Positions 1 to 64,000 of a stretch of DNA of 64,000 bases are shown here, piece after piece. Numbering within the stretch: position 1 is the first letter of the stretch; each line of letters opens with the position of its first letter. The position numbers were made by a program, and so were the translations under genes. The stretch comes from Microbotryum silenes-acaulis (Eukaryota; Basidiomycota; Microbotryomycetes; Microbotryales; Microbotryaceae): contig QPFY01000002.1 in assembly GCA_003665825.1 (NCBI GenBank), positions 992,001 to 1,056,000 of the forward strand. Reading direction: 5' to 3'. Under the pieces are notes generated by a model that was not told where the DNA came from, did not search any database, and was given only the letters and a program-made list of their open reading frames with translations.

Positions 1-1054
1 AATTTTCGAGTAAGTCATACTTGGGCATGGGCATGCGTGACTGAGAGTCTGGGCCTCACCGATCAAGATGTGAGTTCAAGTTGAATCTTAACCGCCATGT
101 AGTCTCACTCTCAGATGTCGGGTTCAAGACCGAGTCGGACGAGAACTTGGAACGCCGATCGGCTGATTTCGTCGGGGCCGGATCCGCGCAGAGGTGACCA
201 CCAGTGCCTCATCGACGATCAGCTCCATTCACCACGAAGAAGCATTTGGTCCATGACCAATTAAATGTGACGTCAGTACATGACTCCTTCCCTTTCTTGT
301 CCATACACGAAAGGTTTTCGAGCGTGGGCCCTCGTTTCTCAAGTATCGGCCCCGACTTCGTCTGAATCCGTGCGGCTGAATCTGGCTGAGTAGGCGAGAG
401 CATGCACCAACCGCCTGCCAGGACCGCCGAGCCCCGGCTCTGTTTTTGTCTTCCTTCCCCCTTTCCGACGCTCTCGGCTCGAACCAAACGCGACCCCCTT
501 GGATCTACCCGCACTGTTCCATCTCCTACAACAACTTGGGTTCACTTGCTGCCTAGGAGACTCGCACGCCGCGTTCCGTTTGCAGCGTGCACGTGCACTC
601 GAGTGCCGATTGGCCTGCGTGCGCTGTGGATTGGCTCGACCTCGGACTCGACCTCGAGTAGCGGGTCCTTTGCTGTTCACCTCCGACCCATCTGATCAGT
701 GAGTTAGAGCACGCATGTACTGGGCTACCCTGAGACGTCGTGTGGCTCGACATGGACGAGGGACCACGCGTGATGGCTGCATTCACCGTCGTCGAGTCTT
801 CGGCGTTCGCGGCCGTCGTCGTGGGAAACTCGGCGCTCTCCCTCGACTCTCGATTGGGGTCGCTGCGCTGGGCAGTGTGGGCACGGCTGGGGTCGCCATC
901 GACGCTCGCTCGCCTGCCCCTCCATACATGGTATTGCACGCACTGTTGCACATGCTGACCACGTGCGATCTCGGTGGATCTTGTTTGATTTCGCAAGCAG
1001 TTGTCGTGCCTAGCCTGCAGACCCGCGCAAGTGCTCCGGTGGCCGCGCAAGTGC
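1..1054. other. Left-edge non-coding stretch, 5' region of PTC7-like gene
   Basis: No convincing gene is visible. Open frames here lack ATG starts or codon bias and lie on both strands. The first ~60 bases match a segment near 51.1 kb (see repeat entries). The distal half is GC-rich and leads into the PP2C gene. Confidence 0.6.
7..60 (+). repeat. Dispersed repeat, copy A
   Basis: The segment starting tcgagtaagtcat and running through gagagtctgggcctca matches, with scattered substitutions, the segment at 51118-51173 in the same orientation. The copy may continue beyond the left window edge. No coding capacity or terminal repeats are visible, so the element class is unknown. Confidence 0.6.
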
Positions 1055-3174
1055 ATGTCCAAGTCACGCCAATCGTTGTCGACGCTTGCCTCGTCGCTGC
1101 AGCTGGCGTCGCTCGCCCGAGTCAACCCAGCCGCGCGTCAGGTGCAGGCCGCCCAGCGCTCAGCAGTCGCCGCGACCTCCGCCGTCCAGAAGCATACCCG
1201 CCAGAACCACCACCACGCCGGCAATCCAGCTGTCTATCGTGTCGTGCGCGATGTCCAGGGGAGTTGCTTCGTTGTAAAGCGACACCGACGTCCAGCCAGC
1301 CCCGAATCCGCCGCAGCGTCGGCGTCGGCCTCGTCCAACCGTAGGGCCCCCTCTGCTCTTGGCGGTCCTCAACGGCCGTCAGCGCCGATAGCGGCATCAA
1401 CTTCCTCGTCAGCCTCTTCGGCTCTCGGAACTTCTCAGTCATCATCCAGATCCGCCAGCACCTTGGCCTCATCATCGAGTAGTCTGGGTCGTTCGCCATC
1501 GATTTCTACAACAGCAGCAGCTGCAACAGCGTCAAGTTCAGTCTCCCTGTGTCGGGCATCAACTCCTCCGTCTTCGCCGAACCCGGTCGCCTACTTCCAC
1601 TCGAATGCTCGAGCTGCACACCAGCAACCTGCGCATGTATTTTCTTCGAATCTGATTCCTCCGCCGCCTCCGCCATCCTCTGCGCCCAATTCGGGACACT
1701 CGTCTCGGCACTCGGGCAGTTCTGGCTCGGGCAGCTTGCCCTCGAACGATCCGTCCTCGCTCCTGTCGAGTCCGCACCACCACGTCTCGGCCTCGCGCAC
1801 AACGTTATCCTCCGATGGGCCGTCTTCATCCTCTTCGGCCCCGTCCACGTCGGCGTCGACCAGCACCTCTTCCTCTGCCCCCGTCGCTGCCTCCTCAGGT
1901 GCAGCAGCCTTGTTCAGTTCCGACCACGCCCGTTCTTTCCCCCACCACGCCCTACCGAGCTTCTTTGGCACCTCGTTGAGCATTGCGCGAAGAAGCAATC
2001 TTGTATTCAGGAATGGCGCGTACGGAATACCCAAAGCCGGTAGGGAGAAGGATCTGGCTACGAAGGGGAAGGAGAAGGCCGATGGAGAAACGGGCGAGCT
2101 GGATCATTATCTCAGCGTCAGCATTGGAGAGGATGCCGTGAGTCTTCGCTGAAAAGGCAATAAAAGCTTAATGATAGTGACTAATCATACGCGATTGTGC
2201 ATGGCGCAGTACTTTTTAAGGACGGATTCTCTCGGTGTCGCTGATGGAGTCGGTGGATGGTCAGGCCATGCCGGTGCAAACCCGGCCAGGTGGTCGCGCA
2301 AGTTGATGCATCGTGAGTCGGCCTGCTTGCCTCGCGCCCGATTTCTCGTGGACGTTTATGAACTTAACCAATCATTGAAAATGCTCACAGACTGCTCCAA
2401 CGAGCTAGCACGCTACGAGAACGTCGACGACGAGTTGTTCTTGCGATACTACGAAGTCGATCCCGTCGAGGTCCTGCAGAGAGCGTTCGAAAAGAGTCTC
2501 GCGGAATGCAAAGATGAGGTGAGGACTTTTTGTCGGCGCAAATACGAATGAAGAGGGAACACGCACTGATCGGGGCTTGTACTACAATGTAGGGCGTTAT
2601 TGGTTCGTCGACCGCTTTGCTCGCCGTTTTGCGCAATGATGAATTGCGTCTCGCGAACATGGGCGATTGCTGCTGCTGCATCATCCGTGGCAACGACTAC
2701 ATCTTCCGCTCAGAGGAACAACAGCATTCCTTCAACTTCCCGTTCCAGGCCGGCACGACGTCCAAGGACACGCCCATCAAGGATGCGCAGAGGTTCAATA
2801 TCAAGGTCCAAAAGGACGACATCGTTATCCTGTCCTCCGACGGCCTGATGGACAACCTCTACGACGAAGACATTTTGGAAGAAGTGCTGAGATTCGTGGC
2901 TTTGACACCCGCGCCGACCGCTTCGTCTTCAGGCTCTGCACCCCCTGGCGTCACGGGACCGAGGTACACGCTGAATCGATTCTCGCCGCAAGCCGTCTCC
3001 GAGGCGCTCAGTCTCCGAGCGAAGAGCGTCTACGAGGACCCACGCGCCGTCAGTTCACCCTTCCAACAACGCGCCGTCGAGGAAGGCATTCACTTTGTCG
3101 GTGGCAAGAGGGACGATATCACGACTTTGATTGGCGTCGTTGGCGAATTGGAAGCTAGTCCGGACAGGAGATGA
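1055..3174 (+). CDS. PTC7: Mitochondrial-type PP2C protein phosphatase (PTC7-like)
   Basis: Metal-dependent Ser/Thr phosphatase of the PP2C/Ptc7 group; yeast Ptc7 acts in mitochondria on CoQ-biosynthesis proteins. Exons 1055-2137, 2210-2312, 2391-2518 and 2593-3174 give about 631 aa. Catalytic signatures appear in order: GEDAYF across the first junction, GVADGVGGW (about residue 370), GSSTALLA, NMGDCC, LSSDGLMDN, and a C-terminal GGKRDDIT. The first ~60 residues are rich in Arg/Ser/Ala and nearly free of acidic residues, as in a mitochondrial presequence. A 300-residue Ser-rich linker follows, longer than in yeast. The start is the first in-frame ATG; the frame opens earlier only with TTG. 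Function is by family; the exact N-terminus is less certain. Confidence 0.9.
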
Positions 3175-3696
3175 CACCCCACTCATTCTCAGCCATCCCA
3201 AGCAGACATATGTATACTTCGTTCCCCGACCCCTTTGTTGTTGATGTTGATGTAGATGACGTCCCCGAGCAAGAGTCTTGTTCTCAGCTTTCGTATCTCT
3301 TGCACCCTTTTGGCGTCGCCACGCTTGCCCCTCTTTGGCAACGCCTGTTTTTTTTCCTGTTTTTAAGTGTCACCCTATGGAGCAATGCAGTCTCTTTGTC
3401 TCCACCTTTGTTCTTGCTTGTATCCTCGAACGCGAACAGTTCATAATTTCAAGGACATGCCACTCAAGACACCTCAGCAGATTTCAACCGAATTCTGATA
3501 CCAGATGCGTATTCAATTGCATTTGAACGTATGCTTGCGAAACGGTGTATACAAGTGGGATGAGCCTTGTGGATGCGTTAGGATGAAAACGTGGCATGAA
3601 GAGTGTTGATGGTCTTGAGTCGTTGGATGTTACCCAAGGATCTTCCTTGGGTTCTCTCCTCCCGGAAGCTCCTTCCTAGGGAGTAACAACTCCCAT
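3175..3696. other. Convergent 3' intergenic region
   Basis: Lies between the 3' ends of the PTC7-like gene (+) and the MetE-like gene (-). It contains T-rich tracts around 3350 suited to 3'-UTR and polyadenylation signals. No gene is seen. Confidence 0.6.
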
Positions 3697-5416
3697 TTAC
3701 GCCTTCCTGCCCCAAACCTCCTCAACGATCTCCTGGCAAAGCTGGATCTTGGCCCACTGTTCCTCCTGCGTCAACTCGTTTCCATGCACGGTCGAAGCGA
3801 ACCCGCACTGGCACCCCACGCTCAACTGCTCCAAAGGCGCATATTGCGCCGCTTCGCGGATACGCGCGATGATCTCCTTCTTGTCCTCGAGCTTGCCCGT
3901 CTTGGTCGAGATGAGACCGAGCGTAACGGTCTTGTGGCCCTTGGGGAGGTGGCGCAGGGGCTCGAAGCCACCGGAGCGCGAGTCGTCGTATTCGAGGAGG
4001 TATTGATCGACGTTGAGATCCTTGAGCAGGACTGTTTGGATCGAAGGAGGGGTGAAAAGAGTCAGCACCTCGGCTCATTTGAGCGTTCTCGTCAGATGAC
4101 TGCGTCTAGGACTGACCTTCGGCAACGGGTTCGTAACCACCACTGGCGAACGACCTCGATCGGAAGTTACCACGGCACAAGTGGATCGCGACCGTCATAT
4201 CCTCGGGCTTGTCCTTCAAAGTGGCGTTGATCAACTTGGCGTAGTTGGAAGGCAATTGTCGGACGTCCTCGCCTCGCTCCTCGGCTGCTTTCCTCATCTC
4301 GTCCGAGCACAGGTAGGCCTACGGGATAGCAAAACACTTCGTTATCGGTGGCATAACTCGGGGAGAAAAGTCTTGCTCACTAAGTTGGTGTCATCCAACT
4401 GGATGTACCTCGCGCCGGCCTTGTAAAGCGCATCGATCTCGGCCCGGTAAACGACGGCCAAGTCTTCAAAAAAGTCCTCGATGTTGGGGTACGAGTTGAT
4501 GTCGATCGCGGCGCGGCCGCTTCGGAAGTGCAACATCGAAGGCGAAGGGAGCGCGACCTTGACTTCGGTGCCTTCGGCCGAGAGGCACGACTTGACGAAT
4601 TGGTAGTCGGCGACTTGGATCGGCCCGGTGTGAGCCAACTTGCCCGTGACGGTCAACTGGGGCGCTATGCAGCAAAGTAGAACCTCGATTGGTCAGAAAT
4701 TACGTTGCTCAAAGATCGATCATCTTCGAATACTTACGTGCGGCTTCGGCTTTGCCCTCGACGAGCTTGTTCTGGGTGACTGTGACACCTCCGAGGTGCT
4801 TCAAGAAATCGAGATGGAAGTATTCTCTCTATAAAATCGGAATGGAGGAAAGCATAACGTCCCTCGTCTGAATCAGCACCCTGCCACGGGCAAGCCAACA
4901 AACCGAAACTCCCTCTCCTATTCGGCCTGGCGAAACAAGTTCCGTTCACCGGCCGTATCGACCGCTCGCGCGTCCCATCCCGAAAGACTCACGCGGAACT
5001 CTCCATCACTGATACCCTTGAGGCCCGCCTTCTCCTGCTGTTGCACAACGGTGCGGATCGCGTCGTCCTCGACCTTGCGCAGTTCGGCATCGGTGATCTT
5101 GCCCTCGAGATGGGCTTGACGAGCTTCGTGGATCTCCTTGGGGCGCAAGAACGAGCCGACTGCGATCGGTGCAGACGGGTCATTTAAAGGTCAGTCTGTC
5201 AGTCTTCTTGCGATTTCACCCTGATAGCAAAGAGATGTCGAGTTGGGTGGCATGGGGTGACACCATCCGGTAAGTCGGCACTCTTCAGAAGCCGGATGAA
5301 AATGTGGTCTTGAAATAGGCGCGGGGCTAGGGAGCGGCACTGCGGGAGATGCGATGCGGAGAGGGACACTGACCATGCTCGGTGCGGTTGATGATGGGGT
5401 TCTTGGTGACGACCAT
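3697..5416 (-). CDS. MetE C-terminal-like methyltransferase (UROD/MetE-like)
   Basis: Resembles the catalytic C-terminal barrel of cobalamin-independent methionine synthase, in the short stand-alone form (YxjG/YxjH type). Six exons on the minus strand: 5374-5416, 4993-5159, 4738-4828, 4381-4664, 4117-4318, 3697-4031; 373 aa. The N-terminus reads HVGSFLRPKEI across the first junction, typical of this group. The zinc/thiol site appears intact: H-x-C in AIHLCRGNF, Glu in YLLEYDDSRSGGFEPL, and the distal Cys in VGCQCGF. Full MetE is about 750 aa, so the folate-binding N-terminal half is absent. The methyl donor and acceptor are therefore unknown; a thiol acceptor is inferred from the zinc ligands. 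A TCACGTGA box lies ~255 bp upstream. Confidence 0.88.
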
Positions 5417-6016
5417 TTTGGTTGCGGATACGGGGTGAACTGATTGTCTGGTGCGGACGGATGGAGGTAGGAGGAGAGGGTCATGAGCTGACGTGCGACG
5501 GGATCGACCCTCCTACGCTTTGACGGGCACAATGGCACAACGGTTCAAGCGAACCCGAACCGCGAGTTCATGGGTCACGCGGTCACGGCGGTCACGTGCT
5601 CTGGCCCGCGCGCACTCTTCCTACCCAGCGCTCAGCCGCGACTGGACCAGGCCTCTGCCGGTCTGCCCGATCACGTGAATCGCAGCACCCAAATCAGATT
5701 GAATTGCGCGAGTCTACTCAGAAGATTCTATGATCCGAAGCACAGTGTATAGTTTGAAGCGATCAAATGGCGGATACTGCAAAATCGACGAACGCACCAA
5801 CGTCTGAACGTTGAAGCGTCCACAAAGACATGCAAACACATCGATCGGGGTGGGAGGGGGGGGGGGGCAGGGGCATGGAAATACAACAAGACAGAAGGGC
5901 CCGTCTCAGGGAGAAAAGCACGACATAAGGGTGAAACGGCGCTTATACAAAACAACAGGGGACCACATTAGCAGGCGCAATGCCGCTTCAAGACAGCAAT
6001 ATAATGAGATGGGCGA
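5417..6016. other. Intergenic region upstream of MetE-like gene
   Basis: Contains a TCACGTGA box and a 12-G run at 5856-5867. The left part is the promoter of the MetE-like gene and the right part is the 3' flank of the SIS gene, both on the minus strand. No further gene is seen. Confidence 0.55.
5671..5678. promoter_or_regulatory. TCACGTGA box (Cbf1-type bHLH site) upstream of MetE-like gene
   Basis: Perfect 8-bp palindrome in the context gatcacgtgaatc. In yeasts, RTCACGTG is bound by Cbf1, which controls sulfur-amino-acid genes, and here the downstream gene is methionine-synthase-like. Binding is inferred. Confidence 0.4.
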
Positions 6017-7442
6017 CTAGACGCCTCGGCCCTCACGCCCAAGCTATCGAGAAGAAGATGAACAATTAGCAACATTTACATGTATCTTGAGCAAGCGTGA
6101 GATTGCAGAGAAGCAAAAGTCGAAGAGCTCACCTCGATGCCGAGTTGACCTCCGGGGTGACATCTTAGGAAATCCGCTCTTCGGGCCTTGCCGTCTCGAC
6201 CCCATCCGATTCGCATCTTACTCAGTGTAAGGGCCACCGCATCGCCGATCGCCAAAGCCGCAACCACACTGCTTGTCGGAGCAGGGAGAGCCGAGTCGGC
6301 CTCGTCCGTGACCTTCTCACCGGCGCTCTTGGTCGAGGCACCCGTGCCGGCATCGAGCCAGCCGGCGCAAGCACGTGCGAGGACCGAATCGGGGTCGCGC
6401 GTGACGGCGACCAGTGTTCGTACACGAGGTCGGATGATGGGCAACAGTCGCATCAACTCCGCCGTGGCGCCAGAGTGCGAGATCATGAGGAGCGCGTCGC
6501 ACGGCGAGGTAGGCGAACAGCGGCAGATGACTCCGAGGTCGCCGTGGAGAGCCTCGAGGGGATGCAAAAAGACGGATTGGATGCCTGGGAAGAGGTAGAG
6601 TTGGTTTACATAAGTCAATTTGATGGATCGGAGAAGCTCGACGTGTTTGCGTGCGTGGAAACGATGCCAAGCAAGCTCGGAAAAGGAGGCTTACCGAGGG
6701 AACAGAACGTGGCCACCATCTTTCGGCCGACGAGACCGGATTTTCCAACACCCGTGACGACGATCTTGCCGTGGGCGGGGAGGGAGGAAAGAGCGTCGAT
6801 GACGTTGCGGAAGGCGATGTTGGATCTCGACTCTGCCCTCGATTCGACCGACGAGTCATCGTTGTCGAGCGAGCCGACGTCCGAGGCGCGATCTTCAAAG
6901 CCAAAGCCGGGGCCGGGGAAGAGGTCATGATGCGCGAAGGGAGCTTCATCTTCGACGATCGGCTGCGCCGCCGGGGCGAGCCTCGCCGCGAGAGCCAAGA
7001 GCGCATACGCTTCGTTGCGTACGATGCTCGATGCATAGGCTGCGAGCTGGGTCGGGTTGGGCTTGAGCGGGTCCAGATCGAGCTGACCACCGGAGAGCGA
7101 GAGCTGATCGAGCACGGGCGAGAGCGACAGGCCTTTTGCTGGCGAGAGGAACGGCGATGACGCGATGGACGATGCCGGTGAGGGTGCACTCGACGAGGCA
7201 ACGGAGCGTGGTGACGATGCTTGATCAGAGTCGGATGAAGAGCTGAACGGGCTCTCGGACAGGGAGGCGATCGACAGGTCCGACTGTCCTACGAACAGGC
7301 AGGCCGGCGTGATGGACGACACCGAGACGCCTGAGTCATGGCGACTCCATCGGTGCTGCTGAGGCTGGGGCTGCTGGGAAGGGTGCTGTTGGTGCTGGTG
7401 CTGGCCAGATGTGAGGCTCGATGTTGAGAACGACGACGACAT
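6017..7442 (-). CDS. SIS-domain sugar-phosphate isomerase (KpsF/GutQ-like)
   Basis: Exons 6695-7442, 6133-6584 and a 27-nt last exon 6017-6043; 408 aa. The first ~150 residues are Ser/Pro/Gln-rich and disordered-looking. The SIS fold follows: KIVVTGVGKSGLVGRKM, the HPLEALHGDLG segment over the exon junction, LLMISHSGATAEL, and CHPGGQLG near the end, all diagnostic of the arabinose-5-phosphate isomerase group. The CBS pair found in bacterial KdsD/KpsF is missing; the protein stops shortly after GGQLGIE. Bacterial relatives interconvert ribulose-5-P and arabinose-5-P for Kdo; the fungal substrate is unknown. A second in-frame ATG at 7547 would add 35 residues including a hydrophobic stretch; the 7442 start was preferred for composition. 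Confidence 0.82.
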
Positions 7443-8577
7443 TACGGACGACTGAAAAGGAATGTAGGGTAAGGGCAGGAGAAGAAAGTGGACGAGACCG
7501 AGAAGCGATGCACGATGCGGCCGAAAAAAGAGCACGGAGCAGGGCATCGGACTCTTGTGACAAGACTTGCTCCGATGAGCGAAGGCCCTGCGCGCCACTG
7601 ATTGATAAGAATGACGAAGCCTGGCCGATCGCGGATTCGGGCTGGCGGGCTCAGCCTTCTGGTTGCCCAAGGCTGGGTGGGCCTCGCCAAGGCAGCGTCG
7701 ACGATGACTGAGTGCGCGTCAAATTGGCACATGCAAATCGGTGACAAGATCAATCAGAGAGCCCGACTCGATCTCCAAAAGTGCATCACCATGAGGCCTT
7801 CTAACACCCTGCCTATTTCCCTCCACTTGCAGTAGTAGTGTCAGGCTTAGGTCAGCTTTTCCAGCCCGCCGGACTCTGAATCACGACGCTGGCACCCGAG
7901 TGGAGGCAGCAGCTGCGCATGCATGCACGATCCAAAGGTGGTTCTGCTCACTCGATGCTCGAACCCGATGTCTGAAATATGTGCATACGTAACGATTTGG
8001 TTACCGAAGGATTTTCAATTCTTGCTCGAAATAATCATACGACGTTCCACTACTACTAACTCATGCTTTCGATACTTTGCAGATCGATGCGAAAAAAAGA
8101 GACCTTGTGTAATCGAGGGTCCCACGTTCGACTGACCACGCTGCCCTCGGTTCGACGCCGAGAATCTGCAGTGCATTGTTTGGGAAGATTCATGACTTGA
8201 CCTTTCTAAAGGTTCAAGTGTAGTTCTGTTCGAGCTCCTCGAAGGTGACAACAATCGCATAGCGGAATCATCTTAGTTCCACATGAGCCTTCATCAAAGC
8301 CAAGTTTGCGGCATCACCACTGCAGTGATAGCATCATCGCCTCAGGGCCTCACTGCAGATCTGAGGATCTGAGGTTCGAGTGGGATAGCAGCACGTGAAA
8401 GTCACGTGATTGCCGCTCGGCTGTGGTCGAATCGGGCTTGAGTCGGTTAGTATCAGGAGGAAACTACCTACCGTCCCACTCCACCTATGTAAGTGGATTC
8501 GGGTGCTATGCAGAAGCTAGATGACCATGCAATGAAATCGTTAAAAGCATCACCTCTTGTCCGTGAAATGCCAGGCG
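7443..8577. other. Divergent promoter region, SIS gene / TPK gene
   Basis: Over 1.1 kb without a supportable gene between two divergent genes. It holds two CACGTG hexamers near the TPK end and scattered short GC-rich words. Open frames are short and lack splice or motif support. Confidence 0.55.
8392..8408. promoter_or_regulatory. Paired CACGTG boxes upstream of thiamine pyrophosphokinase
   Basis: Two CACGTG hexamers start at 8392 and 8403, 11 bp apart (about one helical turn), 170-190 bp upstream of the proposed TPK start. The second is in the wider TCACGTGA palindrome. bHLH (Cbf1/Pho4-like) binding is inferred from the motif only. Confidence 0.4.
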
Positions 8578-9887
8578 ATGCCGGGCTGGAATTCGAGCGA
8601 CGAATACGGGCGTGACTGAGACGGCTCTGACTCCTGACACCAATCTCCTTCTCAGCCCTTTCATCCTCTCGAATCTGCAGCGCTGGCAGACCCCACACCT
8701 CCCCCTAGCACCTATTTTCGAGGTGTCAAAAGATGGAAAACCGACACCTTCCTCTGTCGAGACGATGGTGCTCGCCCGAATGCGCTGATTATCCTCAACA
8801 CCCCGCTCGTGCGAGACGAGCTGTTCCGCAAGCTTTGGGCCGCAGGTCAATCGGATCGTGCAAAGAGTTCAACAGTGAAGAGGACAAACTGACTGACATG
8901 GAACTTTCTCTGACAGCCTCCGTTCGTTACTGCGCTGATGGAGGCGCGAATCGGCTGTACGACGCTTATCGATGCAAAGAGCCTTCCCAGGCAGCACGAA
9001 CAAATAGAGACGACCCAACAACTATCCGCCATGACGATGACGGCGATGATATGATACCTGACCTCATAAAGGGTGATCTGGACTCGTTGCGCGACGATGT
9101 CAGGGCCTACTACGAGAGCAAGGTCCGTTCGTCCAATCTTCGTCTCGGCTTATTCTTATGGACCCGACTCACATGAGACATCCTGCTCCCATCTTTTACC
9201 AATCCAGAACGTCTCTATTGTCCATGATCCCGACCAATACTCGACCGACCTGGGCAAATGCGTCGTCGCTTTGACCGAATACGAGACCAAACTCCCTACT
9301 CAAGCTACCCCCTCCACATCCAACGAACCAGCACCACCATGGACACCCATCCAACACCAACTCGTCATCGTCGGTGGTCTGAGTGGTCGATTGGATCAGA
9401 CGATCCATACATTGCATGCGTTGACGTTGTTGGACCAAGAAAGGGAAATGACTTGGGCTGTGGGGCAGGAAAGTTTAGCGTGTGTCTTGGGCCAAGTCAG
9501 TTTGAGATATCCTGGTACCTCCGTGGGTGGTCGACCGAGAAAAAGCTTAACTCTGTCCGACCATAGGGTACACACGATATCAGTACAAACCTCAAATATT
9601 TTGGTGATACGTGCGGCATTTTACCCGTTGGTGAACCGGCCAAAGTCATAACCTCTGGCCTCAAATGGGATCTCACCCCGACTACTTGTGAGGCATTTGC
9701 AAGGATCAGTCCAGCCGACGCATGAGCAATGTAGCTGAGGGGTTTGCTGTGCCTCACAGTTGCGTATCCTACGTCAATCGCGGCGGGCGTCTCTTCGTCG
9801 AATCATTTGCCTCAAGAGACCGTTACGATCTCGACCGACGTTCCAGTGGTTTGGACCGTCGAGGTTCGATCGACGACTCGACCGTGA
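8578..9887 (+). CDS. THI80: Thiamine pyrophosphokinase
   Basis: Transfers pyrophosphate from ATP to thiamine, giving the cofactor TPP in the cytosol. Proposed exons 8578-8611, 8681-8845, 8917-9122, 9208-9495, 9567-9687 and 9760-9887; 313 aa, close to yeast Thi80. Family motifs in order: NALIILNTPL, YCADGGANRLYD, PDLIKGDLDSL, DQYSTDLGKC (Mg/thiamine site), IVGGLSGRLDQTIHTL, then FGDTCGILPVGEPAKV and a VPVVWTVE terminus. All junction phases agree. The first exon is the weak point: an in-frame stop lies just upstream of exon 2, so a short upstream exon beginning ATGCCGGG was chosen. A different acceptor at 8655 is possible. No TPP-riboswitch-like fold was recognised in the introns. Confidence 0.88.
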
Positions 9888-10118
9888 CTCTCGTTGATTG
9901 ATCTGACCTGCTCTTCTCGTATATCTTAACTTATCCGTACTTATCTCAGTACATCCGTTACCTTTGACTTATCTACTGCTTTCTTTGCGATATCCAAACT
10001 CGCAAAATTTATGTGGCCCCAGAAAATACTTCCGAGAACCCACCCAAAACCTTTTCCTCGACAGGCTTGTCGCTCCCTCCTTGTCGCTCTCTCCTTGTCG
10101 CTCCCTCGTCTCCCTGAA

Positions 10119-11366
10119 CTAACCCTCCGTCTCCATAAAATTATAATGGAACACAATCGCATCGACGTACTCCTCCCCCTCCCCCTCGGCCTTCTTCAAC
10201 AAGCCCGCGTTCGGGATCAAGCCCGCTCTTTGGAATCCGAGCGAGTCCCAAATTTTGACCGAGGCGATGTTGTTGACGTACACGAGGTTGAAGACGGAGC
10301 CTTTGTAGCCTATTAGAACAGGATGGATTCAGATTCTAGAAGCTAGGATAGGCGAGACGAGGGTTCAGAGTTGTGACGGACCTAGTAAAGGCGCGTAGTG
10401 GAGGTAAGAACGACCGAGCGTTTTGCCGACTTTAAGACCACGGTGAACTGGAGGAACGACAAAGCCGCCGTTGCAGTTCTGGTCGACGATGGCCATAGAT
10501 TCAGTAAGGACAGGTGACGACCTAAATTGAAGGCACGCATTCAGCGCTTACATGTGAAGATCGACCCGGATAATTGGGCTGCGGTGGGGAGGAATTTCGA
10601 GGGTGAGATAGCTTCCTCATCGGAACGGTGTGACAACGATGAGTACTTACTTTGATATCTGCCACACTAAATGAGAAGCATGCATCAGCAACCGAAAAAG
10701 CCCACATTCCTGACCGCCGTCCCACTCCCGTGGATGAAGAAAGATTCTTCCCGGAGGACTCGTCTCTCGGCGACTCACAATACATGCCCAACACAGCATC
10801 CTTCCACTCCCTTCCAGCTCTGATGATGTCTAATGCTAGGCCTTTTTCCCTGTAAACTCCGTTTTCGGGTATTGTCCCGTCAAAGGGGGTCTCGTCGAGC
10901 AGACCTAGGAAACAGTCGGTACCTTCGCGTGGGGGAGAAGGATGTCAGTCCAAGATGTGGTGCCTGTATGCTTCGGAGGGATGTACCGAAAAAGTATCCT
11001 GCCTATTCAGTATGCTAACCATCATATCAGCCACATTTCATCTCCACCATCGCCCCACGCTCTCCAATCAACCTCCCCCACCCATCCCTCCGCGCCACCC
11101 CACCTCTTTCTCCCCCAATTCAAACTCACAAACTGCTCATAGCTCTGCTCCCCCATCTGCGGATACGTCCTCCCTTCCTTGACCACATCATTGAACACGC
11201 CCTGGAGGTACACGATCAATTCCTCCGGGACGGTAGAGCGCGTAACGGGGAAGACGGTCAGGCGTTTGGTGGAAGGATCTTGGTCGTGAAGAGGGAAGGC
11301 TCGCGGTTCGAGGGGCGGGGTGGCGGATGTTGTAGAGGGACGAGTTATGGTCCCGTAGGCGGACAT
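10119..11366 (-). CDS. GNAT N-acetyltransferase, Mpr1-like
   Basis: GNAT-fold acetyltransferase resembling yeast Mpr1, which acetylates toxic proline analogues and supports oxidative-stress tolerance. Seven exons: 11130-11366, 10987-11002, 10784-10922, 10651-10666, 10552-10578, 10382-10478, 10119-10309; 240 aa against 229 in Mpr1. Recognisable blocks are AGYFFGTDCFLG over the 16-nt exon, KPNYPGRSSH on a 27-nt exon, PPVHRGLKVGKTLGRSYL (acetyl-CoA loop), SVFNLVYVNNIASVKIW, SLGFQRAGLIPNAG and GEEYVDAIVFHYNF. Two tiny 16-nt exons are needed. At 10784 the donor GTATTG was chosen over a nearby GTGAGT because only the former keeps phase into the next exon. The substrate is inferred from overall resemblance. 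Confidence 0.75.
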
Positions 11367-11651
11367 GGTGGGAGAAGAGGTGGGAGAAGAGTGAGGAAGA
11401 AACGGGAGGGGAGTGAGGGATGTGGGGAAGCGCAGAGGGGGGTCCTCGAGCGGAAGAGGGGGCGAATCGGACCGAATTAGGTTGAGGTGGCATCAGAGTT
11501 CTCCTTTCATATAATAACTCGGGAGCTGTTTCAACTTCGACATGTGCATTACGTATATTGCATACAAACCAGTATTAAGGGCCCAACCAGGGTTCAAACT
11601 AGGCGAGAAGGTAGCTTTTCGACTTGGTTCCATTGCCCCTTGAGAACATCG

Positions 11652-13282
11652 TCATGATGACTCGAACATCCTATCAATAGCTTCCTGAGAATCGACCGAG
11701 ATTTTTGGGGCTGTGCGATTGATTTCTCCAAGTCAGCGTGGTGCCGAATCACGGAGGCCAGATGCAATGAAGAAACTCACGACTCGACGGCTCGTGCCTT
11801 GCCATGTAGGCAATCAAACTACTCTTCAGACTCGACATCTCTTCCGTATCCGATGACGTCATTGTAGGCGTCCCCGCTACCCCTCGTGTACCTAATGGGC
11901 TTCCCTGCGTCGAAGGCGATGCGTTCGTCCTCAACTCGCCGACGTAGGATTTCCTCAGCGCACTCGCAACGATCGGTCGAGACGACGATGCCGGAGTTTG
12001 AGGTGAAGGAGGTTGAGGAAACGACATGGCCGAAGCGCGGAATGTCCGTGTGGGTGATCCAGACATGGTATTGATCGATGAGCTGCCTCCGAGAGGAGAT
12101 CCGCCGGGGAGGATTGAAGGGGAGGCAAAGCAGGTCGAGCGAGTTTTGGGCGACGACTGCACGGGCGCCGAAAATTGCGGTGTGCCCGAAACGGTGCGAC
12201 GCAGATGGGGTGACGAGGAGCGTTTGCTTGGGGTTGAGGGGCGCGGCGGTGTCAGAGAGGAGAGGCTGTTGAGCGAGCGCATCGAGTCGGCGACGTTGTA
12301 GCAGAGCAGGATGAAAAGGCCCTTTTCGAGCAGGTTCAACGGTGTCGAGAGCGAGGGTAGCAAGTCGGAGAGGTGGTCAGAGGTGTATCTGCGTTGAGGG
12401 GGTTAGGAGCTGGTCTCAGTATCGAAGAGCTGTGACAGAGGACGTCCGCACTCACTTGTAGACCTGCGTTCTGGAGCTAATCCACCACAGCACGAGTAGG
12501 ACGGCATTGGTGCGTAGTCTCCGGGCGACCTCCTGTCGAGTCATGGGCGGTAGGGCTCTTCGTTTGATCGTCGACAGTTCCGACTTCGTTGACGACGCGG
12601 CACTACTGCGTGTGGCCGCCACTGAGGTCGCCACGGTGGAGGAGGTCACGGCGGCGGGCGCGAGGGGTGCCAGGGCTTTGACAGGTGTCGAGTTGCCTGC
12701 GCCGGCTGTCCAGCCCGACGAGAAGGACCGATGCGGTGTCGCACTCTTGTTGGTGTTAATGTGGGACAGCTCACGCGAGTTGGAAGGGGAGGCGGAGGCA
12801 GAGGCAGATGCGGAGGTCGAAAGGGGCCTTGCGATCGGAAATCGGGGCGAGGGCGAGCCCAAGGCGGCGGGCGCGGGGCTCAGCGGTGTCGATCCATTCG
12901 ACAGCACGCGTGTCAGCGGAACGGGGGAGAAGGACGACGGCGTGGAAGAGGTCGCGCCAGGGTTGAGGTTGGGGTAATGGGACAGCTGTGTTCTCCGCGG
13001 GGACGAGCTTGACAACGGACTATTGCCGGCCGACGCGTCGATGGTGAAGCGCACGTTACGCGGTGCGGTGCCCGGTTGAGACGTCTGGGGCGAGCTCGTG
13101 TTGGGAGGAGCACCGCTGTTGGGTTCTTGTTGTTGTTGTTGTTGCTGCTGCTGCTGCTGCTGCGACTGCTGAGTGAAGTCAGGCACAGAGGCGGATGGTT
13201 GTATGCGACGTCCCAGCGGCGAGGGTGTGGCCTGGGTCTGGATCTGCACCAACGATCCGCCGTACGAGGTCGAGTGATTCAT
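11652..13282 (-). CDS. Ser/Pro-rich protein with two membrane segments (Pom34-like candidate)
   Basis: Exons 12456-13282, 11781-12388 and 11652-11710; 497 aa. The N-terminal ~250 residues are low complexity with a polyglutamine run from CAG/CAA codons. A hydrophobic pair then straddles the first intron: NAVLLVLWWISS and, after YTSDHLSDLLPSLSTPL, EKGLFILLCYNVADS. The rest is Ser/Pro-rich with many SP/TP sites. A two-TM core flanked by disordered tails is the layout of the nucleoporin Pom34, but I cannot show homology; any fungal double-pass protein would look alike. The last exon is supported by phase, a CTGAC branch site and a CACAG acceptor. Confidence 0.6.
13126..13163. repeat. CAA/CAG trinucleotide repeat (polyglutamine)
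   Basis: On the plus strand a run of gtt then gct triplets, read on the minus strand as about a dozen Gln codons inside the Pom34-like candidate gene. Likely length-variable. Confidence 0.9.
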
Positions 13283-13696
13283 CGTTGGGGAAAGATCGAG
13301 CGACTACAAGTGTATCGGTAGGAAACGAGGTATCGTTCTTGGCGTGATGATGACCGTGTGACCAGGGTCGAATCGAGTCGTAATCGTCGTACGGGGGCGT
13401 TATCAAAGCTGGCGGGTGTTGCTGTTGGGGAATTATGTCACGCGGGGCCACGCTGGGACAAAGTGAAGTTAATTCGGGCGATGCGCGGTGGGGACTTGTT
13501 GAACTGTGACGCGGCGGCGGCGGCGGCGACGGCGACGGTCAGTGTCGTCGAGAGGTGGTCGAGGGAGGTACAGGACTTGTTGAAAGTCTCTTGCGGGGAA
13601 GCGGTCGAGCCGGGACGGTGGTGCGAGCGGAGGTTGCGGGGTATATATCACCTATGGGCGCAACTGCAAGCTTAGGAGGTCAAAGGGAACCCGTAG

Positions 13697-13850
13697 TGCC
13701 CTACGGGAAATCCGCGCAACCGCAGTTAACCGGGGTCGACTTGGGCGCGACAATTGAGCAACCGCGGGCACGCAGGTCCGACTTTGGCTTGATCGTCAAG
13801 CCAAATTTGACCGCGGTGTAACTGCGGTTGCGCGGATTTCCCGTAGGGCA
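13697..13850. mobile_element. 154-bp element with perfect 31-bp terminal inverted repeats (MITE-like)
   Basis: Arms 13697-13727 and 13820-13850 are exact reverse complements, beginning tgccctacgggaaatccgc. Complementarity continues imperfectly about 20 bp inward. The middle holds a second perfect hairpin (tttggcttga, 3-nt loop, tcaagccaaa) at 13783-13805. A TAG trinucleotide flanks both ends (13694-13696, 13851-13853), compatible with a 3-bp target duplication. There is no coding capacity. It sits between the divergent Pom34-like and AGTRAP-like genes. A regulatory cruciform or small hairpin RNA is the alternative reading. Confidence 0.65.
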
Positions 13851-14024
13851 TAGTGCGCGCCGGACAGGCCCGCCGGCGCCTCTCGCCTTGTCCTCGCGGA
13901 TAGTACTCGGATCGCCTGCCTCCTCTTCTACCCCACCTACTGCCAGCTCCCACACTCACAGTGAGCGTCCCCACTCGAGCGTGCTGCGTCGCTGCGTCGT
14001 ACCTATTTTCGCACGCCTCGCAAC

Positions 14025-14983
14025 AGTGAGTGGCCTGAGTAGCGGCTTGCAACCAACCAACCTTTCTGCGATCGACGACCACTGACCACTGCATCACCTG
14101 ATCTGAAACCGGCGGCAGTGGCCTCGGAACTGCAGTCGCTTGATCTGAGTCGATTGCTCGGCGCGCACGCGGTGCTGTCGCTGCTCACCAACCTCTCGAA
14201 TGCGCCAGTGTGGAACCTGCCGCTCAGCCTCTATGGTTTGGTCGTAGTATCCCACCACACCGATGATGGCGGTGATTCGGTTCGCCAGGTTAGTCGCATT
14301 CGGTGCCGCAGGTTCCACGCACCGCCACACACTCGACGTGTCCCCACCAGCGTCGATCACTAATGACGCGCTTCCTTTCGTTCGTACCCAGTTTGTTGCC
14401 CTGTATGCGTTCTCCTTCTTCCTCGACGCTCTATGGCTACTGTCCAACTCGACCTACACCTCGACATGGTTCTTCATCGTCGTCAACTTCCTGCTCAAGG
14501 TCAGGCAGTGCTAGATTCGATGACGGCCTGCGAGCTCGGACCTATGCTCTTTCAAAATTTCACTTCAAGGCTCGCTTGCTGACACGACCTCCCCTGTGTA
14601 TCCTTCTCCTGTCGCAGCCGGTGACTCTACTGTCGACACTGGGTCAATTGCGACTCCGTGGACATGCGACCTTCAGCTTGCCCGGCGGTTTCAGCCTTCC
14701 GGGAGGCAACGATCAGTTCGGCCGCAACGGTGGCTTCCCTCCCGCTCGAACAGGCGCGAATGAGACCATGTGGCAAGCACCGTCCGGTGCTGGAGGCTAC
14801 CATGAGCGAACCTTCTCCCAAGAAGAACGTGGCGTACCTTCACCTTCGACTGCGGCGACTGCTCCGACGACGGCTCCTCCGAGTGCCTCGAGACCGGTCG
14901 GCCCAGTTGCGGTGGGTGGAAATGCAGGGGGCCAGGGATATCAAGGGCGGAGCGAAGGAGGGGGATACCATACGCTCGAGTGA
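14025..14983 (+). CDS. AGTRAP-like integral membrane protein (start codon split by an intron)
   Basis: Exons: base 14025, then 14119-14288, 14392-14499 and 14618-14983; 214 aa. The frame starting MASELQSLDLSRLLG has no ATG: the plus strand reads GTG after ggcggca. A donor gtgagt at 14026 and acceptor ggcag at 14118 join A to TG, creating CAAC-ATG-GCC, a good start context. The protein has three to four hydrophobic segments (AHAVLSLLTNL; LPLSLYGLVVV; FVALYAFSFFLDALWLL; WFFIVVNFLLKPVTLL), then LRLRG and a Gly/Pro-rich tail. The order FLD...LLKP...RG recalls the angiotensin-II-receptor-associated protein family. Function is unknown in fungi. Family assignment is moderate. Confidence 0.6.
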
Positions 14984-15355
14984 GATGCTTTGTTTTGGTT
15001 TATACTTCGACCGCGTAGTAGGCATAACAGTTTGGTAATGCACCTTCTCCCGAAAGAAGGGAACCGGGCGAGACAAAGAAATTGTTCAAGTCTGCAAAGA
15101 AGAATTGGCCGGATTGAATTGAGCCGAACTGGCGTGTTCACCCTCCCCACAACCTTAAGCCAGGAGCTACCTACCGCTCGTTCAATACACTATCTGGCTA
15201 TTTGATCCAGCACCTCGCTTTCCTTGAAACGCTGTCACTGAGTCGACGCTCGGCTACCCGCGAACCGCGGTCCCCGACCAAGTTCCCTCAGCCTGCGGTA
15301 CACTACCCTTCTCCGCACACTCTCCGCTAGTCCTACCCGATTGAGCTCTACGACC
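14984..15355. other. Intergenic region, promoter of SurE-like gene
   Basis: Short gap between two plus-strand genes. The last ~150 bp is pyrimidine-rich, as expected for a fungal core promoter. No gene or RNA is seen. Confidence 0.5.
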
Positions 15356-16965
15356 ATGTCTCGCCGAACCCCACGAGTCGTCGTCACGAACGACGATGGA
15401 CCCCCCACGGACCTGTCCGGTCACTCACCCTTCGTCTACCCTTTCGCGTGTGCGCTCGCCGACCAACTCGGGTGGGACGTCAAGGTCGTCGTTCCTTCGA
15501 GTCAGAGGTCTTGGTAAGGAAGAGTGTTACTATCCGGTGTATCAGGAAGGCCATTGCGGGGCTTGATACCTGTCTTTTGCGAGCTCGAGCTAACCCAACC
15601 CCCCACTTTTTGGCTCGGACAGGGTCGGCAAGTCTTACGCTATCACCCAGGTGACCACGGGCCGATACTTTTACCCTACTGGACCGAACGGCACTGATGG
15701 CGAGCAGTGCGAATTGCCTCGACCTTTGGAGGAGGGGGAGAAGACGGAATGGGTCTTGTAAGTGATTCTACTGAGTCCGAGAGAATTTCCCGAACTGCGA
15801 TAGTTTAAGGACGAGACTGCTAGGAGGAAGTTGTTGATTCATATCTAATATCCATCCTGATCTTTTACAGACTCGACGGGACACCGGGTGCGTAATTTAT
15901 CTGGCCAGCGCAAAGGAACCAACCTGGCTAATGTCTGTCCCATGCTTGCAGCCACCTGCGCCAACATCGCCATTCACTCCCTTTACCCACCGGGTTCGAT
16001 CGACCTCGTCATATCAGGCCCCAACTTTGGTCGCAATACCTCGACCGCTTTCGCATTATCCTCGTCAGTAAATAAGCCAGATTCTGACTGCTACATATCC
16101 TCGTCAGTGGCTCAGCCAGATTCTAACTGCTACATATGCTAACAACTTTAGAGGCACGATCGGAGCCGCAATGGCTGCGTCCTTGTCCCATATCCCGGCC
16201 ATCGCACTCTCCTGGGGTCTCATGGAAGGCTACAAACCTCCCTCCCAATCTTTCATCCAAGGCGCCGTCGACGTATCCTGCCAAATCGCTTCCAAGCTCT
16301 GGGAACTAGGATGGGAACAGGCCGACAGCGAGCATCGCGTCGACGTTTATTCGGTCAATGTGCCTTTGATGCCTTCGATCATCTCCAAGGGGGGGCCGAC
16401 GGTTTATTGGACTGAGATGGCCAAGACCAAGTATCAAAGATTGTTCAAATCGACGGCCAAGATCTCTGCGCCCGTCGTCAAGGACGGGGGACCCGCCGCA
16501 ATTCCAGCGGACAATTTGTCTTCGGTCGAACAAGGGAAGGAGCAGAAAGCCGCTGAGGGTCAGGCATCTGGGACAGAGGCGTTGAGGATGGTCGATTCGC
16601 ACTATCAGGCACCGCTCAAGTTTGTGTTTGCGCCTGATATTGGTCCTTTGGTTAATCCGAGCCCTGCGTCGTTGGTGAGTGATACCATGGCTTGCTTTTC
16701 GAGTGGCGATGGTATTATTTTGGCTCATCGGACGACTCGTTGGGCATTGCAGCAAGAAGGAACGGATAATCATGCGCTTATGGTCAGTTCTACTCTCTTT
16801 CCTTTATAAGACGTAACCTGTGCTGTATATCATGTTAGCTGAATTCTCGTACGTCCTCAACAGCACGGCGCGATCTCGGTCACGCCGATCCAAGCCGCTT
16901 TCGCCTCGGCTGACTTCCCGAGAGGGAAGGCGATCGAGACTGATGGGCTCAAGTGGAGGTTGTAG
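15356..16965 (+). CDS. SurE-type acid phosphatase / 5'-nucleotidase
   Basis: SurE-fold metal-dependent phosphatase; yeast PHO2-linked Pho-type and bacterial survival-protein relatives cleave nucleoside monophosphates. Seven exons: 15356-15513, 15623-15757, 15871-15887, 15952-16063, 16152-16674, 16753-16782, 16864-16965; 358 aa. Metal ligands are visible: VVVTNDDGP (residues 8-16), the Ser loop VVPSSQRSW, and SGPNFGRN. The DGTPATCANIAIHSL helix is assembled across a 17-nt exon. The C-terminus QEGTDNHALM-HGAISVTPIQ is the classic SurE ending and spans the last two introns. The fourth intron contains a tandem duplication that copies its own donor (see findings). An insertion of about 40 polar residues follows the YQRLFKSTAK region. 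Confidence 0.9.
16059..16136 (+). repeat. Two 39-bp tandem copies spanning a splice donor
   Basis: Units 16059-16097 and 16098-16136 both begin tcctcgtcagt and end gctacata, differing at a handful of positions. Each holds a gtcagt donor (16064 and 16103). The unit is 13 codons long with no stop, so either donor keeps frame. Confidence 0.9.
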
Positions 16966-17232
16966 GATCGGGGGTGTGCAGGGGAAGATTTTTGGATATC
17001 GTATCTACATGGAAAGTATCTATTGGGTCTATTATAATCTATTATAATCTGGATAGGTCGGCCAAAGGGGATTCGGCTAAAGGAAACCGGAATTAAGATG
17101 GCTAGAAAACGGAGTGCTAAAGAGTGCTAAGTTGCGGACACGTGATGTGGCCGACGCGTTCGGTCGGACATTCCTCTTAGCTCCGCTCATACCCGCGCTC
17201 GTTCACAGCTACTTGGCCTGCCCTGGTCAACC

Positions 17233-20200
17233 ATGGCCCCCACATCCTCGACCGCGCACCCTGGCGCGGGTCGTGTCGTCAACAAGAAGCCACGAGTGGC
17301 TCAAGCTGGTGAGTTGTATCGCGGAGGTTTTTGTCGTCGCTCGTCGCTCGTCGCCGTGATGAATCAACTCGCGGCCATCGCATGGGCGCGCGCGGCGCGT
17401 AGGAGTTCAATGACCCAATGTCGTTTGATGCAGCTTGCTGACTTGCATGAGTGGCTGTCTCAACAGCAAGGACGGAATCATGGGACGACGACTTTCTGTT
17501 CCAAGGATCCTCCTCGTCCAGGTCTACCTCGCCTACGACGACCAAGCCCTTGCCATGCACACGCCCCTCTCCGGGTACTGCTGCAGCTGCTGGCACCGCG
17601 ACAACGGCCATGATTACCACCCCAAAATCGGGCGTTCCTCATCGTCCACCCCCAAGGTCATCCAACTGCACTTCATCAGGGCCTTCCTCGAGGAACGTGT
17701 CGTCATCTTCCTCGCAGTCCAACCGATCTTGGGGGCTGTCGACCCCCTCGACCCCTGCCACCTCGGCGCGAACGTCGAGCCAGTCCTCGGCCAAGGAAAG
17801 TCCACCCCTCTCGCTCTCCGAAACGAATGGTCCTTATCTTCGAGTAGCGAGCAACGCCTCGAACGACTCCCTAGGCTCGAGTTGGTCCATCGACCCGGAT
17901 CCGACCCTGACTTTGGCCAATTCTCGCTCGTCCCCGCCACCGCCGATGCCGAGCTCAAGCAAACCCAGTCCACCGCCGCCAGTGCCTGCTATTCCCGCTC
18001 ACCACATGACGACACCTCGGCGGTCAACACGTCAGGTGCAGACAGGGCAGCTCAACCCAAGCTTTATCGCTCAAGGCATCGTCGAGCGTTCCGATACACC
18101 TTCATGGGGTCGGAGTGGCATCTCGACCGCCGAAGACTACACTGAAATCGAGACCGAAGAGGAGTGCGCAACGAGGCAGCCACGGCGCGGCGGCACTCGG
18201 GTCCGGAACTGGAGTCGAAACTCGTCCGCGACGACGTTGGATGAAATGATCGGGTCCCATGATGTCGCAAACAAGGTGGGCGCGAACGATATGCCACCTC
18301 TTTCGGTGTCGCAACATCGATCGTCGAGCACAAAGTGGAAACGACTCAGTGGTATCTTCGGCTCGGGGTCCACGGCAAAGAAGGTTGGAGAGCTTCAGAA
18401 GTCGGCATCGAGGAACGACTTGTCCGACGTCGCGACATCGTCACTCACTGCGGGCCCAACCTCGATCTTTGATGCCTCGACCGGTCTACCGAGACCTCAC
18501 AATGCCGAATTCGTCGTGCTCGGCCGAAGAAGTCGAATGAGCGTCGATTCAGCCATGAGCACGGACGACGAGGATCGAAGAACGTTCAACGCCGTGGCCC
18601 GGCAACCTCACTCCTCCCACGACTCGGGCTCGACCGTCGATTCCGCCGGTGGCGCAGAGTGGTGGACATCAAGTCGGCCAGCCAACACAAGTCGACGAAG
18701 CTTGACCTTTGCTCCACCGCCACCCATGCATTCCAGACGTTCGCTCGATCTTTCCCGTGAGATAGACGAGGACGGAGTCACCTCGATGGATGAGGCCGCC
18801 GACGCCACGGAGGCTGAAACGTCGGCCGACGATCGTGGAACGGGGAAAAGAATGGCATATGCTCCGGCGCAGGCGAGACTCTCTGTGGCTTCTTCCACGA
18901 CGGTTTACACGAACATTCAAGCAGCAAGTAGCAATCCTGGGTTCGCTTCGTCGGCCAAAGCGTTTGGCCTGCCTCCGATGGCCTCGCAGAAATTGACACC
19001 CGAAGTCTCACCACGATCGACCGAATGGGACCATATCGGGGCCGACTTGTCCAAGAAGAAACGCAAGCTGGTCAGGAAGCGTGCGTCGGACGTTCGTCAA
19101 ACGGCCGGCTCTAGCTCCACCGTGCAACTTGACTCTGCAGACATCAATGGATCCTCGATCTCCGCTCACGCTTCGATGGCTAGCTTGACCGACCGTAGCG
19201 GCTTGTCGAACAGAGAAATGCCCGCGTGTTCTCCTCGGCCCGATCCGGACTCGAGTTCAATGCCCTCGGTGATGCCTCCACCTCGTCGATCCTCGAAGCC
19301 CCAAACGGGCCGTGTCGACGACATCTCCGCTAGCCCTCCTGTGGCAAAGGTGTCCAAGAGTAGACCAAGAAGTCTCACAGTGCCGGTTTTGGCGGTCACT
19401 GTGGAGAAAGGGGCGGTGGTTGACATCCCGGATGATCCCGGGTGGCTGGCAGTCGAACCCTTTCCCCTATCCCCGAGCAGAGGACCCGCAATCGTCGAAA
19501 CTCTCCCCCGACCTGCAACTCGTGGGCTGTCGCCGAGTCTGCTGCGCCGCAGATCGTCTAGCAAACCAACCCATCCACCGGTCGCGCACAAGAAGCAGGG
19601 GGAGAAACGTTCCTCGTCGTTCGTCAATTTGCTCACCAGATCGGCCTCTTCCCTTCCACTCGTCGGCAAACGAGCGCCGAGCCCTTCTCCCTCCATCGGT
19701 TCATCAAAGTCCTCCTCGATCCTCTCTCGCAAGGGCCGGGACAAGATCAGTCGTTCGCTCTCCAGCAGTGTCCTCGGATCGACCTCGACGTTGCCTCCTA
19801 GCCCTTCCCCAGCTTCGAGCTCGCGGCCCTTTCTTTCGCACTCACAAAGTATCGGCAAGCAGGTGCCCCCGCCTGCAGCGAAGCGAGACTCGTTCGTCAC
19901 TCGCGCTCGAGCGCTATCGAAGGGGCACAAGACATCACGACCGATAACCCCTGCGCCGGCCGAGATTGAGACGCCGGTGCAGCACATGGACCACTCGAGG
20001 TCAGCCGGCCGATCGTGCGCCGCTCCTCCTTCACGACCCCGCTTGGCTGAAGGCTGGAGCTTCTCGCGTCCACTCAGTGGCGTCTCGGATAGGTCGGAAA
20101 TGGGCTCGACTACGCTTGGGGGTTCGGCGCTTCCTCCAATCATCACGAATCGCAAAGTGGATCGAGTTGTTTCTGCGACACGCGAGGGTAGTCGTCCGCC

Positions 20201-21759
20201 CAGTCCCTTCGTCAAGGGTCATCGACCTTCACTTTCGCTTTCGGCAGTTATGCCAGGTCGTCCTTCGTCGTGGGCCCCGCCTTCGTCGCCGTTGCCTCCT
20301 GCCGTACCCAAGGAACCCGTTCCGGCTAAATCGGCTCTGGGTCTTGATCGGACTCCCAAAGCTCAACCACCGCACGCACCGATGGGAAGTGGACGTCCAC
20401 CATCACGCTTCTGGGATGATGATTTCGCTTCCATCACTTCATCGTCGATTCAAACTACGAGGAGGAACAGTCTCGGCGACCTCAAGATCCCACAGAGGAT
20501 TTCGATGGCACAGGCTAGGATCGAAGAGGATCTCGAAAGGGTCAAGCAATTCGCTCAGGGGATCGAAGGTACGTTCACGGATGCGGGCGTAAAGTGTCTC
20601 CTATTGTGAACCACGCTAAACCCAAACGACTCTGAGTATGGCAGAGCTCAAGCTTGTTCGAGCGCAGTACCAGCAACTACTACGCACAGTCGCGCATTCT
20701 GCGAGATCGTTTGACATCGAACCAAGTCACTTGGAATCTTCGTCGCGTACGACACTCCGTCCCGCATCACAAGCGATTCGACGGCTTGAAATCGACTACG
20801 GGGCGTGGTGGGAACAAGCGGATGCTCTCGTCGATCTAGGAGATGGAACGCCGCGAGCCTTGGAGCCTCGACAAACGCCTGGATCGATCGCAAGTCGTCG
20901 TGATCGCTGCGTCTCGCTCGCCCCGAGTCCTCCGCACAAGGGACGGTGGAACGATTCAGCAGCCTCGTCGGACGAGAACGAATCGGCATGGGGAGCAGAC
21001 TCGGCGGACGCAACTACGACACAGCGAATTGGTCGACGGCCCAGCTGTTCCTCGATTGAAACTAGCGTATTTAGGAGTGGTGTGGCTCGTCGTCAACACG
21101 AGATGTTGCGTGGCGTGCTCGTTCCGGGACCCAAAGGCGCTTCTTTGCCCTCACGCGGACCTCCTTCACCCCGCCCTACCCTGGCGGCTCTGCACAGCAA
21201 CTCAGCCGGGTTGAAAGGCACTCTACCTTTCTCTCGCTTTACGGTGATTGATGGTCGTCCTGCTGTGCAACTTCCCCCGACGCCTTCCAAGAAATCACTC
21301 CGCAGAGTATCGCGAGCTGGCGTTTCAGGGATCAAAGAGTTTCTACTTCGACTACGCAACAAATTCGTGGTCGAAGATCTGGCTTTCCCAACTTCAGCGC
21401 AGTTTTATCAGGAGCCCGTGGACTCTTTGCCGTCAAACGGGCGAAGATCCATCTCCAATCCGATTGATCCGACGTTGGCCAACAGTCCACGCGATCGATC
21501 GTCGATGCTGCGAGTCGACTCGGAGGAGGAAGAAGACTGGGACCAAGCCTCGCTCGCGCCTTCCTCAGCTCGGCAAGCGCCCACTTCGTCGGTCTCGGGC
21601 GGTGATTACAGAGGGGTGGTGAGCAGTCCAGGTGTGGAGAGAATGATCCTGACGACCGAAGCGATGCCTGGATTGGTACTCAAGGTCGCGGAAGTGAGGG
21701 AACGGTGCGAGGAGTGTGTCGAAAGGTTGCAGAGACTGTCCACAGCGGTTGTAGTCTAG
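17233..21759 (+). CDS. Large WDDDF-motif protein, Byr4/Bfa1-like candidate
   Basis: Exons 17233-17308, 17467-20568 and 20645-21759; 1430 aa. The protein is almost wholly Ser/Pro/Arg-rich. Two ordered islands stand out: RTESWDDDFLF just after the first junction, and near residue 1010 RFWDDDFASI followed by LGDLKIPQRISMAQARIEEDLERVKQFAQGIEELKLV, a predicted coiled coil crossing the last intron. Trp-Asp-Asp-Asp-Phe motifs and a terminal helical block are features of Byr4/Bfa1, the scaffold subunit of the GAP for the septation-network GTPase Spg1/Tem1. I cannot confirm this by alignment. Numerous SP/TP and RRxS sites suggest kinase control. The start is the first ATG, in context ccATGGCC. Confidence 0.6.
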
Positions 21760-22034
21760 GGTTTGAGCGTAGAGTCACCAGGGCAGTGGACCACGCTGAG
21801 GCCAATATTGGGCAGGGTTGATCGAGCTGCCAGTGCCAGTGAGATCTTTCCGGCTCTCGGTGCGGTGCGATAGTCTGTCCGGCTTCAAGAGCTATGGTGT
21901 TGCGAGCCGCCTCAGAGGCTCAACAGCGAGTGGCTTTGCATTGGATAGAGAGGCTGATCAAACGGTGACACGAATATAAACATCTGTTATGGAAAGGAAG
22001 CAAACGAATAGCACAGCGAACTCTTTGGGCCTCT

Positions 22035-22488
22035 TCAATTCGTAAAACGCCTGCCTCGTGCGTCGAGCCCAAACAGACCAGCAATGTCGGTGACGGTGAG
22101 ATTGCCTCGCGTTTTGCCAGCGTTTTCACCGAGATTGGCGTCTGCGAGATCTTGCTTGCGGGCTTGGAGTGCGCGCGTACGCTCGCCAACGGCGTCGGCG
22201 CTGGTGAGGCGATCGCATAGCTCTGCTTTTGCGCGTCAAGGACGATGCGAAAGTCGGTCTCGTCAGGATGGTGGAGAAGGAATGACTTTAACTCTCCGAG
22301 TATGTGCAAAGGTGGATTTGCGACGAGCTGATAGTTGATCGTAAGTCATTGCCACGCGACGCCATCGTCAGCGCTCCAGGTCGAGTACTTAACGACTGAC
22401 AACGGGATCACGTGAGATCTAGGTGACCTACCTCGGAATACGACGCCAGTGACTTGACAAGCACTTGTCGAGCGAGTTGCTCGGCCAT
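22035..22488 (-). CDS. Small coiled-coil protein gene with probable frameshift
   Basis: Exon 1 (22432-22488) encodes MAEQLARQVLVKSLASYSE; a GTAGGT donor and CAG acceptor lead to exon 2 at 22327. The frame is well-behaved through HHPDETDFRIVLDAQK. Then the better coding frame (GC-rich third positions, helical composition, DRLTSADAVGERTRALQARKQ and DIAGLFGLDARG) lies in another frame and ends at 22035. The two frames meet at a run of four A (minus strand) at 22227-22230; one extra A would join them into about 117 aa. No intron with matching phase was found. It is either a sequencing error, a real frameshift (pseudogene) or a mis-modelled intron. Not recognised by family. Confidence 0.45.
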
Positions 22489-22914
22489 GCCGTATTGAGG
22501 GTATGGACGGATGCCAAGGGGTGAGATGAACGGGGTGAGCTGGGATGTGGTCTTGCCTTAACTTCTCGTGGAGAATCAGGCGAGCAGGGAGAGCGGTGTG
22601 TGTAGTGTCCTCGTGAAGAGATAGCAAGCGATGTCCTCCGCATGGGCAGACAGGGACCTGTTTTACAAGAGGTGGAAATCCAGCAGATGGGAGTGGAGAG
22701 AAGGAAGAGGGCGACAGGACGGCCGTCGACGCGTCGCCCGTGTACAGCCCGTGACAACTCCTGTCCGACCAACGGCTCTCCTACAGTTATTTTTCTGCGC
22801 AGTCCTAGCACCGCACGGCCCAGTCGCATGCTCTCACAACAGACTGTCATGGGATTGTATTCGAAAACAACAGGTGGTGCGGAGGTTGATGTTGCAAAGG
22901 TTGATTTCACGTCG
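22489..22914. other. Intergenic region between the small gene and TAF11
   Basis: Both neighbours are on the minus strand, so this holds the 3' flank of TAF11 and the promoter of the small gene. The open frames here are not supported. Confidence 0.5.
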
Positions 22915-23928
22915 CTACCGTACAAATAGCTTCTTTTTGCCCGGCGCGGCGATGACCCGCTCGTGCTCGGCCTGGTACAGTCGATAGCCTTCTCGGAGGT
23001 CGTCCGGCCTCAAAGGACCGTCGTGGTTGGCCACAGATCGCGCTGCACAGATCCAGCAACGACGTCAGCACCCCTTCGACGGCTCAATAGGTGAAGGACT
23101 GACCCTTTTCGACGACCTCTCCGACGAACACCTTGGCAAATCCACGCACGACGGTCAATATCGGAGCCGAGACCGATTGTTGAAGCACCGAGTTGACAAG
23201 CTGTAGGTGCATATGTACCCTGAAAGGTCAGCGAGCTCACGTGCCACCTAATCGATGCTCCGCGGGCGGAAACTGACCCGACGAACGACGGCCTTGTTGA
23301 GACCCGATCGACGGTACGCTTCGTATCGATCCATTTGAGTAGCGTCAAAGTGTTCCAACAAGACGCGCAGATATTCTTTCTGTTTGGCGCTCTCCTTTTG
23401 GTTCACCCCAAACTGTTGTGCAGAGACGAGGAATCGACAGGTGGGTGATACGTGGCGGGTGGGGGGGTAATCCGCGTCAGCTTTCACCGCAGGCTAACGC
23501 ATCGTGTTCGACTCGCCACCCATTCAGAGCGCTCAAACGACACTGACCTCATCGTCCGAGAACAGTAGCTCTTCCTCGTCCTCATTGTCCTCATCCTCGG
23601 CATCCTCGACCGGATCCGCGGCGTGCTCGTCCTGCGCGGCCTCCTTGTCCTTACCCTTCCCCTTCCCCTTGCTCGCCCCGAACCCTGGAGCGACACTGGC
23701 ACTCCTACTCCTACTGCGACTCCTCCCTCTCGGCCGGGGCGAGTCCATCATGCCCGAATACGGAGGTGACGAGGCCAGAGGTGTGCCCATCGAAGCCGGT
23801 CCGGGTGAAGCTGCCGTTGGGCGGGCCTTTTTGCTCTTCTTGACTTTGGCTTTAATCTGGGACGGGGTTGAGCCGGATCGCTCTGTTGGTGGCATGGTTT
23901 GGGAGAAGGTTCGTTTCATCGGGGGCAT
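22915..23928 (-). CDS. TAF11: TFIID subunit TAF11
   Basis: Histone-fold subunit of TFIID that pairs with TAF13. Exons 23548-23928, 23278-23412, 23104-23200 and 22915-23042; 246 aa. The N-terminal half is basic then strongly acidic (EDEDNEDEEELLFSDDE). The conserved domain begins KEYLRVLLEHFDATQMDRYEAYRRSGL and continues over the junction as NKAVVRR-LVNSVLQQSVS, VVRGFAKVFVGEVVEKARSV, ending with GPLRPDDLREGYRLYQ. This matches the TAFII28 signature. It is transcribed away from the TXNDC9-like gene across a 178-bp shared promoter. Confidence 0.92.
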
Positions 23929-24106
23929 CGTGCAAGTGTAAGTGGGTGCGAGAGGCAAGGGAGTGTTGGAAAGAGTTGGGAAGGAGACCAGAGGAGACAG
24001 GACGAGACAGGAGGAGACCGGCAAGAGATGCTTTGCGCGCTCACGTCGACACACAGTTCTATGCTCTCTCTCTCTCTCTCTATCCCCATTGCAACCTCGG
24101 CACGTC
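23929..24106. promoter_or_regulatory. Compact divergent promoter TAF11 / TXNDC9-like
   Basis: Only 178 bp separate the two ATGs. It contains a (CT)n tract at about 24064-24080 next to the plus-strand start, a common fungal core-promoter or nucleosome-excluding feature. Co-regulation is inferred. Confidence 0.6.
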
Positions 24107-25573
24107 ATGGCTCCACCTCAAGCGTCAGTACCAGCTCAACTCGAGGGACTACGCCTGGAGCCAGCTGAGGTGTCATTCAATTGCACAGGTCACCCTCTGC
24201 GGAAGGTGCTGCCGAGCCGTCGAGCTCGACCTCAGTCCACGTCAAGCCCTACGACGCTGCCTCGGATGCTGCACCGACAGCTCGACAACTGGCCGAAATG
24301 GAGGAGGACGAGCACGAGCACGAGCACGAGCACGAGGATGATGCCGACTTGGAGGAACTGGAGAAGGAACTGGATGAGAACTTTGACCTCGGCGGTTTCA
24401 GGGAGCGGAGGATGGAAGAGCTCAAGTCCCAGTACGGGTGCTCTCGCGGGATACAGCATGTGTATTCCATCAGCATCACTGACCGAGATCCCGAATGGGC
24501 TCGACTTTCATAGGATGCAAGAGATACAAAAGATGAGGCAGAGCGATTTTGGAAAGTACAACGAGTACACCAAGGAGAAGGACGTGATCTCAGCTACCGC
24601 GTATGTCCACCCCGTATCCCTCCCACGGACCGGTCCAAAAAAAGCCCACGTCGCGACGCGTCGAGCTGAAGCCATCTCGTTTTGGCAATTCGTACATCTC
24701 CCCGGGGCGATGGCTCAACCCGCAACAGCAAAGCAAGTCGATCTCTCGTCCACTTTTACCACCGAGACTTTCGGAGATGCAAGATCATGGATTCGCATCT
24801 AGAGGTGAGCCGATCTATCTCCGAAGAAGAGATCTCTCGGTCTCCAAGCGGTGGCCATCTTCGGCCTTGCTCCATCTTCGAGCGCGCGCACATGGCACGA
24901 GCTCGAATGACGAGGCGCCGCTGCACTCGTCCGAGCTAACCAATTCTTGACTTTCCACCATGCACAAAGTGACGCCGTGGCGTGCTAGGCACAAAGAACA
25001 CGCTGACAAAGAGGGGTTCCTATTGTCGTCGCATAGAAACTCGCCAAGAAACACTTTGACACACTCTTCATCAAGATCGACGTCGCGAATGCCCCTTTCC
25101 TCGTAACCAAGATGGACGTCAAGGTCCTGCCCTGCGTCATCGGCTTCGTCAAAGCCGTCTCAAAGTTAAAGTAGGTCACTCTGCCGATCGTCAAAGGGCA
25201 ACTAGTGAAAGGAAGTCTAACGCAGGCATCTTCACCTTCGGCAGGATCGTCGGCTTCGAAGAATTGCCAGGTGGTGACAACTTCACGACTTCGGCGTTGG
25301 AATTTGGTTTGATCCAAGCCGGTGGGTCTCAAACCTATTAGTGCCGCGCCACGAGCTCGCGTGGGCGACCGGGACGAGGGCTGATCTAATCTGACCGGCT
25401 TTTCCAATTTTTTTGCTCCAACAGATGTGATCAAGGACCCCAAATTGACGGCAACCGCAAGTCGTGTGATTGGTGCAGCCAGGAGCTCGGGAAGCTCCAA
25501 CTCAGCCAGCCGAGGGATCCGAAGTAGCTCCCGCATCGGCGCTAGCAACGACGAGTCGGACCTGGACGATTGA
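24107..25573 (+). CDS. PLP1: Phosducin-like thioredoxin-fold protein (TXNDC9/Plp1-like)
   Basis: Relative of TXNDC9/PhLP3 and yeast Plp1, which bind the CCT chaperonin during tubulin folding. Seven exons: 24107-24123 (17 nt), 24189-24431, 24514-24600, 24729-24804, 25037-25170, 25245-25321, 25425-25573; 260 aa. An acidic His-Glu repeat precedes a helical segment (LEKELDENFDLGGFRERRMEEL, then MRQSDFGKYNEYTKEKDV). The thioredoxin fold follows: SLVHFYHRDFRRCKIMD, HFDTLFIKIDVANAPFL, MDVKVLPCVIGF, IVGFEELPGGDNFTTSALEF. The CxxC redox pair is absent, as in the family. The 232-nt fourth intron is long for this genome. The C-terminus is Ser-rich and ends in an acidic DESDLDD. Confidence 0.85.
24307..24336 (+). 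repeat. GAGCAC microsatellite (His-Glu repeat)
   Basis: Hexamer run encoding alternating Glu-His in the TXNDC9-like protein's N-terminus. Confidence 0.85.
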
Positions 25574-26129
25574 TGAAGTGAAAGGGGTTCTGCCCGAATC
25601 GTGCCTTACCTAGGTAGGTACCCAGGTAGGTGCCATGGCTACCTGCCTACTGTGTGCCTGCCAATACCAACTCTACTTCAAAGCTAGTCTCTGTAATGTA
25701 AACTCTACACGCATGTGCCGTGCGGGGTGCAGAGGCTACCGCTGCAACGAGAAGTGGTGTGCTCGGACTTACAAATACCCAGGTATGTACGGATGGCTAT
25801 CCGATCGATACCAACAAGTACCTACACGTGCTGGGTTAGCACTACCCACACTTTCAGCAACTCAGTGGCCTGAAATAGTCGCGTTGTGCTCCTGATAGGT
25901 TTGTAAGAATCGGAGTAAAACCCTGACCTGAGGGACAGCTGCCCCACCGAGGTCGGTGCGCCGGAAGCCCTAGTCGAGCCAGGCGGCGATGATCGATGAT
26001 CGGACAATATTTCATTTTGAAATGTTCTTTTCGGCCTTTGCTGCAAGGATTTGACGCGCCGATCGAGCTCGCGCGCTCGGGCCTCCCCTCTCCTCTCTCC
26101 CCTGCTGAGCTATAGCTGTGCCTCGTACA
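25574..26129. other. Gene-poor stretch with AGGTAGGTAC-type words
   Basis: Begins with several ctaggtaggtac/ccaggtaggt words (about 25610-25635), which recur near 27820-27845 and 28000. No gene was found. Confidence 0.5.
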
Positions 26130-26623
26130 CACGCGGGCTCACAGGCGGTCACTCGCGCTGCACGTTCCCTTCAGGGCCTTCACTGCACCGTCGACGTCTC
26201 CACCAGCCTCTGCCGCTGCGTTTACCACCGTTGATACGGGTGCGTTCCTCACTCCCAAGATCACCTCACAGTTGACGAAGTCGCTGACCGAGCGTTTCAT
26301 CTTGCAGGACGTTTCTCGGCTAGCCACGCCTAGCTCGTCTAAATCCTCGACGTGGCTCTGTCCAGGAGTGACTCGGGGTAAGTGTTATTGGACACCCAAG
26401 CTTGTTGCACGGTGAACTTACCGCTTTGATTCCTACAGTGATCTTGCCAGTCCTGTACGAGCAGTTAGTCGGTAGTCCTTGTTGGACCACTTCTCTGACT
26501 CGCAACCCCTGCATCTCTCAGCAGTCCTTTGAAAGGCACGAGATCGCTCTCGAGCCTCACTGGTTCCGAGTCCAAACTGAAAGGATCAAATGGTGTAATT
26601 CGCAGGCGAAGAAAGATTACTAA
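26130..26623 (+). pseudogene. Gene fragment without start, unknown family
   Basis: A coding-like frame (ALHVPFRAFTAPSTSPPAS, then FLTPKITSQLTKSLTERFIL, STWLCPGVTR) ends at donor 26378. It resumes at 26439 (VILPVLYEQLVGSPCWTT) and stops at 26621-26623. Intron consensus and phase agree. There is no ATG in frame before an upstream stop. Its second half is copied, inverted, at 27314-27611. It is probably a remnant of a host gene or transposon-borne sequence; no family was recognised. Confidence 0.35.
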
Positions 26624-27008
26624 AAGGACTAAAGTCAAGAGACGCGGCGGCGCCGCGCGCGAGGGCAAGCGTGAGGCCGCAGAGGTTGGCTCGAGGTCGT
26701 CGTGAGGCGTAAGCGGAGCGGCGCCTTACATCCTTCTGCCGAACCCCCTGCTCGAAACGCAGCCTCTGCCAGCCTCCGCGGCATCACAGAGTTCCGCTTG
26801 TTCTTGCAAAGGTATGCTGAGACGAAGGTAGCTATCCCCACTCTCACCAGTTGCAGCCAACTGACATCACCCTGAGCTTGTTCTTGCAAAGCCAAAGCTC
26901 CTTCTGATCGATCCCACCCTCCATCCCTTGTCACTCGCGTGAAAACTACTTCATTCTTTCAAAAATTCTTCCTTTCTCTTCTTCGGTTCAGTCTGCCTTC
27001 CCGCTACG
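26317..27008 (+). repeat. Left arm of large inverted repeat
   Basis: Reverse complement of 27126-27611, nearly identical apart from a few transitions and one ~207-bp block (26524-26730) present only here. The block is bounded by TCCTT on both sides. The arm includes the intron and second exon of the gene fragment, so the copy was made at DNA level. Confidence 0.9.
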
Positions 27009-27125
27009 AGCGGTGTGTCCAACCGTTCAACAAGAACGAACTATCCAAGGGCGTCTGACAACGAAAGACGAGATTGAAACCCAGCGAGTGTAGCGAGATG
27101 GAAGCCAAGAAGATACGGAAATGAA

Positions 27126-27611
27126 CGTAGTGGGAAGGCAGACTGAACCGAAGAAGAGAAAGGAAGAATTTTTGAAAGAATGAAGTAGTTTTCACGCGAG
27201 TGACAAGGGATGGAGGGTGGGATCGATCAGAAGGAGCTTTGGCTTTGCAAGAACAAGCTCAGGGTGATGTCAGTTGGCTGCAACTGGTGAGAGTGGGGAT
27301 AGCTACCTTCGTCTCAGCATACCTTTGCAAGAACAAGCGGAACTCTGTGATGCCGCGGAGGCTGGCAGAGGCTGCGTTTCGAGCAGGGGGTTCGGCAGAA
27401 GGACTGCTGAGAGATGCAGGGGTTGCGAGTCAGAGAAGTGGTCCAACAAGGACTACCGACTAACTGCCCGTACAGGACTGGCAAGATCACTGTAGGAATC
27501 AAAGCGGTAAGTTCACCGTGCAACAAGCTTGGATGTCCAATAACACTTACCCCGAGTTACTCCTGGACAGAGCTACGTCGAGGATTTAGACGAGCTTGGC
27601 GCGGCTAGCCG
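27126..27611 (-). repeat. Right arm of large inverted repeat
   Basis: Pairs with 26317-27008 and lacks the 207-bp block. With the 117-nt spacer (27009-27125) the two arms could form a long hairpin if transcribed. Confidence 0.9.
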
Positions 27612-27620
27612 GGAGTCGAG

Positions 27621-27646
27621 CCGCCCTCGAGCGCGCTCGAGGGCGG
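27621..27646. repeat. Perfect 26-bp palindrome
   Basis: ccgccctcgagcg is followed directly by its reverse complement, 10 bp beyond the right arm of the inverted repeat. A zero-loop cruciform site, with no protein-coding context. Confidence 0.9.
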
Positions 27647-29397
27647 GACTCCGCGGACGTCAGCGAGATTAGGCACCCTGCCACTGCACTCAAAAGGCTC
27701 GTCGATGGTCGCGGCAAGTCGTACTCAGTTAAAGTGTAGACGAATGGAGCTCGGATGTGTCGGTAGACTAAAGTTATAAATTCAACCGCTTAGATGCCGT
27801 TCACGGGGACATGGTAGCTAGGTAGGTAGGTACGCAGTAGGTAAGTCTTGTCAGTCCTCTTCAACTCGCCCGCAATCTATCTATGGACCCTACTTTGAGC
27901 ATTCGGTAACGAGCCGTTTCAAGAGAACAGTACCTAGCTTCCCTACCCAGATAAAGTAGAAGGCGGTGCCAAATGAGCTTCACTCTGTCGTAGCTAGCTA
28001 CTTAGGTAATACACCGACGCCTAGTACTAGCACCACTGCTCGACATCAAGTTTGGGTACGCCCTAGGCAAAGCCGGCCGCCAGCACGTGATTCGACCAGC
28101 CCGGGGTTAATAGGCAGGACTCAGCGTAGGTGTGAAAAGCCTGTGCGTGGATTTGGGTACCTGAAGCGCTTGCTAGGAATATTTTCTTGCTCGTACGATG
28201 ACGCTCCGCGGAGTCTGGAGCATGTCCCTCCAAATTGAAGTCGAACCAACACAACCCCTGAGTGTCGAGGACCTGAGATTAAAGGCACTAGAGCGCTTGC
28301 GTGTTTGTGCTGACTACTATCCTGTTCAGGAACCGAGCCGGCAAGTGAACAAAGGTCTTTTAATTGTGGCCAAATGGGGCCGGCCAGCCGTGCCTGCCAG
28401 CACCACAGACCCTTGACGCTTAGCAGACCGCTGTGGTGAGGCTCCGGGACTCCCCGTACGTGTTCCATCCGTGCTGGCGCCGGGCGAGTCTCCTGGAAGC
28501 CGAAGGATGAAGCGCGCGTGCCGCATTAGACCCGGAAAAGGCATTTCGCACCGTCCATTTACACGTCCCTTTGAAACCCCGGCTGGGCTCGCCAGCGCAC
28601 GCCACGAGAGCGCTCGCGCGCGACTGCGCAAGTTCCATCTCAAAAGAGAAATTGCAGCCACGGGAGAGCGCTGCCACCTTTTCGAGCTAGTCCTGACAAG
28701 CACAGCCTCAGGATTTCGAGGATGCTGGCCCCAAAGGCACTCAATGGTCCTTCGGTTTTTGGGCAACGAATTGTGATGCAATCGCCGAAGAAAGCAAGCG
28801 GCGAACGCAGAGCACGGATGGCTATCGCCGCGTGTCGCGCTCGTTCAGAAATTGTGAGGATTAGAATGGGGGAGCTCTGATCAGCCTAGCTACGGATCGT
28901 TGAGCGCGAAAGGGAAAGCTCGTCGGTGATCGTCTTCGAAGATCCCCAGTGAGGAAAAGGGCGTCCCTGTGAGAAGAGCTGGCTGCTGTTCGCCCCTTCG
29001 GAGGTAGCAGTGGCCTGCCTATGGGAAGTAGGTCTCCGAAGTCTCCGAGCGACTGGCGCACGCTGACGCCGTCAAGTTCAGATCAGTCGATGCCCCATTC
29101 CATTTTTTCGCTCTTGCGCTCAGCTTCTCCGTGCTGCGCCCGCCGAGTTGCCACGACGTTACATCGCTTTTCACTTGGACCGCGAACTTCTTGCTTCACT
29201 CTGAGCTGGTGGTGACTCCTGGTTGAGTCTCATCCCCGCCTTTCTGCGCTCGATTCAGACCCTTCCCCTGCGAGCACTGCAACGCCCCTCGCCCGCTTTG
29301 TGTGCGCCGGCGTCTGAGAACTTCGAGCCACCCTGCCACTCTTCTGCGCTGGTTCGCACGTACTGCTCAGACATCCCGATTTAGTTGTGGATCTACC
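27647..29397. other. Gene-poor stretch
   Basis: Contains repeated AGGTAGGTAC-like words (27820-27845) and several short open frames on both strands (for example 28326-28781) without motifs, splice support or codon bias. The final ~300 bp is pyrimidine-rich and is the likely promoter of the next gene. Confidence 0.5.
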
Positions 29398-30938
29398 ATG
29401 TCATCTTCAATGTCACCCAAACTCCCGACTCTGTCATCATCTACATCCAAGGACGCCACCCTAGCCCCCGGGCTCACCCAGTTGTCGGGCCCACAATCCG
29501 ACTCGATCTCGGTACCCTCGTCGGCTGCGCCGGAGACCCTTCGAGCCTTCATCGACCCTCGTCATTCACCAGGCAGCGCCGAGGAACAGGATGACGATCA
29601 AGACTTACCCGCTCTAGAAGGGGGGGTCAGAAATTTGAGTGTCAGCTCCGATGGCACCATCGATTCTCTTCTTGGTGAGTCCTACACTGCCCGCTTTCAA
29701 TGAGCACGGCATGCAGTTGCCTGAACGGCCTTTTCGCGCTTGGGAGCTGACCCATCAACCATGTGCATGGAGCCCGTTGGCCCGCCTTCTCTTATTATGG
29801 ACTTTCAGATGAGGCTGTGACACCTCCTCAATCGCCCAGACTGGGCGACAGCACTCATATGACTCCGCCAACGGTCTCGATTCGACGCCCTTCGACGGAT
29901 CCTGATCACGACGAGGTGGTAGGACCAATTTTCTCGGAAGCAGGGGTCGCGCCGTGCTGGACTCCAGAGTACTCGACTTTCAAGAAGCTGGCTTTGCTCG
30001 AAGTCACTCCTCCAACCCCGCCTCGCGGACAAGCCGAGTGCCCGTCGGACGGCGACTCCCTTTCCCCGACCTCGCCGATCAAATATTCACCCGGGTTGGC
30101 TACTCGTCGCGCGCAGAAGGGCAAGCTGTCGACTCGTGCCCTGCTGTCTTTGCAAAAGATGCGGTTCGAGTCGCCGCCCGAGGCGAGTCCAGGACTGGGT
30201 GTCGGACCCGGATCTGCTGGCTTCGACGGCCTCGGACGAACGCCCAGCCCTCGACTGGAAGAACTCTCCAGTGCCGACAGCGGAGCCGGAATGGTCTTCC
30301 GCCTTGCTCTCGGACTCGGTGAGGAGAGGAACTCCATCACTCCGACCCAAGATGCGTTCGGACTCACTCCAGTCGATGTACCGAGGACCCCGTCCCTGCT
30401 CGCTTCGCCGACACGACTTCGCCACCAGAGGTCGTGGGACTCCTCTGCCCGCGATGCGCCTTGGCCTCTCGCGGATACCCTCCCCAATTTGTCGTGCTCG
30501 CCTACGAATAGTTCGCCTGCATTGCGACCGCTCAGGTTCTCCTCGCCCTTGCTGTCAGCTTCGCCTCGCGATCGCCAACAGGGATTCTCACCCCCCTCGA
30601 CCCCTCAACTCGGTGGACCAGCTTCTCCGAGCTTGTCACGCACATCGGCTTTCGCATCCGCGTTCAATCACGGACCGTTGGCACCCCTCACGCCATCGCA
30701 CATTCCCGGTGCCCCTCTTCTCACCAGCGGCTCGCAATTCGATTGGCACTCATACGCGATCCCCGACTCCCCGGTCGGCGCACCCACTCAAGGGAACATC
30801 TCGCCACTTTTGTACTCCCCGGTCATGCTGAGCAGACCGTACATATGCGCGACACCACCTTTGTCGACTGATCGACCCACGTTTGGATCTCGACCCAACT
30901 CGCTCTACAGGATACAGTCATCGCCCTTGTGCGGATGA
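29398..30938 (+). CDS. Ser/Pro-rich protein of unknown function
   Basis: Exons 29398-29674 and 29809-30938; 468 aa, junction phase 1 in both. No domain was recognised. Composition is Ser/Pro/Leu-rich with many SP and TP dipeptides (VTPPQSPRLGD, TPPTPPRGQ, GRTPSPRLEE), suggesting a phosphorylated, largely disordered protein. One helical island, RRAQKGKLSTRALLSLQKMRFESPP, is the most conserved-looking part. The start ATG is followed by a second in-frame ATG five codons later. It converges with the ATAD2-like gene. Confidence 0.65.
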
Positions 30939-31224
30939 ACGACCCGGGGGGTGGCTGGCCCCTTTCCCGGTTCGGGATTTTGCTATGACGACCCAGCCTC
31001 AGGAGACTGCCCGTTCTGTAGCCTTTTTAACACTCGCTTGTAGCATTTTATGATCCTGTAGCCTTAGTTTCATCATGCCAGCACTTGTGCCAGGTCTTGT
31101 CTCGCAGACTGTGTGAAGCGCCGGCGAATCGCACTCCAGTCAGACCTCTTCTCCAGAATCGGATTCAACACGTCTCATTCGTTGCACACACATACATCTC
31201 TTCAGGAACAATCGAAAGATGATG

Positions 31225-34200
31225 CTAAACACCGAACCCGAACTCGTACTCATTCGCCTCTTGCACCTCTGCAACGAACTCCTTGGCCATCTGAAGCATC
31301 TCGTCAACCATCGCATCGCGCTGCCACATCGTCTTGCCGTGCCAGATGATGTCGTAACACGCCGCTCGCAATTGTTCGAGTTGATCGACGTTGAGTGCAT
31401 CGGTTCCTTCGCTCAAGTAGTTCCACAGGCTCTCAACACGGTCGGACGAAAGGACGAAGTCCGGGAGGGGCTCCGGTTCAGGGGTCCGACTGTCGACGAC
31501 GATCGGGGACGACGGCGCAGCAGCAGCAGGGGCGGCGGGAGCGGGAGCGGGAGCCGAGGCAGATTCGGGATGGGCAATGGGTGATATCGAAGCTTCCGAG
31601 GGTCCGGCTATAGCGTTGCCAACCAAAGGGGCCATCGCGAAAGCAAGCGTTTCGGCGGGGTTGAGGCTGGGTGTGGCGCCTACTGCGATGGGTGTTGGTG
31701 TTACGCCGTTTGGTACGAGTCCGACAAACTGGCCACCTGGGAGTGCGGAAGGCAGGATAGGAACGGACGAGGAAGTTGATGTGGTCGAATCCAAAGCGGC
31801 GTGAGCTCCGATTGTGCCATCGACGCCTCGAGGGCGCTTCGAGGGTCCTTCGGCATCAGACTCTTCGCCGCCGTTGATGGCACTCGAGCCTGGAACACCA
31901 TCTTCGAAGCGGGCACGTTTTGTCGACGTACGCAAATCGCTCGCGGCAACATCCTCCTCGCCATCCTTGGGAGCTCCACTCATGCTCACGCGTCGCTCGG
32001 CAGTGACGCGGCCGCCTGCAGCAGCTGCTGCGGCTTTGGCACCGTCAGCAAAGTCGATGGCGGGAGGTGGGTCCCGGGGTTTCCTCGCTTTCGAAAGGCC
32101 CTTCTTCTCCTTCTCGATCAATCGCTCCGACATCTTGGCGCAAGCAGCCTTGAAAGCCGGGTCAAAGTTCTGATCGAGCATGACTCGAGCTCGATTGACC
32201 ATCTGCCCAGCTTTGATCGGCGCGTCCTGGTCCGCTTCGGTCCAACGATTGACCTCAGCATTGTATTGAATGCGCAGGATGTCGTCCAAGAACTCATCGG
32301 GCGTGTAGTAATGCCCCTTGTAGAGCCATGCTGCCATCGACTCGAGGTTGACGTTAAAGTAAGGCTGCTTGCCGTGGCCGATGATTTCCTTGCCGGCTTG
32401 TTGCTGCACGCGTCGCTCGTTCATGTCATCGACGATCCAATCGTCGTAGAGCGAACGAGCGAATCGTCGGAACGTCTTTTTGAGATCGTTCAAGATGGGC
32501 GTCAATCGCCAAATAAGGTAATCCATCAACTGCTTGTCCGCTGCCGTCTGCGCCTCGATCTCTGCCGCCGTGGGTTCGCGTGGCGGTGGTGGTGGGGCGA
32601 TCGGAAGTTCAGCCAGGATGCGCTTGCGTCGAGGCATCGCATCAGGGAATTCGTTCGGTGGTCGTCTGACACCGTCAATGACATCGTTGAAGAAGGTCCT
32701 GCGTTGCGCCGAGCTCGGTTTCCCAAGTAGAACGCGGTTGTTCTTGACAAAGCCGAACCAACTACGAACATCGGGCGGCAGTTCGTCGAGTTTGCCATCA
32801 ACGATTGCGAGCAACAAGATCGGGTCCGATGGATCAAGCCCCTCAAGCAAGCCCTTGATTGTTGATTTGACGGCATCGCTCACGCTCTCGCACCAGGTGA
32901 TGAGATTCGGGATGAACAAGATCGACGGCTTATGGCGTTTCGCCTCGACAAAGAGTTGTACACATGCAGCTTCCATTGTTCGTCCCGAGTCCGACACGAG
33001 GGTGGCAAGGTCGAGGCCCTGAACGTGGAAGCCTTCGAGATGGTGAAGGGCTGCGGCACCGATGTAGGATTGACCCATCCCAGTCTCGCCGCAGATAAGC
33101 ATGCGAGGTCGGAAGATGCGAAGTGTCTCGTAGGCTGCACATAGAGGATAGGGCCTGATCAGACAAACGACTCGCGCTAAAAGATGTGAGGAATGGGACA
33201 GAGAAACGGACCTTGCAGCATCTTTTCCATTTCGAATCCACCTCCGTCATCCTCATACTCGGCCTCCTCGAGCACGTTCGCCTTCTTGACGTCCGGTAAG
33301 ACCCGCTTGAGCGCTGTCTTGACGACCTCGAGAGAGTCGGAAAGGAGGGGCACGAGCTGCGGAGGCAAGGGCGCGGCGGCCGATGAGGTGGCCCTTGCCG
33401 ACGAGGGAATCAGGTTCTTTTGCGAGATGACGAAGTCGCGAGCGGTGACATCGATCGTCGTAGGTTCGATGACGAGCCGCTCGTTCGTCTTATAGATCTG
33501 TGGATACGTCCTCTGCACGGCGTTGAGGGCCGCTTCGGTGCACAGTGCCCTCAAATCGGCACCGCCGTAGCCTTTGGTAAGCATCGCCAGCTCGTCCTTG
33601 AACGAGTCCGCGATCGGAGGGTTCCACCCCGAGGTGTGGATGTCAATGATCTTGCGTCGGCCATCTCGATTCGGCAGAGGGAAGTAGAACTCGCGATCGA
33701 ATCGGCCAGGTCGTCGAAGTGCAGGGTCAATCGCATCCGGTCGATTCGTCGCACCAATCACGATGACTTGCCCGCGGCCGTCCATACCGTCCATGAGCGC
33801 GAGCAACGTCGAGACGATCGAGGCATGAATCTGTTCTTGCTTGCTGCTACGCACGGGTGCCAGACCATCGATCTCGTCGAAGAATATAATACTCGGTTGA
33901 CACTTTTTGGCCTCTTCGAATAAGAGACGCAGTTGACGTTCGGCTTCTCCGACCCATTTTGACAAGCAGTCGGCACCCTTCCGCATGAAAAACGCTGGTG
34001 GAGGGGAACGAGTCCTGATCAGTTTCCGCACAATACCGCGTGAGTTCTATAGCTGCACCAGTGCCCACAGATTTTGCGACCCTCGGTACTGCAACTCGCA
34101 GCGAGAGCGCGAGCGAGCAGGGTTTTCCCCGTTCCAGGAGGACCATGAAATAAGACGCCTCGAGGCGGAGTTATGTTGAAGCGTTCGAATACCTCGGGGT

Positions 34201-35551
34201 ACAGAAGCGGCAGCGAGACCATCTCCTTGAGTTGTTGGATGTGTGAGCCCAGTCCACCAACCGAATCGAATGAGACCGATGATGACACGCTCAAGGGATC
34301 CGTGTCGGCCAATGCAGCGGGGCCACCGACTTTGCCAAGATTTGAAGGTGTACCGGCGAGATCGAGAGGAGCGGCACCACCAGCGAACATGCCGCCAAAG
34401 CCACCTGCCGCACCCATGGGGAAGGCCGAGCCCTTGCGTGGTGTTCCGAATGGGTTTCCACCATCATCGTCGGATGACTAGTTGCGAGTAGGGAAGGAGT
34501 CAAAACGACCGGATCAGCGGCTGCTGCGCTTGAAGGACTCGGGTGAGCAAGTGCGGAAGCGACCTACAGAATCCGACGGAGGGGCTCCTGCGCCTCCCGG
34601 GTACAGTGCCGACCACTCTGTCTTGCCCATTTCACTGAACGGCGTCCGCTTCTTCTTCTTCTTGCCCTTACCATCGCCCGAGTTGCCGTTCTTCGCAGCA
34701 GTGATGTCCAGCGGGCGATAGTAGTCGATCTTGCCCTTCTCGCGCAGCTGCCTGGGCTGGTTCGCCTTGGCCAGTTGGATGTCCGAATCATCGTCGTCGT
34801 CGTCGTCGTGCAAGTTGAGTTCTTCGACATCCTCGTCCTCGCTCGTCACGTCGCCCGAGTCGAAAGAGACGTCGCTGTCGCGTCGCTTGCTCTTGGACGA
34901 TTTCTTGTCGTTCGATGACGCGTTACCACCCGACTTGGACCTAGTGCTGCGCTTCGATGAGCCGTATCGACGGTCGTTGTCACTCGACATATCGTTGTCG
35001 TCCTCTTCGCTGGCGACGAAATCGTCCTTCTTGTAGCTACCATTCTTCTTGCTGCCTCGACGCAGGGCCCCCTTTTGCTTGAACTTTTCTTTCTCTTCCT
35101 CGTCGTCGGTCGACGAATCGTAGACGACGGGGCGTGAGGTGCGTCGACCGGAAGCGGTGGTGGTGGCGATCTTGACCGCCGGGTCGAGCTTGAAGTCGTC
35201 TTCGTCATCCGATTGGACGACCGCTCGCGCTCCCTTCCTGGCCTTGGGTTTCACCCCGTCCTCGTCCTCGTCCTCGTCGTCGTTCTTTTCATCTTGCTCC
35301 ATCACATCATCGCCTTGCCCAACTTTGTTGCTATAGTCCTCGTCGTCCGAGGTGTCGACGACGCGACGCGCCTTCTTGTGGGACTCGGTCGGCGCGGGTG
35401 GGCCGTTGTGGACGTTGAGTGAGGACGTTCTCGTCATGCGGGCGGTGGAGGTGGCCGGATTGAGGGTGATGAGGAAGCTCGGGTCGATGGTGCCGGGAGG
35501 TGGGGGTGGTTGCGACGGATGACGCGAACTGGCCCGCGTCGAGCCGGCCAT
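31225..35551 (-). CDS. YTA7: AAA-bromodomain ATPase, Yta7/ATAD2-like
   Basis: Nuclear chromatin ATPase that controls histone H3/H4 density. Exons 34568-35551, 34069-34477, 33212-33994 and 31225-33134; 1361 aa. The first ~330 residues are acidic and Ser/Lys-rich. AAA1 starts at VGGLGSHIQQLKEMV and has Walker A GPPGTGKT (about residue 432), FMRKGADCLSKWVGEAERQL over a junction, Walker B IIFFDEIDGLAPV and the [22 protein letters not shown] sensor/Arg-finger block. AAA2 (about 725-800) looks inactive: its P-loop reads GETGMGQS with Gln for Lys, and Walker B is ILFIPNLI. A bromodomain follows (about 930-1060; YYTPDEFLDDILRIQYNAE). The donor GTGGGC at 34068 was preferred since it yields the family-typical STEGRKISFFMRKGAD. 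Confidence 0.93.
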
Positions 35552-36451
35552 GCAGGGTGGGGCGTGAGCTGGTACGGAGAGGCGAGCTGTCGAAGACGTG
35601 GAGATTGTGGTCGGATCGGTAGATCAAGGGGTTGTCTAAAAGATTGTTGCACGCTTGGATATGCGAGATGAACAGCGATAAGATGAAGGAGCTCTTCCTC
35701 GCGCGCCGACGGTCCCGGCGGTCGAGCTATCGCCGGGTCGAGGGGTCTTTAAATGGACTCTGAATGAGTAGAGTCGAAGGAAACAAGTCGATTCTACGAG
35801 TGCGCTGCTGCAATGGCGATGCAGGTGTTGAAATCGATATGAAGCGGCTGAGCGAGATGCACCCCAAGTCACGTCACGAGGAGCCGAAGTGGAGAAGCTG
35901 GAAAAGCGTGAGAGAGGGGGGCTGTCAGCCACGGGGTCAGGAGAGCGAATAAACCTACCGGAGTGACCTGACCCGAGTTGAGGGGTCGACGATGCGCGAT
36001 CGCAGCCGTGATCAAGGTGCAGCAGACCAAGGAGCGCGCGCTGCCACTGCGCCCGCGCCGAGAGGAGAGCGCTCAGAGCAGGCCCAGAGCTGGTAAGAGC
36101 TGGTGGCGCACTGTGGCGCTACTGTGGCGCTGAGACGGCGCAACGGCGCTGAGCTCGCGCGTCTGGACTTGACGATCTCTGACGATTATAGACGCGCCCG
36201 ATCGCGTGTCTGCGCCGGGCTCGGTTGGCAGTTGAACGGTGGCCATTGCACGTCTTTCCACGTTCATCGTCTTGGAGTCTCGTAGACCCAGCCCCCGTCC
36301 CTGCACTTCGCAGTCCTCCGACGGCAGTTAGGCGCGGGTTTTTGAATCGATCCTCTCGCACAACGGCTCACGCGTCGGCTAACAGGCGCCTCGCCACGAG
36401 GTGCATACGGCCAGCTGTGACCCCACTGACGCGTACAAGACACCGCACACC
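35552..36451. other. Divergent promoter region, YTA7-like / SNF2-RING
   Basis: 900 bp between two divergent genes, rich in short direct repeats such as tggcgc near 36100. No ORF has support. It serves both promoters. Confidence 0.55.
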
Positions 36452-39400
36452 ATGGCACCATCATCAGTAGCTCTCAATCCCGTCAGTATTCGTACATGAC
36501 TTGTCGTACAACACGTGTATGCATGCACGCTGACCGCAGTGATTGGCTCTACAACTTACCGTCACCCACGCGTCGTTGACCCCGTTGGCCCGCTCCCCCT
36601 GCGAGGCAACACACAGTACGCGCTTGCACTCGCCATCGACGACCTGCGCCGACTCGACCCGCAACTCGAGCGCGACCAGATCAAGGTCTTGACCACACCG
36701 GGCCGCGGATGTAAGTCTGCCAAGCTGATCTGCGCTCTCGCATTGAAACTGCCTCACGAGCAGCCAGCCACCACTGCTTTGGTCCGCACGTGACTCGAGA
36801 CCCCCCACACTGACCTGCCCAGTCGCTACTCACCATCCTCTCGTGCAGATGGTCAAGTCGAGTGCCTCCTTTGCTCCAACACGACCGAGTTAGGTCCCAA
36901 TAAGGCACTGCCCGATGGAGGGCTCGCCAGTGGAATTGGCTCCTATCGCAACTTCAAGGCGAGTACCCCTAGCAAATCATTCCCACCCTGCGCGTGCCGA
37001 ATTCGAGACTAATACTCTCTCGCTCCTCACAGACCCATCTCGAATCGACGCGTCACATCGTGGCTCGTAGGGCAAAGTCAAAGCCGTCTTCCACCAGCTC
37101 GGCCACACCGGTCCCAAAGTCGAACCCGGCCGCCGCCGGCACTTCCTCCTCGACGACCAAAGCCGACCCCAAGTCGGCGCTCCTGTCATCGGACTCGGAT
37201 TCGGATTCCGACAAGGGTGATCCTTGGTCGTTTTTGTCTCACGCGAAACGTCGCAAGGCAGCTGCACTCGATTCCGACGCCGACTCGGACCTCGAAGTCG
37301 TGCCCAAATCGGCCTCCTCGATCGCACCCGTCAAGAGACCTCGCACCTCGCACCCGGACCCCGTCGACCCAGCCGCCGTGGCTCAACTCAGCAAAGATGT
37401 TAAAGAGTTTGCGGAAGCGATTGTGGCCGGCAAGATCAATCGTATCGCGGTCGTGCAGCAACGTTTGGATCTCAAGGTCCGAGCCAGGGCTCTAGGCGTC
37501 GACTGGGACAAGACCTTCGCTCCCCTGTTCTACCCTACAGGCCACGCTGCCGGTGCTGTACCGAGCGCCTCGCAAACCCCTTCGGCCTCGATGAGTGCAA
37601 CCCTGGCGAGGCTACAAAGTGCTACATCGGCAATTCCGAACCGATTCTCGTCCTCGTCCTCGTCTTCCAAGTCCCAGTCCGCAAACAAGGAATTATGGTC
37701 CTCTTCACCGTCCTCCGCATCGTCCATACCGAGCTCGTCCGGGCGCTACACGTCCAAGGAGAACTACAACGCCCTCGAAGCGGCGAAACAAAGGATTAGG
37801 GAGAAACGTCAGCGACAAAAAGAAGAGATGCAAGGCATTCGACGCAAGTCAGACGTCGCTCCACCTCCTCCGCCGGCCCCACCCTTGTACTACGAACGAG
37901 CGGCACAAGCCGCCCAGGCAGCCGCGCCCCCGGTGCCGCCTGCATCTTCTGCCCCATCTGCGTCCCTGATCCCCGACATGCCCATGGTCGGCCCAACCGA
38001 TCCCTTCGCGTCGCAAGGCTCTTGGACTTGTACGACCGTCAAGTACGAACCTCCTCCCGCCTCGGCCAGCCGTCGCCCTGGTCCGTTCGTCCCTTCCATG
38101 AACGACTACTCGGCGGTCGAACACGACCATGGGCTGCCTTCCGCCTCAACTTCGTTGGCATTGCAGCGCCAACCCTCTCATGGTGCACTTGCCGCTGTTG
38201 CCGCTAGCGGTCGCGGAACCAAGGTCGGGGCTCCGGCCGTCAATACCGCTCGCCCGCGAGCTGGCGGCTTCAGTACCGCGGTACGCAACATGGTGCTCGA
38301 GGCCCAACTCAAGCGCGACCAAGAAGCGGCACAAAAACGTCGCGAAATCCAGATGAAGGAACAACATGCCCGGGAGGCGACGATGCGCGAGGCTCGAGAA
38401 TACCGAGAAGCTCTGCAGCGCGCGAACCAAGAGATCGCTCCTTTGGCCGACGCGTCCACGTCCCAGGGTAAAGCTGCCTCGCATGCCGATCATCTTGCCT
38501 CTTTGGCTGAGATGGCCGCGAGGAGGTATTGGCGCCCCGAGGAAGGCATCATCGACTCGACGCTCGATGCCTTGTCCGTCACGCAGCTGAACATGAACAG
38601 AGCCGATCCGGACGAACAGAATGAAGAGTTCCGCGTCAGGCAACAGGACATTGACGAGTGGTTCGCGCCGGCGCGTCAGACGACCCATCATGCAAGTGTC
38701 ACGGTCAAGCATGCGGCGAGGACTTTGGGCCTTGAATCGCATCAGTCCATCTTGCCCGGTTTCAAATACCCTCTGTGCGAGTTCCAGATCGTTTCTGTCG
38801 CGTGGATGGGACAGCAAGAGGAGAGCAAGCTGAGTGGCGGGATCAACGCCGACGAGATGGGACTGGGCAAAACGGTGCAAATGCTCGCGGTTATGGCCAG
38901 TCGTCGATCCAAAGATAAAGAGATCTGCACCAATCTCATTGTTGTCCCCCTGGCGTTGATCGCGCAGTGGGCGAACGAGATCGCCAAGTTTGTTGAAGGG
39001 TTCAAGGTCCACGTCTACCACGGCTCGAAAAAGGCCAAGACGGTTGAGGAGTTGACCAAGTATGACGTTGTCTTGACGACCTACAACACTCTCGCTGGCG
39101 AGTGGCAAGATCCTGCTAAAGAGGGTTCAGGTCATGAATTGCTCTTCAAGCTTTGCTGGTATCGTATCGTGATCGACGAAGCTCGTGAGTTTCTACTTTG
39201 CGAGGTGCTGTCGCGGCGGCATAGCCAACTAACCACCTTGCGGTCCCATTACCAGACTTTATTCGAAATCGTATGACGAGGATGTCGCGAGCATGTGTCG
39301 AGCTCGATGGAGTCTTCCGCTGGTGCCTCACCGGCACGCCAGTCATCAATTCTTTGGCCGACTACTTTCCTCTTCTCAAGTGAGGAAGAATGTCGAGTGT

Positions 39401-41881
39401 CGAGCGTTCTGACAGAACACTGAAGCTCTTAGATTTGCCGCTTCGCCAGATTCCTTCGCATCCGTCCTTGGACGTCGTGGGTACATTTCCGGTGAGTGTT
39501 CTAACTACATGACATGACCCCGCTAAGTGCGCATCGAGCTGATGCGACGATTGACTGCTCAACAGCGACTACGTCGTCAAGCTCGAGAAATCCAATCTGA
39601 TCGAAGCCGGCAAACGATGCAACACGATCGTCGACCGAGTGACGATTCGACGACGCAAGGACGACAAGCTCGACGGCAAGCCCCTCGTCGAGCTTTTGCC
39701 CAAGACTGTCAATATCGTTCATCTGCGCTTCACCGACGATGAAGAGCGTGAAGCGTACGATGAGGTCGAGCGACAGGCTCAGGTTAAGATCTCCAAGTGG
39801 TTGAGGCAAGGGACGCTGCTGAAGAACATGTCGTGCATCTTTGTGCTCATCCTACGCTTGCGCCAAATGTGTCTTCATCCGTCGTTGATCGCCGTCGAAG
39901 GGACGAGCCAGCTCAACAAGGAGGACGAGTACCGCAAGGCCGAGACGCTGTTGTCGCCCGAGTCGATCAAGCGACTGTTGGACGAGCGCCTGAGGATCGC
40001 GATTGCTCGAGAGGCGATCGAGGACTTTGAGCTCGAGGATCCAGTCGACGAGGAGTGCGCAGTTTGCTTCGACCCGATTTTGCCTCTCAGTCTCGGCGGC
40101 GAAGGCGTCGTCACCCCTTGTGGCCACTGCTTCTGCCGCACATGCTTGATCGAGATCCTGAGGGAAGCTCACCGCGAATTGGACTTCGGCGATATGTTGG
40201 GGTACCAACAGGACGAGCGACCGTGCCCGACGTGTCGTACACCCTTCAGCGAGGACAAGTTGATCGAGATTGAGGCCTTCGAACCCGACGCTCACGAAGT
40301 CCGTTTGGCGATCTCCCGCAAGCCCAAGTCGCCCAAGAAGAAAGCCGAAGAAAAGGCCAAGTCCAAGCACAGGGCTGTCATCGCCGATTCTGAAGAGGAA
40401 GAAGAAGAAGAAGACGTTCTCGACGACAGCAGTGACGACGACGTTTCGGACGTTAAGGAGAGCCCATCGCGCAAGGTCCGTTCGTCGAGCCCATCGCGTC
40501 GTGCACAACCTGCTCAATTGATCGTCATCGACTCGGACGACGAGGACCTGCCTCCTCCCTCGGCCTTGTTGGCAAAGCTCGAAGTCAAGCCCAAGGTTGA
40601 GAAGGAAGTCAAGCCCAAGCCCGAACGAGAGACCAAATCCGACATTAAGCCTGGGGCCAAATCCGACCGCAAACCCGATATCAAGCCCAAGGTCATTGAT
40701 CGCAAGGGTAAAGGGAAAGCCAAGGCCGAGTCGGACGATGACTACGTCTTTACCGACGTTGAAAACGCTCAGTCCGCGCGCAGAACGAAAGCCAAGGCCG
40801 AGACGTGGGATATGAAGCCCAAGATCAAGACTGACGTCAAGCCTAGCACGTCTCTTGATTGGTTGAAGCCTAAGGTGAAGCAAGATCCTTTCCGTTCGCC
40901 TGAGCGACTCCGTCCCGGTCAAGTCATCTTCCAACCCGTTGCCGAAGTTGATGACAACGACGATGTGGTCGAGCGGTCGTGGTATCGAGCTGTCGGAAAC
41001 AAGACCATCATTCCTTCAACCAAGGTGGGCGTTTGAGGCTGGACCAATGATCAGGATCGCAGGCCCACTAAACGTTTGACTTGGATTATCACCGCAGATG
41101 CAGTATTGCTTCAAGCAACTCAAGGCATGGAAGGAGGAAGATCCTGCCATCAAGACAATCGTCGTCTCGTCCTTCGTGTCTGGGCTCGAGATCCTCGATA
41201 CGTATCTCCGCGGCCGCGGTATCGAAACGGTGCGGTACCAAGGCAGCTCGAATGCGATCGAGAGGAAGGAAGCCATCCACCGATTGGACACAGACCCCAA
41301 CGTCAGAGTGATGTTGCTTTCGATGAAGGGTAAGTCCTTTCGCATCAGATAGGACATTACGTTTCACTCATTACGTTTTGTCTGATCGTACTCTCTTCCG
41401 CTCGTCCTGCAACAGCCGGTGGAGTCGGCCTCAATCTGACCTCGGCATGCCGGGTCATCTCCCTCGATCTCGCCTGGTCGGGCTCGACCGAACTTCAAGC
41501 CTTCGACCGCGTCCATCGTCTGGGGCAGCGTCGACCGGTCCTCATTGAACGCATCGTGATCGAAGACACGATCGAAGCTCGCATCCTCAGTCTGCAAGAC
41601 CGCAAGATGTTGCTCTCCGACATGAGTTTAGCCGAGGGCAAAGCCAAGAACGGCTTGGCGGGAATTAAAGTTCCCGAACTGTTGGGCGTGAGTTGGCCAT
41701 CAAACTGGTCTACGGTCGGATTGGAATTCTCACTTACGGTCGTGGATGATCTTGAGAGCAGTTGTTTCGTCTCGGAGTTGATGGCAAACGACTGCAGACT
41801 CACCAAGGTCGAATTGTCGGACAAGCGGGGGACCGCGATCCGGGTTCCTCCGCCCCTGAAGACGAAGAAGGCAGTCCGTGA
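36452..41881 (+). CDS. SNF2-RING ATPase (Uls1/Rad5/Rad16 class)
   Basis: DNA translocase with an embedded RING E3 domain. Exons 36452-36485, 36540-36710, 36849-36958, 37033-39184, 39256-39379, 39450-39491, 39566-41024, 41098-41329, 41416-41687 and 41762-41881; 1571 aa. The N-terminus has a C-x2-C...H-x5-H finger (VECLLCS ... THLESTRH). Helicase motifs: I NADEMGLGKT (about 711), II VIDEAHFIRN over a junction, LTGTPVINS, V MKAGGVGLNLT, VI DRVHRLGQRRP. The RING (about 1038-1100) reads CAVCFDPI...CGHCFCRTCL...CPTC. A SUMO-interaction-like LIVIDSDDEDL follows, then Lys-Pro-rich repeats. No HIRAN domain is visible, favouring Uls1/Rad16 over Rad5. Intron 3 has a GC donor. The last intron was included because it gives a family-like ending (VPELLGLFRLGVDGKRL). 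Confidence 0.88.
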
Positions 41882-42152
41882 CGCGATGAATGCAAGATGG
41901 CTGGGCATCTGACACCAAATAAAATCAATCACGTCTCTCCTATTCTTTCTTGATAGTCTCATGCAATGTGCATCCTGTGCTGTAACGGCAGTAAAGTGGT
42001 TTCAACCTGGGTGCCTCGCGGCAGGAGCGGATCATGCGATAATGCGAGAGCTTACTTCATTACAACAGCGACTAGTACTAGCAATAACTAAACCTTCGAC
42101 GGCCAAGAAAGACGAAGAGTGCAAGGTGGTTGCGAGCAGCGGACGTAATCAT

Positions 42153-45100
42153 TCAGTACAGAGAGCCAAATGGTTTGAAGGGTTGGTTTGCGATGATAAA
42201 TGGACGAGGGATCTCGAACTCGACGGAGGATCTCAATGGTGCCGACTCTCTTCGTTTCTCCAAAGTCGCGATGCGGGAGAGCGGTACGTCAGGCGTTGAA
42301 TCGCGCCGTTCGAGCGAGATTGGTGCCCGCTTTTCGAACTCTGAAGAAGGCAGGGGAGGAGGTGGGTTTCGAGACGAGCGTTGATCGTGCTCGGGTGGCG
42401 CGCCCAGTGCGGGTGAGTAAGGTGTCTGCGCTGAAGGATGGTCGAGTTCGCGGTCCGAGGCAAGTTGGTCTATTTCCTCGTCGTCATCGTTGTTCGGAGG
42501 AGATTCCGCCGCCGTGAGAGCGCCGGCAACCGTTTGATCGAGACTGATTTCGGAGTTGGTCGGCGGCAGTCGCTCGGAGACAGGGATGGGATTGAGGGAA
42601 AGGGATGGCTCAACTGGATCGCTCGATAGAACTGAATCAGATGAAGGGCCTTTACCCGAAATTGCGAGTGGCTTGACACCGAGTGAGGGCGGAGCTACTT
42701 CCTCGCCCACGCCGGTGGGTGCTAGGACTGGCTCTGGCTCTGACGGTTGAGCAGCAAACGCGATGTGATCTGACGTTGAGAAGGACGTTGAAGGGGCAGA
42801 GGCAGAAAGGCCAAGTGCATTCGAAGTTCCGCCTGCGGCATCGCCATCGAAGGCAGACTCTAGCTTCAAAGCAGGTGCCACGAGCATTGCACTCGTCTGA
42901 GCTGCTGCGGCAGCCTTGGCAGCTGCACGTTGGGCGAGGTCCAGTTTACGCTGTTCGACGATCCTAGCTCTGAGAAGCAACACCGCCAGTCGAGTATTCA
43001 GCTTTGAGACGAAACAGTAGGCTAAACAAAAGCCCATTGAACGTACTGGAATATGATTTCCTTCAAGCCCTTCGCATGCTCGTCCCTCACCCGACCTGCC
43101 ATTTCCCCACTTGCAACCATGCGATCGAACTCCAGCAACTTTGCATCGACTTTCTTCTGGATAGCAGGGGGGGCGGGCGGAAAATTGTTCGAGTCGAGAG
43201 CGGGCGAAGGCGAAATTATCGAGGTTGACGAGGTCAATGAAGAAGTCCCACTATCCGCAGACGGTGCGACACTGGAGTGGTTCTCCGAAAGGTCTACTCC
43301 TAGGCTTGGGGGAACAAGACTCAAGGCAGGACTTGGCAGGGCTGGCCCTGACCCCTCAGTGGCATGGGATATCGGCAGTGACACAGGTCGAGCGCTCCGA
43401 GGTGACTGGGCGAGCATACGCGCAACTTGACGCTGGGCAGGCGCGACACAAGAGTAGAAGTGCAAAAGTGGGTGCACATCTTTGCCCGAAGTGTTACGGA
43501 CGAGCCCATTAGACGCAGAGCGGGCAAGACCCGGAGCGGTACTCGCGGAGGCGGGCTGGGTCGTCGAGGGTGATTTGGCCGGTTTGCTCCGCGCGAATGC
43601 TGGAAGACTTTCGCCTCGTGTTATCAATTGTTGCACCTGTGGGGACTAAGAGCTAGTCAGCCAAGCCCGTAGAGAAAGTATTCACACTAGCTTGAACACT
43701 GACAACCAACGGAGTGGTAGAGCCCGTTACAGGCGCCAATGACGTCTGCGCTTGAGGAGTGTTGAGCCGCGACTTGCTGCTCGCAGACGTTTCGGGTCCA
43801 GGCAGCGGCTGCTCTACTGTCGTAGGTTGCCCTTGTGAACGCCCAGCCAAGTCCCCCCGGAGGTCTGGTAGTCCTATAGAAGAGTGAACAGGAGGGGCGT
43901 TGGCCGGTGGGCCCGAGACCGATCCCGTAGTGGCGGGGTCTTCGAATCTTGGTCCCTTACTCTTGCTGTTCCTCGTCTTGATGGGTGAAATCTCGCCGCT
44001 CCGTTCTGCAGACAATGCCCTTAATGCGAAGAGCTGGAACAACTGCGTCTTTGCGCCCATCGATAGTCTGCCCAGATCGACGGTCCGCGCCGGCCGTACC
44101 ACATGAGGTAAGTCCATCAATGCTTTCCCCACACGAGTAAGGGACTCGGCCTGGAGCAGCATTGCGTCGTTAATGGTGTTATGGTCCAGACTGGGATAAG
44201 ACGCTTGATACCTTTGGAGTTGCGAGGCTCGATTCCCCCAGTTGTGAACGATCGTTGTGGTCGTTTGTGCAACGAATGGAGCTGCGTCCGAGAGGCCGTG
44301 AAGTGGGGAGGCAAACGTGTTTGCTGGCCCTAGAGCACTTGCTTCCGTTGGAGATGCCGTAGGAAGGCGGGGAGCGGGGTGGAGAAAGATACGATCGAGT
44401 TCTGAAAGCTCGACGCGTGCGGGCAGACTGAGGTGGCAATCGAGGGGCTGACACGACGGGGTGTAGTCGTGGAAAGCGTGTTCCATGGGTGGTGGAGGGA
44501 CTCTGCGGGGTAGAGGGTACAAAGGTGGGGCAGGAACATACATCCTTGGAGGTAGGAAAGGCTGGGTTGGTTTGTCGGGTGGAATGTATCGCGGTCTAGG
44601 TCCGCCGGAAGACCGTTGAGGTGCAGCCGGAGCAGATTTGACTTGAACTTTTGTAGAGACAAGGGGCCGAGCTTGCGGGACCGAGGGTGGCATTGGATAA
44701 GTACACGGAATACTTTGACTGTGAGTTACCCCTCCTTTCCCATTGACACCAATGAATTGTGTCGGTCCAGTGAGCCTCTGCTTCTCCGCAGCTTCCCCAA
44801 CGGCAGCAGAGACGCGTGCATTCAGCCGCTTCCTTTTTTGTGGCATTTGGATCGGCTCGAACGGAGTCGGAGTTTGACCCCGTTTCAGTTGATGCGCATT
44901 GATGAGCTTTTGAATCCTGCTTGCCCTCTCAAAGACTGCGCTCTCTTGTTTGAACGCAGCCGGAGTGAGGTCACTGTAGAGGTCGTTGGGATCGTGCGAA
45001 GTTGTGTTCGACTCTGCCGCCGGGCTGATCGGCTTGGCAAGGAATGGGGCCGGAGGAGGTCGATTGGATATCCGATTGACGTTTCTCCCGGGGTTGGTCG

Positions 45101-47007
45101 AGGCAAGTTGAGCGGTAGCGGCGTGGGTTGCAGGTGCAGGTCTGAGCTCGGTGCGAGCCAGAGCGGCCGAAGGTTGACGAGCGACCGTGATGGGATGGGC
45201 GGGAGGCACGCCCTGTGAAGGCTGGGATGGGCGGTGCTGGGCACTCGCACAACGCATGGATGGTGTCGAACCCACCGCCCGCTGTTGACTTCGAGCTTTT
45301 TGGGAAAGGGAGTGTGCGGATCCATTTCGGCTTGTCGCTGTTGCGGTATTCACGACAATGCTTGAGGTAGCACCACCGGCTGAGACCACACGATTCGTTG
45401 GCGAAGGCTGTAGAGTTACTCCTGGCGGGGCCCAAAGTGGGCCATAAATAGGTGGCGTCCTCGGGGCGGCCAGCTCGCGATGAGTCTTGATTTCCTCGGC
45501 CATCTTCCTCTCCTTGGCCATACTTTGCTGGTCCAAGATCTCGCACTGATACGGGGTCACCGAGCCCGACAGCGATTGCCGGACAGCGTGCCAGCTCCAC
45601 AAGCTCCATGCACACTCTTCCCTCACCTGATCCCACCACCCCCATTCCGTGGCGTCCCGCGAGACGGATGGAAGCACCATCCTCTTGAATCCTCGAAACA
45701 CCGAATTTGTGACGAATCGAATCACTTCCAGCACGATCGTGGCCGAAACCCGTTGGTCTGGGGCCAGAGAGTGGATCCAGCAAGCTGCCAACGAACCAAG
45801 GATGGGTAGCTCGAAAATGCCCTGTTGCGCGCAGTAATCCACCCACGCTCCGTAAACTGCCGGCATGGGTCGAAGAATCGAAGTGAGTCAGTGTCTCTGG
45901 GTGTACATATCTATCTGCTAATAAATGGGGGCAGCCACTCACTAGCGACATATGTCGTAGCAAGGACGCCCTCGACCTTGTGATTCCACGGTAAAGAGGC
46001 CAGGTCGCCTACTCGAATGATGACCCCCTTGAGCCTGAACGCTAACTCGATGCTGGGGTCAAGGTGGGCTCGAATATCTGTGGAAGGTACAGAATGCGAC
46101 AGATTGACATTAGTGGTTGGATCAAGGTGTTCCCGTGTCGATTGAGAGAGTAGTAGTACTGACGGAATCCCAGGGCCGAGCTCAACACTCGAATGCGGTC
46201 GAGGTGGGCTTCATGTGTCGAGGCCAATCGCTCCAGCGTCCAGAGCCTCGGCGACTCGGGATGATCGTATGCGCCTACCTTGGGTGTTTGTCTTAGTGAT
46301 TGTGATCGAGATTGAGACTGAGGCCGAGGTTGGGTTGGCTCAGGAGAGCGAGATGTGTTGGAGGTAAGAGGCCTAGACTGGGTGTTGGAGGGCCGCCAAG
46401 TGAGAGCTTCCACCGGCTGAGAAGGTGGGGCGGCGGCCGCGTTCGAGCTCCAACCGGAGCGGGCAGGAATGAAGCTCGTCATGTCCTTTGGAGAAGCATA
46501 CGGTGCGGCCCCTGTGGCTTCATTCGTCTGACGATGTGTGGACCCATTGCCCTGTCTGTCCGTCGTGGTCGCGGTGGTCGCGGGAGTCGTGCTTGAGGTC
46601 GGGAAGGTGGAGTGCGCCTCGGGCTGGGGCTGGGGCTCGGGCTGGGGCTCGGGCTGGGGCTGGGGCCGGTGCTGGTAGCGGTGGTCCACAAGTGGGGCGG
46701 TGGTGCTGGCGTCCGAGTCGCTCGTGGGCTTTGGCAGCGACGGCTGGTGCGCGACGTGGGTGTTCGGGATGCCAAGACTTGCATCATGTCCGTGCCAGTG
46801 TTGTGCCATCCAATCCCCCGGCGTATCAGGGGGCACCAGGCACACTCGATGGCTGGTCGAGGGGCTCTGCTGCATGCAGGCGATCCGAGACCGGTCGACA
46901 GTCGGCGCGCTCGATTGCGAAGAAGCCCATGAAGTCAATCCGCCGGTGCCCGTCGAAGCGGCGTTTTCAGCTGGCTTGTAGTACCATCTCGGTTCTTGGC
47001 CCTCCAT
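42153..47007 (-). CDS. Large orphan protein, unknown function
   Basis: Exons 46164-47007, 45943-46077, 43704-45856, 43047-43636 and 42153-42969; 1512 aa with all phases consistent. An ordered core spans the first three exons: LWTLERLASTHEAHLDRIRVL, GFHIRAHLDPSIELAFRLKG, LPWNHKVEGVLATTYVAIYGAWVDYC, IFELPILGSLAACWIHSLAPDQ, EVIRFVTNSVFRGFKRMVLPSV and WGWWDQVREECAWSLWSWHAV. The rest is Pro/Ser/Ala-rich with two predicted helices (IQKKVDAKLLEFDRMVASGEM and ARIVEQRKLDLAQRAAAKAAAAAQ). A Pro-Gln-Pro-Glu repeat lies near residue 120. No family was recognised; probably lineage-restricted. The GTACGT donor at 43046 was paired with the acceptor at 42970 because it alone keeps phase. Confidence 0.6.
46621..46669. 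repeat. GGGCTC/GGGGCT repeat (Pro-Gln/Pro-Glu)
   Basis: Degenerate hexamer run that on the minus strand encodes alternating PQ and PE in the orphan protein. Confidence 0.85.
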
Positions 47008-48280
47008 TCTTGCCCTCCGTTGTCTGGGTGACGCGCACCCACTCTACCTCTCCCAGGCTTTCGGCGTGTGAAAAGTTGCGATCAGTGGCTCGATCGCGCC
47101 TTCGCCCCGGGCAGACAGGTCACGGGGTCGAACAGAGCTTTGCTTTCGCCGACCGCGAGGCCCAGACCGGAACTTGACGCAATTCCTGGATCCCCTGCGA
47201 CGCACTGATAGGGACGACGATGACGGGATGACCAGTCGATAGACGAGGTGTGGCCGCAATTATTAGCAACACCACTATCGGCCCATCGGAGACCGAGCGA
47301 GCGCCGGTGAGGCGGAGTGCACGAGACGACGGAGGGAGAGTCAGCCGCAGTCGAGTGAGACGCGGGGTCGCGCGCGCGGGTGGCACTCGGGTGGCCACGG
47401 TCTGCCACGATTGAGGGCGCGTTCACGAACGACTTTGAAAGAGCAAGGGAGCAGTACTGGAGCGCACACGACGACATGCACGAGTTAGGTCATCGTAAAT
47501 CTTTTGTTGACTGTTCGCCTGGGTGGTACGTCTCGCCTCCCGAAGGAAGGACGATGGCGGGAGGGGTGCGATCGGCGCGATGGGAGACGTCTCTGCTCAG
47601 AATCGATGGTAGGCAAACATACTCTCTCCATTGCAAAACGCGGGTCGTCAACGGGAACAATCACGGCCGTCGAGGAACGACGAGACAGCCTTCCCGACGG
47701 GGTTTCGGAAAGTCTGATCACGTGATTAGACCTTTTCTAGAGTACGCTCGAAAGCGGATGCCATCAAGTCGAGCGACGAATGGCCGCTGGTGGTCCGCCG
47801 TCGGAGCTTTTGTACAATGCTCTAGACTTGGTACCACCACACGTATCCTGTTGTCAACAAGCTTGTGGTGGTGTTGCGAGATTGCGTGTGTTGCCGAGAG
47901 CGTCGCCGATCAACGTGACAGGAGGAAGTTGGTAGGTGCCGGTGCTTTCAACTTTGTCGCGGTTCGTCGTATGCCTTCCGATACAGACGCTCGGTCGCGG
48001 GTGGTTCGAAATCAATTATAGCCATCTCCCACGGTGGGCCTGAAGTGAGACCGAAATCCGTGCATGACGAGGTCCCACAGCGGGCGATCTCGGTCGTTGT
48101 CACGTGATCAAGCCCTCGTTGAGTGTGGGACCTAGAGGCGGCTTGTCCCTCGGGCACGAACTTGTGTTCGGCTTGTCGTTGGATCGAGATACGCTCGAAG
48201 TTTATGTTGTAGGCCGGTGATGTCGAGTGACCCCCCGGTGAAAGTGTTCCAGATCCCTGACGGTTGGAGCTCCGGCGACC
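47008..48280. other. Intergenic region with two TCACGTGA boxes
   Basis: 1.27 kb between the LYR gene 3' end and the orphan gene 5' end, both on the minus strand. TCACGTGA occurs at 47718-47725 and 48100-48107. Plus-strand frames at 47380-48021 lack any domain or splice support. Confidence 0.5.
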
Positions 48281-48858
48281 CTACTTCACGCGATTGAGCC
48301 CCAGCATGACCCGTTCCCCCTTCTCGGCACGATTCACGACGCCTTCCAACGCTTTGGCGACACCACTTTGAGCCCTCCCTTCCAGACCATCGGCCCCTTT
48401 CAGTGCCTTTGCTTGCCTCTTTGCCCATTGCTTGCTCGCGTTGGCCGGGTCCTGGGGGTTCCACTTGATCGCTAGGTGCATATCGGCCTTGGCACGATTG
48501 TAGTGGTGGTGGTAGTAGAGGGATGGGATTTGGTGCAACAGCGATGGGGACGCCTCGAGCAACTTCAATGTCGCGTGGACTGTCACATGGTGAGAAGGGC
48601 GTGGTAGATTCAGCTGGGCATCCATTTGTAAAGCCCGAATGGGAGAGGGGCCGAACCTTTCTGCTCGACGGCAGACCATTCTGCTTGCTCGTCTTGAATC
48701 GATTCTCTCAACTGGGGACGATACACGGCACGAAGGTTGCTTCGTTCGTGGCGCACGAGAGGGAGCAATTGCCCGAACCGTCTCCATGCGAAGCGGTACA
48801 AGGATCTTTGACGGCTCGAGAACGTGATCGTGGTAGTGGTGATGATGGTTTTGCACAT
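48281..48858 (-). CDS. LYR-motif (complex 1 LYR-like) protein
   Basis: Exons 48657-48858 and 48281-48579; 166 aa. The N-terminus MCKTIITTTTITFSSRQR is basic/hydroxylated and leads directly into SLYRFAWRRFGQLLPLV, with the Leu-Tyr-Arg triad and a trailing Arg helix (RSNLRAVYRPQLRESI) as in LYRM proteins. These are mitochondrial matrix adaptors that bind acyl-carrier protein and assist respiratory-complex or Fe-S assembly. The C-terminal part (LYYHHHYNRAKADMHLAIKW...) does not identify the subfamily. The donor is a weak GTTCGG; reading through it instead gives a stop after 15 codons. Confidence 0.55.
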
Positions 48859-49523
48859 CTTGGCCTGTCGATTGATAAACCTGCGAGCGGAAACGAACGA
48901 GAAGAACCTTGTACTCGCGACAGGAGGCGGTAAAGAGGTGAGAGGAGGTGGGTACTACGCTTAAACTCCCGTGCTCGCTCGACCTCGCGAGAGCTCGCGA
49001 GTGGGACAAGTCGATCGGGGTAACAATGAACCTGTACGAGAGGCTGCTCGGTGGTCAACCGTGGCCACACCCGTCAAAAGTCTACAATAAAATCATGGAC
49101 AGAAAAAGAGATAAGCGCACCAATTGGTTCTCCCAGGTCTGGACAGAAAAAACCAAAAAGGTACCAGGCGCGCGATGAGGCAACGGATTGATCAGCGCCA
49201 GGCCGAGGTGAGACTTTTGAGTAGTCGAGCTCAGGGCTTCTCCGTGAAAGGACCCCCACATGATCCACCCAATATCTGTGAGGATCTATTATAGAACCTT
49301 GCTTGTAAATCTTCCCAGTGACGCCGCACAGAGTTACCGGAGCTGCCGCAGAAGGTTGACACAGAGTCCAATTGGGACTTAGAGTCGACGAATTGCAATA
49401 GCCTGGCAGCATTTTTTTTTGTAGAAACTGTTCATCATATTGCCCCCAATTCCTGTCCCCCCTGATTGCAAAGGTCTCAGGGGAAGTGTTGAAGGTGTTA
49501 GTAGACCTTGCACTGATATCAGG

Positions 49524-49596
49524 GGCCGGATAGCTTAGTTGGTCAAAGCTTTTCCAATGAATGGAAGCGACCCAGGTTCGACTCCTGGTCCATGCC
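49524..49596 (+). tRNA. tRNA-like element, probably a tRNA pseudogene
   Basis: 73 nt with a perfect A box (TAGCTTAGTTGG) and B box (GGTTCGACTCC). The D stem (GCTT/AAGC), T stem (CCAGG/CCTGG, loop TTCGACT) and a five-pair anticodon stem form. The acceptor stem pairs at only 4 of 7 positions and the anticodon loop AATGAAT lacks the invariant U33, so the identity (UGA if read literally) is unreliable. A T-rich tract follows within 20 bp. Most likely a decayed tRNA gene or a tRNA-derived element. Confidence 0.5.
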
Positions 49597-51117
49597 AGCC
49601 GTTCTTCTTCTTTTGTTGATCATTTCGGGATCATCGTTGATTCCAACAATATCAAAGAAGGTCGAGAGATGACCTGTATACAACAGCAAAGTATGCAATA
49701 TTGGGCACGATGATGCATGATTATGAATGATGATGCTGAATGATTATGGCGATGATCGACCGAGGTCGAATCCGAGGGGGGCCGGGGTCCCTGTGTGACC
49801 GACCGAGGGCGAGAGGTGAAGTCGCACGAGCTGACTAACCATACTTCGACGTCTTGTGAGCTTCACCGGCAACATATCCTACACGTGTGACTTTCCCAAC
49901 TGTCGCTCCAAAAGCCCATCTCCCCCTCCTTCAAATCTAAACACAAGTCCGAGAGCGCGAAGTGGGAGCCTTGTCGAGTTCTTTCTCTCACTTCTTCCCA
50001 ATCACTTTCAGAGCCTCGTACAAATGCGGGTTGGAGCGTGGCTGATCTCGGTCGGAGATACATACAGCTCGGTTTAGTACAGATTATTGAACAGGTAGCA
50101 TTTTCAGTCACCAGGATTGCCGAGTATCAGATCGAATGAGCTCGAGGCGATCTCCTCAGGCTGTGCGACCTCGTGCTGTTCGACCGATCGACCGGTGCGG
50201 GCAGCAACGCCGCGAGCTGACCAACTGATCTCGAGCAGTAGGTTGTACAAGTCAGGCCAAAGTCAATATAGCTATAGCGGGGTTCTGGAAGGTGAGGACG
50301 ATCATGCAGTCTTGGGCTTGGGGTCAGCATGAGTCCGTGCACCACCAGCTGATCAGAGACGGCCGTCCCACCCGATCGACGGCACTCGAACAAGAGCAAG
50401 AAGAGCAACACTCGTAGAGCGGGAGGTTAATACTTTGGGTGAATCATCATCGTTAGTCTTGAGTAACAAGTGGCCGAAGGTGATCCCGACCTTTCGCCTT
50501 CGCTATGCCGAAAGTGCAGAGCCAGGCGGATGAGGAAGAAAGAGGAAAGAGAAAAAGAGGTGTGGGAGGTCACTACTCACTTGGGGGTGGCCAAGCGTGC
50601 GTGATTGTATGAGGTATATCAATCACACCATCTCTCTTGATCTTATCCAGCTCCGTCCAGTGCCGAGCGCTAAAGGCCGAAGGCGGCCGAGCGCGGCGCA
50701 GCGCAGATCCGAAAGGTAATCGCGGACAGGGGACCGTGCACCCCACATTGAAGTCAACCCCCACCCCTGGGAAAGACCGAATAGTTGTCGAGCAACCTCG
50801 GTCAAGTTTCAGTAAGTAGTTTTAGCTCTCAGAATCATCCCAGATTTGAGATCGCCGCAATCAATACAGTGGTTGGTGCCCCAGCAGCTTGATTCGAGCT
50901 GGGGCGACTTCGATTGACTGCGAACTCCGACGCGGAGCTGGGTTGGGGTGCGGGGTGCACCGTGACTCGAGAGCTCCGAGACGGAAGAAAGAATGAAAGT
51001 CCCTGAGTAATTAAAGGAATTGGATCTAGATCGAGTAGACACCTTCTGCTTCAGAGGTAATCCGGCTGCTTAGGAGACAATAGGTCGTGGGCTGCAATTC
51101 AAAAGAGTAGCTCAATC

Positions 51118-51173
51118 CTCGAGTAAGTCATGCGTAGGCATGGGTATGCGTAAATGAGAGTCTGGGTCTCATG
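51118..51173 (+). repeat. Dispersed repeat, copy B
   Basis: Same-orientation match to positions 7-60 (ctcgagtaagtcat ... gagagtctgggtctcat) with several substitutions. Sequence outside the segment does not match. Confidence 0.6.
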
Positions 51174-52469
51174 GGTTTTCTCATTTTAATTGCACATAAA
51201 CACTGCCATGCACTGTTATTCACGTTGGTACATGCGCTGGTGACTCGGCCGCACCCGAGCATCCCGAATGGTTCGCGGCCGAGGTGCTGAGACTGCACGG
51301 CGGTGCATAGGGGAGCATGGCTGTGCACACGTGTGCATTGGCATTTAGGAGTGTTTATCGGGGCTCTGCCCGAATATGGACTAGATCCGACTTCGTTTCA
51401 GCCTGCTCCGAAGGGTGTGTTGACGACCTGGGAGGCTGAGCCTCACGTGCCCTTGAATCGATTCACAAGTGGGGGTGGGGGCCTGCAAGAGTCAAGAGTG
51501 AAAACGTCGGCGTGCTTCAAGCTGAAAGAAGCAAGGGGAGGGGTGGGCCCTACCCCATCAAACGGGTTCAGAAGATCGAAAATGTTGTAGATGTTGGACT
51601 TTGATCAATGATCCCTTGTGTTGATGACTCGAGTACCACGTCATACCCAGCTGGCACCAGCTAGTAGTAGTAGCGGTATGCTTCTCAAGGGGAACCCGGG
51701 AGACCACCCGAGGTCTGGGAGACCTCCCCACGGCAAAGTCTGGGAAACCTCGCCAAAGTGGGCATTATTCATGCTCTGGGCGATCTTGGCGCGGGCGAAA
51801 ACTGGCGACAAGGAATCCACTGGCTTTCCCATGGGTCGCTGCCGTCACTGCGTTTGCGCCTCAAGAGAGCAAGGCCCGAGGCCGTAGAGCCGAGCGTTGA
51901 CGCGTTGACGACGTAGACAGCTTTCCGCTCCCTCAACTCGGAACAGCGCGCCAGTTGAAGAACCCCTTCACGACGATCATCTCTTACGCTCCTCACACTA
52001 GGTACCCAGCTCGTACCCAACGTCACCTCCGAACGAGACGATTGGAGCTCTTCGTTGTGGGTGGGGGGAAGGGGGTTTCTGCGATCGTCCCATCTCGCTG
52101 CCCCGATTCCGGGGGAAGCCAAAACCCCACCCCCTCTCCAATCACTGCCGGTCTCACTCTCTTCAACCTCGTCGGCACCGAGCTAGCCAACAACGTCGCA
52201 CCAACCTCGTCCGCGCGCCCAACTCGTCCTCGTCACAGCGATTATGTTTGGCCTATTCTTCTCGTAGTAGTAGGAGTAGCACCTGGTCAGTCGCAGTCAC
52301 CTCCGTGGGTACCTGTGTCGCACGCATGTACCAGCGGAGTGATCGTCGCGGCCGAGCGCTGAGCACTACGTCGCACGGGTCATCACAGCGCCGCCCCAAC
52401 TGAATCTCGACCCATTCACCCCTCAGATCCGAGCAGCAGCATCACCAAAGATCACCCTACTGCCCCACC

Positions 52470-55400
52470 ATGACCTCTCCTTCAACGCCGATGTCGGCCT
52501 CGCCCTCCCCCTCAACGAGCGCGCTTATCGAGCATGCGAAACCCCCCCCTGGCAGCAGCCACGAGCGGAGCAACTCGAGCATCTCGCCCTCCAAACGAAT
52601 CCCACTCAAGCGCCAACAGCAAGAGCAGCAGCAGCGACTGCAAAAACTGGCCCAACGACCCAAAGAAGCGGTGCGGCACGATATCGAGTTGCTCAGCGAC
52701 TCTTCGTCCGACGACGACGAGCAACCCGACGAACCGCTGTTGCAAAGGAAGAGGAGGGCCAGTCAGAACAACGCCGCTTCGACGACCGCACAGCCTTCGT
52801 CGGCTCGAGCGGGTCCGAGTCAAGCCTCAAAGGCACCGGCATCCCACAACCGACCTGGAAGGCCAACCAAGAAGAATGCGCGGTCGTCGGACAGTAGTGC
52901 CGAGTCCGACGAATCGACCGAAACCTCGGGGTCGAATTCGTCGTCTTCTTCCGCGACGCCCATGATGGAGCGCAAAAGGAGGAAGACCTTGGGCGGAGGA
53001 AAGCGAGCAAGTGCAGAGGATTCGGACATCTCAGCGAGCAAGGCAGTCAACGCCGGCGTCGCCTCAACTGTGCAAAAGAACGCCAGCACACCCAAGCTAC
53101 AATGGCAAGTGTCGAGGAACCAGGGGCACGATCCTGTGGGCGGCTTGCACATCGCGGGAAAGGGCAAGGGTAAGCGGAAAAGTACCGGGAAAGGGGACAA
53201 GGATGAAGTCGACGAGGATGAAGTCGACGAGGCCTTGTCGTGCGAGCTTTCCTCGGTGGCCCACGAAGGCGATACGACCAGGGAGAAGGGAAGGGCTCCC
53301 GTCACCCAGCAGCGGGTACCAGATGACGAACCCTCGTCGACCAAATCAGCCGCGACAGCTAGGATGCACCCGGCTCGGTTGAAGAGCAAGAAATCGAACG
53401 AGAGGCTGTGTCAAGATGATTCGGAGCGGAGATTCAAGAAGAAAAAGGACTCCGAGGGTGAGGGAGTCGATCAATCGGCAATCACAGCTGGGCCTACCCC
53501 GACCACGATGAGCGCAAAGCATCAAAAGTACTCAACCGGATTGGCGCTGAATGTGGCATCGAAACCACCTGCGAAGACGACACCGGGTGGACCTGCACTC
53601 GCCATCAAAGTACCAGTATCGGGATCTGGCGCAGCTTCGGCCACTCGAGACGCTCCATCGACGAGCTCAGGTGCCGTGGCATCGATAGCGCAAGCAAAAC
53701 CTAGCCCGAAGCAGGCCCTCACCTCTTCCTTTCGACCTCAAAATCCGAATGAACTGGAAGTGGTCACACCGACGTCGGCAATGTTGACTCCCTCGAAAAC
53801 CAAAACCCCCAAGTCGACTGCCCTTCCCTCGAAGCCATCAGCGCCTGTCACATCGTCAACCCCTTCTGCAGCTTGTTCCACGCGAACGGGTATGACCTCG
53901 TCAACACCGAATCTCTCGCAGATGAGAAGGATTCCAAAATCCGTGCCAACGCAGCAATCGCCACAGCAAGACCCCACGATCGAGACTGATGACCAGGGAC
54001 TTGCGTCGAACAGTCGGCTCGCCGGGGCGGGGAAACCGTCGGCCACGAATCACCGTCCCGAAACGTCGCGACGAGTCAGCTCAAGCGGTGCGTCGGACTT
54101 CCGCTTTACGCTGAAAGAAGAAGCCATCACCGGCTACAGTTTCTCGGGGAGATCCAAAGTCGACGACCGCGTCGACCTTGCCGAACCGGTCTTCATCGGC
54201 TCGCGAGATGACGCCGTTGCCTTCATCGATTTCGCACTGGCTCGCAATTGGTTCCGATCGAAAAAGAGGCTCTTCTTGAAGATAGAGACCACAGCGGACC
54301 CCGAAGATCCGCGGTCCAGTATGTCCCTGGCAACCATCGCTCCCCGTTCGCCCACAAGTGACAACTACCTCGTCAGCGCCTTCGCCCGACCGGCTCCAGG
54401 TCCTCTCACGCCAGAACTTCGCCGCCATCTGACGGCCCAGGGCGAGTATGCAGCGACGATGCTCCTCATTCGTGCGATCTTAACGCCGCACAAAGGACTC
54501 CTCGACGTCACGAAACTCCTACATTCCGCCGCTCACGACTCCAGTCTTGGTCAAGAAGACGTGGACTCTTTTGTTGACCGACTCCAAAAGGAAGCTTTGA
54601 TCATTTGGCACGACTACAGGGAGCAGCACCCTCGACACCATTTGGTCAAGCTCATGCCCAGGATCATGAACTTGGGCGAGAAGGACGTTTTGCTCGTATG
54701 CGATCAACTCATCGAACTCTTCGAGAACGGCTGCACAACAACGGCGAAGGGGAGCGTATTTCTGGGGTTCGGGTCTTGGGCGGGCAAGCTCGGTCAAGAC
54801 ATACTGACATGTACAAGGGTGAGCTTCGCCGCTTTGTGCTGAAGCGTGAGAATAATGCTTACTGAGTCCAGAATGTGGGCTTCCGTCACCCGTAGGCCCT
54901 GATGCAATTCGCTGAAGGGAAGCCAGCATACTGGAAGAAAGTGGAGGAGGTCCTTACACGTCTCGCTCGGCTCTGCATCAGCGATGGATCGCAGACAGCG
55001 ACAAGCATGTACCAAAAATTGAATGCACAGAGCCTCGAGGCACGCCATTCCTGCGCCGTCGCGGAGAGGCGTTACACGCAAGAAGGCAAAGCATGGCCGG
55101 AGCCCCGCATCGCGAACCCGGCAACGCAACTGACTCAAACCAGAGCCTCAGAACTTTCGCGGCCGCATTCACCACCTGCTGCGATTCACGCCCCGAGTAA
55201 ACCGACAGCGGGAGCCGCGACGTCAAGCTTTCCCACAACATCATACCCCTCGACATCGACCGCTACACTTATCCAATCTTCGGTTGATCCGATTGCTCCT
55301 GGCCCGTCTGCAGTTGGACAAGGCACCGTTGCTTCTACACTGACCTCGACCTCCAAGGCGGCCGTTTTTTATGCGCCACTTCGCCCTCTACCTCTCCCCC

Positions 55401-57188
55401 CACCTGAGGAGAGGAAGAGCATCACCAGACCGGCGGCAAACGATCCTAGGTTGGCAAAACGGTACAGCATCGGAGAGGGTGGCTCGATCACTCGAGTTGT
55501 GCCAGCGGGTACGAACGCTTCAAAACCCGATTCAGCCTTGGAGCGCCAGTTTCCGCCGATTGTGGGGCCGATTGGGGCGGCCCCTCCGATCCTCGATGAG
55601 TTACGGCACGCCTCTCCTGCTGTCATCGGCCAAGCAACAGAATACGTTTCCGACGTGGGAAACGGCACGAGCGACATCCCTCTAACTGTCGGAAAAGATT
55701 CTCCGGTACAGTTTTTGTCGGCTCCAACGCCCGTCCCAACTTCCACGACTTCCGTGTCGTCGATCACACCTGGTCCTGCTTCCGTGGCATTGCCCGATGA
55801 ACCACCCAGCACAGGAAGGCAGCCATCGTTATCGACAACCCTGCCCGACCGGCCACTCAAGAGGCTCAAGCTCATGGCATCCCGGATGACAAGCCCGTCA
55901 GATGTCCCCAGGCGCGCCTCGAAACTCCCGATCAGCGAAGAGATCGAGCCCGTGCTCGAGAGTCCTCTGAGTTCGGCCGCCTCTCGTGACCCGACTCCGG
56001 TGACGGGCTTGTGCCAGACTTCCCTATCGTCCGCATGCCGTGAGACCCCCGTCAATACACCGACAAGCATGAGTAGATCTCCAACGGCTCCCAACGTCCA
56101 TGCTTCCTCGAACGGACGTGCTTTCGTCGCACCCCCTCGAGCACCTCGATCAAGCAGTGTCATTGAAACCAACAAAGAAGCTGGCTCTTTGCGACCACTC
56201 ATCTCGGGACCATTCTACCACGAAGTGGTGGGCCATCTACTGGAGCCTGTAGATGTCCACCTACTTGATTTGAAGAGGATGTGGTCGAAGCAATTCGTAC
56301 TCGACGATCCGCAAATCCTTGGTCGTCTGCGCGAGCCAAATCGAGAGGATACGGATCTCCACGCCACAGAGCTACCACTGCGAGCTCGAGGGGTATTTCG
56401 TCGGGATCCTGCGGTGGACGACGGGCTTGAGAATGTCTTGTGGCCTTCCGACATTACGCTCAGTGTGGCTACTGGTCCTTCTGGATCGTGGGAAAGAACC
56501 TGTCCGGTAACAGTCACAGACATCGTGCGTGCTTGGCTTGTATCAATGAATCGCAACTCTGTTTGAAAACTGATCCGTTATCCTGTGATGAGTACTCTTC
56601 TAGGTTCCTGGTACCAACGTGGATACCTGCCATTACTTTGACCTCACCCCCTACCTCGCTTTAGGCCACAACGCTTTCATCATTGCAAAGCTCGGTTCGG
56701 TGCGTTTCCCCCCCGGCCTGCGATTCTCAATCGAGGTGTGCACGTCCTTCTCGGCTGGGCATGCTCGTCGCCAGATCAAGGAAGAAGAGGACGAGGACAA
56801 AACTTTTGAGTTGTATAAGGGTTTCAAAGCCCGGGCGATGCGATGCGACTCGGTGAAGCTGTCCCTAGCGGATCCGAGGGCACCGACCAAGCGGATCGAT
56901 TTGCCGGTGCGGGGACTCGAGTGCGAACACCTCGAGGTAAATTCTCTGCTGGCGGGGACCTGTGCGGACATAGCTCATCTTTTCTGCTTTGTCTTTGATC
57001 TTCCCGTGCAGACCTTTGATTTCGAGACACATCTGGCTTCGTCGACCAAAGACGATTGGAAGTGTCCGTTTGATCACACCCTCCTTCAAGGCAGCGACAT
57101 CGGCTGTTCAAAATTCTGCCCTCCCTCGAAGCTGTGGATCTGTCACTATACGCTTGATAACGTGCTCAAAGGGGTTCCCGAAGAGTAA
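52470..57188 (+). CDS. PIAS/Siz-like protein with atypical SP-RING
   Basis: Candidate SUMO E3 ligase. Exons 52470-54818, 54896-56524, 56604-56936 and 57012-57188; 1495 aa. The N-terminal ~600 residues are charged and Ser-rich, with a SUMO-interaction-like HDIELLSDSSSDDDE near residue 70. A helical domain follows (about 600-830). A PINIT-like region is near 1230-1420 (LWPSDITLSV, CHYFDLTPYLALGHNAFIIAKL). The SP-RING is joined by the last intron: LPVRGLECEHLE-TFDFETHLAS, then DDWKCPF and LWICHYTLDNVLK. The C-x-H and FD signature is present. The usual Cys before FD is Thr, and CPxC reads CPFD, so two zinc ligands seem changed unless an unrecognised intron restores the second. Assignment rests on the overall pattern. 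Confidence 0.7.
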
Positions 57189-57536
57189 ATGAAACCAATT
57201 CCCTGACCCACCTCTCACTGTAAATGCTAATTGTGGTCCAACCCCATGTCGACATAGCGCGGTGGACGTCTTCATCGAGGCGGGTGCAGGTCAAGTCAAG
57301 GCGGAAGAGGCCGAATCACCCATTGAGCCGTAGTGCTACACAAAAGTATCTGGAAATAGCGGAGGAACAATACGCCTTAATCAAGGAATACCGACCTTGC
57401 AGTGACCTGTTGCCTTTCCCCGGTTGAGGGCTCCTCATCCCGTATTCACGCTTTAGCATGCGTTGTGAAAATTTCGTATATCCACTTTCTCCTTGCAATT
57501 GCAGTTTAATGAACCTCGTGACCTCCTCCGATCAAT
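57189..57536. other. Convergent 3' region
   Basis: Between the 3' ends of the PIAS-like gene (+) and RIT1 (-). No gene is seen. Confidence 0.5.
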
Positions 57537-59570
57537 TCAGCTCCGAGTGGAAGACATGAGCAACTCATTGACTTTCTGAAGGACCGCTCGTGACGGAATT
57601 GTTGACGGGAAGGACTCCAAGATCCAAGCTAGACGGGACCGGATGATGTCCTTTGTTGGCCGTGCGGCAGACAGCTCGAGCTCGCCTGCGTGGTTGTAAA
57701 GCTTTACTGTGGGTGTGCGCACGAAAAGGGTCAACTCGATCCCCGGGCTTTTCGTCGGGAACGGTGACACGATGTACCAAACAGGATCAAAGCAAGTGCC
57801 ACTCCAAGATCGTTCGCCTCGCTCTGTTGCGCAGACCTGCCCACCTGCACAACAAGACTTGTATCGCTCCTCCCGAGTGCCTCTTTTGCAAATGTGATGG
57901 GTCTGTCGAGGCTCGAAAAGAAACCAGAATACCCCGCCTTGCCGGTCTTGGCCACCAGGACGAGATCCGGATGGCCATCCTTCATCTGCTCCGAGGCCGG
58001 TGTTGCTGGAATGGTCTTGCCCGCAAGAATTCGTATTGTCGGGGTGGTGACAACCATTGAATTGGTGGGCTCAGCACCGAGAATCAAGCCCACTCCCGTC
58101 CGCCTGATCCATTTCACGGCTGTCTCGTCCCCGTCGCCGTCAGAGCCTTGCGCAGGCAAACTTGCCCGACCTCTCTCTTCCTCCAAGACCCGTTCAATCA
58201 CCCGGTCGACGTCCTGGCGCTTGGCTTCCAGAATGAACTTCTCGTGGTTCCAAAACACGTCGGCGGTCAATCCCCTCGACCAACTTTCGTGGTCGTCACC
58301 GCTTCCCTGGACATAGGTGAATCCGAGCGCTCGCTCGAGGCCATCTTGGTCCGAAGCGAGTTTGCTTGCGCTGACGCAGATGATGGGATAGAAAGACGGA
58401 AATGAAGTGGCCAGAGAGGGGTCGGATGAAAGCCTCGACGCAGGGGAGATAAACACGGGTCGCAAGGGGCGGTCGAGGGCGAGTAACGAGCTGAGGTCGT
58501 AAGACGAAGACTGGGGGGATCGCGATTGTGAAAGCGAGACGCGGGTCAGATTGCTTCGAAAGACGATCAGTACCTGCTCCTTTTACATAAGACCTACAAT
58601 CAGCTTCTGTGCCCATTCTTGTATCCTTGCTTCGATCTGAGAGTGTTCGGAACGGCTGATAGTAGACGACAAGGTCCACAAAGCTCCATCTCGTTTCCAT
58701 TCCTCGATCGATACCGTCGAGTTCTCAGAAGTCGGCGGGAGAAGGATGCATCGGGCCGCGTTGAGTACCGCACACCATGTCGGTACCGTCTTTGACAACG
58801 CATCGGGAAAGCGCTGCGATGAAAGTGGATCACAGGTCAGTATGAAGAGCGAGTTGGGAACGGGCACCAGAGGAAGCAGACCTTGCCCCTACGAGTGGAG
58901 TCAACGAGCGTGAGACTGCAATTGGTGGTGTATTTAATTCAGCAGATTCCCGTAGACTGTATACCAAGTAGCATTGTCTCGCCTACCCCTGTCTTTCTTT
59001 GATCAACGACAGCAAAGACAAGTTTGCTCCTGTGGGGCAAATTCCATTGGACCGTAACGATGCGTCAATACCCCACCCTCACATTTCTCCTTCATAGAAA
59101 TTGGTATGTAAAGTCACTTCTGAGATTGAAGTCGTGTTGCCCGGCGTGGCCATCGGTCGACTTGAAGTACGCGTGGGGCCGAACTTCCCCGGGAACCGGC
59201 TTCACGTACCATGCTCCCGCCCGTTGATTCGCTGCAATGCAAGAGGTCCGATGGAGCCATCAGTGAGTATCATGGTTGTTAACATTTAATAATCCTCCAC
59301 TCACGAACGATAGGGAAGTCGGGAAAAGCTGCTTTGACTTGCTCGGACACAAACGCAGCATCCTCCGAAATCGAGTGCAACCGGTTATAGCTGCTCGCAC
59401 AGCAAACCTCGAGACGTCAGTACGGTAAGACCACATTGCCATCCAAATTTGACTAACGTATCGCGTAGTTCGGATCTGATCGTTTTACGATGCGCTTGAA
59501 ACGCGTCGCCAGATTCCGACGGAAAAATCAGCCGAGATCCTGATGCTGCTGGGGTCCCACTGAATTCCAT
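57537..59570 (-). CDS. RIT1: Initiator tRNA 2'-O-ribosyl phosphate transferase
   Basis: Adds a phosphoribosyl group to A64 of initiator tRNA-Met, keeping it out of elongation. Eight exons: 59458-59570, 59305-59390, 59118-59231, 58987-59029, 58882-58915, 58598-58813, 57778-58573, 57537-57706; 523 aa against about 513 in yeast. Family blocks span nearly every junction: YNRLHSISEDAAFV, NQRAGAWYVKP, AYFKSTDGHAGQHDFNLRR, LTLVDSTRRGK, FPDALSKTVPTWCAVLN, SEHSQIEARIQEW, then GFTYVQGSGDDHESWSRGLTADVFW, GVALALIL and TKDIIRSRLAWILESFPST...SRAVLQKVNELL. Phases agree throughout. One region (RSPQSSSYDLSSLLALDRP) is less conserved in appearance. Confidence 0.92.
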
Positions 59571-60567
59571 CCTGTCGAACCCAATGTGTATTCTCGTAGT
59601 CTGCGATCCCGAGACCAAGCTTGGATTTGTCTCTTCGGCGGTCAATCCAAGACCAGGCACCGATCTTCGGCTTGCGATCGTTCGCCAAATTCGAAGGAGT
59701 GAGTGGTAGGAAGGAAAGGGGCAGCAAGCACGCCCACGGTACGGCTTCGGCAGGCTCATTTTGCAAATGCAGGTTCTTTTCTCCCAATCCTCGATTTGGC
59801 CCTTCGTGTTTTGTGGGGTTCTGATTATTATCTCAGCAATGGAAAAGAGGAGGGGTTGAGAAGTAAGAGAGGAACGCGAGAAAACTCTAGATGCTACACA
59901 ACCCACGCAAACAAACTGAATCAAACGAAACGATGGAAGAAAAAGGGAAGAACGAGAGGGAGAATGTAGTAAACACGGAAAATGCATCGTTAAAAGAAAA
60001 AGGGACGAGGGGCGAAGAAATTCTATATCGGTGGGAGGGGGAAACAGAAAAGAACGAATCTCTATGTTTGCGGCAGGTCGTTGCATGACGTGGGACTGGT
60101 GCAAAGAATCGCGATCTTTCTTGCTTTGCGAAAAGGTCGAGGTCGAAGATGCAGGAAAAGGCGATACACACACGTGAGGGAGGGGATCGAAGACTCAATC
60201 AAGGACTCGATTCCGTAATCGTGTGTTGGTTGACCTTTCGTTGCCGAAGGCCTCGGTCGTTGGTACAAAAGAGCGGGAGTTGTTGTCGGGCATGCTGAAC
60301 CGCGTGTTGAAGGGGTAAATAATAGTAGAATCTCGCCGGTGGTGACCCCTTGGCTTCGGGTCGGGAAATTTCCGTGTTTGTTGGTCGCTGACGTGTGAAT
60401 ATGGTTGTTTTATGGTGTGGGGTAAGTTTGCTCGGGTGGGCGTGAAGTAGTATGAGGGTGAGAAGAGGCGGTCGGAAAGTCGAGAGATCGGGCGCGATGG
60501 ACGAAGACGATGAACAAAATGAACAGACAAGCGCAAGGGACGATGTACAGAGTCGCAAGCGAGTGGC
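59571..60567. other. RIT1 promoter and DED1 3' flank
   Basis: About 1 kb between two minus-strand genes. The A-rich region 59930-60060 and pyrimidine tracts fit UTR and promoter sequence. Minus-strand open frames at 60195-61160 are shadows of DED1 running into its 3' UTR. Confidence 0.5.
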
Positions 60568-63281
<2,714 letters not shown>

Positions 63282-63568
63282 ATACGTTGTAGGGGGTGGA
63301 AGAGCAGAAGACTGAAGCGTCCAGGCAAGCGAGGGGGAAGTGGAGGGGAAGGAGGGAGTAGTTGGGTATGAGACGAAGTCGTCGGGGAGGAACACAAAGA
63401 GCAGGTTGATCCGCCAATCGCCGTCGTTCGACTTGGCTGCGAACGATCTTCACGCGGCCCGGCCCGGCTCTCGCGCACGGACCCATATGACGTACAGCCG
63501 AGGCTAGCTAACGATTTGATTTTTTTCCTACACCGAGGTCAATCTTAAATATTCCCCAACAAGAAAAT

Positions 63569-64000
63569 CTACACTTTGGCCTTGCCATCACTTCCAAGAA
63601 TCTTCTTGACCTCGTCTCGTTCCTTCTCCTTCTCCCACACAGGTCGCTAAGGCAGCAAAATTCACCCAGTGGCCAAGTCAGCAAGCCTGTGGGTCAGTCT
63701 TGGTCGAAGGAAGTAGTAGAGTACTCACAGGGGTCTCGTACACCTCCCTCGTCCTGCCGTACGTGATGCCTCCCAACCTCGAAACGGGAAGCAACCTCTC
63801 CGTGTCCACGAGCAAGCTGTCGTCGATCAAGTCGTCTCGGACGTGGAATCGCTTGATGCGACCAATGATGATCGTACTCGTGCGGTCCTTGTTATCGTTG
63901 TGGAGATGGTAGTGATGTTCTGTCAAACATGAAGCGAGGATATCGCCACGAATATGTGAGCCAACACACGGGGCAGAAGAATTGACCGTGTCGGATTGTG
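63569..64000 (-). CDS. Flavin-reductase-like domain protein, 3' part (5' end outside window)
   Basis: Exons 63569-63646, 63729-63919 and probably the last bases of an earlier exon, 63987-64000. The visible part reads STIIIGRIKRFHVRDDLIDD, LVDTERLLPVSRLGGITYGRT, then an RPVWEKEKERDEV tail. GRI-x-x-x-H-V and LLPVSRLGG-x-x-Y are typical of the C-terminal half of FMN-binding flavin-reductase-like (split-barrel) proteins common in fungi. The substrate is unknown. The gene is truncated by the window edge, so the exon near 63987 is tentative. Confidence 0.78.

What the first reader, a model, noticed from the sequence alone, without database searches (positions are those of the whole stretch)
26317..27611. 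Large inverted repeat that could encode a long hairpin RNA
Arms of 692 and 486 bp, nearly identical, are separated by a 117-nt spacer. They include an intron and exon of a gene fragment, so this is a DNA-level inverted duplication. A transcript would fold into a >450-bp duplex, the form of a natural hairpin-siRNA locus that could silence a parental gene elsewhere.
Basis: partly seen in the sequence, partly recalled or inferred. Interest (0 to 1): 0.75.

Follow-up and report, generated by a model that had tools for sequence, protein, structure and literature searches.

The report
Folded-back transposon copy, possible hairpin RNA
In a fungal genome one copy of a short mobile-element-like repeat has been copied back onto itself in reverse, so that any RNA made from it would fold into a very long hairpin; this looks like a copying accident, and whether the cell uses it to silence the other copies is untested.

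Summary
The inverted repeat is real and at the stated coordinates: arms 26317-27008 (692 nt) and 27126-27611 (486 nt), spacer 117 nt. No sign of a gene fragment was found. Both arms belong to a dispersed ~970-bp repeat with ten other near-complete copies returned from this genome. The locus carries the repeat's own 5' end (26022) and the last 8-9 bases of its 3' end (to 27619). Between them lies repeat 1-781, then ~901-296 inverted. One replication template switch inside one copy explains arms, spacer and lost segment. The arms share three changes absent from those ten copies, so they come from one parent. The extra 201 bp in the left arm is a later insertion of another repeat; the right arm keeps the empty site. 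Folding gives 483 inter-arm pairs and -1130 kcal/mol, against -407 to -449 for five controls. Piwi, RdRP and paired RNase III domains are present, so silencing of the repeat family is possible. No transcript or small RNA could be tested. A good example of a known kind, with a modest chance of being a working hairpin-siRNA locus.

The parts
26022..27619 (+). whole rearranged repeat copy: true 5' end at 26022, true 3' end at 27619, interior folded back
26022..27008 (+). forward part of the repeat, positions 1-781, carrying a 201-bp insert; contains the left arm 26317-27008
26530..26730 (+). 201-bp insertion of an unrelated dispersed repeat (TG...CA ends, solo-LTR-like or MITE-like), target duplication TCCTT at 26525-26529 and 26731-26735
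   Evidence: 42 matches listed in the genome, the window's own included; ends and target duplication
27009..27125 (-). 'spacer': repeat positions 782 to about 898-901 in inverted orientation, present only in the right copy
27126..27611 (-). right arm: repeat positions ~781 down to ~296, inverted; 27399-27403 is the empty site of the 201-bp insert
27611..27619 (+). last 8-9 bases of the repeat's 3' end (GGGAGTCGA), back in forward orientation; the first G can belong to either side of the junction

Best explanation
A copy of a ~970-bp, apparently non-autonomous dispersed repeat was rearranged in place by one replication template switch. Synthesis ran forward to position ~781, switched to the complementary strand at ~899-901, copied backwards to ~296, and rejoined the forward strand at ~964, eight or nine bases before the repeat's end. 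That made perfect inverted arms (296-781) around an inverted loop (782 to ~901). Later each arm collected substitutions and a 201-bp element landed in the left arm. If the locus is transcribed, the RNA would form a ~480-bp duplex that Dicer could cut into siRNAs matching the other family copies. SHOWN: arms, family, ends, shared private changes, insertion order, predicted folding, presence of RNAi-type domains. INFERRED: the replicative mechanism (other inverted-duplication mechanisms give the same product). UNTESTED: transcription, small RNAs, silencing. The default reading is a mutational by-product without a selected function.
For: Ten other near-complete copies in single orientation define the order and, between them, the ends. 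The window maps as 1-781 forward and 901-293 reverse by blastn, followed directly by the repeat's terminal bases. The junction-2 fit gave switch points 296 and 962-964 with an exact 8-base tail and 2-3 mismatches in the arm for 4 of 6 template copies, and the equivalent for L058. GGGAGTCGA occurs twice in 64 kb on both strands (1.1 expected), so one falling at the junction by chance is of the order of 1e-4 (my estimate). Both arms share 371 T>A, 402 A>G and 515 delC, absent from 10 of 10 other near-complete copies; the deletion lies in a C run and is the weakest of the three. In positions 300-770 each arm has 3 private singletons and the arms differ at 6 of 471 sites. The right arm holds one TCCTT where the left has TCCTT-insert-TCCTT.
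Against: Junction microhomology is short or absent. The junction-1 script found a fit with only 2 of 6 template copies (L059: 1 mismatch, points 782 and 899; L058: 2 mismatches); for the other four its search string found no anchor. At junction 2, L059 fitted badly (6 mismatches), probably because its copy was cut one base longer. A hairpin-capped break or recombination between sister strands could give the same product. Gene conversion between two separately inserted copies could also create shared private changes. Nothing shows that the locus is transcribed.
Confidence: 0.78

Rival explanations
1. A working hairpin-siRNA locus that silences its own repeat family, like Mu killer against MuDR in maize. 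Transcription would come from a promoter in the repeat or by read-through from the + strand gene whose stop I read at 25571-25573. Compatible with the best explanation as to origin.
For: 483 inter-arm pairs; Piwi domains at two loci, RdRP, and a 1388-aa frame with two RNase III domains; of about 572 arm 21-mers, 83 to 361 are present in each of the 10 other near-complete copies.
Against: No expression data; no compensatory changes between the arms; each arm has 3 private singletons against 1-6 in the six closest copies, so the stem is not specially preserved; a 201-bp insert interrupts one arm; only one copy with this arrangement was returned.
Confidence: 0.15
2. Two separately inserted copies in opposite orientation, later homogenised by gene conversion.
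For: The repeat is dispersed, and 277 of 278 identity in the inner arms could be conversion.
Against: The inner ends stop at 781 and ~901 with no complete element on either side, no second 5' end, and the 3' terminus rejoined in forward orientation; three shared private changes.
Confidence: 0.07
3. Hairpin-siRNA locus against a host parental gene.
For: The 98-aa frame is open over its whole length in 2 of the 33 places matched.
Against: All 33 matches lie at loci of the repeat family; 6 frames reached no Pfam cut-off, the only hit being DUF5405 at E 0.19; frames broken or shifted among copies.
Confidence: 0.03
4. Assembly or library artefact (fold-back read).
For: Palindromic chimeras are known in long-read libraries (recalled); no reads were available.
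Against: The arms differ by private substitutions on both sides, by a younger insertion and by their extent; a second folded-back family member, L067, has other breakpoints.
Confidence: 0.03
5. A fold-back transposon that moves as a unit, with the arms as long terminal inverted repeats.
For: The true ends of the repeat flank the composite; a second inverted member exists (L067).
Against: No copy returned has this arrangement (their lists are limited to scored candidates); L067 has different turning points, and exact searches for the repeat's 3' end found none in L067.
Confidence: 0.04

Closest known systems
Mu killer (Muk) of maize
   Same: Partial inverted duplication of one transposon copy, proposed to give a long hairpin RNA that silences the family (PMC3440606, passages seen).
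   Different: Muk silences genetically and some of its transcripts are known; that paper finds short antisense transcripts, unable to form large hairpins, in silencing plants. Here the arms are shorter, show no sign of coding, and are untested.
Template-switch mutations (four-point model)
   Same: A reverse-complement copy between four switch points makes a perfect stem in one event (PMC8794818 and PMC7954356, passages seen). The order here is 3-1-2-4.
   Different: Described there at short range (largest pattern in the rRNA study up to 59 bp, and it failed that study's quality control); here the inverted copy is about 600 bp.
Small inverted triplications
   Same: Replication-born inverted segments in yeast and cancer genomes (PMC13334657, passages seen).
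   Different: Those have direct copies on both sides (DUP/IN/DUP, about 148/160/148 bp, junctions of 6 bp); here 782-963 was replaced and no third copy exists.

Membership tests
Hairpin-siRNA (hpRNA) locus | long inverted repeat able to form extended dsRNA | tested here: met
   483 inter-arm pairs, 278 uninterrupted, -1130 kcal/mol; five controls of 1301 nt at -407 to -449
Hairpin-siRNA (hpRNA) locus | Dicer and Argonaute in the genome | tested here: met
   Piwi at two C7 loci, two RNase III domains in one 1388-aa frame on C5, RdRP on C11. Only these domains were sought; gene models were not read
Hairpin-siRNA (hpRNA) locus | transcript through both arms | not testable with these tools
   no RNA data
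Hairpin-siRNA (hpRNA) locus | sized small RNAs and target silencing | not testable with these tools
   no small-RNA data
Product of a four-point template switch | all junctions explained by one backward excursion on the complementary strand | tested here: met
   switch points ~781, ~899-901, ~296, ~964; the junction-1 script fitted 2 of 6 templates, the rest had no anchor
Product of a four-point template switch | arms derive from one parental copy | tested here: met
   three shared private changes, 0 of 10 other near-complete copies
Product of a four-point template switch | junction microhomology | tested here: inconclusive
   0-3 bp, with one mismatch beside junction 1
Helitron (for the parent repeat) | 5'-TC, 3'-CTRR, insertion between A and T without target duplication (rules recalled) | tested here: inconclusive
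   read on the minus strand the ends are TC...ACA, so the 3' rule is not met; no target duplication; a T follows in 14 of 17 copies read, but the A expected before the TC is there in 3 of 14 with that end (my count). Helitron-type domains are very common in the genome (138 matches)
TIR DNA transposon or MITE (for the parent repeat) | terminal inverted repeats and target duplication | tested here: not met
   common flank words found are inconsistent in length and place

The most novel reading that the evidence does not exclude
A basidiomycete counterpart of Mu killer: a single template-switch error turned one copy of a non-autonomous, perhaps Helitron-related repeat into a hairpin-siRNA source that silences its whole family, meaning that TE families can by accident generate their own RNAi trigger in one step.
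Probability: 0.13. Interest if true: 0.65.

Novelty: new member of a known kind. Interest (0 to 1): 0.32.

Why it matters
It shows how a long hairpin locus can arise from one repeat copy in one step, with junctions and order of events still legible. If it makes siRNAs, it would be a natural RNAi trigger against a repeat family in a fungus with the RNAi gene set, directly testable by small-RNA sequencing. If it does not, it is a useful warning that a 480-bp stem alone does not mean a functional hairpin gene.

Tried and rejected
Parental host gene: rejected. Two independent insertions: disfavoured. The copy at C1:1891651 as one end of an autonomous parent: rejected; the ~8.3 kb splitting that copy begins with AT-rich DNA encoding a LAGLIDADG-like stretch (my reading) and looks like a later insertion; its middle was not read. 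Filing the repeat as a canonical Helitron: the 3' end and target-site rules are not met. Identity of the + strand gene upstream: Pfam and PDB sequence searches of its short exons gave no family above its cut-off (one weak DUF2630 match, E 0.061) and no chain; I recall it as thioredoxin-like only. Species: not named; the best-scoring named protein relative is from Rhodotorula sp. JG-1b at 49% identity, so Microbotryomycetes-like is an inference. Four of seven paper searches looked for RNAi or fungal hairpin literature. No fungal TE-derived inverted repeat of this design stood out; only listings were read, plus the abstract and outline of PMC9757828, so no claim of absence from print is made.

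Full report
What is there. The inverted repeat exists exactly as reported: left arm 26317-27008, right arm 27126-27611, 117 nt between. The inner 278 nt match at 277 positions, the outer ~215 nt at about 97%. Folded as RNA, 26314-27614 gives 483 inter-arm pairs with 278 in an uninterrupted run, at -1130 kcal/mol. Five controls of the same length, among them the same sequence with the right arm turned round, give -407 to -449.

What the arms are. Searching the window's own genome (29.85 Mb, 88 contigs, unnamed) with the outer arm segment gave 20 places, 12 of them near full length: the two arms and ten others. The inner segment gave 18 matches, again 12 near full length at the same loci. These lists hold scored candidates only and are lower bounds. 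I fetched the ten (L057-L066), one partial copy (L067), nine distant relatives (L068-L076) and three further partial 5'-end matches (L077-L079). The ten define a repeat of about 970 bp: eight of them reach the full right end or lack at most its last base, L063 has a deletion near that end, and L066 stops short of it. The ends are (A)TGTTCTTTTCGG... and ...GGGAGTCGA, without terminal inverted repeats or a consistent target-site duplication. Seven distant relatives (L068-L074; L070 is split by an insertion) share both ends with a different middle. I found no sign of coding. None of six frames tested reached a Pfam cut-off. The frame around VLYEQLVGSPCW breaks or shifts in several copies. All 33 six-frame matches of one 98-aa frame lie at family loci. 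The class of the repeat is open. The genome is rich in Helitron-type domains (138 matches), but the repeat meets the Helitron terminal rules only in part.

How the locus is built. Mapped on a full copy, the window reads: positions 1-781 forward (26022-27008), then ~901 down to ~296 inverted (to 27611), then the last 8-9 bases of the repeat, GGGAGTCGA, forward again (27611-27619). The 'spacer' is thus positions 782 to ~901 in inverted orientation. The segment 782-963 is missing in forward orientation. This is what one template switch with four points (~781, ~901, ~296, ~964) produces; the order 3-1-2-4 gives a stem with an inverted loop. The script fit of junction 2 agreed in 5 of 6 template copies, with one poor fit (L059). 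That of junction 1 worked for 2 of 6 (1 and 2 mismatches) and found no anchor in the other four, so junction 1 rests mainly on the blastn mapping and the alignment. Template-switch stems are described at smaller scale (PMC8794818, PMC7954356; passages seen), and inverted triplications from replication errors are reported in yeast and cancer (PMC13334657; passages seen).

One parent, and an order of events. Both arms carry 371 T>A, 402 A>G and a one-base deletion in a C run at 515, none of which occurs in the ten other near-complete copies. In positions 300-770 the arms differ at 6 of 471 sites, three private to each arm, while the six closest copies carry 1-6 singletons each and differ from each other at 2-11 sites. 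The folding-back is thus of roughly the same age as the spread of these copies, and the stem has not been specially preserved: I see no compensatory changes. The 201-bp block in the left arm is a different dispersed repeat (42 matches listed) with TG...CA ends. Of 30 copies examined, the window's own included, the script scored an exact unshifted 5-bp duplication in 13. Seven more (L037, L050-L055; the last six share one flank) show it by eye. The other ten show a shifted one (3) or three bases or fewer (7). The right arm still has the single TCCTT, so this insertion came after the inversion.

A second case. L067 (C8:451500-457000) is another folded-back member: arms 2327-2558 and 2810-3042, 95% alike, turning after position 904. 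Its turning points differ from the window's, and exact searches for the repeat's 3' end (7-9 bases) found none in it. Folded alone its 716 nt give -544 kcal/mol. Of the 23 loci L057-L079 scanned with a threshold of 80 bp and E 1e-10, two had an inverted repeat: L067, and L066, where it lies outside the repeat.

What it may do. Piwi domains at two loci (one stretch is read with two stops inside, perhaps an intron), an RdRP and a 1388-aa open frame with two RNase III domains are present. Of about 572 distinct 21-mers of the arms, 83 to 361 occur in each of the ten near-complete copies, 25 in L067, 3 in each of L068-L073, 15 in L074 and none in L075-L076. No 18-mer is shared with window 1-26000 or 27701-64000. 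A transcript would therefore act on the repeat family, not on a host gene found here; host genes elsewhere were tested only through. The nearest precedent is Mu killer of maize (PMC3440606; passages seen). That paper itself reports short antisense transcripts, not the hairpin, in silencing plants, which is a caution. No RNA data were available, so the silencing role stays at about 0.15.

Verdict. Observation confirmed, interpretation corrected: a folded-back copy of a dispersed repeat, most simply the scar of one replication template switch. It is structurally able to be a hairpin-siRNA source, but this is unproven.

Noticed in passing
window 27621-27646: A perfect 26-bp palindrome starts one base after the rearranged repeat's 3' end; six bases of that end (27612-27617) are also complementary to the six just beyond the palindrome (27647-27652). 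Not seen in the short flanks printed for other copies.
   Followed up: partly
L066 3605-4409: An 805-bp stretch that matches its own reverse complement at 77% lies outside the repeat copy: another large imperfect palindrome.
   Followed up: no
L070 from 3408, and C1 to about 1900690: A subfamily copy is split by about 8.3 kb that begins with AT-rich DNA encoding a LAGLIDADG-like stretch (perhaps of mitochondrial origin, my reading) and holds a Helitron-type domain at C1:1895637-1896224.
   Followed up: partly
whole genome G000: 138 matches to the Helitron_like_N family in a 30-Mb genome (150 of 153 candidates scored), several in frames over 1000 aa: a strong Helitron expansion.
   Followed up: no
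window 26530-26730: 201-bp dispersed repeat with TG...CA ends and 5-bp target duplications; a solo LTR or MITE whose full-length partner was not sought.
   Followed up: partly
L060 3457-5501 and L062: Two copies of the repeat lie near the same other repeat of at least 2 kb (97.5% identical), in opposite relative orientation.
   Followed up: no
window 49524-49597: Rfam reports a tRNA here (38 bits) that ARAGORN did not list.
   Followed up: no
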